Positions 1-64,000 of a stretch of DNA of 64,000 nt are shown piece after piece. Source of the DNA: Cantharellus purpuraceus. Lineage: Eukaryota > Basidiomycota > Agaricomycetes > Cantharellales > Hydnaceae. The stretch's first letter is position 1; every line of letters starts with the position of its first letter. The DNA lies in NCBI GenBank assembly GCA_025174535.1, contig JALBUN010000047.1, positions 186,001-250,000 of the forward strand, given 5' to 3'. A program made the translations under genes and the position numbers. Under the pieces are notes generated by a model, which saw only the letters and a list, made by a program, of their open reading frames with translations, was not told the origin of the DNA and searched no databases.

Positions 1-2360
1 AATCCTGCCAATCATTTGCGAGGTTATAAACGAAAGCAATGGTGTGGGTGTGTGCAGGAGTGGGCAACAATCTGCACGTCCGCCAACTGATGATTGAATC
101 CTACTGCAGGCGCACCCACAAACGCCCTCAATAGTTTAAGCCTAATCCTACTGGTCATGGGCACGCGAAACAAGGCTGGTATACGGTATGTTTGGCTATA
201 GTGGTTATTCAATTTTGCTTCGACGAAATAAGCGCCAGCTTATATTGAGTCACGGGCTTCGACACTGGCCCAGACAAGTAGACGATCTCACTTGAAGATG
301 CCAATAAATGCGCCCAATCATCAGGGACGCAGTGCCAAAGGGATATTTTGGGAAGGCGGAAACATTTGAATGGCGTTCTCGAAGTCTTAGGGACTTGGAC
401 CGAGTTGCCATGTTCAGACACGGAGGCTGTCCCATAGGCCGCCAATCTTCGCGTGTTAGGAAAGTCTTAAATTGCTATCTTTGCCATACCTTTGCAAGGA
501 CCTCGTCTGAATAGTCAATCACGCCCCATCAAATAGACACGCCCAGGGCTCACGCTAATTATTTCTCTATGTATCACAATTCTTCCTCCGCATGTCTTTA
601 ATGTTGCAGGCAATTTTTGTGTGCTTTTCAAATCATTGCCTGCATGAAGGACATGCGGGAAATTGAACTCGCGAGATATGGATGTCATACGTGGATGATG
701 TTTTGATGTTTTGAAAATGCCTCACTCTGGATTTTTGTCATGGATAATTAAAAACAGTCTCACTGCTTGCAACGGACGAGCTTGGATCTTCTTGCTGCCT
801 GCTGGCAACAACGTTCCTTGACAGGCCACGGTGTACACGCCTCCTGGTTCCTCCTTTCTCTTGGAACAGCATCTTAGATGCAAATTTCATATTGTTGGTC
901 ACCACCATGCAATACTGGCAAGTCTTTGCGCATTCAAATGGTACAGCTATCCGTCCTCTTCATATCGCCGGTGCCTTGCGTTCCCCAGTTCTATCATCAC
1001 GTTTGGAGGACATTCCCTAGTTATTGCGTCCATCGATCATGCAAACGACCCGTGAGCCTATCGATCCATTCAATCTATGCTGGGTCTCATTACAAACATG
1101 ACATATCCTGCCTATGGCCTGTGAAGGCTCGTCTGATCGCGATTGATAACAAAGTTGAAGAGCATCTGTGACCTTGACAGTAACTTTGAGGAGACGATGA
1201 GCTCATCGGGATTGATCTCGATCGTAGTATTGCGTCCACCCATATCTCCATCTCCTCACCTGCTTGAAGTCTGGCACGTCTCGTTTGTAACTCAATTATG
1301 AGTATCACCAGACGTCCTCATGACTGTTATGCCTTACAGTAGGAGGTCTGAGGCGTAGGAAAACTTGGCCCGGGGTGTGATGGCTCTTCGATGTTATGTA
1401 CAGTTGAACTGAAGGCCGACGTGTCTAAACCTCTCTACCTTCTTCCACCGCTTCAGGTGAGCCTCTATGACAAGTTGTCGAGCCGCTCCCTAAAGAATGC
1501 CACCCTAGAGTCAGCGGTAACTTTAGTGGCAGTACTCGGAGCAGCGTATGATGATCTACTAGCCTAACTCTCACAGCAAAGGGAGCGCGCTTCACGGTTA
1601 TTTATTAAAAGTGGGACAACGCATGACAAAGGCATGGTTCGTATCATGTCCCGGGCCCCGATTTTGATTGTAGCATCAGTGCTGGCCCAGAGGAACTGGT
1701 GGTATGCAACAGGACCGCGACTAGCGAATACGTCTTGATGTGAGTGCGCGATCAGAATGACTGGCAGTGGCCGTGCACTCTAAACAGAAATGGCCGAAAC
1801 CCATGGCGCGACCCTTTTACGGTGAAAAAAATGCATATATCATGGACCAGTTGGTAGGATTGCACAAGATAACCGTGACGCGCGTGCTCTGGTGCTCGGC
1901 AAGAGTCAGGCGTGACGTCCTGCCGGTGCATAAATTGGCATATTCAGTCTCCGCTTCGACCGCCAAGTGTCTTTTGCCCCCTCCCGTCAACAGATGGAGT
2001 AGATTTTCGACACTCACAATTACTTCCAACTGATCTACTGGACCCAACTTTCAAAGTGTCATTGTTTTGGCATAATGACACCAGCTCTACATCATTTCAA
2101 GACCATCGTTGGATTTAGAAATACTACGTTACAGAGGCTCTGACATTGACTCGAGAGTCTCTGAAGTAATTTATAGTGCAATATCCACTTCTAGTCTTTC
2201 TCTTAATTCTGTCGAGTAGGTCAACCCCGAACCTTCCACGATTGATATCAGACTATACATATCTTCCGAAATGATTTCAACTAAACCTATGGGCTGCTGT
2301 TCGTCTAACATGGTTGACTCTTCAAATAATATTATACGCATTGTGCACTAGAAGGTAGTA

Positions 2361-2417
2361 AGCCAAGCGGAGCTTGGCTCAATCACGCTTCGCTTCACTG
2401 CCTGAGCACCTCGGTGC
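2361..2417. repeat. Two short perfect hairpins
   Basis: AGCCAAGC, GGA, GCTTGGCT at 2361-2379 forms an 8-bp stem. GCACC, TC, GGTGC at 2406-2417 forms a 5-bp stem. They sit 26 bp apart in a locally GC-rich patch. No function can be assigned. Confidence 0.4.
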
Positions 2418-2972
2418 AAGTTTCCCACCGAGCCCACAGTCACGAGTTCAGCTCACTCCCCGACCGTGACCGTAAGATTGCTAGCCTAGCGATCCGAACC
2501 GTGATCTACCTCAAAGGAGGCAGTGCATCTAAGACTTATGGCGAAGGCAGCAAGCATAATCATGTTTATCAATTCAGCTGCTTTCTCACATCGAATCTTG
2601 GCTTCTATGCAAACTGTCCAATCATGTAAGGCCAGGAGAAAATGCTACAGATCGTTCAAGGGCTCTGAAAACGCAGTGCAACGGCTATGAACGCCTCTAT
2701 TGTACATACATCACACCATCTAGGATATTACCTGCGGGAGATAGAGAGGGAGTACATGGCGCCCACAAGTATCCATAACAAGTGATCATCACCCCACGTC
2801 CTCTCAGCACACTCTATGTTGGATGTAGAGCCCCACTCTTGATGCAAATGCAAGCTATGACATCAATTGGCAAGTGTTCTCCTCCTAAGCACAAAACAAA
2901 CATGCACACCCGCACAGAACTCACCAGGAATAGAACCACTGACAGCATTCGCAGGGACACCAATGGAATCGC

Positions 2973-3072
2973 AGTGTCAGTATTTAAGATGGCGGTGTCT
3001 TCAGACTAAATGACCTAGATGCACGAGATAAATTCGTCAGCCAGTTCTTGAGCGGTGGACATTTACGAGGCT
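2973..3072 (+). pseudogene. Decayed coding fragment, partner of 6473-6590
   Basis: Reading from 2973 gives SVSI-stop-DGGV, then DARDKFVSQFLSGG. The minus strand at 6473-6590 gives SVSIQDGGVV, then NARDDWVSKFLDKK. The alignment spans about 35 codons, so both are remnants of one gene or repeat, in opposite orientation and about 3.5 kb apart. A further shared stretch (about 40 bp near 3375 and 6645, around CGATTAACCAGCAGCGGGG) lies beside each. The family is not identified. Confidence 0.4.
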
Positions 3073-3944
3073 GATGAGACACCAACATCATGGATAGCCT
3101 TTTCTTTCGCGCAAGATTTGATGGACCTGTCGGATATAGTGGCTTGATAACAAGGTGATAATCTAGAGTCGCAGTTGCATGGACTTGTCAAAGCCATCAA
3201 CGTAGTCTCTAAGCAGCGAAATGGTACGTGAGTCCTCACTGCTGACTCTATGTTATGCAAGTGTCATTCACAGAGGTGGTACTGTCCATGGGTGAATTCT
3301 CGGAGAATATTGCAGGATTAGCATCCTGTGATATGGGCAATTCACAGTCAAGAAGTATACACGGCTTGTGCGTCGATTAACCAGCAGCGGGGTGGATGCA
3401 TGCATCTTTCCGCTTATATCGTATGTCGCTGATTCTCATCCACTTCTTGCGTTCGAAATTTCCTTGATGACAGGTTCCATGCAGAGGCAACAACTCGTTC
3501 GATATGCTCGGTGACGTCTTAAAGGTTTGTTATTCCCTAACATTTTTTCAACGGACTTCCCATACTTTCTACATACCATGTCAATACCGAGATAACCCAA
3601 GCTCTTCATCTTGCAATGCAATGTTTGACCAGTGGCAAACCAGACATAGTACACGTCGATGCATCCGATGTCCGTGCAGCTCCCTTGTGTAAATACTGCA
3701 CCCCCCGACTAGCCCTTCCCGGCCCTTAACTTTTCTGACAAGGTTAAGACTCAGGTGTGAAGTATGGCACTATGTGCAAGATTCCACGCCGAAACTGGTC
3801 ACATATGCTGTGCGGTGCGACACTTGTGTTCAGTCCAAATTCCTCGTGCAGCGTGATTATACCACCAACCTTAAATGTCAGGACATACTGTGTGGTATCA
3901 GCCATTGTCCTCTCGTCTAACCTTGGGAATGCTGACCAGACAAA

Positions 3945-5400
3945 GAAAGCTTAAGCCTATGAGTAGTGTCGACTTAGGCGAATCTCCGCTAATAGAGTAC
4001 CCGCCTCTGTACCCATCGCCAATCCACTGTTCAACACACTATTATTGGTTCCGCAACTGGCTAACACTTCTTTAACGTTCTTTTGTGATGCTCATGCACC
4101 CTATGCACCAGTCACCTACGGCTTCCCTACTTGGAAGCCCATTGTCCTTCAGCACACATATAAACACACTGCTGTCACTTTTAGTATCACACACCAGCAC
4201 GTATCTTCACCACCAGCTCAACCACATCTCCTCTAAGCTAACAAAACTTGAGTGTCTCGTTCAAAATCCCTGTTGCCAACGGTGCGTTCCACTAGACACC
4301 ACATGCTCTTCGTGCTACCGACTATCTTGTCTTCTGTCCAGTAAACCTACCATTCTCGTGAGCCAGGCTCTGTCGCAGCATTGATGACAAGGCCACTGAC
4401 AAATTCAAGTGACATTATCCACAAAACGTAGTCATTCCGCTATACCCTGCTATTCAAAGTGAGTAAACAAACACAGTGCCACAGGTGTGGTCAAACACTT
4501 ATGGCTTTGTAGATATGTATGCCACCAACAGCGCTGCTACAGTAGGATCTGGACACCTGCCAACTTGTGACTGTGTTGGGTGCATAGGTATTCGTCCCAC
4601 CCTTGAATGCCCTGTCATTCGGCCACAAGGGAGCGTTGCGATGCCACTACCGGTCGACTTTCGGAGGGTGGGACATGAGATTTGGCCGCCGTGTTGGTGG
4701 GATGGACAGTTGCAGGAGGTCGAAGTCGAGGAGGGATGGACTGGTGGTCACACGGATGATGGGGCGTCATCAACATCACAATCCACCATGAATGATGCTG
4801 CTGCGATGGAAGACCGTCTGCCCAGCATCCACACACTCGGCTTATGGGGGCTTCGACGGACGTCTGCCATGCATCGTCAGCCGGACCCACCGGTCAATAT
4901 CGCACCATCCCCGGCCACGACAATCTCGAGCCTATGGATTGAGGCGCATGAATCGAGAGGAACAGCTCCCCACCAGCTCCCCTCACAACCACCGCAAACA
5001 TCGATAGTCCCTGAACAGGACTCACCGCGCGATGGGCAGGGCGAGTCGAGCAGAGACAGTCATGAGAGAGATGGTGAGAGAGGTTATAGCGGGGACAATC
5101 GTCCCCTGCAGATACACTTCATCCGCTTTGACAGCAATGGTAATCCCTCAACTTGGATCATGTAGTGCTTTGTCGGTGTCACGTGTGTCACCTCCACTAG
5201 CTTTGTTGCCATGTACTTTTATACCCCTGTTTTTCTATTCTCATTCCTAACTCTCTGTATTTGTATTTGTGTTCAACTTCATTGTACTAGCATCTCTCTA
5301 TTTTCTGTCTTCCCTCTTAATATTATATACACTCGCACTCGAAGTGTCATTCTGCATGCATCCGCTCTCGGATGTGAAATGGTCTAAGGCACTTGCAATC
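3945..5400 (+). repeat. Local duplication unit 1 (gene plus flanks)
   Basis: About 1.4 kb is repeated in direct orientation at 7270-8720. The shared block includes upstream sequence (from GTGTCGACTTAGGCG), the reading frame described at 4515, and the downstream T-rich region. Unit 2 has small indels and substitutions. A partial copy (about 5390-6150) and a highly diverged copy (about 8990-9350) lie beside them. No terminal repeats or target duplications were found, so this looks like segmental duplication of a gene. Confidence 0.7.
4515..5165 (+). CDS. Unidentified protein, duplicated family copy 1
   Basis: I do not recognise this family. The open frame extends upstream to 4476 without ATG; the first ATG is at 4515, giving 216 codons. 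The N-terminal part has a Cys cluster (CDCVGC) and a Trp/Pro stretch. The middle is Ser/Thr/Pro-rich, with EDRLPSIHTLGLWGLRR as the best conserved block. The end is Arg/Ser/Asp-rich and stops with FDSNGNPSTWIM. Copies at 5512 and 7837 keep the C-terminal block almost unchanged although the region between drifts, which suggests it is or was translated. No signal peptide or membrane segment is evident. It could also be the only ORF of an unknown repeat. Confidence 0.45.
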   Translation: MYATNSAATVGSGHLPTCDCVGCIGIRPTLECPVIRPQGSVAMPLPVDFRRVGHEIWPPCWWDGQLQEVEVEEGWTGGHTDDGASSTSQSTMNDAAAMEDRLPSIHTLGLWGLRRTSAMHRQPDPPVNIAPSPATTISSLWIEAHESRGTAPHQLPSQPPQTSIVPEQDSPRDGQGESSRDSHERDGERGYSGDNRPLQIHFIRFDSNGNPSTWIM

Positions 5401-5511
5401 GATGCTACTAGGAGTAAATGTGGCAGTCGTTGGATGGTTGCAGGAGGACGAGATCGAGGAGGGTGGGAGCGCTGGTGGTCACACGGAAGATGGAGTATCA
5501 CCGACATCATA

Positions 5512-5901
5512 TATGGGACCATCCACCTGGACGATGCTGCCACGATGGAAGATCGTCTGCCCAGCATCCATACGCTCATCTTATGGGGGTTTCGACAGAT
5601 GTCTTCCAAGAATTGTCAACCCGACCCACCAGACAATGTCGCTCCATCGCCGGCCACGACAATCTCGAAATGGCTTGAGACGCAGGAATTGGGTGGGACA
5701 GCTCACCACCAGCTGCCCTCACAATCACCGGAAACAACTGTAGTCCCTGAACAGGACTCACCGCGCAACGGACTGGGCGAGTCGAGCAGAGACAGTCATG
5801 AGAGGGAAAGTGAGAGGGTTCATAGTGGAGGCAATGGTCCCCTGCAGATACACTTCATCCACTTTGACAGCAACTGTAATCCCTTGACTTGGATCATGTA
5901 A
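5512..5901 (+). pseudogene. Partial copy of the duplicated family
   Basis: Homology to copy 1 at protein level begins at DDAATMEDRLPSIHTL and continues to the stop after NPLTWIM. Upstream nucleotide homology (from about 5405) is in another frame, so the N-terminal half is missing or frameshifted. The frame is open upstream to 5269 but that part matches nothing. The 3' flank resembles those of copies 1 and 2. Confidence 0.5.
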
Positions 5902-7270
5902 CATTTTCTCGGTGTCACATGCACCATTTCTGCCAGCTTTCATGTTGCCATGTCCTTTTATCTCATGTTTTTTATTCTCATTCCTAACTCTCTGTAGTTT
6001 TCAACCTCATGTACTAGAATCTATCTTCATTTCCTCTCCTCCATTTTGTTATTTTATACACGCGCGCTCGAAACGTCACTCCGCGTATATTTGCTCTCGG
6101 GGGAAGGCCTAAGGCCCTTGCATTCGATGCTACCTGAAGAGCAAATGCAGCAGTTGTTCTCTCTCAATCTAACTGGTTCTGCCCATATGTCCTCTCCGGT
6201 AATGAAGATTCAGGTAAGCCTTCACTCCTTTGTTCTCATTCATCGCATGCGACACCAGGTGACGGTGGGGGATCGATTGTTCGACACGTGACGGAAATGG
6301 TTTCTGCACTTTTGAAGGATGTACCTTGCAAATGCTAGTACACAGAACTCAGAGTAAGCGCATGCTATCGGTCTTCACTGTCTTTTTGCTGACCAAATGC
6401 AGCATATAGTATTACTCTCACTCCAGCAAATGATTCGTAGAGACACTGGATGACCTGCAGTGGGTCCACGGTCATTGTCCAGATGATAAGTCCGAACACT
6501 TCTTATCCAAGAACTTACTAACCCAGTCATCTCGTGCATTTACTTTTGGTGTGACAACACCGCCATCTTGAATGCTGACACTGCGCTCATGTTGGTGTCT
6601 GATGTTACTGTGATTACCATCTGCAGCACTATTCCTGGTGCAACAATCGACTAGCAGCAGGGTGGATAAATGTATTTGTCCGTTGTGAACAGCATGTAGC
6701 TTCACTCGATCTCATTCACTATATTCTATGTCACTCATTCTTATTGACATCTGACATTTGTGTTTCAAATATGAATAATGTCTCCCAGAATCAACTCTGC
6801 TTCTGTGTAACACCCACCTGTCTGCACAATAAGCGATGTGTCCTAGACCGCTCACCTGTTTCCACTTCAACTGGTTCCTCCTGTATTGCTTCTGCAAACA
6901 CCTGATGTTGCTCATTCGAAAGCTATAAATCAGTAGATTCCAGGAAATTTGTCCGTTTGGTCACAGCACCGATGGTTCGTCCAACATCTCTCAATTACTG
7001 TCGGGGACATTAGAATGGATGATTGTTTAACTCGCACCTCCTGTGCTGCTTCCAATGACACAGACCAGGTCTTATTCTGAACATATCAAATGAGTATATT
7101 TAAGGAAAATTGTCCGTTTGGTCGCAGCATTGATTGCTCTCGTTCCCACAATTAACTGTCGGGGGAATTAGAGCCGATGAGTGTAGGCACCTGACGGCAT
7201 AAGCTGATATAAACTTTGCTAAGCAATGTCTCTCAACATGCCTATATGTCCTATTGTCGGAATACCGAGC
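5902..7270. other. Spacer with decayed fragments and a tandem duplication
   Basis: No intact gene seen. It contains the 3' flank of the partial family copy, the decayed coding fragment at 6473-6590 (minus strand), and an imperfect tandem duplication of about 150 bp (about 6872-7020 and 7040-7168). Both tandem units contain CCTCCTGT, then AAATTGTCCGTTTGGTC, then a block around ACTGTCGGGG. Confidence 0.5.
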
Positions 7271-8720
7271 AGACAGAGGTCACTTCAGCCTATGAGATGT
7301 AGTGTCGACTTAGGCGAATCTCCGCCAATAGAGTACCCCCATTGTTCAACACACTATTATTGGTTCCACAACTGGCTAACACTTCTTTAACGTCCTTTTG
7401 TGATGCTCATGCACCCTATGCACCAGTCACCTACGGCTTCCCTATTAACCTTGGAAGCCCATTGTCCTTCAGCACACATATAAGCACACTGCTGTCACTT
7501 TTAGTATGATACACCACCACGTACTTTCACCACCACCCCAACCGCATCTCCTCTAAGCTAACAAAACCTGACTGTCTCGTTCAAAATCCCTGTTGCCAAC
7601 GGTGCGTTCCACTAGACGCTACACACTCTTCATGCCACTGACTATCCTGTCTTCCGTCCAGTAAACCTACTATTCTCGTGAGCCAGGCGCTGTCGCAGCA
7701 TTGATGACAAGGCCACTGACAAATTCAATAGTGACATTATCCACAAAACGTAGTCATTCCGCTATACCCTGCTATTCAAAGTGAGTAAACAAACACAGTG
7801 CCACAGGTGTGGTCAAACACTTATGGCTTTGTAGATATGTATGCCACCAACAGCGCTGCTACAGTAGGATCTGGACACCTGCCAACTTGTGACTGTGTTG
7901 GGTGCATAGGTATTCGTCCCACCCTTGAATGCCCTGTCATTCGGCCACAAGGGAGCGTTGCGATGCCACTACCGGTCGACTTTCGGAGGGTGGGACATGA
8001 GATTTGGCCGCCGTGTTGGTGGGATGGGCGGTTGCAGGAGGATGAGGTTGAGGAGGGATGGGAGGTTGCGTCACCGGCATCACAAATGGGACCATCCACC
8101 ATGGATGATGCTGCCGCGATGGAAGACCGTCTGCCCAGCATCCATACACTTGGCTTATGGGGGCTTCGACGGACGTCTGCCATATATCGTCAACCCGACC
8201 CATAGGACAATATCACTCCATCACCGGCCACGACAATCTCGAGCCCTTGGATTGAGACGCAGGAATTGAGAGGGACAGCTCACCACCAGCTACCCTCACA
8301 ATCGCCGCAAACAATAATAGTCCCTGAACAGGACTCACCGCGCGATGGGCAGGGCGAGTCGAGCAGAGACAGTCATGAGAGGGAAAGTGAGAGGAGTCAT
8401 AGTGGAGGCAATGGTCCCCTGCAGATACACTTCATCCACTTTGATAGCAACGGTAATCCTTTGACTTGGATCATGTAGTGCCCCGCCAGCGTCACGTGTG
8501 CCATCTCCACCAGCTTTGTGTTGCCATGTACTTTAATACCCCTGTTTTTCTATTCTCGTTCCTAACTTTCTGTAGTTGTATTTTGTTTTCGACCTCATCG
8601 CACCTCTCTCTGTTTTCTGTCTTCCATCATAATATTTTATACACTTGTGCTCAAAGCGTCACTCTGCATATATCCGCTCTCAGTAGTGAATAGTGTAATT
8701 GATGCTACCTGAAGAGCAAA
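7270..8720 (+). repeat. Local duplication unit 2 (gene plus flanks)
   Basis: Direct repeat of 3945-5400. Identity is highest from about 7700 to 8180, covering the start of the reading frame, where long stretches match base for base. Confidence 0.7.
7837..8478 (+). pseudogene. Duplicated family copy 2, single in-frame stop
   Basis: The same frame as copy 1 runs from ATG 7837 to the stop at 8478 but is broken by one TAG at about 8203 (after RQPDP). Beyond the stop the frame continues in phase with DNITPSP and ends NPLTWIM like the others. The N-terminal 80 codons are nearly identical to copy 1. The product is unknown; this copy would make a truncated protein unless spliced or read through. Confidence 0.5.
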
Positions 8721-8989
8721 TGTGGCAGTCGTTTTCTCTCATGCCTAAGACTCAGCCGACATAATCTCTGTTAGCAGCTTGTTCTCACGCGTTATACGGT
8801 TGCCACATACATACAGAAAGTTTAACGGTTACTGTTGAGAGCCTATCACAACAATAGTGATAGACCATTATTGGCAGCCTCAAAAATCATAGTATGAATA
8901 TCCACAGATTGTGCTTACTCCTATAATTTCTACCCTTCTCTTATCAATTCAGTGTGAGGAAACATACATTGCCCCATGGATCTCCTCAA

Positions 8990-9350
8990 AATTTTCTGGC
9001 TTTGTAGGTACATGTGTATTTCGCCATCATAGCAACTGTGCCACTCTACTTGCACCTGGATGCTTGCTAATTGCTGCTGTGTTGTTTTTCACCCCACATT
9101 CAAATGCACTCTGACTCGACCATGAGGGAGTATTGGGGCACCACCCCTGGTTGACCTTTGGGAGGTAGGACCAGGCAGTTTGGGTGAGACAGGATGCAGT
9201 AACAGCATGAGGTTGAAGATGGATGGGGGAGCAGTCACTCATAAGACCCAGTGAAAATCAACATGCATCAGGGAGGATGAAACTAGAGCTGGAATGTATC
9301 AGTGAGGATGAGATGGGACCAAGCATTGGATCTCAGATGAAACCTGTAGT
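8990..9350 (+). pseudogene. Highly diverged copy of the duplicated family
   Basis: Nucleotide similarity to 4500-4750 is visible: GGCTTTGTAG at the start, then GACTCGACCATGAGGGAG, a GGTTGACCTTTGGGAGG block, and GAGGTTGAAGATGGATGGG. No long frame is conserved. It is an old remnant. Confidence 0.45.
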
Positions 9351-9846
9351 CCATAGGATAAGATCAGACAGTACAGTGACATCTATTTTAGTTTTCATCC
9401 CACTGATACACTTATCACTGCAGAAAAGGCTCACACTAGAATTTAGTGCCATATACACTTGTAAATTAAGTTCCTGTTGCACTGGACTTAAGGTCTGGTG
9501 CACTAAATTTCAATGCCCAAATCCAGTTGCACCCTTTTGGGGTGCACTTAACTCTAGTAGTGATTGTGTCCCCAAAAGCACCTAATTGCACTTATCCTCA
9601 GGACTTTTTGGGGATTATAGCAAGTGCTTTGGCGGCTTAATATACATAATTACATGCAATATTCTTTGCAGTTAAATTACATTGAGTTCAAGCATACAGA
9701 AACTGATACACTTCATTAGAGTATTGTGTGCAAGAATGAAACTTCATAGCATGACAACAGAGTGATGAGAATAGGATGTGCACATGGTAAAATCAGAAGC
9801 GATCTGCAAGAGCCAGGAAGGTGTGCCACACAATCTGCCAATTGAT
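9351..9846. other. Spacer, no gene seen
   Basis: No coding feature supported. A 10-bp inverted repeat AATTTAGTGC / GCACTAAATT brackets about 50 bp near 9440-9510; its meaning is unknown. Confidence 0.4.
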
Positions 9847-10154
9847 TGTTAAGGGCTGATACTAGAGGTTCAATGGAGTAACCAGAGTTCAGATGCTAGT
9901 GATGAAGGGGAGGGGACTTTACTGTTCCAGTTCAACTGGAGACAGAATGGGGCAATAACTATTGAGTTGGATTGAGTGGACTTGGCTTCAACTTGTGTGT
10001 TGCGCCCCCTCAGATTGTTGGTCCAATATTTCAGAGTTCAGAGTACAGAGTTGGATCAAGGATCTGGAGTTTGACTTGTCAAGAAAGTACTTGTCAAGAA
10101 GCTAGCAACCAAGAAGTTGATGGGGCAAATCTTAGTTGATATATGAACTACTGT
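9847..10154 (+). repeat. Repeat E, about 305 bp (LTR-like)
   Basis: Starts TGTTAAGGGCTG and ends near GAACTACTGT. An inverted copy lies at 49417-49718. The size and 5' TG suggest a short LTR, but no internal region or target duplication was found. It directly abuts the Ty3 LTR at 10155. Confidence 0.5.
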
Positions 10155-10763
10155 TGTTACACACTAGGTCCAATTGGAGGTTGGAGATTGGGTTGGAGAT
10201 TGGGTTGGAGGTTGGGTTGGAGATTGGGTTGGAGGTTGGGTTGGAGATTGGGTTGGAGGTTGGGTTGGAGATTGGGTTAGAGGTTGGGTTGGAGTTGGAG
10301 TGGGAATCAGGGTGCATCATAGGGGTCAGAATGGACTTGGCTTCAGCTTATGTGCTGTGCCCTCACTAATACTGGTGTCTGAGATTTTGGAGACAGAGTA
10401 TGACTTAGATAGTTAGGATCAGATTTAGGAACTAGGTGTGATTCAATATTTGAACTGGGGAATGAAGTCCCCAGTTGGGCAACTTAAATATTTGAAATCT
10501 AATAATAATTACTCCAGTGATGGGTCTCCAAGGCCAACAGCCTTACATGAGTATGTCTGAGTCTGATGGGGACAGATGTCTGGGTTCCTATGGTGATGCT
10601 GATGCATCAATCAGAACTGGAGATGGATGGGTGAGATTTGGTGGTGACAATCGGACAGATAAATGGAGACGTGATGGTTTCCAAATGGAGTATAGATTTC
10701 ATGTGCATGGGGATCTGAGTGGATTGGATGGGGATCTGGGCGTTAATGAATATAGTCATAACA
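10155..10763 (-). mobile_element. Ty3/gypsy family A LTR (gypsy-1 3' end)
   Basis: On the minus strand it begins TGTTATGACTATATTC and ends GTGTAACA, matching the LTRs at 12736, 18767, 36823, 48595, 50496 and 58348. It contains a 12-bp minisatellite near its U5 side (10172-10296). The 33 bp that follow (10764-10796) match the 3' internal end of the family, so this is a 3' LTR with attached internal sequence, cut off by the B repeat at 10797. Confidence 0.8.
10172..10296. repeat. 12-bp minisatellite in gypsy LTR
   Basis: About ten units of GGTTGGAGATTG alternating with GGTTGGAGGTTG. The same array has about 13 units at 12757-12916, 9-10 at 19215-19330 (opposite strand) and three to five in other LTRs, so copy number differs between LTRs. 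Confidence 0.9.
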
Positions 10764-10796
10764 GTATCTCTCCATTTAAGGCTGAGCCCCTGAGGC

Positions 10797-11325
10797 TGTT
10801 TTGGAACCTGCAAAATTATGGTGTTAGGGCAAACTCTAAATCACCACAATTCCATGAATGAACAGCTGAGAAGAATGTCAAATCCTACTGCAGCACAACT
10901 CCAGAAACGATTTAACATTTGTACTTTGGTTACAATCCCTTGTAATGGTCAATGCAGACAATACGCAGGAAGGTAATATGTTTCTTAGCAGTAGGGAATG
11001 AATAAGACTTCCAGAGTCTAGAGTTCACAGATGCTTAGGGGTCCAGATATTCCAAAAAGAGGGGAATGCACTTAGAGGCTAGAGGAAGTAGGTGGATGAA
11101 TCTGTCCATCCAACCAGTGACACTCTGAAGTGGGTAACAGTGATGTGTGAAGTAGTCTAGCAACTGCTTCACACAAGTTCAAGATCCTAATGCTCTGCAA
11201 AGGCAGTACACACTAGTAACTTAAACAAGAGCACTAATGGCAGGACTATCGACAGACAATCTCACCCTGTAGATTCGTAGTCACGCGAGGTAGATACTAC
11301 ACTCAAATCCAAAGCAGGACAATCA
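10797..11325 (-). mobile_element. Repeat B, first part (interrupted by copia)
   Basis: Starts TGTTTTGGAACCTGC. It continues at 35833-36713 on the other side of the copia element, whose 5-bp target duplication AATCA occurs at 11321-11325 and 35833-35837. The flanking bases 10792-10796 (GAGGC) pair with GCCTC at 20580-20584, the flank of the other end of a different B copy. Confidence 0.75.
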
Positions 11326-11550
11326 TGTTAGATAATGACATGATATTAGTCACAGAGTTGACATTGTTTGGTTAGTGGAGCCTGAATATGGAACAGGATT
11401 CGTGGACTTGTTCTCATGAACTACTGCCACAAATCCCAGGTGTGTAATGATAGTATCTGATGTAGCATTTGTGGACTTGTTCTCACGAACTACTGCCATG
11501 AATCCCAGATCCATACAGATTATAACTTTGATCTCCTATTGCAATTATTA
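11326..11550 (+). repeat. Copia 5' LTR
   Basis: 225 bp, nearly the same as 35608-35832. Followed at once by GGTTATGGGTCCCACGC, which resembles a tRNA primer-binding site. Confidence 0.8.
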
Positions 11551-11598
11551 GGTTATGGGTCCCACGCATTAAACGGACCAAAAGAAACCATATGCAAA

Positions 11599-11702
11599 AT
11601 GTCAAACTTTGAAGGTGAAATCACTAGAACGATCACACTCACCAGCTCAAATTATAACACCTGGTCAATTGCACTCCAGGGCAAGCTTATGACAGCAAAC
11701 AC
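11599..11702 (+). pseudogene. Copia gag, N-terminal fragment
   Basis: ATG at 11599 opens MSNFEGEITRTITLTSSNYN, then W-S-I-A-L-Q-G-K-L, the usual start of a copia Gag (substrate phrase L-x-G/S-x-N-Y-x-x-W). The frame is cut by repeat D at 11703 (4-bp target duplication ACAC at 11699-11702 and 22894-22897) and Gag resumes at about 22898. Confidence 0.75.
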
Positions 11703-12088
11703 TGACGAGCCAGGATGCATCAAGGACGTATATCGCACCACTCTGACAGTCCAACTCTGCAAGCGTCTTTTCATATCAAACTTTTAAATAGCGCCGCAAC
11801 TCCCTCTCCCCCTCAGTCTCTAATTCTAGCCATTGATAGTCACCCATGTTTCATCGCCATCGATCATTATCAGCCTTCTATTCACACCAATCCTTTCATC
11901 ATCATTCACATGGCTTCCAATCCTATTCCCCTCTCCAACATCTCTTCTAATAATACATCACACTGGTCTCTGGACACAGAGGACTATCAAAAATACGCCG
12001 AGCTCCATGGGCAAGTTAAGCCACCTCCATGTGTCAAAATACTTCCAAAACTCTTTCAACATCCAAGATCCCCACCATGTCTCTCTTA

Positions 12089-12653
12089 GACGCTTGTTCG
12101 GAATCATGTCAGTATACAATATTCTGATGTATATGAGATATACATCAGAATTTCAATGATACATAAAGCCAGGGAGTTACAATTTGGATATTTTAAAAGA
12201 TTTCGGATGTGTGAAATTTTCATAAATATAAACATATATTCTATATTTTAATAAACTTTAAAAGATGAGATATTTGGTTGAGATGAACATAATCATTTAC
12301 ATGGATATAATAGGAATGTATGTATTAATATAATTGGTATTATATAGGGTATTTAGATATACAAATACCAGGTGGGGATTAAAGATAGTTCAAATTATGT
12401 TACAAGTATTGTATAAGAAAGAATCAATGATATTTGGATGTTCCCTCAAGAGAGTTGCCACCACTAAATGGGGAAAAAAGAATTATTTTTGAGAATTATG
12501 CCAAAATATCACAATATGTTTTAATCTAGTATATTGTGTAAAATTTGAGAATCATGTTGAAATATGAAAATAAGTTTTAATCTAAGAGTGTTGTGTAAAA
12601 TTTGAGGAAAATAGGTTGTATATACGTATTTGTTGTATTTCTGAACAAGCATC
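12089..12653 (+). mobile_element. 565-bp inverted-repeat element (solo copy, Harbinger-like MITE)
   Basis: Ends GACGCTTGTTCGGAAT and CTGAACAAGCATC are imperfect inverted repeats. The empty site is seen in the D copy at 14171-14200 (CTCTCTTATGCC), proving a 3-bp target duplication TTA (12086-12088, 12654-12656). A 14-bp-arm palindrome (ATTCTGATGTATAT) sits about 30 bp from the left end. It has no coding capacity. It matches the 566-bp repeats flanking the unit at 27206-34974. Confidence 0.85.
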
Positions 12654-12735
12654 TTATGCCATTGGCGATGCTATATTCTTTCACGATTCCATTGAACCAT
12701 ATACATTCCTTGGCATTTTGCCTCTATATTGTAAC

Positions 12736-13392
12736 TGTTACGCACTAGGTCCGATTGGCGGTTGGAGATTGGGTTGGAGATTGGGTTGGAGATTGGGTTG
12801 GAGATTGGGTTGGAGATTGGGTTGGAGATTGGGTTGGAGATTGGGTTGGAGATTGGGTTGGAGATTGGGTTGGAGATTGGGTTGGAGATTGGGTTGGAGA
12901 TTGGGTTGGAGATTGAGGTTAAAGGTCGGGTCGGAGTCGGAGTACGTCGCAGGGGTCGGAACGGACTTGGTCAGCTTATGTGCTGCGCCCTCACTGATAC
13001 CAGTGTCTGAGATTTCAGAGACGGAGTACGACTTAGAGAGTTAGGATCGGACTTAGGAACTAGGTGTGATTCAATATTCGAACTGGGGAATGAAGTCCCC
13101 AGTCAGGCAACTTAAATACATATTTGAAATCTAATAATAATTACTCCGGTGATGGGTCTCCAAGGCCGATGGCCTTACATGAGCATGTCTGAGTCCGATG
13201 GGGATGGATGTCTGGGTTCCTATGGTGATGCTGATGCATCAATCGGAACTGGAGATGGATGGGTGGAATCAGCGGTGACAATCGGACAGGTAGATGGAGA
13301 CAGCGGTTTCCAAATGGAGTATAGATTTCATACGCGCGGGGATCTGAGTGGATCGGACGGGGATCTGGACGTTAATGAATATAGTCATAACA
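12736..13392 (-). mobile_element. Ty3/gypsy family A LTR (gypsy-2 3' LTR) with 13-unit minisatellite
   Basis: 657 bp, minus orientation, ends TGTTACGCAC (plus strand) and GTCATAACA. It is preceded by GTAAC (12731-12735), while GTTAC (its reverse complement) flanks the opposite-oriented gypsy LTR at 36818-36822. The 12-bp array occupies 12757-12916. Confidence 0.8.
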
Positions 13393-13533
13393 GTATCTCT
13401 CCATTTAAGGCTGAGCCCCTGAGGCCTCATGTCTGTGGATTGAATAGGTGAGACGATTGGGCATGGTCGGAGTTATGCTGGGGGTCTGGAGATGTATAAA
13501 AGGAGGGGCATGATTGAGGTCTTATCCTCAACG

Positions 13534-13803
13534 ATGTCAAACCCTTTGGCAAGCATGAGTGTGGCCGAGCTGGAGCAGTTGCTCTTGGCCTGACAGAAGG
13601 AGGAGGAGGAGGAGCGGAAACGGAAGGAGGAGGAGGAAGCAGAACGTAAACGGAAAGAGGAGGAGGAAGCGGAACGGAGATGGAAGGAGGAGGAGGAGGC
13701 GGAGTGGAGACGGAAGGAGGAGGAGGAGGCGGAACAGAGACGGAAGGAGGAGGAGGAGGTGGAACAGAGACAGAAGGAGGAGGAGGAGGCAGAATGGAGA
13801 CGG
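13534..13803 (+). pseudogene. Antisense gene of gypsy family A, N-terminal fragment
   Basis: ATG 13534 (MSNPLASMSVAELEQLLL) lies about 40 bp after a TATA box (TATAAAAGG at 13495). A TGA follows LLLA, then the E/K/R coiled-coil repeat continues in the GAGGAGGAGG-rich DNA. It is interrupted at 13804 by repeat D (target duplication ACGG) and resumes at 15220. It runs opposite to the retroelement's own genes. See the copy at 52627 for a longer reading. Confidence 0.6.
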
Positions 13804-15219
13804 TGACGAGCCAGGACGCATCGAGGATGCATATCGAACCACTCTGACAGTCCAACTCCGCCAGCGTCTTTTCGTATCAACTTTTAAATAGCGCCGCAAC
13901 TCCCTATCCACCTCAGTCTCTAATTCGAGCCATCGATCGTCACTCGTGTTTCATCGCCATCGATCATTATCAGCCTTCTATTCACACCCGTCCTTTCATC
14001 ATCATTCACATGGCTTCCCATTCTATTCCCCTCTCCAACATCACTTCTAATAATACGTCACACTGGTCTCTGGACACAGAGGACTATCAAAAATACGCCG
14101 AGCTCCACGGGCATGTTAAGCCACCTCCACGTGTCAAAATACTTCCAAAACTCTTTCAACGTCCAAGATCCCCACCATGTCTCTCTTATGCCATTGGCGA
14201 TCCCATATTCTTTCACAATTCCATTGAACCATATACATTCCTTGACATTTCACCTCTATATCGTAACACGGATAGAAGAGTCGAACATGAGGTAGAATTT
14301 CAGTCACCATCGCTGACCTATCCTCCCACTTCAATCCGACTCAGGTTACATCGTGTCAGGCAAAGGGACCAAATACTCTTGGAGCGGGATACCATATGGA
14401 GACGGATCACTAAGACAATAAGGAGTATTTGTTGTGGATGCTGACGGAAGTCCTCATGTGACTCAGGGTCAATTAACCTTCGGAGCCGTAGGGAAGATGG
14501 TATTGGTGGATGTTTCTATTGTTCTTTTATATGACTCACCCCTGTTTCATCTTTTAATTCATTCATACACGACTTATTCATCCTTGTTCTATTTTTGGTT
14601 CTTTTATTACTCATCACCCCCTATTCTTACAAAGATTACCCCTATCTGTCATTTCATTTCTCCATGATTTCCCCCTTTAGTAGTTCAACTTCACATGCTT
14701 CGTCAGCTGGCTTGATCAGCATTTCTTGCATCATATCGCATCATTTGCTCCTCATATTGTGTTGTTGTGCCCTGGGGATTTGTATATAAAAGGGCGCTAG
14801 TTTTCGCCTTTGGAATCAATCAACAAGTTTTCAGCCCACACTCTAAAGTCAAAGTCCACGCTCTAAGTCTACGCTCTACGCTCTACATCACAATCCATCA
14901 TCTCTACACTGAGGTAAAGCACCTTGGTTCAACGATCAGATTTCCCTCCGCCACCGAGAGGTTGCTTCTCCTGAAACCAGCTTTCGCGTACCTCCCAACC
15001 GGGCTCTGCATTGTCATCCAGTCACAGAGCACGATCAGCCATTGGGACCGACCTTTTGCTCCCATCCTCATCCAACCACAGAGCACTATCCCACTTCCCT
15101 GTTACGTACCCCTCGCCCTGATTGATCTTTGGAGTGCTGAACAACTGCGTTACACACCGTCTGTTTGCTAGGACCGTTGCGCGCAGGCTTATAGGATCTA
15201 TTCCTTAAGCGAACCAACA
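13804..15219 (+). mobile_element. Repeat D, complete copy (1,416 bp)
   Basis: TGACGAGCCAGG to GAACCAACA, flanked by the 4-bp target duplication ACGG (13800-13803, 15220-15223) within the antisense gene. It contains a TTTAAATA box, a 144-codon ORF (14010-14444) and a strong TATA box (TATATAAA at 14783) with about 430 bp after it, the layout of an LTR with U3, R and U5. No matching internal retroelement is present in the window. Confidence 0.8.
14010..14444 (+). CDS. Unidentified 144-aa ORF within repeat D
   Basis: The ATG lies about 125 bp after TTTAAATA. The product starts MASHSIPLSNI and contains WSLDTEDYQKYAELHG, then a Pro/Arg/Lys-rich stretch, then FQSPSLTYPP and a basic end RLRLHRVRQRDQ, closing ICCGC. 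The same frame is preserved in the D copies at 47954-48388 (minus) and, with an altered start, 16592-17128 (minus); it is frameshifted at 54778-55047. I do not recognise a family; no membrane segment is evident. Preservation across dispersed copies favours recent coding, but copies this young would keep a frame by chance. Confidence 0.4.
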   Translation: MASHSIPLSNITSNNTSHWSLDTEDYQKYAELHGHVKPPPRVKILPKLFQRPRSPPCLSYAIGDPIFFHNSIEPYTFLDISPLYRNTDRRVEHEVEFQSPSLTYPPTSIRLRLHRVRQRDQILLERDTIWRRITKTIRSICCGC

Positions 15220-15804
15220 ACGGAAGGAGGAGGAAGAGCAGAGGCGGAAAGAGGCGGTGAAGACGGAACGGAGAAGGAAAGAGGAGGAAGCGAAGGCCGA
15301 GAGGGCCCGCATGGTAAAGGAACCTGCGGCAGCAATGGAGGCCGTGAGACTGAAGGAAGTGGAGGAGCAGGCGCACGAGCTGGAAGTCGCCATGGAGGTA
15401 GAGGAGGAGGTGACCGGGGCAGGGGCGACCAGTCCAGGAAGTCTGAGTGTGCCGATACGGCCAGGGACCCCTGAAGTCGCCATCATCTCCATTACATGGA
15501 CGGAGACGACTCGTTCGAAGACTGTCACTACGGAGGACTCGCCGTTACGTCTGCAGGCACAGCCCTTATTTGAGTTGGGGGCAGCTGAGGAAGATGATGC
15601 GGCGGAGACAGAGAGGGTGGAGGTGGAGGCGGATCCTGATGCCAATATGGAGCTCGATGCAAATGCAGAGCCTGAGGCGGGTGTGGATGTTGGGACGGAT
15701 GTGGAGCCGGATCCCACTTTGAATTCTTACAAGGAGATGGCTTGGGTAGCTGCGGTCGAGGCTCGCAAAAGAGTGGAGCTCTATGCCGCTACCCGACGTC
15801 GCGG
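15220..15804 (+). pseudogene. Antisense gene of gypsy family A, central fragment
   Basis: Continues from 13803 across repeat D: E/K/R-rich coiled coil (TERRRKEEEAKAERARM), then EVEEEVTGAG, then an acidic stretch (AEEDDAAETERVEVEADPD, then NMELDANAEPEAGVD) and DPTLNSYKEMAWVAAVEAR. The frame stays open until it is cut at 15804 by another D repeat. The C-terminal Cys-rich part is absent here but present at 18222-19600 and 43988-44704. Confidence 0.55.
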
Positions 15805-17215
15805 TGTCGGTTCGCTTATGGAATAGATCCTATAAGCCTGTGTGCAACAGTCCTGGCAAGCGGACAGTGTGTAACGCAGTTGTTCAGCACTCCAAAGATC
15901 AATCAGGTCGAGGGGTAGAGGTAGCACTGAGTAACAGGAAAGTGGAATAGTGCTCTGTGGTTGGATGAGGATGGGAGCAAAAGGGTCGGTCCCAATGGCT
16001 GATCGTGCTCTGTGACTGGATGAGGATGGAGAGCCTGGTTGGGAGGTACGCGAAAGCTGGTTTCAGGAGAAGCAACCTCTCGGTGGCGGAGGGAAATCTG
16101 ATCGTTGAACCAAGGTGCTTTACCTCAGTGTAGAGATGATGGATTGTGATGTAGAGCGTAGAGCATAGACTTAGAGCGTGGACTTTGACTTTAGAGCATT
16201 GGCTGAAAACTTGTTGATTTATTCCAAAGGCAAAAACTAGCGCCCTTTTATATACAAATCCCCAGGGCACAATGACACAATATGAAGAGCAAATGATGTG
16301 ATATGATGCAAGAAATGCTGATCAAGCCAGCTGATGAAGCGTGTGAAGTTGAACTACTAATGGGGAAATCATGGAGAAATGAAGCGACAGATAGGGGTAA
16401 TCTTTGTAAGAATAGGGGGTGATGAGTAATAAAAGAACCCAAAATAGAACAAGGATGAGTAAGTCGTGTATGAATGAATTAAAAGATGAAACAGGGGTGA
16501 GTCATATAAAAGAACAATAGAAACATCCACCAATACCATCTTCCATACGGCTCCGAAGGTAAATTGACCCTGAGTCACATGAGGACTTCAGTCAGCATCC
16601 ACAACAAATACTCCTTATTGTGTTAGTGATATGTCTCCATATGGTATCCCGTTCCAAGGGTATTTGGTCCCTTTGCCTGACATGATGTAACCTGAGTCGG
16701 ATTGAAGTGGGAGGATAGGTCTGCGATGGTGACTGAAATTCTACCTCACGTTCGACTCGTCTATCCGTGTTACGATATAGAGGTGAAATGCCGAGGAATG
16801 TATATGGTTCAACGGAATTGTGAAAGAATATGGGATCGCCAATGGCATAAGAGAGACATGGTGGGGATCTTGGACGTTGAAAGAGTTTTGGAAGTATTTT
16901 GACACGTGGAGGTGGCTTAACATGTCCGTGGAGCTCAGTGTATTTTTGATAGTCCTCTGTGTCCAAAGACCAGTGTGATGTATTATTAGAAGAGATGTTG
17001 GAGAGGGGAATAGAATTGGAAGCCATGTGAATGATGATGGTGTGAATCGAAGGCTGATAATGATCGATGGCGATGAAACACGAGTGACAATTGATGGCTA
17101 GAATTAGAGACTGAGGGAGTTGTGGCACTATTTAAAGGTTGATATGAAAAGACACTGGCGGAGTTGGACTGTCAGAGTGGTTCGATATACATCCTCGATG
17201 CGTCCTGGCTCGTCA
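15805..17215 (-). mobile_element. Repeat D, complete copy, reverse
   Basis: TGTCGGTTCGC to GGCTCGTCA, 1,411 bp. The left flank is antisense gene and the right flank is gypsy integrase; the flanking tetranucleotides do not match (GCGG and ACGC), so this copy marks a recombination junction between two retroelement copies. Its internal ORF (17128-16592) is open, with an alternative N-terminus; the TATATAAAA box is near 16243-16255. Confidence 0.75.
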
Positions 17216-18071
17216 ACGCACATTAGGAAAGGCTCTCAACATGAAGCTTCATTTCACCTCCAGATACCATCCCAAAGGAGACAGACAAACAGAACAAATG
17301 AATCAGTCCCTGGAACAATATCTCCGAGTCTATTGTAACTATCAACAAGACAACTGGGCTGACCTACTTCCAATCGCAGAGTTTGCCTACAACAATGCTC
17401 TGAACATGACTACTGGCATCTCTCCATTCTTTGCTAATAAAGGCTACCATCCAAACATCTCTGTCCACCCCAAGAAGGAACTCACCTCCACCAAAGCCTG
17501 CCAATTCGTAACCAACCTCAATCAACTACACCAACATCTCCAAGAAACCATCTCCGATGCCCAGAAACAATACCAAGTCTCTGCAGACTGATGCTGCATT
17601 CTGGCTCCAGACCTGCAAATCAGAGACAAAGTATTCGTTAAGGTCAAACACTTCTGGACCACCCGCCCATTGAAGAAACTCTCCAAGAAATACTTAGGTC
17701 CTTATGAGGTCATTGCTTGCACAGACAACTGGTCCTTCACCCTCCACCTCCCTGACCACTTCCAAGCAGTTCACCTGGTCTCAATGCTTGAACCTGCTAC
17801 TACAAATGAGATCTCTGGTCACACCCAACCTCCACCTCCTCTGATCATCATTGAAGGAGATAACAAATATGAGATATCTGAGATCCTGGACTTGAAGATT
17901 GATCATTGGTACAAGTGCAAGCTCCAGTACCTAGTCAAATGGACTGGATATGAAGGCACTGATGAAGAGTCCTCATGGATCTCCATGTCTGAACTCAATC
18001 ATGCATCCAAATCCATCTCCAATTTTCACTCTGCTTATCCAGACAAACCTGGCCCTCTTATGAATCTTTAA
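17216..18071 (+). pseudogene. Gypsy-1 integrase C-terminal part with chromodomain
   Basis: Ty3/gypsy (chromovirus) Pol end. It begins in the integrase core after the second Asp (LHFTSRYHPKGDRQTEQMN, containing the catalytic Glu), then WADLLPIAEFAYNN, TGA at 17589 (CGA expected), an SH3-like integrase C-terminal domain (KKLSKKYLGPYEVI), and a chromodomain at about 17860-18030 (YEISEIL, LQYLVKWTGYEG, W of SSWI). The chromodomain targets integration to modified histones in this class. Upstream Pol is lost. A tail-to-tail antisense gene starts its 3' end at 18222. Confidence 0.85.
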
Positions 18072-18221
18072 GTTCCATTACTGATGCTAATTCTATTATT
18101 TCACATCATCATTTTCTTACAAGTCACAAAAGGAATTACAAGTCTACCCAACCTTCAAAAGAATCTCACTCTGCCCATTTTTCTCTGCTCTGAAATATTA
18201 CAATCAAATCATTTTCATTTT

Positions 18222-20471
18222 TTAAGTTATTTTCCTTTTCCCCTTCCCCTTGTCTACCTCAGGCTCTGTCTCTGACTCATCATCACTCTCTACATCTGAC
18301 ACCCAATCTTTCTCATTCCCCATGTCCAAATCCTCATCCAAGGGGGCCATGAACTTCTGCAGCTGACACAACTCAGCAGTCCACCAACCCTCCAGAACCT
18401 CCTTCCATTTCATTGTCTTCACCAACTCCACTAACAACCCCTCCGTCCGCTGGAGGTGCTCTGACTGAAGGTTAACCAGCCAGATAAGCTGGCCCATGGT
18501 ACTGTTGGGCGCAGAAACACACCCTGTACCTGTGCCAGTCATTGCTCCTTCTGATCTGACACCGCTACCCCCAGCTGCCACAGCACCCATCTCCATCCAC
18601 CGCTTTTTGGTCGGACAACCTTCTGATTCTTTCTCCACCCCTCCTTGTACCACTAGTTGGGGCTTGACGCTCTGACTTCAGGGATCGAACTTTCCATCAA
18701 TCCTACACCCTCCTTTCTGACCCTGACAACAATCGCAGGACCGAAGGTGGCAAGTTGGGCCAGTGGTGTTATGACTATATTCATTAACACCCAGATCCCC
18801 ATCCAATCCACTCAGATCCTGCACATGTGAAATCTATACTCCATTTGGAAACCATCACATCTCCATTTATCTGTCTGATTGTCACCACCAAATCTCACCC
18901 ATCCATCTCCAGTTCTGATTGATGCATCAGCATCACCATAGGAACCTGGACATCCATCCCCGTTGGACTCAGACATACTCATGTAAGGCTCACCAGAGTA
19001 ATTATTATTAGATTTCAAATATGTATTTAAGTTGCCTGACTGGGGACTTCATTCCCTAGTTTGAATATCGAATCACACCTAGTTCCTAAGTCCAACCCTA
19101 ACTATCTAAGTCGTACTCTGTCTCCAAAATCTCAGACACCGGTATTAGTGAGGGCACAGCACATAAGCTGAAGCCAAGTCCATTCCGACCCCCACGACGT
19201 ACCTCAACTCCCTCTCCAACCCCGACCCAACCTCCAACCCAACCTCCAACCCAACCTCCAACCCAACCTCCAACCCAACCTCCAACCCAACCTCCAACCC
19301 AACCTCCAACCCAACCTCCAACCCAACCTCTGACCCCCAATCGGACCAAGTGCATAACAAGTGGGCCATACACACTCCATGCCTGCGTCATGACACAAGT
19401 CACAAATTATGCTGGGCCTGCTGAATGGCTCCATCAGAGCCAGAGCCTTGGGTGGCCCACTCCTTCTCGATATGGCCTCTAAGTGCTCCCTCTCCTCCTC
19501 CTTGTCCTGCTGTTCCACCACCACCTTCTCCATCTCGTGTGGAGCTGGATTGCTGACCTAGAAATGTGCAGCTCCTTCTTATGAGTTGCCAGTATGCAAT
19601 TCTCCGCCTTGCACCATATGACCCTCCGATCTGCCTCTCACTTCTCTGTATCAGCACTTGGGTGCACCTTCAATGAAAAGACCACAACCTCAAGATTTTT
19701 CTTGGTGGTAGCAGCATAGAGCTCCACCCTTTTGCAAGCTTCAACTGTGGCTACCCAAGCCATCTCCTCATAGCAATTCAAGGTTGGATCTGGCTCCATA
19801 TCTGTCCTGACATCCACACCTGCCTTGGGCTCTGCATTTGCATCAAGCTCCATGTTGGCATCGGGATCCGCCTCCACTTCCACCCTCTCCACCTCTGCCA
19901 TGTCATCTTCTTCAGCTGCACCCACCGCAAATAACGGCTGTGACCGCAGACATAACGGTGAGTCCACCGGAGGGACAGTTGTCAGATGGGTCAGCTCCAT
20001 CCATGTGATTGAGATAATGGCAACCTTGGGGGTTCCTGCCCATATTGGCACACCCTGGGTGACTAATCACCCCTGCCTGGGTCACCTCCTCCTCTACCTC
20101 CATGGTGGCTTCTAGCTCGTGCACCTGCTCTTCCACTTCCTTCGGCCTCACAGCCTCCATCATGGCTGCAAGCTCCCTGACCCTGCAGGCTCACTCAGCC
20201 TTTGCTTCTTCCTCCTTCTGCCTCCATTCTGCCTCAGCCTCCTCCTTCTATCTCCGCTCCTCCTCCTCCTCCTTCTATCTCCGCTCCTCCTCCTCCTCCT
20301 TCTGTCTCTGCTCCTGCTCCTCCTCCTTCCATCTCCATTCTGCCTCTTCCTCCTTCTGTCTCCATCCTCCTCCTCCTCCTTCTGTCTCCACTCCTCTTCT
20401 TCTTCCTTCTGTTGGGCCAGGAGCAACTGCTCAAGCTCAGCCACACTCATGTTTGCCAAAGGGTTTGACAT
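18222..20471 (-). pseudogene. Antisense gene of gypsy-1, near complete but interrupted
   Basis: Convergent with the retroelement Pol. TATA box at 20501-20510 (minus) and ATG at 20471 (MSNPLANMSVAELEQLLL). In order: E/K/R coiled coil (frameshifted), an acidic middle (about 19650-19900), an EQQDKEEEREHLE coil (about 19530), the first CX2CX6C triplet (CDLCHDAGMEC, about 19400), a solo LTR insertion at 18767-19359 (target duplication AGTGG), the second triplet (CDCCQGQKGGC, about 18700-18735), and a C-terminal Ser/Asp/Glu tail ending in GKGKRK (18222). Across the LTR the six Cys fit CX2CX6CX12CX2CX6C, the spacing of fungal Zn2Cys6 clusters. Several frameshifts make it non-functional. Confidence 0.65.
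18767..19359 (+). mobile_element. Ty3/gypsy family A solo LTR
   Basis: TGTTATGAC to GTGCATAACA, 593 bp, with the 5-bp target duplication AGTGG (18762-18766, 19360-19364) in the antisense gene. It contains the 12-bp minisatellite (CCAACCCAACCT units, 19215-19330). Target duplication and host gene on both sides make this a true solo LTR. Confidence 0.9.
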
Positions 20472-20584
20472 CATTGAGGATAAGACCTCAATCATGCCCC
20501 TCCTTTTATATGTCTCCAGACCCCCAGTATAACTCTGACTGCGCCCAACCATCTCATCTATTCAATCCACAGACATGAGGCCTC

Positions 20585-22028
20585 TGTATGGGAACCGGTT
20601 TTCCCTTAAAAGATCTTGTTTAAAGTCCTGAAACTGTACAATTTCGCTTTATGGCCTCAAAATATCAGCATATATGTGCTGCTTTCTCTTGATTTAGGTT
20701 CATCCAAATATTCTCTATTTTTTCATATTTTTTTGGGAATTTTCCATGCAGAAATGAGTCCACAACCTTGTTGTTCTGCTGGGCAAAGTTTCGGGACCCA
20801 CATGGACCCACAAACCTTCGCAGATGTCAGCAGCTTCAAAGTTAGCCAGAGTCACCTGGACAACTGACTCATTTTCAATCACATGACTCATTTCAATCTC
20901 TGACTCAATCTGGTCACCACTGCCAGTAAATCCTCAATATCTTCACAACCACTGCACCTCCTGACTCCATTTTCAGTGGAGAGTTCAATAGAAGCTGTGC
21001 CTACCCATAGCTGTGCTGATCAGCCTGGGAAACGAAGTATTGACCGAGTTATTTGAGTAATGGTGACTCATGCAATGACTCCTGCCATGACTCATACCAT
21101 GACTCCTGCCATGACTCATACCATGACTCCTGTGATTACTCATACTATGACTCCTGCTCTGAGTCACACTATGACTCCATCCATGACTCATGCCATGAGT
21201 CAGAGCAAATCCAAGCAGCTCATTGGCTAGGAAACTTCCACCCCCTTCTCACATATTCCACTAGCTTCCAGTAGTTTCCATCTATTAATAGGTAGAAGTT
21301 TCCAGTAGTATTAGTCAGCTCCTGTAAATACAATATAAAAGGAGCCCATTCTGCCTCTGAATAAATAACCATTTCTACCCCATCATTTGCACATCAGTGT
21401 GACTAGAGTGACATACAGTGTCATCCTCTATATCTCAGTAACTGTTGATTGTCCAGTTCAAGGGTCACTTACAGTTGTGTAACTGTATTCAATTGCACTC
21501 AAAGTAGTGATTGTCCTGCTTTGGGTGTGAGTGTAGTATCTACCTTGCGTGACTACGAATCTACAGGGTGAGATTGTCTGTCAATAGTCCTGCCATTAGT
21601 GCTCTTGTTTAAGTTATACTGCCTTTGCAGAGCATTAGAATCTTGAACTTGTGTGAAGCAGTTGCTAGACTACTTCACACATCACTGTTACCCGCTTCAG
21701 AGTGTCACTGGTTGGATGGTCGGATTCATCCACCTACTTCCTCTAGCCTCTAAGTGCATTCCCCTCTTTTTGGAATATCTGGACCCCTAAGCATCCGTGA
21801 ACTCTAGACTCTGGAAGTCTTATTCATTCCCTACTGCTAAGAAACATATTACCTTCCTGCGTATTGTCTGCATTGACCATTACAACAGATTGTAACCAAA
21901 GTACAAATGTTAAATCGTTTCTGGAGTTGTGCTGCAGTAGGATTTGATATTCTTCTCAGCTGTTCATTCACGGAATTGTGGTGATTTAGAGTTTGCCCTA
22001 ACACCATAATTTTGCGGGTTCCAAAACA
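20585..22028 (+). mobile_element. Repeat B, complete (1,444 bp), with TGACTCA array
   Basis: TGTATGGGAACC to GGTTCCAAAACA, with TG...CA ends like an LTR. The left flank GCCTC (20580-20584) is gypsy-1 sequence whose matching duplicate is at 10792-10796 (as GAGGC). The right flank GACCG (22029-22033) is repeat D whose duplicate is at 36714-36718 (TGGTC, reverse complement GACCA). Its two flanks therefore belong to two different insertion events. A strong candidate promoter (TATAAAAGGAG) is at about 21335. Confidence 0.8.
21050..21205. promoter_or_regulatory. Tandem TGACTCA array in repeat B
   Basis: 12-bp units of the type CATGACTCATAC and CATGACTCCTGC carry repeated ATGACTCAT, the exact site bound by fungal Gcn4/Cpc1-type bZIP regulators. 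The array in the B copy at 51405-51575 is longer. The B copy at 42247 lacks it. A regulatory function is inference. Confidence 0.45.
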
Positions 22029-22897
22029 GACCGAATACCCTTGGAACGGGATACCATATGGAGACAGATCACTAAGACAATAAGGAGTATTTGTTGTGGA
22101 TGCTGACTGAAGTCCTCATGTGACTCAGGGTCAATTTACCTTTGGAGCCGTATGGAAGATGGTATTGGTGGATGTTTCTATTGTTCTTTTATATGACTCA
22201 CCCCTGTTTCATCTTTTAATTCATTCATACATGACTTACTCATCCTTGTTCTATTTTGGGTTCTTTTATTACTCATCACCCCCTATTCTTACAAAGATTA
22301 CCCCTATCTGTCGCTTCATTTCTCCATGATTTCCCCATTAGTAGTTCAACTTCACACGCTTCATCAGCTGGCTTGATCAGCATTTCTTGCATCATATCAC
22401 ATCATTTGCTCTTCATATTGTGTCATTGTGCCCTGGGGATTTGTATATAAAAGGGCACTAGTTTTTACTTTTGGAATAAATCAACAAGTTTTCAGCCAAC
22501 GCTCTAAAGTCAAAGCCCATGCTCTAAGTCTACGCTCTACACTCTACATCACAATCCATCATCTCTACACTGAGGCAAAGCAACTTGGTTCAACAATCAG
22601 ATATCCCTCCGCCACTGAGAGGTTGCATATCCTGAAACCAGCTTTCATGTACCTCCCAACCAGGCTCTCCATTGTCATCCAGTCACAGAGCATGATCAAC
22701 CATCTGGACCATCCTTTTTGCTCCCATCCTCATCCAACCACAGAGCACTATTCCACTTTCCTGTTACTCAGTGCCGCCCCTACCTCTCGATCCGATTGTT
22801 CTTTGGCATGCTGAACAACTGCGTTACACACTGTCTGTTTGCTAGGACTGTTGCACGCAGGCTTATAGGATCTATTCCATAAGCGAACTGACAACAC

Positions 22898-23604
22898 ATG
22901 GTGAGTTGTGACAAGTGAAATAAAATGACCAGCGGCAGACAGTGCAGCACTGAATGGATGGCTCCTCAAAAGAGGAGGCCACAGGTATCATACTCAACTC
23001 ACTAATGCCCATGCAATATGTCCACATTGAAAGAATAATGGATGACCCAGTAAAAATGTGGGAAAAGCTACAAGATGCACACTGCTCGCAAGCTGCAAAC
23101 AGCTGCTATTACTCCATGCAAACGCTGTTGAATATCCGGAAGGAGGATGCTGAATCACTCATGGATTACATCACATGCATCAATGCTGCCATGAATGACC
23201 TCATAGCACTTGCACCATCCACGCTGACAGCAAATGAAGTATACAACAAGATTGGCACTCAGGTGGCCATATCTGGCCTTGATAATGCTGAGTACAGACC
23301 ATTCACATCATCTCTTTTACTGCTAGGGAATCTCAACCGAGGCATGGTGATGGCAGCCTTCCATAATGAAGACCTGAAGTGCCAAGCATCAGCCATATTG
23401 TCTGCCTCCACATTAGCCGCCAACTGCATGAAGAAAGGTGGCAATACAGCCAATGTCATATGTTCATTCTGCAAGAAGCAAGGACATCAGCATGACAAAT
23501 GCTGGACAGCACATCCAGAACTCCGACCGACACGCCGGACAAAACTAAGGTGCCAGAGCTGCGAACAGTGCACAAAATGGTCCACCTCAGAGCAATGTGT
23601 CTGA
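22898..23604 (+). pseudogene. Copia gag, main part
   Basis: After repeat D, Gag resumes. The clean frame is 22954-23604, with ILNSLMPMQYVHIERIMDD, a copia Gag core (WEKLQDAH, QTLLNIRKEDAESLMDYI) and a CCHC zinc knuckle CSFCKKQGHQHDKCW near 23463-23505. The short stretch 22898-22953 contains stops. Gag packages the RNA in virus-like particles. It leads into the protease frame at about 23597 with a frame change. Confidence 0.8.
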
Positions 23605-23895
23605 GCTTGCAACGAATGCGAGTCTACAAGCTTGTCCTACCACTACCCATCCTGACCATCGCTGGAACACAGACACCAGCGCAACCTCCCATATGACACC
23701 CCACAAAAACTGGCTCCACAATTACATGAACTATGGAGTACATATACGACTGGTGAACGACAGCGTAGTCCACTCAGAGGGAAAGGGTGATATCATATTT
23801 ATACCAAATACCAATGGTAGCTCTGGGGAGACGATACGATTCTCAGATGCCCTATATGTACCAGACCTCCAAAATAATCTACTAGCGGTCCTCTG
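23597..23895 (+). pseudogene. Copia protease region, interrupted
   Basis: Contains DTSATSHMTPHKNWL, corresponding to the aspartic protease motif D-[ST]-G-A-[ST]-x-H-[ML] with Gly replaced by Ser, then SDALYVPDLQNNLLAVL. It is cut after codon VL by an 822-bp solo LTR (target duplication CTCTG at 23891-23895 and 24718-24722). Joined across the insert the protein continues CLSTHDKFAIKI. Confidence 0.75.
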
Positions 23896-24717
23896 TGTTA
23901 AGAAAAGATATGGAGGGGTGTTGTGGGTGAGTGTAAAATGATGGTGAGGGATGGTGACGAAGTAGATTTTGAATAGGGGAGCAATTACTGCAAGGATGCA
24001 GATATATGCGGGGTCGATGGAAAGATATTGTTTAGTAGAGTAATGTTACCAAATATCAGAATATTTGGTTAAGAACTGGGACTTCTGCGAAATATTTGAG
24101 CAGAAATGGGAATAGCAACACTTCGAAAAAGTGTTTGCTTAATAGAAATGGATGTAATGATCCAAATCGTTCGTAATTTGAGATAGCAATAGTTGATGCA
24201 ATATCCTAATGGGATATGCAAAAGGTTTCCAATCGAATAGGTCGTTTAGGAGTTATTCCAGGAACGACAGAAAGTTGACACAAGCTGTTTGTTTGCAGCT
24301 TGGAAGGGATTGAGAATGGTGAATCTCCTTGTTGATACTCGTACACAGTTGTAGTTAATATACAATTTGACAATCACATGATAAAAAAGCCTTTTAGTAA
24401 GATTGAAACATATGATAAAAGAAATGATGTGGATACTGATAATATGTGATGTCATGGGAAAAACTTTTTACAGAGAAAGGAGTTTTTACCCGTTTGACTT
24501 GAGGTTTATGACGAATGAAAATCATCATAATACCTCCCTTTTTGAGTAGTAACCACCCCCGTAGAACGAAAGGATGGCTCACAAAATAAAATCGAAAAAC
24601 ACCTTCTCCTCATCCCTTAATCAAAAAATTCCCAAACTTTTCACAACTTTTTCTTATCATAAAACTCCCCCTTCTTGCTCCAATAGATTGTAATATTCCT
24701 TGAATAAATTCTTGACA
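23896..24717. mobile_element. Solo LTR of another family (822 bp)
   Basis: TGTTAAGAAAAGATATGG to TTCTTGACA, flanked by the perfect 5-bp target duplication CTCTG, inside the copia protease gene. AT-rich, no coding capacity. No other copy of this LTR was noticed in the window. Confidence 0.8.
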
Positions 24718-25662
24718 CTCTGCCTATCCACACATGATAAGTTCGCAATCAAAATCACTGAGGACCGTATCACGTTCACACACAATGGGAGACCTCAACT
24801 GTATGCGACAATAATCAATGGCATGGGGTACCTTGATGGAGTCACGGTACCAAACAAGGATCAAGTGCATGCCAGTACAATAATGACAGTAGACCACCTA
24901 CTCCTTCACAAATGATTGGCTCACATTGGATCAGAGCGTCTCGAATGCCTTCTATCCCACAAAATGGCGGACGGAATAGATATCAAACCAGACAGACTGA
25001 TCCCAACCTCATGTGAGCCCTGCATCGCTGCTAAGCAACATCGCCATCCATTCCCAAAGGTGACAAACCATCGAGCATTGAAGCCCCTACAACTTGTGGT
25101 GTCAGATTTACATGGACCTCTCCCAATTAGCACCGCTGCAGGACATAAGTACTGGATGACATTCACAGATGACTGCACACGGTACAGAATGGTTCACCTG
25201 CTAAAAACAAAAGATGAGGCGTTTGGTGCATTCCTTACCTATAAGGCATTAGCAGAAAACCAAACTGGTGAAAAGATCAAACAATTCAGAGATGACAAGG
25301 GTGGTGAATACATCAGAAAAAAATGGGGTAGATATTTCTTGGAGCACGGTATAATCCATGAGCATACAACTAAAGGCACACCTCAACAGAATGGCATTGC
25401 TGAGCGCACAAACTGCACACTCATGGAGGGAATAATAGCAATGCAACAACAGGCACAGCTACCATCATCAACATGGGGAGATGCTCTGTGCCTACTAACT
25501 CAGATCATCAATGCCACTCCCACATCGGCACTGCCTATTATGACCCCATATCAAGCCTGGCATGGCAACAAACCAGACCTCAGCATGTTGCATGTCTTTG
25601 GCTGCCGTGCCTATGTTCATGTACAGAAAGATAACCCCTCAGGATTCCAGCCCCGCACATGA
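24718..25662 (+). pseudogene. Copia integrase
   Basis: After CLSTHDKF the frame reaches TGA at 24913 (CGA expected, HK-R-LAHIG), then the zinc-binding His/Cys region (H in LAHIG, CEPCIAAKQ) and the core: D in VVSDLHGPLP, D in QFRDDKGGEY, E in QQNGIAERTN, the D,D(35)E triad. Then the GKR-type region (YQAWHGNKPDLSMLHVFG) and TGA at 25660 (CGA expected, T-R-KCIYLGF). Apart from the stops the catalytic residues look intact. Confidence 0.85.
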
Positions 25663-26707
25663 AAATGCATATACCTAGGATTTGAGGACAGGTACAAAAG
25701 GCTGGCGATGTTATGACCCTAACACAAGGCAGATTGTGATATCATGTGACATTATTTTTGACGAAACAGAATTCCCAGGCTTATGCAGGTCACCAGAAAA
25801 CGATCTGCAACTACTGCCCATACTGCCCATCTCACTACCACAAGCTATTCCACAATTACCCGCCACACCAGCCAATCTGGAAAACCAGCCAAGCGATGTA
25901 ACTGACCCAGTGACAGATACCACTGGACCTCAGGATGAGCAAACATCACCACTGGTACCTAACCCAGACCCACCTCAACTACACCAATCCACACGATCCA
26001 CACAGACTCATCCTTCCACTGATTACCACCAGTTACATGACCCCTACATCCGACCTCGCACCCAACAGGGATGCAATGATTCTGCACCTGAAGGAGATGA
26101 CAATGTATCAACACACATGTTTCAAGCTCAGGAATCAGTCAATGGCCCGCTGAAAACTCCCAAAAACATACCTACTCAAATAATTCCCCTTCAAGAAGGT
26201 CTGGAGATAGCATACAATGCAACGATCAAAGATAGCAAAGTACCATGTACCTATGCCAAAGCTATGAGACATCCCAAAGCAAGCAGATGGCATGAAGCCA
26301 TGGACATGGAGATACAAGCCCAATTAGACAATGGGACATGGGAAATAGTCAAGCTACTGCCAGGGGAGAAGACTATCGGCTGTAGGTGGGTATTCTGGAT
26401 AAAATTGAATACAGATGGATCTATCAATAGATTCAAAGCACGCCTTGTCGCAAAAGGATATAGCCAATGTCCAGGCATAGACTTCGATGAAGTGTTCTCC
26501 CCAACTGCCCGCTGGGCTGCACTGCAAGCCATTCTCGCACAAGGAGCACTCTCTGGCGCTCACATAGAGTCTGTGGACATCTCAAACGCATATCTAAATG
26601 GGGTATTAGACAATGATATCACCATCTACATGGATCAGCCTGAGGGATATCACCAAGGTGGACCAAATCATGCTGGCAGGCTGAGGAAAGGACTATATGG
26701 ACTATGA
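25663..26707 (+). pseudogene. Copia integrase tail and reverse transcriptase N-terminal half
   Basis: A frame change near 25680 leads into GWRCYDPNTRQIVISCDI, a Pro/Thr-rich linker, then the copia RT start (AMRHPKASRWHEAMDMEIQ, W-E-I-V, CRWVFWIKLNTDGSINRFKA, RLVAKGYSQ, VDISNAYLNG). It stops at TGA 26705 (LYGL-R-QSG expected). The first catalytic Asp (VDISNAYLNG) is present. Confidence 0.85.
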
Positions 26708-27205
26708 CAGAGTGGACAGCTCTGGTATGAAAAGCTAGGAGGATGCCTCGAAAGCATGGGATACACGCGACTCCAATCCGACTCCAGCATATACATTTGG
26801 GAGAACAAATCTGCAAGGATCGTGATACCAGTATTTGTTGATGATCTAATGATTGTGTCGGATTCAAAGGAGGAACTAGACTGTGCAAAAAAGGAGTTAG
26901 CCAAGTCGTTCAAACTCAGGGATCTAGGTCACACCACCAGTCTCCTCAGCGTCAAAATCCAATATGATCAGGAGAAACGCACTCTCAAGCTTTCTCAGAG
27001 ACAATATATTGAGGACATACTGGCCTGCTATGGAATGTTGGACTGCAAACCTGTCTTCACTCCAATGGTCACCAGGACACAACTTAGTTCAAAAATGAGT
27101 CCTTCATCACCAGAGGAGGTGGAATCGATGAAAAATGTTCCATATATGAATGTTGTTGGAGCCCTAAACTACCTAGCAGTGGCAACACGCCCCAATATTG
27201 CTTAT
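26708..27205 (+). pseudogene. Copia reverse transcriptase C-terminal half
   Basis: QSGQLWYEKL, then FVDDLMIVSDS (the YVDD box, with both Asp kept), KELAKSFKLRDLG, then YMNVVGALNYLAVATRPNIAY. The frame is cut at 27205 by the 7.77-kb unit, with target TAT at 27203-27205 and 34975-34977, and continues on the other side as AVGCLARFNS. Confidence 0.85.
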
Positions 27206-27771
27206 GACGCTTGTTCGGAATCATGTCAGTATACAATATTCTGATGTATAGGAGATATACATCAGAATTTCAATGATACATAAAGCCAGGGAGTTACAAT
27301 TTGGATATCTTAAAAGATTTCGGATGTGTGAAATTTTCATAAATATAAACATATATTCTATATTTTAATAAACTTTTAAAGATAAGACATTTGGTTGAGA
27401 TGAACATAATCATTTACATGTACATAATAGGAATGTATATATGAATATAATTGGTATTATATAGGGTATTTAGATATACAAATACCAGGTGGGGATTAAA
27501 GATAGTTCAAATTATGTTACAAGTATTGTATAAGAAAGAATCAATGATATTTGGATGTTCTCTCAAGAGAGTTGCCACCACTAAATCAGGAAAAAAAGAA
27601 TTATTTTTGAGAATTATGCCAAAATATCAAAATATGTTTTAATCTAGTATATTGTGTAAAATTTGAGAATCATGTTGAAATATGAAAATAAGTTTGAATT
27701 GAAGTGTATTGTATAAAATTTGAGGAAAATAGGTTGTACATACGTATTTGTTGTATTTCTGAATAAGCGTC
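27206..27771 (+). repeat. Left 566-bp terminal direct repeat
   Basis: Carries the palindrome ATTCTGATGTATA, GGAGA, TATACATCAGAAT about 28 bp from its outer end, a plausible transposase binding site, and a CTCTCAAGAGAG palindrome near 27560. Homologous to the solo elements at 12089, 55708 and others. Confidence 0.85.
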
Positions 27772-28305
27772 TTAGGAAAGTCTTGGAAACAAACACCTTT
27801 AATGCAGTGAAGCTATTTTTAAAACAAAGTAACTTAGTTAGGGCATAGTGGTAGATAATCTTGTTCTAACATAAGACTGTATGACTATCCCTCGTACTTT
27901 AGGGTGCAATACCATCAGATTTTCCATCCAAAGTGGTGGAAAATAATGATCCTGCTCCATACTAGTATATAACTCTGTTAATTTCTGTTCCAGAAGTGTG
28001 CCATCAGTACATCTGTATAAAGTCAGTGATTGGAACCTTGATATTTATAAAGGAACTTACATCAGAAACAAATCATGGAGGGATCCTATCCGAGATATAT
28101 ACCAATCATTAACTCTTCTATCAAACTCTATCTTGCATTGAAGCATAAAAGAGAGCATCTTCATAATGCTTATAACATAAAAACATAATAATCATTTTAT
28201 TAAGAAAGCAAGATGTATATATCTACTGCCTATACAAAATATCAAATGTTCAGAAAAAAATGATTTTTATATTTTTTCATTTCTGTTTTATAAGCAGAGA
28301 GGGAT
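27772..28305. other. AT-rich leader inside the composite unit
   Basis: No coding frame of note; AT-rich with several short A and T runs. Probably the promoter region of the coiled-coil gene that starts at 28306 or 28312. Confidence 0.35.
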
Positions 28306-28311
28306 TTGAAA

Positions 28312-29442
28312 ATGCCACAAATCTTTGAAGATATAAAAGCAATCAAAGGCTGGATAAGTGACAATGATGCACTGATAAAAGCTATGGCAAGTCAAATGGA
28401 AGTAAAAGATGAATTAATATCTGATCTTATAAATGTCAAGTCTTGGATGAGTGAAAAGGATAGGCAGATCACTATGCTTGAACAACAGGTTAATTCCCAG
28501 AGTCAGGAAATTCAGGTGCTTAAGAAACAGGTTGAGGAAAAAAATACAATTATAACTACTTTGACAGACAGGAAAGAGAATTTAGATGAATGGATGAGTG
28601 AAATGAATGATATTGTATCAGGATTTGGAACAGATATTCATAAACTTCAGAGACAGGTTAATAGGTGTGTTGCCACAATATCAGACCATGGAACAGATAT
28701 TCATCAACAGGTCAATACACATAATGCAGAGAATCTTATATTGGACTATAGAACAGATATTCATAAACTTCAGAAACAGGTTAATAGATGTATTGCAACA
28801 ATATCAGACATTGTGGAATGGAAATCTGAAGTGCATGAGTGGATTGTAGAAACAGATGATACTGTAGTGGAACTTGGAACAGACATTAATAAACTTCAGA
28901 AACAGGGTGATAAATATAAAGCAATAATATCTGAGATTGTTGACTGGAAATTTGATATGAATCACTGGGCTGGAAAACAAGAACAGGAGGTAACAAGGTT
29001 ACAGGAAAATGGTACCAGAAAGGTGACATTTAAGATAGTGAAAAGAGGTGTAGACTATATACTTATAGACTCAGATCAGTCTTGTAGACTAAATAGAATG
29101 GAATTATTCATAAATGGTGAGCCTAGAAAACTATCTACAATATATACTAGAAAGAATGAAATGTCATCATATGACGTAGATGGTAATAGGATTAATTTTC
29201 AAACATGGAAGCAAGGAATGACTCAAGGTTTAAGGCATCAAGAAAAAAGGTCTAATGAACGATCTCAAACTCCTAGTTCAAGGCATCAAGAAAAAAGGTC
29301 TAAGGAACGATCTGATTCAGACTCTGATCAATCTGATTCAGACTCTGATCAATCTGATTCAGACTCTGATCAATCTGATTCAGACTCTGATCAATCTCAA
29401 ATTCCTAGTTCAAGAAAAAGATGTAGAGGGAGAACCCAGTAA
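28312..29442 (+). CDS. Unidentified coiled-coil protein with SD-rich tail
   Basis: One uninterrupted frame of about 376 codons. ATG at 28312 (MPQIFEDIKAIKGW) is the probable start, with an alternative start just upstream at 28306. Heptad-rich helices dominate, with repeated blocks W(I/M)S(D/E)xD and three copies of TDIHKLQ(R/K)QVNRC(V/I)ATISD at about 28630-28930. A probable globular stretch (TRKVTFKIVKRGVDYILID) follows. The C-terminal tail is basic (RHQEKRSNERSQ twice) then four 21-bp repeats encoding SDSDQSD (29311-29395). Likely a self-associating, possibly nuclear DNA-binding or scaffold protein; the function is not known. It is the first gene of the composite unit and, unlike neighbouring retroelement genes, has no stop codons. 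Confidence 0.65.
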   Translation: MPQIFEDIKAIKGWISDNDALIKAMASQMEVKDELISDLINVKSWMSEKDRQITMLEQQVNSQSQEIQVLKKQVEEKNTIITTLTDRKENLDEWMSEMNDIVSGFGTDIHKLQRQVNRCVATISDHGTDIHQQVNTHNAENLILDYRTDIHKLQKQVNRCIATISDIVEWKSEVHEWIVETDDTVVELGTDINKLQKQGDKYKAIISEIVDWKFDMNHWAGKQEQEVTRLQENGTRKVTFKIVKRGVDYILIDSDQSCRLNRMELFINGEPRKLSTIYTRKNEMSSYDVDGNRINFQTWKQGMTQGLRHQEKRSNERSQTPSSRHQEKRSKERSDSDSDQSDSDSDQSDSDSDQSDSDSDQSQIPSSRKRCRGRTQ

Positions 29443-29513
29443 TGTAAGCCTCCGAAGACGTAGGATACAAGGTCACCTTGGAGTGAATGGCTGTCCATGA
29501 GCAGTCTAATGAT

Positions 29514-30058
29514 GTCCCTATCTGTCGTTTCATTTCTCCATGATTTCCCCTTTAGTAGCTCAACTTCACACGCTTTGTCAGCTGGCTTGATCAGCATTTC
29601 TTGCATCATTTGCTCCTCATATTGTGTCGTTGTGCCCTGGAAATTTGTATATAAAAGGGCGCTAGTTTTCGCCTTTGGAATCAATCAACAAGTTTTCAGC
29701 CAACGCTCTAAAGTCAAAGTCCAAGCTCTAAGTCTACACTCTACATCACAATCCATCATCTCTACACTGAGGTAAAACACCTTGGTTCAACGATCAGATT
29801 TCCCTCCGCCACCGAGAGGTTGCTTCTCCTGAAACCAGCTTTCGTGTACCTCCCAACCGGGCTCCGCATTGTCATCCAGTCACAGAGCACGATCAGCCAT
29901 CGGGACCGACCTTTTGCTCCCATCCTCATCCAACCACAGAGCACTATCCCACTTCCCTGATTGATCTTTGGAGTGCTGAACAACTGCGTTACACACCGTC
30001 TGCTTGCTAGGACCATTGCGCGCAGGCTTATAGGATCTATTCCATAAGCGAACCGACA
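29514..30058 (+). mobile_element. Repeat D, 5'-truncated copy inside the composite unit
   Basis: Matches the last 545 bp of repeat D (from CCCTATCTGTC to ATAAGCGAACCGACA), including the TATATAAAAGGGCGC box at about 29649. It has lost its U3 ORF. It splits the composite unit between the coiled-coil gene and the gene at 30551. Confidence 0.75.
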
Positions 30059-30062
30059 CCGA

Positions 30063-30191
30063 GTGACATCATCGGGCTGCTCAAGGACAACGATTCAATT
30101 ATCTGGTACACCATGCCGCTGCAAAGTCTCACCTACTGTCTGCTCAGTAAGTGCATCATTATCAACCCTCACAGCCAAAAGGCTGTCCTTT
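30063..30191 (+). other. GC-richer open stretch of unknown origin
   Basis: Forty-two open codons (SDIIGLLKDNDSIIWYTMPL, then QSLTYCLLSKCIIINP) directly after the D fragment and before AT-rich DNA. Composition differs from the rest of the unit. It may be a captured exon fragment or chance. The following 30192-30550 shows nothing recognisable. Confidence 0.2.
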
Positions 30192-30550
30192 GATAATGTG
30201 ATCAAACTGCTCCTGACAAGGTGACCTTCCATCCGACGTCATTACCATGATATGATAATATCCAATCGGCTGGTACACCTATTTAGCTATGCAGCAAAGA
30301 ATTTGGAATGAAAGACTGGCAAGATAGGAAACAAGGAACTGGTAGAAGAATGATAGATGAAAGGACAGGGAATTCTGTATGGGACTTTGTTGTAGTATTC
30401 AGAACGAGTGCATGCATCTGGCTATTGACAACTTTAGAAAATATATATAATTCAATTTATAAATATTAGATAAAAATATGGACATTCTGCTCTTCAGAAC
30501 TATGCACATATCTAGTAAATAAATTTTATATATCCTTCTTTATTGACATC

Positions 30551-31042
30551 ATGGGTAAATATAAGAAGTGCAATGATTGGAGTTCTCATGATCTTTGGGA
30601 TTATGGTATAATGGTTGACACACAATGGACTAAACAGTTTTTTGAGACAGATTTTAGAGATATTACTTTAGATACTGATGATGAGATCCTCAGTTTTGAT
30701 TACAAAAAAGATGATGTGAAATGTTTAAAGGAGTCTTCAAGAAAATTTTTACATACTTAGATAAGGAAGAATAAGGGAAAAAGTGCTTTAGAGGAAATGA
30801 CAATACCTTGCATTCAAACATCGAGAAAAGTCCCCCAGTTTTACCTAGTAACTGTTACAAGAGAGCTTGATCATGCTATCACAGAAGGGTTGTTTTCAGA
30901 AGTGATAACAAATGTAAGGTGTTGTTTTCCTGTAACAGTAACAGGTATGAAACATATTAATAGTAGAAAGAATGTTCTACAGTGTTTTGAAGCATTTAAG
31001 AAGTTTGTAGATATACTTGATAGGAAATTAGATGAGAAATAA
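30551..31042 (+). CDS. Unidentified protein with one in-frame TAG
   Basis: ATG 30551 opens 69 codons (MGKYKKCNDWSSHDLWDYG, ending SSRKFLHT) to TAG at 30758. The same frame continues open for 94 codons (IRKNKGKSALEEMTIPCI, VPQFYLVTVTRELDHAI, to DRKLDEK). If read through, or if a short intron removes the stop, it is about 163 aa; otherwise two small ORFs (second start 30797). No family recognised. AT-rich codon use like its neighbours. Confidence 0.45.
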
Positions 31043-31080
31043 TGAGTTTTGAAAATTAATATATAATAACCAGAGACACC

Positions 31081-31260
31081 ATGTTGAATATACCCGAGAT
31101 TGGTGATAAGGTATCATTTATCAATGCAAGAACACAAATGACAGTGACAGGTATTGTTACATTAGTAACTGGCACTTTGTCAGATGACACTTTGCTAATA
31201 ACTGTTACTTATGATGACAATGAGATTCAGCTACCACTACGTGCACTACAACAAGTATAA
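31081..31260 (+). CDS. Small unidentified protein, 59 aa
   Basis: ATG 31081 to TAA 31260: MLNIPEIGDKVSFINA, then TVTGIVTLVTGTLSDDTLL and YDDNEIQLPLRALQQV. The pattern of alternating hydrophobic residues and a GDKV start suggests a small beta-barrel (SH3/KOW-like fold), which is inference only. It lies 38 bp after the preceding gene and 51 bp before the next, consistent with a compact gene cluster. Confidence 0.4.
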   Translation: MLNIPEIGDKVSFINARTQMTVTGIVTLVTGTLSDDTLLITVTYDDNEIQLPLRALQQV

Positions 31261-31311
31261 GATAAATCAGATAAGTGAATATGCAATATTTTTATTCACT
31301 CAAATGAAGGC

Positions 31312-31536
31312 ATGTGTGGTGATAGTGAAAAAATTCAAATTACTTGGAAGTGCAATCATATAACTACTATATCTGTAGTTACAGATTGTAAGGATATTAA
31401 ATGTCCTAAGAGCTCTGAACATTCAAAAAATACTCATCATGATACTAATGGTACTTATTGTTGTGTGAACAAAAGTTCAAATCTTGAAATTATCCAAGTG
31501 AAAATAGATGAAAAATGTTGTGAGTGTAGAAACTAG
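31312..31536 (+). CDS. Small Cys-rich protein, 74 aa
   Basis: Starts with ATG 31309 or 31312 (MCGDSEKIQITWKCNHI) and ends KCCECRN. Nine Cys and several His occur, in the order WKCNH, TDCKDIKCPKS, HHDTNGTYCCVN, EKCCECRN, which suits metal binding or disulfides. No N-terminal signal peptide is evident, so an intracellular zinc-binding role is more likely than a secreted effector. Unidentified. Confidence 0.45.
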   Translation: MCGDSEKIQITWKCNHITTISVVTDCKDIKCPKSSEHSKNTHHDTNGTYCCVNKSSNLEIIQVKIDEKCCECRN

Positions 31537-31554
31537 GACTTTTAAATCAACTCC

Positions 31555-32205
31555 TTATGAGGATTCTTTGAACATCTGATTTCTTATACTTTGGAATATA
31601 ATGTCAATAGCATTAGAACACTCTTCAAACTGAGCTTCTATGCTGTATCCAGAGGAAGGATATACAACAATTGAAACACCCTGATTGTTATTGGTGGTTT
31701 CATATAATTTTAACCTACCATCCTTAGTTATGATCATACCATAGATTGTGATTTTACTTTTCTTGAAAACTCTCTGCTGTTGTTTCAATGCAACAACCAT
31801 TGATGTAACCAAATTGTTATACACATCACAGTTCTTACAAGTTTCCCCAGCAATAGAAATATCACACTTCTTGCCAGTTTCTCTAGCAATAGAAATATTA
31901 CAACTAGGCAGATTATCCTGTTGCATGGTTTGCAGACTTGACATACAATGATTTTGTTGAATCCAGGTTGAATTACTTATTTCATTGCCCTTTTCAATCA
32001 TCTTATTGTACAGTGCTTCTGGTGTTTTATCTCTTTCCTGAGAAACCGATCCAGCTGGAAAGAAGTCCTTTGGGGGATTTCTTAATCTGAATTTTATGTA
32101 GATGGTGTCAGAGTCTATATACAAAGGATTTTCATCATCCTCTGGTTCTTTTTTAACAAAGACAGTAGATATTTTACTAACAACTTGCTTAGAGACAGAC
32201 AACAT
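31555..32205 (-). CDS. Unidentified protein, 216 aa, divergent in the cluster
   Basis: The only long minus-strand gene in the composite unit. It starts MLSVSKQVVSKISTVF at 32205 and ends NQMFKESS. VKKEPEDDE near residue 18 fits a SUMO-attachment consensus (hydrophobic-K-x-E) and its acidic extension. The middle has a repeated CDISIAGETCKNCD-like segment (ISIARETGKKCD, ISIAGETCKNCD). The C-terminal third alternates strands (KITIYGMIITKDGRLKLYE). Its start is about 95 bp from the transposase start, so the two share a divergent promoter. Function unknown; a nuclear partner of the transposase is a guess. Confidence 0.5.
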   Translation of the reverse strand: MLSVSKQVVSKISTVFVKKEPEDDENPLYIDSDTIYIKFRLRNPPKDFFPAGSVSQERDKTPEALYNKMIEKGNEISNSTWIQQNHCMSSLQTMQQDNLPSCNISIARETGKKCDISIAGETCKNCDVYNNLVTSMVVALKQQQRVFKKSKITIYGMIITKDGRLKLYETTNNNQGVSIVVYPSSGYSIEAQFEECSNAIDIIFQSIRNQMFKESS

Positions 32206-32300
32206 AGCTTCATAGAATAAATATTATTTAATTTAAAATTCAATTATCAAAAAATGAACATATTTTTGTTTTACTGTAATATAAGAGTATCTTAGTCAAA

Positions 32301-33774
32301 ATGCCCTCAGACCAGCAAAAACGCACAAAGGAGCAAAAAGAGAAAGAGCAAAAAGAGAAAGAAGAAAAAGAGCTTCAGCAACTTAAAATGTGGAATGATC
32401 AAAGGGACAGAGCATATAATAAGTTGATGGACAATCATTGGAATTTTCTATACACAAAGTGGCCTGTCTTAGAACACAAAAATATCATAGAACAAAACTA
32501 AAAGATATGAATGACATGGATGATGTAAAAAAAGTAGTATATAACAAGCTTGGACCAATACCAGTATTTTTCTTTCTTGTGGTATTGTTTTCAGTTGAAG
32601 AACATTCTACACCTTATAGAGAGATAGAAAAAGGCTTGTTAGTACTATATCATCTACTCAAAGGTCCTACTTATGAAGAAATAGGAAATTTCATGCCATC
32701 AAGTAGCTTTTATGATGTTCATAAGGAATTTTATGGTCGTCTGCATCATCTTAACTTTGATCTAGATAAACAAGTTACTGATTCACTGCGTACAATGTTC
32801 TCAAATATAATAATAAGGATATTATCAGCTCTTATAAAGAATCCTCCAAAAATGGAATCAGTGACATTACTTCTTGATGGTCATGATACAAGAGGAATTT
32901 TGATTGGATCGACATCTGAAGAGGGGTACTCACATAAATTTAAAAAGGCAGGATTTCGTACTCAAGTATGCATTGACATTAATCAAATGGTTCTATTCAC
33001 CTCACCTTCATTGGCATGTAAACTAAATCCTGATGCAAAAATGTTTGTAGAGATGGCTGTATGGAATAAAATAGATAAGAATGATCAGATAGGCTTTGAT
33101 GGAGCTTATCCATCTGCTATTCCAGAAGTAGTAAAGGCAAGTATATTAAAGCCTAAGAACTTCTTTTATCCTTTTCGGAAGCCAAAAATGTTGAACTTAA
33201 ACCTGAAGAAAAGATTTTTAATAAGAAGTTTGGTGCCTTTCGTTCAACAGTAGAAGCATTCTTTGGAGGGTTTGCAATATTGTTTGAAAAATTTGATAAT
33301 AAGAGATCTATTAGAACTACAAATCCTGCTGTCTTTAATCTGGAATTAAAGGTAGCATGTCTATTATGGAATATTAAGAAATTTGTAGAACTACGTAAGA
33401 TCAAACCATCCCCTTATCATGAAAAATGGTGTGAACAATATTTTGATTACCCTGAGGAAGAGGACCCAGATATTGAGCCACCCAGATCATTACTGGAAAG
33501 AGCAGAAGATGTTGACAAGATGACTCTATCTCAACAACGACTATTAGAAAGATGTGAGTATGATGTGGAGATGCATTATGAGACTGAAAATGAAGTAGAA
33601 CAAATAATAAGGCAAAGAAAAAGGAAAGTACGTAGAATATTTAGTTAAATGGAAATGTTATGCAGAGAAAACTTGGGAAGCAACATCAAGCTTTAAATCT
33701 ACAGAATGTATTAAAGAGTATTGGAAAGACAATAGTAATAATATTATTGTATACCTATGCTACATTCAACTGTA
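32301..33774 (+). pseudogene. PIF/Harbinger-like DDE transposase with C-terminal chromodomain
   Basis: ATG 32301 opens an E/K-rich coil (66 codons). The main frame (from about 32440) has an HTH-like region (REIEKGLLVLYHLLKGPTYE), D1 in LLLDGHDTRG (32876), D2 in GFDGAYPSAIPEVV (33098) and, after a one-base frame change near 33174, E in FRSTVEAFFGGF (33252). The R-x-x-VE-x-x-FG phrase is typical of DDE_Tnp_4/Harbinger. Frame changes occur at about 32440-32500, 33174 (TTTT run) and 33623 (AAAAA run). After the last comes a chromodomain (EVEQII; KYVEYLVKWKCYAEKTWE), ending at TAA 33774. D1-D2 is about 74 residues and D2-E about 51. Assuming the frame changes are real, it is inactive. It is the best candidate mobiliser of the unit. 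Confidence 0.75.
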
Positions 33775-33831
33775 AATTTTTTTTCCCAGAATAAAATTGA
33801 ATATTTGTATGTTTTATACTTATAGGTATCT

Positions 33832-34329
33832 ATGGAGACTGATCCATTACTGAAACAGCGTCTCAATCAACAGTTTTACCAAAAGCCTTTTCACAGCAAT
33901 CCACACCAGCTAGCTAATTGTACAACATGTGACTGGTACCCCTTTGGGCAGTATCTGGACCGTTCATATGCTGAAGGTGAAGTGTTCCAGCTTTCAAAGT
34001 ATCCTCATATCAAATATGTATTTCTTGGTCTACAACCTGATAAAATAGGCTATAATGAAAGTGATCCTATTTTTGTAGCAGAATTTGCAGGTTTTCTGAA
34101 TAAAACCAACAGATTTGTAAGTGGTTCTGATCCAACCTCTGGATATGCACACATTATAACCACACATGTGAATCAGGCGTTTGTTAGACAGCCAGGCCCA
34201 GATATAAATAGGCAGAAACTATATCTTGGCCGTACAGTGCACATGATCTACATAACTAGTATTGGTATACTATTGGCTTTGCTGTGTTGGACAGTGTCCA
34301 GACATACCAATGAAGATAAGAATTCATAA
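33832..34329 (+). CDS. Unidentified protein with C-terminal membrane segment, 165 aa
   Basis: ATG 33832 (METDPLLKQRLNQQFYQKPF) to TAA 34329. A CTTCDWYPFGQYLDRSYAEG segment lies near residue 30. An apparent transmembrane helix (MIYITSIGILLALLCWTV) lies near residues 138-156, followed by a short polar tail, the topology of a tail-anchored protein. An ATAG just before the start could be a splice acceptor, so an upstream exon is possible. No family recognised. Last gene before the right terminal repeat. Confidence 0.5.
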   Translation: METDPLLKQRLNQQFYQKPFHSNPHQLANCTTCDWYPFGQYLDRSYAEGEVFQLSKYPHIKYVFLGLQPDKIGYNESDPIFVAEFAGFLNKTNRFVSGSDPTSGYAHIITTHVNQAFVRQPGPDINRQKLYLGRTVHMIYITSIGILLALLCWTVSRHTNEDKNS

Positions 34330-34408
34330 TGGCATGTCTAAATCTATGGAGAAAGAAGCTTGTTGATGATATAAGGTGATGATTTTTGTTTTTAAAATGA
34401 CCTCCCTA

Positions 34409-34974
34409 GACGCTTGTTCGGAATCATGTCAGTATACAATATTCTGATGTATAGGAGATATACATCAGAATTTCAATGATACATAAAGCCAGGGAGTTAC
34501 AATTTGGATATCTTAAAAGATTTCGGATGTGTGAAATTTTCATAAATATAAACATATATTCTATATTTTAATAAACTTTTAAAGATAAGACATTTGGTTG
34601 AGATGAACATAATCATTTACATGTACATAATAGGAATGTATATATGAATATAATTGGTATTATATAGGGTATTTAGATATACAAATACCAGGTGGGGATT
34701 AAAGATAGTTCAAATTATGTTACAAGTATTGTATAAGAAAGAATCAATGATATTTGGATGTTCTCTCAAGAGAGTTGCCACCACTAAATCAGGAAAAAAA
34801 GAATTATTTTTGAGAATTATGCCAAAATATCAAAATATGTTTTAATCTAGTATATTGTGTAAAATTTGAGAATCATGTTGAAATATGAAAATAAGTTTGA
34901 ATTGAAGTGTATTGTATAAAATTTGAGGAAAATAGGTTGTACATACGTATTTGTTGTATTTCTGAATAAGCGTC
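34409..34974 (+). repeat. Right 566-bp terminal direct repeat
   Basis: Appears identical to 27206-27771 when read line by line, so the two ends have had almost no time to diverge (or are homogenised). Followed by the target duplication TAT (34975-34977). Confidence 0.85.
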
Positions 34975-35577
34975 TATGCAGTTGGGTGCCTGGCAAGGTT
35001 CAACTCAAATCCTGGTCCCAAGCACTGGACAGCAGTGAAACATCTACTTCATTACCTGAAAGGGACTAAAGAACTGAAACTCACCTACACCCAAACCACA
35101 CAACAAGATCCATTCGAGATGTGGGCAGATGCTGACCATGGAGGAAACCCAGATAATGGGCAATCAACTACTGGCTATGTAGCAAGAATGGGGGGAGGAG
35201 CAGTTTGCTGGTCAAGCAAATTACAATCCATCATGACATTGTCAACTACCGAAGCTGAGTACATCATCACAGCAGCAACAGTGGGAACGGAGGTGGCTTG
35301 GCTGAGAAGTCTTCTAAAAGAAGCAGGAATACCAGTCCCAGAACCATCGTGCATTTTCATGGACAATCAGTCGGCAATGTCAGTAGCAAAGAACCTGGAG
35401 CACCACAGATGCATGAAGCACCTTGACCTTTGCTACTTTTGGCTTCACAACAAGGTCACGGGAAAGGAAATGGAAGTGGAATACGTGCCCACTGGCGAAA
35501 TGATCGTGGATCTTCTAACAAAAGCACTCCCACAGGAAACCATGGAGCGCCACAGAAATTCGATGGGATTATTGTAA
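34975..35577 (+). pseudogene. Copia RNase H, C-terminal end of Pol
   Basis: Resumes copia Pol after the composite unit: ATG-less frame AVGCLARFNSNPGPKHW, then AVKHLLHYLKGT, MWADADHGGNPDNGQST (first catalytic Asp), LSTTEAEYI (Glu), IFMDNQSAM (Asp), KALPQETMERHRNSMGLL and TAA at 35577. All expected RNase H motifs are present. PPT-like CCTCAAGGGGGTG follows at 35595-35607. Confidence 0.85.
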
Positions 35578-35607
35578 AAAATGCACACACATCGCCTCAA
35601 GGGGGTG

Positions 35608-35832
35608 TGTTAGATAATGATGCAATATTAGTCATGGAGTTGACATTGTTTGGTTAGCAGAGCCTGAATATGGAATGGGATTCATGGACCTGTTCTCATG
35701 AACTACTGCCACAAATCCCAGGTGTGTAATGATAGTATCTGATGTAGCATTTGTGGACTTGTTCTCACAAACTACTGCCACGAATCCCAGATCCATACAG
35801 ATTATAACTTCGATCTCCTATTGCGATTATTA
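35608..35832 (+). repeat. Copia 3' LTR
   Basis: 225 bp, immediately after the purine tract; matches 11326-11550 with a few substitutions. Followed by the target duplication AATCA. Confidence 0.85.
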
Positions 35833-35837
35833 AATCA

Positions 35838-36713
35838 CTACTTCGAGTGCAATTGAATACAGTTACACAACTGTAAGTGACCCTTGAACTGGACAATCAA
35901 CAGTTACTGAGATATAGAGGATGACACTGTATGTCACTCTAGTCACACTGATGTGCAAATGATGGGGTAGAAATGGTTATTAATTTCAGAGGCAGAATGG
36001 GCTCCTTTTATATTGTATTTACAGGAGCTGACTAATACTACTGGAAACTTCTACCTATTAATAGATGGAAACTACTGGAAGCTAGTGGAATATGTGAGAA
36101 GGGGGTGGAAGTTTCCTAGCCAATGAGCTGCTTGGATTTGCTCTGACTCATGGCATGAGTCATGGATGGAATCACAGTATGAGTAATCACAGGAGTCATG
36201 GTATGAGTCATGGAAGGAGTCATAGCATGAGTCACCATTACTCAAATAACTCGGTCAATACTTCGTTTCCCAGGCTGATCAGCACAGCTATGGGTAGGCA
36301 CAGCTTCTATTGAACTCTCCACTGAAAATGGAGTCAGGAGGTGCAGTGGTTGTGAAGATATTGAGGATTTACTGGCAGTGGTGACCAGATTGAGTCAGAG
36401 ATTGAAATGAGTCATGTGATTGAAAATGAGTCAGTTGTCCAGGTGACTCTGGCTAACTTTGAAGCTGCTGACATCTGCGAAGGTTTGTGGGTCCATGTGG
36501 GTCCCGAAACTTTGCCCAGCAGAACAATAAGTTTGTAGACTCATTTCTGCATGGAAAATTCCCAAAAAAATATGAAAAAATAGAGAATATTTGAATGGCC
36601 CTGAATCAAGAGAAAGCAGCACATATATGCTGATATTTTAAGGCCATGAAGTGAAATTGTACAGTTTCAGGACTTTAAACAAGATCTTTTAAGGGAAAAC
36701 CAGTTCCCATATA
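35838..36713 (-). mobile_element. Repeat B, second part (host of copia)
   Basis: Continuation of 10797-11325. Contains a short version of the TGACTCA array (about 36140-36240) and ends with CCCATA(T/C)A. Next to it TGGTC (36714-36718) is the target copy that pairs with GACCG at 22029. Confidence 0.75.
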
Positions 36714-36822
36714 TGGTCCCTTTGCCTAACATGATGTAACCTGAGTCAGATTGAAGTGGGAGGATAGGTTGGTGATGGCGACTGAAACTCTACCTCACGT
36801 TCGACTCTTCTATCTGTGTTAC
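36714..36822 (-). mobile_element. Repeat D, internal fragment
   Basis: About 105 bp matching D between the GTAAC and GGACC sites, exactly the stretch missing from the D copy at 11703-22893. It lies between a B end and a gypsy LTR, each with the matching target duplication. Confidence 0.75.
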
Positions 36823-37352
36823 TGTTATGACTATATTCATTAACGTCCAGGTCCCCATCTGATCCACTCAGATCCCCGCGCATATACTCCATTTGGAAAC
36901 CGCCGTCTCCATCTACCTGTCCAATTGTCACTGCTGATTCTGCCCATCTGTCTCCGGTTCCGATTGATGCATCAGCATCACCATAGGAACCCGGACATCC
37001 ATCCCCATCAGACTCGGACATGCTCATGTAAGGCCGTTGGCCTTGGAGACCCATCACCAGAGTAATTATTATTAGATTTCAAATATGTATTTAAGTTGCC
37101 CGACTGGGGACTTCATTCCCCAGTTCAAATATTGAATCACACCTAGTTCCTAAGTCTGATCCTAACTCTCTAAGTCGTACTCCGTCTCCGAAATCTCAGA
37201 CACTGGTATCAGTGAGGGCGCAGCACATAAGCTGAATCCAAGTCCGTTCCGACCCCCGCGACGTACTCCGACTCTGACCTGACCTCCAACCTCAATCTCC
37301 AACCCAATCTCCAACCCAATCTCCAACCCCCAATTGGACCTAGTGCGTAACA
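36823..37352 (+). mobile_element. Ty3/gypsy family A 5' LTR (gypsy-2)
   Basis: TGTTATGACTATATTC to GTGCGTAACA, 530 bp, three minisatellite units at the 3' side. It is directly followed by gag on the same strand, so this is a 5' LTR. The preceding GTTAC pairs with GTAAC at 12731. Confidence 0.85.
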
Positions 37353-37384
37353 GTATATTCAAACTGCCATACTCACTCCTACTA

Positions 37385-38518
37385 ATGCCACGATCCACTG
37401 CCAATTCCGAATGCGCACGAACTGTTGAGGTGCCCGCTCCCAGCATCGACACCATCCCCGAGGTCGTCGAAGAACCAACAGACCACATAGAGGCCATCAA
37501 TGAAGAAGATGACACCCCACCCTCTCCAAATCTGGCGCAAGCCATCTCCCTGCTCACTAGCAGCATCCGTAACCCACAAGCCCCCAAGTCCCGGACCAAG
37601 GTCCGAGAACCCGACCCATTCGATGGCTCCAATCCGCACAAGCTCCAGCCGTTCTTGGTGCAATGCCGGTTGAATTTCCGCGACCGCCCCAATGCATTCA
37701 CATCCGACCAGGCGAAGGTGACCTTCGCCATGTCCTATCTCAAGGGCACCGCACTGGACTACTTTGAGCCAGCGCTCATGGACGACTCTGATGACCCGAT
37801 ATGGTCAGAGGGCTACTCCGACTTCATCTCCAAACTTCGGACCAATTTCGGTCCTTACAACCCCGTGGCCGATGCCGAGAATGAACTTGATTGACTTCGG
37901 ATGAAGGAAAATCACAAAATCACAAAATACATTGTGAGTTTCCAGCAGCTAGCTCCGAAAGTCCAATGGGGCGACGCTGCACTCCGAAGCCAATTTTACG
38001 TCGGATTCCCATCCTGCATCAAGGACGAGATATCACGCGTCGGTAAGCCGGATACTTTGGTTACCCTTCGCAAGCTCGCCCAATCCTGTTATTGGGAACG
38101 TCAATCCGAGGTCTCCCACGAAAATTCAGCCAACAACAAATCAGACAAATCATTGGACAAGACCCCAAAGTCCAACAAGGGGTCCGATAAGCGGGCCACT
38201 GCCAACTCAGGCCAGAAGTCAAACACTGGTAATGCTGCCACTTCTGGTTCTGGTCAGAACAATTCTGGCACAAGTAATAATACCAGAGCTCGCAAGAGTA
38301 CTCTGGACCTCTCCACCAAGCTGGGGAAGGACAGAAAACTCACCCAGCAGGAACGCCAGCATCGCATGGACAACAACCTCTGTCTGTTCTGCAGAAAGCC
38401 TGGTCACCAAGCCAAGGATTGCAACAAGGCAACCTCGTCCGCAGCAAAGGCAAAGGGCCACGCTGCCAACGCCACAACAGACAAGTCCGACGCTAAAGCG
38501 ACGGACCCAAAAAAATAG
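37385..38518 (+). pseudogene. Gypsy-2 gag
   Basis: ATG 37385 (MPRSTANSECARTVEVPAP). The capsid-like region has REPDPFDGSNPHKLQPFLVQ, then AKVTFAMSYLKGTALDYFEP and WSEGYSDFISKL, a typical Ty3 Gag core. TGA at 37892 (ELD-stop-L) is shared with gypsy-3. The frame continues with QFYVGFPSCIKDEI, a Ser/Asn/Lys-rich linker and the zinc knuckle CLFCRKPGHQAKDC (near 38384-38425). It ends early at TAG 38516 because an A-run is one base shorter than in gypsy-3 (7 against 8), which should lead into protease. Confidence 0.85.
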
Positions 38519-39455
38519 TAAGCAGTCCTATAGCCTCTGTACAGGCTGAGGGCTGCGTTGGTACTCCCCATACGACAAACGAGGTCTGCCTGAACGCATC
38601 TGCTCTTTCCCACTCTGACTCCCTTACCCTCCTCGTCCACTCCAACTCCATTCCTGATACTGCTATTCAAGCGTTAATTGACTCCGGTTCTACTCACTGT
38701 TTTCTCGATTCCTCTTTTTCTGATTTACATAAACTCCATACATACACCATAACTCCGATACCACTCTGATTATTTGATGGCACTACTAATGCTGTTATTT
38801 CACGAGCTATAGATCTGGGTATCCGTTTTTCTGTCAGAGAAATCCAGAACCTTACATTCTATGTTACTCCACTTGACTCCAGCTGTTCTGTGGTTCTTGG
38901 ACATAACTGGCTCACCCGCTACAATCCGTTGATTGACTGGGCATTGGGCCATATCACATTCTGTTCTCCAGCACAGGCTGTGTCATCCCCGACATCACCA
39001 GCAACTATAGGTGTGAAATTATCTTCCACCTCCGCTGACTCCGCTCCAATAGATACTCCATCTACCCCTCCATTTATATCGATGGTGGACGCTATGGTCT
39101 TCACCAGACTAAGCAAACTGGATGGTTCTCACACATTCCAGGTCCACCTCTCTGACCCAATATTCCTCGCTGCTCGTTCTGCCCGATCAACTCCACCGGA
39201 CCTCTCTATGGTTCCCAAGGAGTATCATGAGTTCACCGACATGTTTAGCAAGTCTAAAGCTGACTCCCTAGCAGAACACAGACCATACGATCTCAAGATC
39301 GAACTGGATGACAACTCCACCCCTCCGCTTGGCCCTATCTACTCACTATCACAAAAAGAGCTACTGGCTCTCCAAACATTCATAGACGAGAACTTGGCCA
39401 CGGGCTTCATCCACCCATCCCTATCTCCTCATGGAGCTCTGGTCCTATTTGTCTG
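38519..39455 (+). pseudogene. Gypsy-2 protease and RT N-terminus, truncated
   Basis: Retropepsin motif ALIDSGSTHCFLDSSF at about 38670, TGA at 38767 (CGA expected; gypsy-3 has CGA), VVLGHNWLTRYNPLIDW, then a linker and the RT start (PLGPIYSLSQKELLAL, FIDENLATGFIHPSLSPHG). It is fused at about 39455 to the last bases of a gypsy LTR (ACCGGACCTAGTGCGTAAC), so the rest of Pol was lost by a deletion joining RT to an LTR end. Confidence 0.85.
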
Positions 39456-39491
39456 CAATCTCCGACCCCCAACCGGACCTAGTGCGTAACA

Positions 39492-39733
39492 TATATTCAC
39501 ATAAATAATTATGTTCATCCATAACAAACATCTAATCTTTTAAAGTTTATTAAAATATGAAATATATATTTATATTTATAAAAATTTAAGATATCCAAAA
39601 AAAATTTGGATATCTGAAATCTTTAAAGATATCCAGATTGTAACTCCCTATTTTTATGATCATTATTAAAATTCTGATGTATATCTCATATACATGAGAA
39701 TATTGTATAACAGCATAATTCCAAACAAGTGTC
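39492..39733 (-). mobile_element. 565-bp element, truncated reverse copy
   Basis: Contains the CTGATGTATATCTCATATACAT palindrome region and ends AAACAAGTGTC (the TIR). Diverged, with small insertions. Truncated by the gypsy LTR end at its left. Confidence 0.65.
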
Positions 39734-39882
39734 ATACAGAGAGTAGCCTGTATAAGTATATGAAGAATTGAATGATAAACTAAAAGCAATAGGACAATAA
39801 GATGGATGTGGAATACAACATGGAAAGGAGTTTGGAGTTTGGACTCAAGTCTGAACTAATACTAAGCAATATAAAAGATAAA

Positions 39883-40566
39883 GACACTTGTTCAGAAATA
39901 CAACAAATATGTATATACAACCTATTTCCTCAAATTTTACACAACACACTTAGATTAAAACTTATTTTCATATTTCAACATGATTCTCAAATTTTACACA
40001 ATATACTAGATTAAAACATATTTTGATATTTTGGCATAATTCTCAAAAATAATTCTTTTTTCCCCATTTAGTGGTGGCAACTCTCTTGAGGGAACATCCA
40101 AATATCATTGATTCTTTCTTATACAATACTTGTAACATAATTTGAACTATCTTTAATCCCCACCTGGTATTTGTATATCTAAATACCCTATATAATACCA
40201 ATTATATTAATACATACATTCCTATTATATCCATGTAAATGATTATGTTCATCTCAACCAAATATAGGTTATTTAGATATACAATACCAGGTGGGGATTA
40301 AAGATAGTTGAAACAAGTATTGTATAAGAAAGAATCAATGATATTTGGATGTTCCCTCAAGAGAGTTGCCACCACTAAATGGGGAAAAAAAGAATTATTT
40401 TTGAGAATTATGCCAAAATATCAAAATATATTTTAATCTAAGTGTATTGTGTAAAATTTGAGAGTCATGTTGAAATATGAAAATAAGTTTTAATCTAAGT
40501 GTGTTGTGTAAAATTTGAGGAAAACAGGTGGTATATACATATTTGTTGTATTTCTGAACAAGCATC
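39883..40566. mobile_element. Fold-back derivative of the 565-bp element
   Basis: 39883-40263 is a reverse half and 40264-40566 a forward half of the same 3' portion, head to head, giving inverted arms of about 300 bp with outer ends GACACTTGTTCAG and CTGAACAAGCATC. The three bases outside do not form an obvious duplication. Confidence 0.7.
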
Positions 40567-40574
40567 TTACAGGA

Positions 40575-41132
40575 TGTAACACTTCTCACCACTTTCACTA
40601 GGAGCTACTATTATTCTTAGTAGCTCCAATTCTCCCCCCTTGAGCCCCATTAAATCTTTGGGACTCTTCACCTCTGAGAACTACTGTTTATAAGGTAGTT
40701 CCCACACTCAAGTCACCCCTTGAAGCTCTAAGTAATTGTCTAGAGCTTCTAGATCCTTACACAAAATGTAAGGTTCCCAGGTGATGTCTTCCAATGTCTT
40801 CTATTTTTAGTATTTTCTCTTGACACCCCTATCAGCACAGCCTGTCAGGGTGCATCTCCCCTATTTCCTTTCTCCTATCACTTCCCCTATCCTTCTCCCC
40901 TATTATTCCCCTATCTTGGTTCTCCTATCTGTCTCCATCATTTAGTATAAAGACTCACCTTGGTGCAGCATGATCCTCTCAGCTTGATCTCTGAGGATAT
41001 CTACTGTACCAGGTAAGTCCCATGTATTTATCAGAAATAGCTGTATAGACTGAGGATATCTGCTGTACCAGCTGGCATTATCTCTTATCAGCTCTCATCT
41101 ATTGTGGCCTCGTCATCAGCATCACCCTCACA
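40575..41132 (+). mobile_element. Candidate solo LTR, other family
   Basis: TGTAACACTTCTCACC to CACCCTCACA, 558 bp, with a promoter-like TATAAAG at about 40947, lying between two other repeats. TG...CA ends and TATA support an LTR. No target duplication was found and no second copy is present. Confidence 0.4.
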
Positions 41133-41135
41133 TGC

Positions 41136-43980
41136 TGTCGGTTCACTTATGGAATAGATCCTATAAGCCTGCACGCAACGGTCCTAGCAAACAGATGGTG
41201 TGTAACGCAGTTGTTCAGCACTCCAAAGATCAATCAGGTCGAGGGGTAGAGGTAGCACTGAGTAATAGGGAAGTGGGATAGTGCTCTGTGGTTGGATGAG
41301 GATGGGAGCAAAAGGTCGGTCCCAATGGCTGATCGTGCTCTGTGACTGGATGACAATGCAGAGCCTGGTTGGGAGGTACATGAAAGCTGGTTTCAGGAGA
41401 AGCAACCTCTCGGTGGTGGAGGGAAATCTGATTGTTGAACCAAGGTGCTTTACCTCAGTGTAGAGATGATGGATTGTGATGTAGAGCGTAGAGCATAGAC
41501 TTAGAGCGTGGACTTTGACTTTAGAGCATTGGCTGAAAACTTGTTGATTTATTCCAAAGGCAAAAACTAGCGCCCTTTTATATACAAATCCCCAGGGCAC
41601 AATGACACAATATGAAGAGCAAATGATGCGATATGATGCAAGAAATGCTGATCAAGCCAGCTGACGAAGCATGTGAAGTTGAACTACTAATGGGGAAATC
41701 ATGGAGAAATGAAGCGACAGATAGGGGTAATCTTTGTAAGAATAGGGGGTGATGAGTAATAAAAGAACCAAAAATAGAACAAGGATGAGTAAGTTGTGTA
41801 TGAATGAATTAAAAGATGAAACAGGGGTGAGTCATATAAAAGAACAATAGAAACATCCACCAATACCATCTTCCATACGGCTCTGAAGGTAAATTGACCC
41901 TGAGTCACATGAGGACTTCAGTCAGCATCCACAACAAATACTCCTTATTGTGTTAGTGATACGTCTCCATATGGTATCCCGTTCCAAGGGTATTCGGTCC
42001 CTTTGCCTGACATGAGTCGGATTGAAGTGGGAGGATAGGTCTGCAATGGCGACTGAAATTCTACCTCACGTTCGACTCATCTATCCGTGTTACGATATAG
42101 AGGTGAAATGCCGAGGAATGTATATGGTTCAACGGAATTGTGAAAGAATATGGGATCGCCAATGGCATAAGAGAGACATGGTGGGGATCTTGGACGTTGA
42201 AAGAGTTTTGGAAGTATTTTGACACGTGGAGGTGGCTTAACATGCCTGTTTTGGAACCCGCAAAATTATGGTGTTAGGGCAAACTCTAAATCACCACAAT
42301 TCCGTGAATGAACAGCTGAGAAGAATATCAAACCCTGCTGCAGCACAACTCCAGAAACGATTTAACGTTTGTACTTTGGTTACAATCCTTTGTATTGGTC
42401 AATGCAGACTATACGCAGAAAGGTAATACATTTCTTAGCAGCAAGAAATGAATAAGACTTCCAGAGTCTAGAGTTCACAGACGCTTAGGGGTCCAGATAT
42501 TCCAAAAAGAGGGGAATGCACTTAGAGGCTAAAGGAAGTAGGTGGATGAATCCAACCGTCCAACCAGTGGCACTCAGAAGCGGGTAACAGCAATGTGTGA
42601 AGTAGTCTAGCAACTGCTTCACACGAGTTCAAGCTTCTAATGCTCTGCAAAGGCAGTACACACTAGTTACTTAAACAAGAGCACTAATGGCAGGACTATC
42701 AACAGACAATCTCACCCTGTAGATTCGTAGTCACGTGAGGCAGATACTACACTCACGCCCAAAGCAGGAATATCACTACTTCGAGTGCAATCAAGTACAG
42801 TTACACAACTGTAAAAGATCCTTGAACTGGTAATCAACAGTTACTGAGATAGAGGATGACACTGTATGTCACTCTAGTCACACTGGTGTGCAGAAGATGG
42901 GTAGAATATGATGATATGTTATTCTTTCAGAGGCAGAATGGCCTCCTTATATATTGTATTTACAGGGGCTGACTAATGCTTCTGGAATATTCTACCTATT
43001 AATAGATGGAAACTACTGGAAGGTTGTGGAAGGTGGAAGAAAGGGGTAGAATATTCCAAGCCAATCACAGGATCTGATCACAGCACTAACACTGATCAGG
43101 AGCTGAATAATGGTTCTGGAAAGTTCTATCTAATAATAGAGGGAAACAGCTAGAATGTTATGGAAAGGGGTAGAATATTCCAAGGCAATCACCTGATTTG
43201 ATCACCCATCAGCTGATCTGATCCCTGAGCTAGGCACTGATCAGGCAAAAAGAAGGGTGTCCACCCTGTTTTCTGCACTGGTTTGGACAGCCATGGATAG
43301 CCACATCTCAGGTGATGATCTCCACGGAAAATAGTGCCCTGAGAGGCTGTGGTTGTTAAGTTAGAGAATATTTATTGATCAGAGACATCTGAGCTTGAAT
43401 TGAGGCCAAATGCCTGGTCCAAAAGGGGAGAGCCGGCTGTGCGAAGGTTTGTGGGCGCCTATGGGTCCACAACTGTAGCACAGCAGAAATAAATGATTCT
43501 GAGCTGAGTTCTGCATGGAATATTCCCGAAAAAATATGGAAAAATAGAGAATATTTGAATAAGTCCATTCCAGGTACAAGCATCAAATATATGCGGATAT
43601 TTAGGAATGGAAAAGCAAAGAATAGCACATTGGTGCTGCATAAATGGAATTTGATAGGGAAAAGGTGGTTCCCATACAATGCCTGTGGAGCTCAGTGTAT
43701 TTTTGATAGTCCTCTGTGTCCAAAGACCAGTGTGACGTATTATTAGAAGAGATGTTGGAGAGGGGAATAGAATTGGAAGCCATGTGAATGATGATGGTGT
43801 GAATCGAAGGCTGATAATGATCGATGGTGATGAAACATGAGTGACGATTGATGGCTAGAATTAGAGACTGAGGTGGAGAGGGAGTTGCGGCACTATTTAA
43901 AGGTTGATATGAAAAGACACTGGCGGAGTTGGACTGTCAGAGTGGTTCGATATACATCCTCGATGTGTCCTGGCTCGTCA
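41136..43980 (-). mobile_element. Repeat D, reverse copy interrupted by B
   Basis: D sequence at 41136-42246 and 43679-43980 (TGTCGGTTC to GGCTCGTCA), split by a B repeat with a 5-bp target duplication. Right flank is the antisense gene (43981 on); left flank is the candidate LTR. Confidence 0.8.
42247..43678 (-). mobile_element. Repeat B, complete copy without TGACTCA array
   Basis: TGTTTTGGAACCC to CCCATACA, 1,432 bp, flanked by ATGCC (42242-42246, 43679-43683). Its central part differs from the other B copies: the TGACTCA array is replaced by unrelated sequence with several TGATCAG/CTGATC motifs. Confidence 0.8.
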
Positions 43981-43987
43981 GCGCGAG

Positions 43988-44704
43988 ATGGAGAAGGCAG
44001 CAGCAGAACAGCAGGACAAGGAGGAGGAGAGGGAACACTTGGAGGCTGCAGCAAGAAGGGGTGGACCACCCAAGGCTCTGGCTCCCATGGAGCCATTTGG
44101 CGGGCCCGGCGTAACTTGCGACTTGTGTCGTGATGCAGGTGTGGAGTGCATGTGGCCTACCGGCCCAACTCGCCGACTTCGGTCCTGCGATCGTTGTTGG
44201 GGTCGGAAAGGAGGGTGTAGGATTGATGGGAAGTTTGATCCCCAGAGTTGGAGCATCAAGCCCCAACTAGTGGTACAAGGAGGGGCAGAGAAAGAATCAG
44301 AAGGTTGTCCGACCAAAAAGAGGTGGATGGAGACGGGTGCTGTGGCAGCCAGGGGTAGTGGTGTCGGATCGGAAGGGGCAATGACTGGTGCAGGTACGGG
44401 GCGCATCTCTGTGCCCAATAGTACCGTGGGCCAGCTTATCCGGCTGGTTAACCTGCAGTCGGAGCACCTCCAGCGGACGGAGGGGTTGCTAGTGGACTTG
44501 GTGAAGACGATGAAATGGAAGGAGGTTCTGGAGGGTCGTCGGACAGCCAAGTTATGTTGGTTGCAGAAGTTCATGGCCCCATTGGACGAGGATTCAGACA
44601 TGGGGGATGAGAAAGATTGGGTGTCGGATGTAGAGAGTGATGATGAGTCAGAGACGGAGCCTGAGGTAGATAAGGGGAAGGGAAAAAGGAAACGTGATGT
44701 ATAA
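43988..44704 (+). CDS. Antisense gene of gypsy-4, C-terminal half with Zn2Cys6-like motif
   Basis: An open frame of 238 codons, tail-to-tail with gypsy-4 pol (which ends about 165 bp away). It starts in a coil (EKAAAEQQDKEEEREHLE), then PPKALAPMEPFGGPG, then CDLCRDAGVEC and, 12 residues on, CDRCWGRKGGC, a six-Cys pattern CX2CX6CX12CX2CX6C that fits the fungal Zn(II)2Cys6 cluster spacing, with basic residues (TRRLRS) between. A helical region (GQLIRLVNLQSEHLQRTEGL) and an acidic tail (DVESDDESETEPEVDKGKG) ending KRKRDV (NLS-like) follow. The N-terminal half was lost to repeat D at 43980, so the start given is only the first codon available. Likely a DNA-binding or Gag-interacting accessory protein; inference. 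Confidence 0.6.
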   Translation: MEKAAAEQQDKEEEREHLEAAARRGGPPKALAPMEPFGGPGVTCDLCRDAGVECMWPTGPTRRLRSCDRCWGRKGGCRIDGKFDPQSWSIKPQLVVQGGAEKESEGCPTKKRWMETGAVAARGSGVGSEGAMTGAGTGRISVPNSTVGQLIRLVNLQSEHLQRTEGLLVDLVKTMKWKEVLEGRRTAKLCWLQKFMAPLDEDSDMGDEKDWVSDVESDDESETEPEVDKGKGKRKRDV

Positions 44705-44867
44705 AATAAAAATGAAAATGATTATAAATTTCGGAGCGGAGAAAAATGAGGTGGAGTGATTCCTTCGGAGCTTTTTGGGCAGGCGTGTAATTTCCCTTGA
44801 CTTGTAATAAAATAACGATGCGAAATAATAGAATTAGCATTAGTAATTGAACTTAAAGATTCATAAG

Positions 44868-47146
44868 GGGGCCAGGTTTGTCTGGATAAGCGGAGTGAAA
44901 GTCAGAGATGGATTCGGATGCATGTTCGAGTTCGGACGCGGAGATCCATGAGGATTCTTCATTGGTGCCTTCGTATCCAGCCCATTTGACTAAGTACTGG
45001 AGCTTGCACTTGTATCGACGGTCGACCTTCAAGTCCAGGATCTCAGAGATCTCATATTCATTGTCTCCTTCGATGATGATCGGGGGAGGTGGGGGTTGTG
45101 TGCAACCGGAGATCTCGTTCGTAGTAGCAGGTTTGAGCAGGGTGGACAGAGATGTTCAGATGGTAGCCTTTATTAGCAAAGAACGGAGAGACACCAGTAG
45201 TCACGTTCGGAGTGTTGTTGTAGGCAAACTCTGCTATTGGAAGTAGGTCAGCCCAGTTGTCTTGTTGATAGTTACAATAGATTCAGAGGTATTGTTCCAG
45301 GGACTGATTCATTCATTCTGTTTGTCCGTCTCCTTCAGGGTGGTATCCGGAGGTGAAATGAAGCTTCATGTCGAGAGCCTTTCCTAATGTGCGGAAGAAG
45401 GAGGACACGAACTCCGAGCCCCGATTGGACGTGACATGCAATGGGACTCCGTGTTTAGAGAATACATGGAGAACGAACAATTTGGCTAGCGAGGCGGAGG
45501 TGATGGTGTCATGCGTTGGAATGAATAGTGACTGTTTGGTGAACCTGTCGACAATCATGAGTATGGTATCATATCCGAGCAATGGGGGGAGCTTCTCTAT
45601 GAAATCCATGGAGATGGAGTTCCATGGTTGCTCCAGGACCGGAAGTTGCTTAAGCGTTCCATAGGGTTTGTGCCTTTGCAATTTTGAGTGCATACATGTG
45701 GTGCAGGAGTTACAGTAGTGTTGAATGTATTCCCGCATTTTTGGCCATACATAGTCTCGTCAGATTAATCCTTGTGTGCGATTTTGCCCGAAGTGGCCTG
45801 AGATCGGGTGATCATGGTAATACTGCAAAACTTGGAGTCGGAGGCCAATGGTGTCGGGGACGTATCTGGTTGTTGTGTCAGAGGTGTCCTTCGGGGTCAA
45901 GTGACCATTTCGGATCGGAAGGGTTGTCCAAGTGTTTAACTGCAACAGGATCGGATCAGAGTGATGAGTGGATGTTGGAGCGGAGTTGGTTGATGTCCAT
46001 AATGGTGACAGCTTGGAGGGTGGGAGTCATGAGGGTGGATGCTCGTAGGGACGATGCCAGCTGCTCATTAGTAAACACAGAACGAAAGTTGTGTGGGTTT
46101 ACAGTGGTATAGTTGCTATTCCCCTCTTTAGGGTAGATGTCCCATCGTCTAGTTAAAGCGTCAGGCTTTGCTCCGAGTCGACTAGGATGGAAACGGATAA
46201 TGAGATTGAACTGAGATAGGTATTCAGACCATCGGACTTGTCTCTGGGTGAGCAGTTTTGTTGTGGAGAAGTATTCCAAGTTCTTGTGGTCAGTTATGAT
46301 GTCCACCGGATCGGAGGGACCTTCGAGGTAGTGTCTCCATATCCAGAAGGCTTCATATATGGCAAGGAGCTCTTTGTCATGGACATCATAGTTCAGTTCG
46401 GGGGGCGTAAATGTACATGAGTGAAAAGTGATCGGATGGACTTGTCTGTCGTCCGGAGAGATGATGGACAGGATCGCGGCAAGTGCATAGTCGGAGGCAT
46501 TGGTCTCTAATAGGATAGGAACGTCTGGAACCCAATGAGTCAGTATCGGAGCGGAAGTAAAGGCCTTTTTCAAGGTCTACATTCGTCAGTGAAATTCCAT
46601 TGGATACCCTTCCTAGTGAGTCGGGTGAGCAGAACGGTGATATCGGAGTAGCCGTGAATGAAGCGGCAGTAGAAGTTGGCAAACCCTAGGAAGGACTGTA
46701 CGTCCTTGACTTTCCGGGGTTCTGGCCATTCCTGTATGGCTTTGATTTTGTCATCGGACATTGTCAATCCAGCCAGGGAGAGGATATAGCCTAGGTATTT
46801 GACCAAGTTGGAGTGGAACTCGCATTTGTCAGTGCGGGCGAAGAGGCCATGCTTTTGGAGACGTCGGAGTACCTCTCGGACATGTGTCCGATGTTCTTCT
46901 TCGTTGTCCAAATATACCAAAATGTTGTTTAAGTAAACGAGGACGGTCACATTGAGGAGGTTGGCAAAGGTGTCATTCATGAACCTCTGGAAGGCGGCTG
47001 GAGCATTAGTTAGTCCGAAGGGCATGATGCACCACTCGAAAGATCCATATCGTGTGTGGAAGGTCATTTTCCATTCGTTGCCTTCTCGGATGCGGACTAG
47101 GTGGTAGGCATGTTGGAGATCTATTTTGGAATATATCTTAGCTTTT
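44868..47146 (-). pseudogene. Gypsy-4 pol (RT, RNase H, integrase, chromodomain)
   Basis: Minus strand from 47146. RT: FGLTNAPAAFQRFMNDTF, the catalytic YLDD box read as YLNN, LGYILS, FLGFANFYCRFI. RNase H: LLETNASDYALA (catalytic Asp now Asn), DKELLAIYEAF, ITDHKNLEYF. Integrase: HDHPISGHFGQNRT then CNSCTTCMHSKL (zinc finger), SMDFIEKLPP (D1), VTSNRGSEF (D2 now Asn), GQTE (E side). TGA codons at about 45757 (LI-R-RDYVWP) and 45310 (TE-R-MNQ). Chromodomain at 45066-44875 (YEISEILDLKV, LQYLVKWAGYEG). Inactive by substitution and stops; the RT N-terminus is missing at 47146. Confidence 0.9.
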
Positions 47147-47179
47147 CGGGTCGGAGGTTTCGTCGGAGTTGGAGCACGT

Positions 47180-48594
47180 TGTGGGTTCGCTTAAGGAATA
47201 GATCCTATAAGCCTGCGCGCAACGGTCCTAGCAAGCAGACGGTGTGTAACGCAGTTGTTCAGCACTCCAAAGATCAATCAGGGTGAGGGGTACGTAACAG
47301 GGAAGTGGGATAGTGCTCTGTGGTTGGATGAGGATGGGAGCAAAAGGTCGGTCCCAATGGCTGATCGTGCTCTGTGACTGGATGACAATGTGGAGCCCGG
47401 TTGGGAGGTACGCGAAAGCTGGTTTCAGGAGAATCAACCTCTCGGTGGCGGAGGGAAATCTGATCGTTGAACCAAGGTGTTTTACCTCAGTGTAGAGATG
47501 ATGGATTGTGATGTAGAGCGTAGAGCGTAGACTTAGAGCGTGGACTTTGACTTTAGAGCGTTGGCTGAAAACTTGTTGATTGATTCCAAAGGCAAAAACT
47601 AGTGCCCTTTTATATACAAATCCCCAGGGCACAACGACACAATATGAGGAGCAAATGATGCGATATGATGCAAGAAATGCTGATCAAGCCAGCTGACGAA
47701 GCGTGTGAAGTTGAACTACTAAAGGGGAAATCATGGAGAAATGAAACGACAGATAGGGGTAATCTTTGTAAGAATAGGGGGTGATGAGTAATAAAAGAAC
47801 CAAAAATAGAACAAGGATGAGTAAGTCGTGTATGAATGAATTAAAAGATGAAACAGGGGTGAGTCATATAAAAGAACAATAGAAACGTCCACCAATACCA
47901 TCTTCCCTACGGCTCCGAAGGTTAATTGACCCTGAGTCACATGAGGACTTCCGTCAGCATCCACAACAAATACTCCTTATTGTCTTAGTGATCCGTCTCC
48001 ATATGGTATCCCGTTCCAAGAGTATTTGGTCCCTTTGCCTGACACGATGTAACCTGAGTCGGATTGAAGTGGGAGGATAGGTCAGCGATGGCGACTGAAA
48101 TTCTACCTCACGTTCGACTCTTCTATCCGTGTTATGATATAGAGGTGAAATGCCGAGGAATGTATATGGTTCAACGGAATTGTGAAAGAATATGGGATCG
48201 CCAATGGCATAAGAGAGACATGGTGGGGATCTTGGACGCTGAAAGAGTTTTGGAAGTATTTTGACACGTGGAGGTGGCTTAACATGCCCGTGGAGCTCGG
48301 CGTATTTTTGATAGTCCTCTGTGTCCAGAGACCAGTGTGACGTATTATTAGAAGTGATGTTGGAGAGGGGAATAGAATGGGAAGCCATGTGAATGATGAT
48401 GAAAGGATGGGTGTGAATAGAAGGCTGATAATGATCGATGGCGATGAAACACGAGTGACGATCGATGGCTAGAATTAGAGACTGAGGTGGAGAGGGAGTT
48501 GCGGCGCTATTTAAAAGTTGATACGAAAAGACGCTGGCGGAGTTGGACTGTCAGAGTGGTTCGATATGCGTCCTTGATGCGTCCTGGCTCGTCA
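47180..48594 (-). mobile_element. Repeat D, complete copy, reverse
   Basis: TGTGGGTTCGC to GGCTCGTCA, 1,415 bp, 4-bp target duplication ACGT in the gypsy LTR. Its 144-codon ORF is intact at 48388-47954 (minus). Confidence 0.85.
47954..48388 (-). CDS. 144-aa ORF of repeat D (second copy)
   Basis: Same protein as at 14010 with a few substitutions (NSIEP to NSVEP, FLDISPLYR to FLGISPLYH). The frame is open from MASHSIPLSNI to RSICCGC. Family unknown. Identical length in two independently inserted copies supports a functional frame in the source element. Confidence 0.4.
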   Translation of the reverse strand: MASHSIPLSNITSNNTSHWSLDTEDYQKYAELHGHVKPPPRVKILPKLFQRPRSPPCLSYAIGDPIFFHNSVEPYTFLGISPLYHNTDRRVEREVEFQSPSLTYPPTSIRLRLHRVRQRDQILLERDTIWRRITKTIRSICCGC

Positions 48595-49043
48595 ACGTCG
48601 TAGGGGTTGGAACGGACTTGGCTTCAGCTTATGTGCTGCGCCCTCACTAATACCGGTGTCCGAGATTTCAGAGACGGAGTACAACTTAGAGAGTTAGGAT
48701 CGGACTTAGGAACTAGGCATGATTCAATATTTGAACTGGGGAATGAAGTCCCCAGTCGGGCAACTTAAATACATATTTGAAATCTAATAATAATTACTCC
48801 GGTGATGGGTCTCCAAGGCCAACAGCCTTACATGAATATGTCTGAGTCCGATGGGGATGGATGTCTGGGTTCCTATGGTGATGCTGATGCATCAATCGGA
48901 ACCGGAGATGGATGGGCAGAATTGGCAGTGACAATCGGACAGGTAGATGGAGACGTGGTGGTTTCCAAATGGAGTATAGATTTCATACGCATGGGGATCT
49001 GAGTGGATCGGACGGGGATCTGTTAATGAATATAGTCATAACA

Positions 49044-49410
49044 ATATAACAGTAATGTATATATTAATATTATTGGTATAATATAGAATATTTAGATATA
49101 CAAATACCAGCTGAGGATTCAAGGTACATTAGATTATTTGACCAGTATAGTACAAGAAAGAATGAGTGAAAGAAATTAAGTGTAGTGGGAGTAGAATATT
49201 CCCTTGAAGCAGTTGCCACTGGTAAATGAAAAAAAAGAATTATTTTTGAGAATCATGTCAAAATATCAAAATATGTTTTCAATCTAAGTAAATCATATAA
49301 AATTTGAGAATCATGTATGAAATATCAAAATATGTTTTAATATAAGTATATTATGTAAAACTTGAGGAAATGGGTTGTATACATATTTGATGTATTTCTG
49401 AACAAGTGTC
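49044..49410 (+). mobile_element. 565-bp element, old truncated copy
   Basis: Similar to the right two-thirds of the 565-bp element (TTTAGATATACAAATACCAG, then GAATTATTTTTGAGAATCATG) and ends CTGAACAAGTGTC. Diverged, with a partial internal duplication near 49300. Confidence 0.6.
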
Positions 49411-49416
49411 TATGCT

Positions 49417-49718
49417 ACAGTAGTTCGTATATCAACTAAGTTTTGCCCCATCAACTTCTTGGTTGCTAGCTTCTTGACCAAGTATCTTCTTGAACTTGGG
49501 GGTCCCTGATCCAACTCTGTACTCCAAACTCTGAAATATTGGACTGACAATCTGAGGAGGTGCAACACATAAGTTGAAGCCAAGTCCACTCAATCCACCT
49601 CAATAGTTATTGCCCCACTCTGTCTCCAGTTGAACTGGAATAGTGAAGTCCCCTCCTTTTCCTCACTAGCATCTAAACTCCAGTTACTCCATTGAACCTT
49701 TAGTATCAGCCCTTAACA
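49417..49718 (-). repeat. Repeat E, inverted copy
   Basis: Reverse complement of 9847-10154. The purine-rich GAGAAGGGGAATAATGG near 49750 could be a polypurine tract or chance. Confidence 0.5.
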
Positions 49719-49830
49719 AGAAGCTACTATCACTGATGGTAGCTCAATGAGAAGGGGAATAATGGTGCTTCCTAAATGAAGCAGAGCTGCCACAACAATG
49801 GGCAGCTTGATAGCAGTTTACCTTCATGCT

Positions 49831-50005
49831 ACTGTTTTGGAACCCACAAAATTATGGTGTTAGGGAAAACTCTAAATCACCACAATTCCATGAATAAACA
49901 GCTAAGAAGAGTATCAAATCCTGCTGCAGCACAACTCCAGAAACAATTTAATGTTTGTACTTTGGTTACTGTTTTGGAACCTGCAAAATTATGGTGTTGG
50001 GGCAA
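49831..50005 (-). mobile_element. Repeat B, two short terminal fragments
   Basis: 49831-49968 and 49969-50005 both start TGTTTTGGAACC and read into B for 137 and 37 bp; the first has lost everything after TTGGTTAC. These are nested or recombination-truncated ends. Confidence 0.65.
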
Positions 50006-50495
50006 TGTAAGTACCTTGGGTACTTACTGACTATAGTATATAGCTAGATAGTTATAATTAATGTATGCAGCATTCCATTAAGGAATGCTGTCTTGTTGAT
50101 AGATATATGCACCCTATGGGTGCATATGTATAGTTATTATGTAAGCCAGTGGACCCAAGTACATGTGTGGGTCCACATATAATAAAAAAAGAACTTAGTA
50201 ACTACCACACTGTACAGCACATCACCCAACCAATACACTTGGTTGAGTTCTGTGCAATGGTGTGAACTAATACACCCATTAACACTTTTTTGAACTTCCA
50301 AAGGAAGAATCAACTGATTCTTCCTCATTATTGAAGTTTTCTAGCCAATACTAGAAAACCAGCTGTTGCTGGTGTACAGACATATACCAACCCCCCCAGT
50401 CGCTCATATCAGTGAGCAACTAGTAGACTAACTTAGTTAGCCTACAAAGATAGAAGAAAGAAAGGAGTCATCATAATGATGACTTGCAGTAGAGT
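50006..50495 (+). mobile_element. Repeat F (LTR of the F element)
   Basis: Begins TGTAAGTACCTTGGG with a TTGGGTACTTAC echo, matching 59900-60178 base for base over long stretches, and continues about 200 bp further than that copy. The end is near CAGTAGAGT, where the gypsy LTR starts. Confidence 0.6.
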
Positions 50496-50581
50496 TGTTA
50501 TGCACTAGGTCCGATTGGGGGTCGGAGATTGGATCGGAGGTTGGGTTGGAGGTTGGGTTGGAGGTCAGAGTATGTTGTGGG

Positions 50582-52046
50582 TGTTTTGGAACCTGCAAAA
50601 TTATGGTGTTAGGGCAAACTCTAAATCACCACAATTCCGTGAATGAACAGCTGAGAAGAATATCAAATCCTACTGCAGCACAACTCCAGAAATGATTTAA
50701 TGTTTGTACTTTGGTTACAATCCCTTGTAATGTTCAATGCAGACAATACGCAGGAAGGTAATACGTTTCTTAGCAGTAGGGAATGAATAAGACTTCCAGA
50801 GTCTAGAGTTCACGGACACTTAGGGGTCCAGATATTCCAAAAAGAGGGGAATGCACTTAGAGGCTAGAGGAAGTAGGTGGATGAATCCGACCGTCCAACC
50901 AGTGACACTCTGAAGTGGGTAACAGCAATGTGTGAAGTAGTCTAGCAACTGCTTCACACAAGTTCAAGATTCTAATGCTCTGCAAAGGCAGTATAACTTA
51001 AACAAGAGCACTAATGGCAGGACTATTGACAGACAATCTCACCCTGTAGATTCATAGTCACGCAAGGTAGATACTACACTCACACCCAAAGCAGGACAAT
51101 CACTACTTTGAGTGCAATTGAATACAGTTACACAACTGTAAGTGACCCTTGAACTGGACAATCAACAGTTACTGAGATATAGAGGATGACACTGTATGTC
51201 ACTCTAGTCACACTGATGTGCAAATGATGGGGTAGAAATGGTTATTTATTCAGAGGCAGAATGGGCTCCTTTTATATTGTATTTACAGGAGCTGACTAAT
51301 ACTACTGGAAACTTCTACCTATTAATAGATGGAAACTACTGGAAGCTAGTGGAATATGTGAGAAGGGGGTGGAAGTTTCCTAGCCAATGAGCTGCTTGGA
51401 TTTGCTCTGACTCATGGCATGAGTCATGGATGGAGTCATAGTATGAGTAATCACAGGAGTCATGGTATGAGTCATGGAAGGAGTCATAGCATGAGTCATG
51501 GCAGGAGTCATTGCATGAGTCATGGCAGGAGTCATTGCATGAGTCATGGCAGGAGTCATTGCATGAGTCACCATTACTCAAATAACTCGGTCAATACTTC
51601 GTTTCCCAGGCTGATCAGCACAGCTATGGGTAGGCACAGCTTCTATTGAACTCTCCACTGAAAATGGAGTCAGGAGGTGCAGTGGTTGTGAAGATATTGA
51701 GGATTTACTGGCAGTGGTGACCAGATTGAGTCAGAGATTGAAATGAGTCATGTGATTGAAAATGAGTTGTCTGGGTGACTCCGGCTGACTTTGAAGCTGC
51801 TGACATCTGCGAAGGTTTGTGGGTCCATGTGGGTCCCAAAACTTTGCCCAGCAGAACAATAAGTTTGTAGACTCATTTCTGCATGGAAAATTCCCAAAAA
51901 AAATATGAAAAAATAGAGAATATTTGAATGGCCCTGAATCAAGAGAAGGCAGCACATATATGCTGATATTTTAAGGCCATGAAGTGAAATTGTACAGTTT
52001 CAGGACTTTAAACAAGATCTTTTAAGGGAAAACCAGTTCCCATACA
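50582..52046 (-). mobile_element. Repeat B, complete copy with long TGACTCA array
   Basis: TGTTTTGGAACC to CCCATACA, 1,465 bp, inserted in the gypsy-3 3' LTR. It contains the array at 51405-51575. The TATAAAAGGAGCC box occurs on the minus strand near 51270. Confidence 0.8.
51405..51575. promoter_or_regulatory. Seven TGACTCA sites in about 160 bp
   Basis: Sites read CATGAGTCATGG or its variants in 24-bp steps (CATGAGTCATGG then CAGGAGTCATTG). TGACTCA is the Gcn4/Cpc1 (AP-1-type bZIP) core. Two more TGAGTCA occur at about 51728 and 51745. Binding is not shown, only sequence identity. Confidence 0.5.
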
Positions 52047-52626
52047 GGAACGGACTTGGCTTCAGCTTATGTGCTGCGCCCTCACTAATACCAGTGTCCG
52101 AGATTTCGGAGATGGAGTATGACTTAGAGAGTTAGGATCGGACTTAGGAACTAGGTGTGATTCAATATTCAAACTGGGGAATGAAGTCCCCAGTCAGGCA
52201 ACTTAAATACATATTTGAAATCTAATAATAATTACTCCGGTGATGGGTCTCCAAGGCCAACGGCCTTATGTGAGTATGTCCGAGTCTGATGGGGACAGAT
52301 GTCCGGGTTCCTATGGTGATGCTGATGCATCAATTCGGAACCGGAGATGGGTGGGTGGAATCAGCGGTGACAATCGGACAGGTAAATGGAGACGTAGCGG
52401 TTTCCAAATGGAGTATAGATTTCATATGCACGGGGATCTGAGTGGATCAGACGGGGATCTGGACGTTAATGAATATAGTCATAACAGTATCTCTCCATTT
52501 AAGGCCAAGCCCCTGAGGCCTCATGTCCGTGGATTGAATAGGTGAGACGATTGGGCGCGGTCGGAGTTATGCTGGGGGTCTGGAGATGTATAAAAGGAGG
52601 GGCATGATTGAGGTCTTATCCTCAAC

Positions 52627-53370
52627 AATGTCAAACCCTTTGGCAAGCATGAGCGTGGCCAAGCTGGAGCAGTTGCTCTTGGCCCGACAGAAGGAGGAGG
52701 AGGAGGAGCGGAAATGGAAGGAGGAGGAGGAAGCAGAACATAAACGGAAAGAGGAGGAGGAAGTGGAACGGAGATGGAAGGAGGAGGAGGAGGCGGAGCG
52801 GAGACGGAAGGAGGAGGAGGAGGTGGAACGGAGACGGAAGGAGGAGGAGGAGGCAGAATGGAGACAGAAGGAGGAGGAGGAGGCAGAACGGAGACAGAAG
52901 GAGGAGGAGGAGGTGGAATGGAGACGGAAGGAGGAGGAAGAGCAGAGGTGGAAAGAGGCGGCGAAGACAGAACGGAGAAGGAAAGAGGAGGAAGCGAAGG
53001 CTGAGAGGGCCTGCATGGTAAAGGAACTTGTGGCAGCAATGGAGGCCATGAGACTGAAGGAAGTGGAGGAGCAGGTGCATGAGCTAGAGGCTGCCATGGA
53101 GGTAGAGGAGGAGGTGACCGGGGCAGGGGGAACCAGCCACCCAGGGAGTCCGAGTGTGCCAATACGGCCAAGGACCTGAAGTCACCATCATCTCCGTTTC
53201 ACGGACGGTGACGACTCGTTCGAAGGCTGTCACTGTGGAGGACTCGCCGTTACGTCTGCAGGCACAGCCCTTATTTGAGTTGGGGGCAGCTGAGGAAGAT
53301 GATGCGGCAGAGACAGAGAGGGCGGAGGTGGAGGTGGATCCTGATGCCAATATGGAGCTTGATGCAACCG
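52627..53370 (+). pseudogene. Antisense gene of gypsy-3, N-terminal and central part
   Basis: TATA box at 52589, ATG 52627 (MSNPLASMSVAKLEQLLLAR), about 120 residues of E/K/R coiled coil in 15-residue repeats (KEEEEAERRR types, from a 45-bp DNA repeat), then AKAERACMVKELVAAMEAM, EVEEEVTGAG and VPIRPR. A small deletion at about 53172 shifts the frame; the next frame continues with TRSKAVTVEDSPLRLQAQ, ELGAAEEDDAAETE and NMELDA. It is then cut and joined to integrase sequence at 53371. The coil repeats vary in number between copies. Confidence 0.6.
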
Positions 53371-53838
53371 CGAACTCCGAGCCCCGATCGGATGTGACAT
53401 GCAATGGGACTCCGTGTTTAGAGAATATGTGGAGAACGAACAATTTGGCTAGTGAGGCAGAGGTGATGGTGTCATGCGTTGGAATGAATAGTGACTGTTT
53501 GGTGAACCTGTCGACAATCACGATGAGTCAGTATCGGAGCGGAAGTAAAGGCCTTTTTCAAGGTCTCAAAGCTCTGTCTACATTCGTCAGTGAAATTCCA
53601 TTGGATACCCTTCCTAGTGAGTCGGGTGAGTGGGACGGTGATATCAGAGTAGCCGTGAATGAAGCGGCAGTAGAAGTTGGCGAACCCGAGGAAGGACTGT
53701 ACATCCTTGACTTTCCGGGGTTCTGGCCATTCCTGTATGGCTTTGATTTTGTCATCGGACATTGTCAATCCTGCAGGGGAGAGGATATAGCCTAGGTATT
53801 CAACCGAGTTGGAGTGGAATTCGCATTTGTCAGTGCGG
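53371..53838 (-). pseudogene. Gypsy-3 integrase and RT/RNase H fragments
   Basis: 53371-53523 is integrase (MIVDRFTKQSLFIPTHD, HVTSDRGSEFA with the Asp intact). 53524-53838 is RT/RNase H (MSDDKIKAIQEWPEPRKV, SFLGFANFYCRFI, RQSFETLKKAFTSAPILTH). They abut in a deletion junction. Repeat D follows with target duplication GCGG (53835-53838, 55254-55257). Confidence 0.8.
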
Positions 53839-55253
53839 TGTCGGTTCGCTTAAGGAATAGATCCTATAAGCCTGCGCGCAACGGTCCTAGCAAACAGACG
53901 GTGTGTAACGCAGTTGTTCAGCACTCCAAAGATCAATCAGGGCGAGGGGTACATAACAGGGAAGTGGGATAGTGCTCTGTGGTTGGATGAGGATGGGAGC
54001 AAAAGGTCGGTCCCAATGGCTGATCGTGCTCTGTGACTGGATGACAATGCAGAGCCCGGTTGGGAGGTACGCGAAAGCTGGTTTCAGGAGAATCAACCTC
54101 TCGGTGGCGGAGGGAAATCTGATCGTTGAACCAAGGTGTTTTACCTCAGTGTAGAGATGATGGATTGTGATGTAGAGCGTAGAGCGTAGACTTAGAGCGT
54201 GGACTTTGACTTTAGAGCGTTGGCTGAAAACTTGTTGATTTATTCCAAAGGCGAAGACTAGCGCCCTTTTATATACAAATCCCCAGGGCACAACGACACA
54301 ATATGAGGAGCAAATGATGCGATATGATGCAAGAAATGCTGATCAAGCCAGCTGACGAAGCATGTGAAGTTGAACTACTAAAGGGGAAATCATGGAGAAA
54401 TGAAACGACAGATAGGGGTAATCTTTGTAAGAATAGGGGGTGATGAGTAATAAAAGAACCAAAAATAGAACAAGGATGAGTAAGTCGTGTATGAATGAAT
54501 TAAAAGATGAAACAGGGGTGAGTCATATAAAAGAACAATAGAAACATCCACCAATACCATCTTCCCTACGGCTCCGAAGGTTAATTGACCCTGAGTCACA
54601 TGAGGACTTCCGTCAGCATCCACAACAAATACTCCTTATTGTCTTAGTGATCCGTCTCCATATGGTATCCCGCTCCAAGAGTATTTGGTCCCTTTGCCTG
54701 ACACGATGTAACCTGAGTCGGATTGAAGTGGGAGGATAGGTCGGCAATGGCGACTGAAATTCTACCTCACGTTCGACTCATCTATCCGTGTTATGATATA
54801 GAGGTGAAATGCCAAGGAATGTATATGGTTCAACGGAATTGTGAAAGAATATGGGATCGCCAATGGCATAAGAGAGACATGGTGGGGATCTTGGACGTTG
54901 AATGAGTTTTGGAAGTATTTTGACACGTGGAGGTGGCTTAACATGCCCGTGGAGCTCGGCGTATTTTTGATAGTCCTCCGTGTCCAGAGACCAGTGTGAC
55001 GTATTATTAGAAGTGATGTTGGAGAGGGGAATAGAATGGGAAGCCATGTGAATGATGATGAAAGGATGGGTGTGAATAGAAGGCTGATAATGATCGATGG
55101 CGATGAAACACGAGTGACGATCGATGGCTCGAATTAGAGACTGAGGTGGATAGGGAGTTGCGGCGCTATTTAAAAGTTGATACGAAAAGACGCTGGCGGA
55201 GTTGGACTGTCAGAGTGGTTCGATATGCGTCCTCGATGCATCCTGGCTCGTCA
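53839..55253 (-). mobile_element. Repeat D, complete copy, reverse, in gypsy RT
   Basis: TGTCGGTTCGC to GGCTCGTCA, 1,415 bp. Target duplication GCGG. The uninterrupted site is visible in gypsy-4 (CAGTGCGGGCGAAG at about 46831). Its ORF (from 55047) is broken near 54900 (AATGAG for AAAGAG and frameshift). Confidence 0.9.
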
Positions 55254-55257
55254 GCGG

Positions 55258-55707
55258 GCGAAGAGGCCATGCTTTTGGAGACGTCAGAGTACCTCTCGGA
55301 CATGTATCCAATGTTCTTCTTCATTGTCCGAATATACCAAAATGTTGTCTAAGTAAATGAGGATGGTCACATCGAGGAGGTCGGCGAAGGTATCATGAAC
55401 CGCTGGAAGGCGGCCAGAGCATTGGTTAGTCCAAAGGGCATGACGCACCACTCGAAAGATCCATATCATGTGCAGAAGGTCGTTTTCCATTTGTCGCCTT
55501 CTTGGATATGGACTAGATGGTAGGCATGTCGGAGATCTATTTTGGAATAGATCTTAGCCTTTTGAGGACTCTCGAGTAGGTCCACGGTGCGGGGTATCAG
55601 GTATCGGTCTTTCTTGGTGATCTTGTTGAGTCCATGGAAGTCGACGCATAGACGGAGTGATCTGTCTTTTTTGCGGACAAATAGGACCAGAGCTCCATGA
55701 GGAGATA
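55258..55707 (-). pseudogene. Gypsy-3 reverse transcriptase, N-terminal core
   Basis: Minus-strand [49 protein letters not shown] (the second Asp of YLDD replaced by Asn). Frameshifts near 55480 and 55390. Cut at 55707 by the 565-bp element, with ATA target duplication. Confidence 0.85.
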
Positions 55708-56272
55708 GACGCTTGTTCAGAAATACAACAAATACGTATGTACAACCTATTTTCCTCAAATTTTATACAATACACTTCAATTCAAACTTATTTTCATATT
55801 TCAACATGATTCTCAAATTTTACACAATATACTAGATTAAAACATATTTTGATATTTTGGCATAATTCTCAAAAATAATTGTTTTTTCCCCATTTAGTGG
55901 TGGCAACTCCCTTGAGGGAACATCCAAATATCATTGATTCTTTCTTATACAATACTTGTAACATAATTTGAACTATCTTTAATCCCCACCTGGTATTTGT
56001 ATATCTAAATACCCTATATAATACCAATTATATTCATATATACATTCCTATTATATCCATGTAAATAATTATGTTCATCTCAACCAAATATCTTATCTTT
56101 TAAAGTTTATTAAAATATAGAATATATGTTTATATTTATGAAAATTTCACACATCCGAAATCTTTTAAGATATCCAAATTGTAACTCCCTGGCTTTATGT
56201 ATCATTGAAATCCTGATGTATATCTCCTATACATCAGAATATTGTATACTGACATGATTCCGAACAAGCGTC
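55708..56272 (-). mobile_element. 565-bp element, solo copy in gypsy RT
   Basis: GACGCTTGTTCAG to CGAACAAGCGTC with ATA at 55705-55707 and 56273-56275. The empty site is preserved in gypsy-2 at 39415-39430 (CCCTATCTCCTC), which confirms the 3-bp duplication (TAT on the element's strand). Confidence 0.9.
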
Positions 56273-57190
56273 ATAGGGATGGGCGGATGAAGCCTGTGGC
56301 CAAGTTCTCGTCTATGAATGTTTGGAGAGCCAGTAGCTCTTTTTGTGATAGTGAGTAGATAGGGCCAAGCGGAGGGGTGGAGTTGTCATCCAGTTCGATC
56401 TTGAGATCGTATGGTCTGTGTTCCACTAGGGAGTCGGTTTTAGACTTGCTGAACACATTGGTGAACTCATGATACTCCTTGGGAACCATAGAGAGGTCCG
56501 GTGGGGTTGATCGGGCAGAACGAGCGGCAAGGAATATCAGATCAGAGAGGTGGACCTGGAATGTGTGAGCACCATCCAGTTTGCTTAGTCTGGCGAAGAC
56601 CATAGTGTCCACCATCGATATAAATAGAGGGGTAGATGGAGTATCTATCGGAGTGGAGTCAGCGGAGGCGGAAGATAATTTCACACCTATAGTTGCTGGT
56701 GACATCGGGGATGACACAGCCTGTGCTGGAGAATGGAATGTGATATGGCCCCATGCCCAGTCAATCAACAGATTGTAGCGGGTGAGCCAGTTATGTCCAA
56801 GAACCACAGAACAGCTGGAGTCAAGCGGAGTAACATAGAATGTAAGGTTCTGGATTTCTCCGACAGAAAAATGGATAGACAGATCTATAGCTCATGAAAT
56901 AACAGCATTAGTAGTGCCATCAAATAATCGAAGTGGTATCGGAGTTATGGTGTATGTATGGAGTTTATGTAAATTGGAAAAAGAGGAATCAAGGAAACAG
57001 TGAGTAGAACCGGAGTCAATTAACGCTTGAATAGCAGTATCAGGAATGGAGTTGGAGTGGACGAGGAGGAGTCAGAGTGGAAAAGAGCGGATGCGTTCAG
57101 GTGGACCTTGTTTGTCGTACAGGGAGTACCAACGCAGCCCTCAGCCCGTATGGAGGCTATAGGACTGCTTACTATTTTTTTTGGGTCTGT
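56273..57190 (-). pseudogene. Gypsy-3 protease and RT start
   Basis: Minus strand: the retropepsin region around 56990-57030, PLRLFDG (Arg codon intact, unlike gypsy-2), MVLGHNWLTRYNLLIDW, then SLVEHRPYDLKIELDDNS, PLGPIYSLSQKELLAL, ENLATGFIRPSL. Stops occur in the 56890-57000 stretch, so the frame is not continuous. Confidence 0.8.
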
Positions 57191-58315
57191 CACTTTAGCA
57201 TCGGACTTGTCCATCGTGGCGTTGGCGGCGCGGCCCTTTGCCTTTGCTGCGGACGAGGTTGCCTTGTTGCAATCCTTGGCTTGGTGACCAGGCTTTCCGC
57301 AGAACAGACAGAGGTTGTTGTCCATGCGGCGCTGGCATTCCTGCTGGGTAAGTTTTCCGTCCTTCCCCAGCTTGGTGGAGAGGTCCGGAGTACCCTTGCA
57401 AGCTCTGGAGTTGTTGCTGGTGCTGGAGTTGTTCTGACCAGAACCAGAAGCGGCAGTGTTACCAGTGTTTGACTTCTGGCCTGAGTTGGCAGTGGCCCGC
57501 TTTTCGGACCCCTTGTTGGACTTTGGTGTCTTGTCCGATGATTTGTCCGATTTGTTGTTGGCCAAATTTTCACGGGAGACCTCAGATTGACGTTCCCAAT
57601 AATGGGCGTCGATGGATTGGGCGAGCTTGCAGAGGGTAGCCAAAGTATCTGGCTTACCGACGCGTGATATCTTGTCCTTGATGCGGGATGGGAGTCCAAC
57701 GTAAAATTGTCGTCGGAGTGCAGCATCGCCCCATTGGACTTTTGGAGCTAGCTGCTGGAAACTCACAATGTATTTTGCAATTTTGTGATTTTCCTTCATC
57801 CAAAGTCAATCGAGTTCATTCTCGGCATCGGCCTCGGGGTTGCACGGACCGAAATTGGTCCGAAGTTTGGAGATGAAGTCGGAGTAGTCCTCTGACCATA
57901 TTGGGTCATCGGAGTCATCCATGAGCGCTGGCTCAAAGTAGTCCAGTGCGGTGCCCTTGAGATAGGACATGGCGAAGGTCACCTTCGCCTGGTCGGATGT
58001 GAATGCGTCGGGGTGGTCGCTGAAATTCAACCGGCATTGCACCAAGAACAGCTGGAGCTTGTGCGGATCAGAGCCATCGAATGGGTCGGGTTCTCAGACC
58101 TTGGTCCGGGACTTGGGGGCTTGTGGGTTACGGATGCTGCTAGCGAGCAGGGAGATGGCTTGCGCCAGATTTGGAGAGGGTGGGGTGTCATCTTCTTCAT
58201 TGACGGCCTCTATGTGGTCCGTCGGTTCCTCGACGACCTTGGGGATGGTGTCGATGCTGGGGGCAGGTACCTCAACGATTCGTGCGCGTTCGGAATTGGC
58301 GGTGGATCGTGGCAT
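57185..58315 (-). pseudogene. Gypsy-3 gag
   Basis: ATG 58315 (MPRSTANSERARIVEVPAP). TGA at about 58096 (CGA in gypsy-2), TGA at about 57803 (ELD-stop-L, shared with gypsy-2), then AKYIVSFQQLAPKVQWGDAA, SIDAHYWERQSEVSRENLAN, the zinc knuckle CLFCGKPGHQAKDC and DPKKIVSSPIASI running into protease in frame thanks to an 8-A run. Five residues (SIDAH) missing from gypsy-2 are present. Confidence 0.85.
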
Positions 58316-58347
58316 TGGTAGGAGTGAGTATGGCAGTTTGAATATAC

Positions 58348-58899
58348 TGTTACGCACTAGGTCCAATTGGGGGTCAGAGATTGGATTGGAGGTTGGGTCG
58401 GAGGTTGGGTCAGAGGTTGGGTCAGAGGTTGGGTCAGGGTTGGAGTACGTCGTGGGGGTCAGAACGGACTTGGCTTCAGCTTATGTGCTGCACCTTCACT
58501 AATACCGGTGTCCGAGATTTCAGAGACGGAGTACAACTTAGAGAGTTAGGATCAGACTTAGGAACTAGGCATGATTCAATATTCGAACTGGGGAATGAAG
58601 CCCCCAGTCAGGCAACTTAAATACATATTTGAAATCTAATAATAATTACTCCGGTGATGGGTCTCCGAGGCCAACAGCCTTATGTGAGTATGTCCGAATC
58701 TGATGGGGATGGATGTCCGGGTTCCTATGGTGATGCTGATGCATCAATCAGAACTGGAGACGGATGGGCAGAATCGGTGGTGACAATTGGACAGGTAAAT
58801 GGAGACGTAGCAGTTTCCAAATGGAGTATAGATTTCATATGCGCGGGGATCTGGGTGGATCGGACAGGGATCTGGACGTTAATGAATATAGTCATAACA
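58348..58899 (-). mobile_element. Gypsy-3 5' LTR
   Basis: TGTTACGCACTAGG to GTCATAACA on the plus strand, 552 bp, about four to five minisatellite units (58381-58440). Right flank is a repeat D fragment. Confidence 0.85.
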
Positions 58900-59058
58900 A
58901 ATGGCAATGAAACACAAGTGATGATCAATGGCTAGAATTAGAGACTGAGGTGGAGAGGGGGTTGTGGCACTATTTAAAAGTTTGATATGAAAAGACACTG
59001 GTGGAGTTGGACTTTCAGAGTGGTTCGATATACATCCTCAATGCATCCTGGCTTGTCA
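58900..59058 (-). mobile_element. Repeat D, terminal fragment
   Basis: Matches the TGACGAGCC end of D in reverse (ATGGCAATGAAACACAAG to CTGGCTTGTCA). The remaining part is not adjacent on the far side of gypsy-3. Confidence 0.7.
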
Positions 59059-59071
59059 ACGGACTGTACTG

Positions 59072-59857
59072 ATGTGCAGAGTCATCAAGAGAATGACTCT
59101 ACTGGCTCATGCTGATAACACGAGTCTTATCATCACTCTACTGACCACACTAGTAGACACACTTGCCCTCATACAGGGGTGGCAAGTAAACCCTAATGGG
59201 GTCCCCCTGGCCATCCAACAGGAGTTGGATGGTACTATGAACCTGTCCAATGTGGACGTCTGGATGTGGCTACAAAAGGCCACTCCTAAGAAGGGTTCTT
59301 CTGTATTTAAGAAGAACCTCTGGACTATGTTCCAGAATCCTGGCCACTGGGGATTATTGACCAGTGGTCAAAAGTTCTCACCAATTCTTGGTGACACCTT
59401 TCACACCTCAGCCACTGGAGTGTATGATTGGGGGAATCACTCCCCCAAAGAACATACTGAATTAGAGCCTGTGCCCTGGTTTGGATGATCGGGAGGCATC
59501 ACCCCCAATCGTGCTGCTATATTGGAGGAGTTTGCTAAACACATTGCCTCTGGAGCAGCATTTAACCAGCCTGCCAGGGTTGGTAAGCAAAAGCAGGAGA
59601 CTCAGGGAGTCTCCCAAGCAGCTCATAAAGCTGCTAAATGCTCTCTTACTGAGCATTTAGGTCACAATCAACTTAATCATGTACTCAATTGAGATGCTGC
59701 AGTAGCAATTGCATCCTCCTCATCCATTCAAGTGGATGAGGACACCGCAACCACATTGGGGATGACTGAGAGCCACCCCCCTCTGGAGCCATATGAACAA
59801 GATGACCATATGGACACCGACTCGTTGGAACAGCTTCATAAGGAGCTGTATGATTAA
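59072..59857 (+). pseudogene. ORF at the 3' end of the F LTR element
   Basis: One frame of 262 codons with two TGA codons (59486, 59690) at which CGA would fit. It begins MCRVIKRMTLLAHADNTSL, with NLSNVDVWMWLQKATP, NLWTMFQNPGHWGLLTSGQ, VYDWGNHSPKEH, and ends LEQLHKELYD. About 40 bp later a purine tract (AAAAAGGGGAGGG) touches the F LTR, so this is the last ORF of an LTR retroelement whose upstream part is missing. I cannot assign it to gag, env-like or an accessory gene. The start is arbitrary because upstream sequence is replaced by repeat D. Confidence 0.5.
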
Positions 59858-59886
59858 AAGGTACTGAATGAGATCATGCCTCATTC

Positions 59887-59899
59887 AAAAAGGGGAGGG
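59887..59899 (+). other. Polypurine tract before F LTR
   Basis: AAAAAGGGGAGGG directly precedes TGTAAGTACC, as expected of the plus-strand primer of an LTR retroelement. Confidence 0.6.
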
Positions 59900-60178
59900 T
59901 GTAAGTACCTTGGGTACTTACTTACTATAGTATATAACTAGATAGTTATAATTAATGTATGCAGCATTCCATTAAGGAATGCTGTCTTCTTGATAGATAT
60001 ATGCACCCATAGGGTGCATATATATAGTTATTATGTAAGCCAGTGGACCCAAGTACACATGTGGGTCCACATATAGTAAAAAAAGAACTTAGTAACTACC
60101 ACACTGTACAGCACATCGCCCAACCAATACACTTGGTTGAGTTCTGTGCAATGGTGTGAACTAAGACACCTATTAACA
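59900..60178 (+). mobile_element. F element 3' LTR, truncated
   Basis: TGTAAGTACCTTGGG onward, matching 50006-50290; cut after about 280 bp by a B fragment. Confidence 0.7.
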
Positions 60179-60755
60179 GGCAAACTCTAAATCACCACAA
60201 TTCTGCAAATGAACAGCTGAGAAGAATATCAAACCCTGCTGCAGCACAACTCCAGAAACAATTTAACATTTGTACTTTGGTTACAATCCTTTGTATTGGT
60301 CAATGCAGACTATATGCAGAAAAGTAATACGTTTCTTAGCAGCAAGAAATGAATAAGACTCCCAGAGTCTAGAGTTCATGGACACTTAGGGGTCCAGATA
60401 TTCCAAAATGAGGGGAATGCACTTAGAGGCTAAAGGAAGTAAGTGGATGAATCCAACTGTCCAACCAGTGACACTCTGAAGTGGGTAACAGCAATGTGTG
60501 AAGTAGTCTAGCAACTGCTTCACACGAGTTCAAGCTTCTAATGCTCTGCAAAGGCAGTACACACTAGTAACATAAAAAAGAGCAATAATGGCAGGACTAT
60601 CAACAGACAATCTCACCCTGTAGATTTGTAGTCACATGAGATAGATACTACACTCATGCCCAAAGCAGGAATATCACTACTTTGAGTGCAATCAAGTACA
60701 GTTACACAACTGTAAAAGATCCTTGAACTGGTAATCAACAGTTACTGAGATAGAG
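60179..60755 (-). mobile_element. Repeat B, truncated copy
   Basis: Matches B from GGCAAACTCTAAATCACC through the TTACACAACTG region; both ends are missing. F-like sequence (TTGGTGTGAACTAAG) resumes at about 60762. Confidence 0.7.
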
Positions 60756-60842
60756 CTCTGTATTGGTGTGAACTAAGTCTAACCTTACAGATGGAGTCTA
60801 GAGATTGGACTTGGCATCACAAGATGTAACATAAATATTGTT
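60756..60842. other. End of the transposon cluster and gene 3' flank
   Basis: A short F-like stretch followed by sequence between the repeats and the stop codon of the DUF6535 gene. No terminator or poly(A) signal can be called with confidence. Confidence 0.35.
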
Positions 60843-63800
60843 TCACTTTGCATGCAGTAATTCCCGTATTTCCTGGCTCAGATTTAGAATTGCCTGATGC
60901 CCACATCTGTCACATTCCTGACCAAATTCCCCAGGAGACATGCTTTGTTCCCTTTGCTGTTCTTCAAGCTTTTCACACACCTGTTCAACTATTTGAATTA
61001 ACTTACATGTTTCTGCTCTGTTGTCCCATTGCTCCCAATACTTCTTGGCATATGCAGCAACAGACGGAAGACTTTCAACTATACCCAAACTTGAAAGCTC
61101 TTTCCAATTCTCCATGCTTGTGTCATAAAAGAAGGGTTCAGTGAACATGTCCAACCATGCTTCCAGAATGAGTGGCCAAATACAATACGTCTGGATGGCT
61201 CTAGGGAATTCATGGTCTTGACCCAGATCATCAATGATTGCAAATATGTGTGTTAGATGCAGGAGTAAATAGCTGCCGATATCCGATATCTGGAGTCGGG
61301 AAGACAGTGTGTCTGCAATTGCAAGACAGCTCTTGAAGTGGCCGTGGCGATCGAGGTGACCATGCCATATTTCCTCTTTGGACAGGGCACAGAGCAAGCC
61401 GAGATAGCACACATTCCAGTGCCAATAGGCACCCGACAATTCAATGAAAGGATTATGATCGGTAGAGGTGCTCACCTGTTGTTGCATAGAAGGATCATGT
61501 GCTAGCATCACCAACATAAGAGCTCGAGAGAAGAGATATCGGAGTGGTTCATCCTCCCTGTCCATTGAAGCCACTTCTGTTCGAAGTGCATACGCCGCAC
61601 TCAAGGCTGCATGGCACGTACGAAGCGGGACTTTTGATCCCATGAATTGGATTATCATCTGAATGTAGAGGCATTTCCATTCAATAGTGCTTGGGGAGCC
61701 ACGCAGACCAGCCAACACCGCAAACGCATCACCAATTGTGGTATAATCGGTACCTTGACCTAGACCCAGCACGGTACAGGAATGTCCAGACCTTTTTTTC
61801 CTCCACCATTAGAGAATACAAAAAACTGAGACGAAGTGCAGCCACAACATCTATCGAATCAACTTAATCTCCCTCAATACCTTGATCCTCAAGGAGATGG
61901 AAGCAAAGGTTGAGGCACTGGATGGATCGTTGATAATTATCGTAAGCTTGACAGTGTTTACTGAATCCTAGCGTCTGAAGGAGCTTCCTTGCCTCAGGGG
62001 TATGCCCTCTTTGTGAGCCTGCGCTTGCGCCAAGGAGCAAATGTAATATACAGTCTATCACCAAGCCTTGGAGATCTCTGATAGCTGCACTAGAGGATTA
62101 TGAGGCAGTGAACAACCAGCTACCATGACACATTTTACCTCTTGTCAATCTTGGCTAAATGTTGCCAATATGGGAGTAGGCCAATCACCAGGCCTGCTAA
62201 TAGCAGACAATCGGCCACCAGGCGAGGAGGAGACTTTGGGTCATGGAGGCACTTGTTGATAAAACCATGCATGAAAATGAGGACACTTGAGTGGATATCT
62301 CCATGCAAACGGTGAGTGAGAATATGGGCCATCCACATGTGGTCAGAGAATGGAAGGGATGGGATGTCCAGGTCACGAGGCGATGTTACCACACTTGAAA
62401 TGAGCTCAAAACCTGGCTCAATGGGCATTGCATCTAAATGAAGATCCTTGACAAATATGTTATTATTCCAAATATTCAATGGACCCTGCATATCACATGC
62501 AATATACAAGTGGAAGATTGCCTTTAGGCAAGTCCACACTCGTTCTCGCATGTGGGGTGTTGCCTGCCACAGAGAAGGAACGTACACAAATAGCTGGCTT
62601 GTCAGTTGATCCAACACGAAAGTCACATCGTGCCCGTCTGGCCACTCGACATCTGGTATCATCTGCACTGCAGCAGTGATGATGTCCATGTCTGTAGTGT
62701 TATTTGGAAGACCAGACTTCTAGGGAGAAAGGGGAGAGGGGATTAAAAGAACAGAGGGGGAACAGAGGGGATAGGAGGAACAGGAGCACATAGGAGGCTC
62801 AGGAGGTTGAGGGGGAGGTAGGAAAGCGAGGGGAAATGGTTAGGAGGGAAGAGGAGAAGCCCCTGTAAGCTCCACACCCATCAGATCATTCTCCTATATT
62901 TCTTTTATATTTTATTTCGTCATTTTTCCCCTATTGGCTCCACCCCCCATTTCATTTTTATCACAAGTTTCTTTCCCATGTTTCAAATGATTCAGGGCTT
63001 TTATCACATGTTCTAAAGACACATATCTTGTATAAAACATGCTTAGCTAGATATGAAATTGACCAGAGAATTTCCTCTCACCTGTTTCTGTTGTGTGTCT
63101 GAACTATTCGTTTCTGGAATAACTCCAGAACGAACGCGTATTTCTACAATCTTTTGCATAATATTCCAGAGTATTGCAACATATATTTGAATCCCAGTTT
63201 GCGAAGCCTAAGCTCCACTGGTTGATTTTCTATTAAGCATTTACTCTCGTTCGAGTCATCTGCTCCTGCTCCCTGCTCAAATTGTCAAAATCTAGACGAA
63301 TATCACCCCAGATTTCATCAAACTTCGTAGGAAGATACTACTCAAGTATATCTTCAATTTGACTATGCATACATCCAGTTCCCATCACTCCCTCTGTCCC
63401 TATTTGAAATCTACTCTCCACACACCCCCAGCAAGGCGAAAAAAAAATTTTAACATGTAGATGTCTCGATAATCCATTGGATTGATCGTGCTCCAGAGGC
63501 ATCTTCAGGCGATTTCAGCTCCTCTAAATCAATCACCTCAAAAGACGCCGATTCGTCAAAACTTCCGGTTGACTCTAGGTCATGGGTCAACCTTAGAATT
63601 CTTAGCCGCAAGGCTGACCGTAGTCGCAAGAGATATATACGAAAGCGAGCAATTGATCTGAAGACCACATCCTTTCCAAACTTGAAGACGCCTCTGAGGA
63701 AATCTTGCAGATGGTTCAGGAAGCTGGCCCAGGACTGGCCGCGCGCTCGATGTGCCCAAGCCACAATTCTTTCTTGGAAGTCATGCAGGATGCGGTTAAG

Positions 63801-64000
63801 AATCGTTGACACGGGGGTTTGGAATGGGCAGTCTTGCGATTTCAACGAAGAAACCACAGTGAAGACGTAAAAAATAAGTCCAAATGACGTTGCTCCCATG
63901 ATGACGCCTGCAACTGTATGTTGTAAGGTCCAAATGTTTGCTGCAAGCGCAACCCAGAAGAACCACAGGGGCAGCTGAAGGAGAATTGGTAGGGCGGCAA
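60843..64000 (-). CDS. DUF6535-type membrane protein gene, 3' four exons (5' end outside)
   Basis: Proposed exons (minus): 64000-63455, 62691-62139, 62089-61881, 61759-60843. Introns use GT...AG (donors GTTAAA, GTAAAA, GTATTG; acceptors CTACAG, CTCTAG, GTCTAG) and keep the frame. Exon A reads LPILLQLPLWFFWVALAANI, then AGVIMGATSFGLIFYVFTVV and DCPFQTPVSTIL, the last two membrane helices and the conserved DCP-x-TP phrase of the DUF6535 domain. Exons A and B join as IIETST-Y-MDIITAAVQMIPDVEWPDG. The rest is a long, soluble, helix-rich region (YVPSLWQATPHMRERVW; WPLILEAWLDMF) with no known activity. The family is abundant in Agaricomycetes and its function is unknown. No stops or frameshifts, so probably a live gene. 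The first intron, about 760 bp, is long for a fungus. Confidence 0.75.
62692..63454 (-). other. Long first visible intron of the DUF6535 gene
   Basis: It contains a purine-rich GGGAGAGGGG-type tract (about 62720-62860) and a stretch at 63083-63213 with open codons (ASQTGIQIYVAILWNIMQK, IVEIRVRSGVIPETN) bounded by CTTAG and a GTGAGAGG donor. That stretch could be an alternative exon or an exon of a decayed duplicate. It does not fit the reading frame junction used above. Confidence 0.4.

Follow-up and report, generated by a model that had tools for sequence, protein, structure and literature searches.

A DNA transposon of repeat-interior-repeat plan with LTR-like ends in the fungus Cantharellus purpuraceus

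The composite at positions 27206 to 34974 of a 64,000-nucleotide stretch of Cantharellus purpuraceus DNA (hereafter the window) is a fungal DNA transposon with LTR-like ends, built as repeat-interior-repeat. With a probability of roughly 0.55, we propose that it spreads via a form carrying one repeat and one interior, the single repeat being copied into two on arrival.

Architecture, genomic copies and target sites

The two 566-bp direct repeats of the window element, which the original prediction had called apparently identical, are letter-for-letter the same and enclose 6,637 bp. Both start with GACGCTTGTTCGGAA and finish with its imperfect inverted partner, TTCTGAATAAGCGTC, the extreme ends being GACG...CGTC. 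The duplication is confined to the outer 3 bp (TAT), and the inner borders of the two repeats read TTA and CTA, exactly as had been claimed. Features are listed by window position:

27203..27205, left target-site duplication, TAT
27206..27771 (+), left terminal direct repeat, 566 bp, bounded by short, imperfectly inverted ends; same sequence as the right repeat
27772..34408 (+), interior, 6,637 bp, multicopy, with fixed junctions to the repeat
28312..29442 (+), coiled-coil-like 376-aa ORF containing a variable SD-rich repeat; weak Pfam matches to coiled-coil families only
29516..30068, piece of another repeat inside the interior; six further window copies at 84-91%
30797..31042 (+), 81-aa ORF, open in 12/12 full interiors
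31081..31260 (+), 59-aa ORF, open in 12/12 full interiors
31312..31536 (+), 74-aa Cys-rich ORF
31555..32205 (-), 216-aa opposite-strand ORF, open in 12/12 full interiors
32301..33648 (+), predicted transposase gene (DDE_Tnp_4); frame broken here; 12 full-length matches at other genomic sites have it open
33629..33772 (+), chromodomain-like stretch, read by eye, in a frame other than that of the transposase
33832..34329 (+), 165-aa ORF with a hydrophobic C-terminal stretch; no stop in 63 match rows
34409..34974 (+), right terminal direct repeat, 566 bp, same sequence as the left repeat
34975..34977, right target-site duplication, TAT
12089..12653 (+), solo repeat flanked by a TTA duplication, 96% to the 566-bp repeat
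55708..56272 (-), solo repeat flanked by a TAT duplication, 98% to the 566-bp repeat
49026..49410 (+), fragment belonging to a related repeat family, 77% to the 566-bp repeat

When the flanks of the window element were joined, they formed an open Copia-type frame, and the uninterrupted site was seen in four paralogs. Together with the single outer duplication, this showed that the window composite inserted as a single unit, as the pair and its cargo had been suspected to do.

The 566-bp repeat is a complete insertable unit, having inverted ends and a 3-bp duplication and occurring solitary by the hundred (about 380 solos estimated in the genome); its solitary occurrence had been noted before, and both window solos carry duplications of their own. 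The interior was matched at 22 places besides the window (23 scored), eleven of the matches being full-length at 98-99%. In the 40-Mb genome the interior ends found carried the repeat (left 59/59, right 57/58) and the same inner junctions recurred; the exceptional 58th right end belongs to a related element on contig C23, near which lies that element's own type of repeat. Among the interior ends found, 116/117 of which keep the repeat, no composite was seen to have cleanly lost one of its two repeats. Because the interior occurs at many places with the same inner junctions, a chance arrangement is excluded, and its multicopy nature likewise excludes trapped unique host DNA. In the composites read, the inner sides were these fixed junctions, with no separate duplication for each repeat. 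Three tandem arrays with a shared repeat were found, on C38, C44 and C45.

Matching 3-bp duplications were present at 17/20 composites, a count that leaves out four that are arrays or have truncated repeats (E05, E13, E29 and E31), and at 22/24 solos examined, from which L049, L051 and L054 were left out as left repeats of composites. Composites in general, like the window copy, go in as single units flanked by one outer duplication. The target consensus is C-TWA-G, with C preceding 29/39 sites and G following 28/39. TTA and TAA were the two commonest duplication triplets, accounting for 17/39, and the rest were mostly other AT-rich triplets.

The interior and its predicted transposase

By sequence, the predicted transposase is a DDE_Tnp_4 protein, PIF/Harbinger-like. 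The profile PF13359 (DDE_Tnp_4) matched the element's own transposase at E 0.001, below the curated cut-off, and relatives above it (P0001, E 4.4e-10; P0021, E 1.9e-8). D, D and E are invariant in 36/36 relatives, and the transposase has relatives in Mucorales and Mortierellales. In the window the gene is broken into ORFs at 32301-32501 and 32507-33253, and the broken 248-aa piece gave no PF13359 match. The chromodomain part is out of the transposase frame in all 22 copies aligned and in frame in relatives such as P0001. The Harbinger-like transposase with chromodomain of the original prediction stood as to its DDE_Tnp_4 type and its chromodomain-bearing relatives, but not as to an intact window gene or a chromodomain in the same frame.

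At least six unknown genes had been claimed in addition, which is borne out in part: the 165-aa ORF and the 216-aa ORF recur as conserved ORFs in related elements, and it is for these two that conservation was shown; the latter, upstream of the transposase, gave no significant Pfam match. The genes of the interior lie on both strands, and sequence diversity is elevated around 29516-30068. No reverse transcriptase match was found by Pfam in the transposase, the seven other ORFs or seven minor ORFs of 50-92 aa, which, with the DDE transposase, supports the earlier suggestion of LTR-like ends without retroelement nature.

Repeat and interior divergence and the mode of spread

We compared repeats with interiors, aligning 72 of roughly 500 repeats, with solos and composites picked as best matches to the window copy and L054 kept as a solo. 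Left and right repeats within an element differed by a mean of 0.54% (24 pairs, including arrays and truncated repeats, that is E05, E13, E29 and E31), compared with 2.07% for random left/right pairings, 0/20,000 of which were as low as the true pairs; the own partner was the nearest or jointly nearest repeat for 17/24. Between elements, repeats differed by about 2.1-2.3% and interiors by 0.4-0.55%, an approximately fourfold difference (2.3% versus 0.55%), and the two distances were unlinked (r = -0.21 for 11 elements; r = 0.15 for 21 elements, with 745/5,000 permutations as high). Since the repeats are more diverged than the interiors and the two distances are unlinked, both repeats of an element seem to change together and apart from the interior. 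Repeats that are alike within an element and unlinked to its interior suggest that a single-repeat form arrives and that its repeat is doubled in the process, as in bacterial IS26 units.

How this would happen can be outlined as follows. A form with one repeat and one interior would arise, probably as a circle freed by recombination between the two repeats, and its integration would yield two copies of one repeat, either because strands are transferred replicatively to a new site or because the form integrates at a resident solo repeat, which would thereby be duplicated. The element would then behave as an IS26 translocatable unit. No circular form was seen. A simple route in which one crossover joins a circle to an unlike solo repeat was rejected as the main one because it would give unlike left and right repeats, and most are alike.

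A possible, though less probable, account is that the whole composite is cut and pasted by its own transposase, with conversion within the element equalising its repeats and ectopic conversion from solos diversifying their types. The 3-bp duplications at most composites fit such movement, and the raised diversity at 29516-30068, a segment with homologous copies elsewhere, indicates that ectopic conversion may act in this genome. The pairs E12/E26 and E23/E25 each share the same interior and the same right-repeat type, as expected if the unit moved whole, and this counts against the single-repeat route. The repeats of E10, E21, E23, E26 and E31 differ at shared variants, which also fits cut-and-paste. 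In E21 and E23, which have matching duplications, they differ at 8/431 and 6/562 sites, in most cases at variants that other copies also have, and these unlike pairs count against the single-repeat route.

Private alleles bear on both accounts. Conversion between repeats that are 2% different predicts that one-sided private variants should be rare, but 11 were found in 12 elements (E09-E13 and E15-E21), or 0.9 each, four of them stemming from E17, and about 1.2 each were expected from interior singletons. As the number is near that expected, later left-right conversion has not erased such variants. Among all 24 pairs, 19 private alleles were one-sided and 11 were present on both repeats; the latter could also be produced by conversion, which counts for cut-and-paste and against the single-repeat route. 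A cut-and-paste transposase that accepts the 566-bp repeat should, moreover, also excise single repeats, but the repeat is kept at every interior end found other than that of the related element.

Within the single-repeat route, it is conceivable but rather doubtful that the interior acts as an independent homing unit, which would chiefly enter resident solo repeats, landing pads scattered through the genome, and duplicate the pad on entry. If so, repeat and interior would be two partners with separate histories, the eukaryotic equivalent of an IS26 translocatable unit. To our knowledge, spreading by entry into resident solo repeats is known for no Harbinger-like transposon.

It is highly improbable that the element is a composite of the bacterial type, in which two independent repeat copies flank DNA and now move jointly as separate lineages. 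Although the repeat can insert alone, with its own duplications at nearly all solos examined, such an origin predicts that left repeats are most like one another, whereas the match is between the left and right repeats of the same element; the pairing test above argues against separate lineages, and these were rejected. Equally improbable is a disguised retroelement, that is, an LTR retrotransposon derivative mobilised by reverse transcriptase in trans. Its ends are alike in each insertion and it has solo ends and tandem arrays, all of which are LTR-like, but it has GACG...CGTC inverted-repeat ends instead of TG...CA and genes on both strands, and the scanned interior ORFs encode a DDE transposase of DNA-transposon type instead of a reverse transcriptase; this identity was rejected. 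An assembly error, or two unrelated insertions with host DNA between them, has next to no probability: contigs C9, C15, C27, C36 and C44 terminate inside copies, but many copies have different flanks, and for the window copy this reading is refuted by its single duplication, its open joined flanks and the uninterrupted paralogs.

Comparison with known elements

PIF/Harbinger transposons make 3-bp target duplications, favouring TTA/TAA, and encode a second, Myb/SANT-like protein; plant PIF elements use a palindromic CTWAG-like target. The fungal element resembles them in its DDE_Tnp_4 transposase, its 3-bp duplications with TTA and TAA commonest, and its palindromic CTWAG-like target. No Myb/SANT-like protein was matched by Pfam among the interior ORFs scanned, using sequence profiles alone, and a narrow literature search found no Harbinger-like precedent for the long-direct-repeat plan.

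Retroviruses and some bacterial transposons likewise have one and the same repeat at their two ends. Long direct repeats are usually read as a hallmark of retroelements, and solo repeats of the present kind are easily misfiled as LTRs or MITEs in annotation. The element shares with LTR retrotransposons ends that are alike within an insertion (with exceptions such as E21 and E23), solos by the hundreds and tandem arrays, but differs in its inverted-repeat ends, DDE transposase and 3-bp duplications at C-TWA-G. Like IS26/IS6-family translocatable units, it encloses a cargo between two like copies of a mobile unit in direct orientation, and the proposed moving form is likewise the cargo with one repeat. 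In IS26, however, the transposase is coded in the repeat, whereas the fungal element codes it in the interior, and its host is eukaryotic.

The original prediction knew of no described eukaryotic family with this plan, but KolobokP, of the Kolobok superfamily in animals, has it. In the parts of its description drawn on here, KolobokP has an interior with a transposase between long terminal direct repeats of about 450 or 660 bp that carry their own short inverted ends, and solos and repeat-sharing arrays occur (PMC9587614). The fungal element resembles it in all these respects, its own repeats being 566 bp long. Those parts present KolobokP, in 2022, as unlike other DNA transposons in having long direct repeats; its authors also weigh an IS26-like unit, and call the pathway that keeps both ends alike unknown (PMC9587614). 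The fungal element differs in its DDE_Tnp_4 transposase, of another superfamily, in its 3-bp duplications at C-TWA-G, in its fungal host and in its extra conserved ORFs. The Kolobok C/DxxH signature between the second D and the E was found in 0/36 relatives, nor does the protein of the element itself have it, and Kolobok membership was therefore rejected. As this signature is absent, the fungal plan looks, from sequence, like an independent origin. A second transposase type with the same plan, in a fungus, suggests that such a plan is workable and evolves repeatedly, and the repeat/interior comparison offers a sequence-only test of the way in which the two ends of such elements stay alike.

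According to the same parts of the description, KolobokP-4N1_CorFlu has 46 one-repeat copies beside 90 monomers (PMC9587614), whereas clean loss of one repeat was not seen in the fungal element. No His-Me nuclease was recognised in the latter by Pfam; the His-Me finger nuclease of KolobokP is described there as encoded downstream of the transposase on the other strand, whereas the fungal 216-aa opposite-strand ORF lies upstream.

The composite in the window and its insertion

The composite in the window (27206-34974) is a DNA transposon in which two repeats flank an interior of 6,637 bp, and each 566-bp repeat is terminated by short imperfect inverted repeats (GACGCTTGTTCGGAA vs GACGCTTATTCAGAA).

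Features of the composite and other repeats in the window
27206-27771: left repeat, identical to the right repeat
28312-29442: coiled-coil ORF
29516-30068: interior segment of about 550 bp that has six further homologs elsewhere in the window (84-91%)
31555-32205: 216-aa ORF
33629-33772: chromodomain-like stretch, after the transposase
33832-34329: 165-aa ORF
34409-34974: right repeat
10107-10365, 12688-12970, 13505-13863, 52599-53047: 12-bp and 30-bp minisatellite arrays
39502-40566: three adjoining repeat pieces in opposite orientations, one of them only 77% like the family and thus a related repeat

A TAT duplication was found at the outer edges only, the inner borders being TTA and CTA. 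When the flanks were joined with a single TAT, a 200-codon open frame appeared; its left half matched RVT_2 (Copia-type reverse transcriptase; E 2.2e-5, below the curated cut-off), and its right half gave no Pfam match at E 0.01. Comparison of the 194-base flank join with the same genome found four paralogous places on contigs C18, C21, C11 and C34 (72-79%), each with a single alignment across the junction. Therefore, the entire 7,769 bp inserted as one unit into a Copia-type element, and the original prediction that the pair and its cargo had moved together holds.

Composites, solo repeats and target duplications in the genome

The window corresponds to C47:186001-250000 in a genome of 40.15 Mb and 50 contigs. 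In this genome the interior was scored at 23 places; besides the window there were 22, and eleven of these were full-length at 98-99%. When interior ends were counted by pattern search (≤2 mismatches), the repeat was attached to 59 of 59 left ends and, again with ≤2 mismatches, to 57 of 58 right ends. Two further left ends were recognized through the junction pattern only, giving 61 in all; another match to this pattern, at C1:1095689, was discarded as spurious. Related elements occur among the right ends, C24:166158 as one of the 57 and C23:1092915 as the 58th, and two composites, E21 and E31, are absent from that count because the right interior end was lost along with part of the repeat. 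Other pairs of similar spacing do exist: a right-end partner was identified for 54 of the 61 left ends, at 5,981-7,267 bp in 53 cases and at 12,446 bp in one, while the seven unpaired ones either reach contig ends (five) or belong to E21 and E31.

Neighboring units share a repeat in three arrays, on C38, C44 and C45, the one on C44 comprising at least three units with the contig terminating within the third. This 19-kb contig, which carries repeat copies L013, L014 and L062, consists mainly of tandem units of the element; it represents either an extrachromosomal multimer or a longer array that the assembly truncated. A search with the repeat's initial 26 bases gave 496 genome matches at ≤3 mismatches, from which we estimate, after subtracting composite-associated ones, about 380 repeats standing alone (solos), damaged ones included. 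Two repeat copies, C37:28297 (L005) and C1:3855641 (L007), are followed by identical first 12 right-flank bases, perhaps reflecting a segmental duplication or assembly of both haplotypes.

Of the 20 composites examined, 17 carry matching 3-bp duplications, or 18 when E17 is taken to have a shifted left end; so do 22 of 24 solos, against the 12.7% matching triplets expected from random flank pairs. At most of the 39 duplicated sites, an AT-rich triplet (mainly TTA, TAA, TAT or ATA) is preceded by C and followed by G. In E10 and E26 the flank triplets are mismatched and the left and right repeats are also unlike; both probably arose by inter-element recombination.

Likeness of the two repeats and how they may arise

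Left and right repeats differed by 0.54% on average in the 24 composites with both repeats readable, compared with 2.07% under random left-right pairing (minimum at least 1.42% over 20,000 trials), and the own partner was the nearest or jointly nearest repeat in 17 of them. An earlier set (n=19) gave medians of 0.18% within and 2.1% between elements. Among the 18 elements counted as duplication-matched, E17 included, the mean was 0.40% and the median 0.18%, with at most one difference in 11. There are exceptions: despite matching duplications, the two repeats differ at 8 sites in E21 and at 6 in E23, most of these being shared variants, and E28 shows 7 left-right differences, including four one-sided private variants.

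The histories of repeats and interiors differ. Full-length copies vary on average by 0.55% in the interior and 2.3% in the repeats. The shift occurs abruptly at the junction: windows at the very edge of the interior show 0.5% (left) and 0.2-0.6% (right). Repeat and interior distances were unlinked across 11 elements (r = -0.21) and at most weakly linked across 21 (r = 0.15; 745 of 5,000 permutations as high); the sibling pairs E12/E26 and E23/E25 have both repeat and interior in common. Two windows of the interior around 29516-30068 also have raised diversity, at 1.2-1.4%, although one of them contains a variable SD-rich repeat as well. The 29516-30068 segment, with its TATA-like stretch, looks from its sequence as if it had been captured from another repeat. 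Ectopic exchange between copies would most simply account for the raised diversity both here and in the repeats. The SD-rich repeat is a tandem codon repeat close to where the coiled-coil ORF ends, and its length varies among copies.

We favor a moving form consisting of one repeat and one interior, which becomes repeat-interior-repeat on arrival. Cut-and-paste of the entire unit is the less favored explanation; by itself it would keep the left and right repeats as separate lineages and should leave repeats as diverse as interiors. Conversion between the two repeats of an element could make them alike, but it should also erase one-sided private variants, yet 11 were found in 12 elements (E09-E13, E15-E21), about 0.9 each, with E17 alone supplying four, against 1.2 predicted from interior singletons, a somewhat high expectation, since the comparison covered fewer interiors than repeats; all 24 pairs together gave 19 one-sided and 11 two-sided variants. 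In addition, a single repeat is the shorter substrate, yet none of the 117 interior ends found by pattern showed clean loss of one repeat from a composite. The alike repeats, the unlike diversities, the surviving one-sided variants and this lack of single-repeat loss together therefore favor the single-repeat form.

Such a form could arrive by two routes, and both fit. Replicative strand transfer might deliver the repeat of a circular form to a new site, as in IS26 translocatable units of bacteria; this would explain the sibling pairs. Alternatively, break repair might integrate the interior at a resident solo, the resident repeat being copied and its target duplication kept; this would best explain the varied, unlinked repeat types.

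Transposase, related elements and known systems

Of 12 full interiors, 4 have an open transposase ORF (444-454 aa), and the genome holds 12 full-length matches without a stop. The number and kind of stops are the same in many broken copies, so intact copies probably helped these to spread. Pfam detected DDE_Tnp_4 weakly in the element's own transposase and clearly, together with a chromodomain, in relatives. The predicted structure of one relative among the 60 protein matches, P0001 (mean pLDDT 89.6), resembles piggyBac and Tn5 transposases and chromodomains. The named relatives, from Apophysomyces, Rhizomucor, Mortierella, Actinomortierella and Thamnidium, belong to Mucorales and Mortierellales (taxonomy looked up for two), which taken alone would suggest a host from these groups. 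The chromodomain-like stretch lies in another frame in all 22 aligned copies, and was either lost through an old frameshift or is reached via frameshifting or splicing.

Transposase and target both agree with PIF/Harbinger, and no Myb-like partner was found among the element ORFs scanned with Pfam. The plan, the solos and the multimers are the same as those described for KolobokP, an animal transposon family with long terminal direct repeats (PMC9587614), whose authors discuss circles and IS26; a term search of the main text of that article found no comparison of the two repeats within single insertions. Membership in KolobokP was rejected, as its transposase signature was absent when tested. 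Judged by sequence, the fungal element would work like KolobokP but lie outside it.

Three related transposases, 62-66% identical, were found on C23, C24 and C35. The 165-aa ORF adjoins all three at 89-93%, and the 216-aa ORF adjoins those on C23 and C35, in pieces, at 81-93%, which suggests that these ORFs may evolve slower than the transposase; inter-family recombination could be a partial cause of this pattern. Stops occurred in 0 of 63 match rows for the 165-aa ORF and in 5 of 66 for the 216-aa ORF. The right ends of the related elements suggest that the repeat-bearing plan may predate this one family: those at C24:166158 and C35:13040 join the repeat at the same right junction (≤2 mismatches), and behind the C23 transposase lies a related-repeat copy (C23:1093700-1094071).
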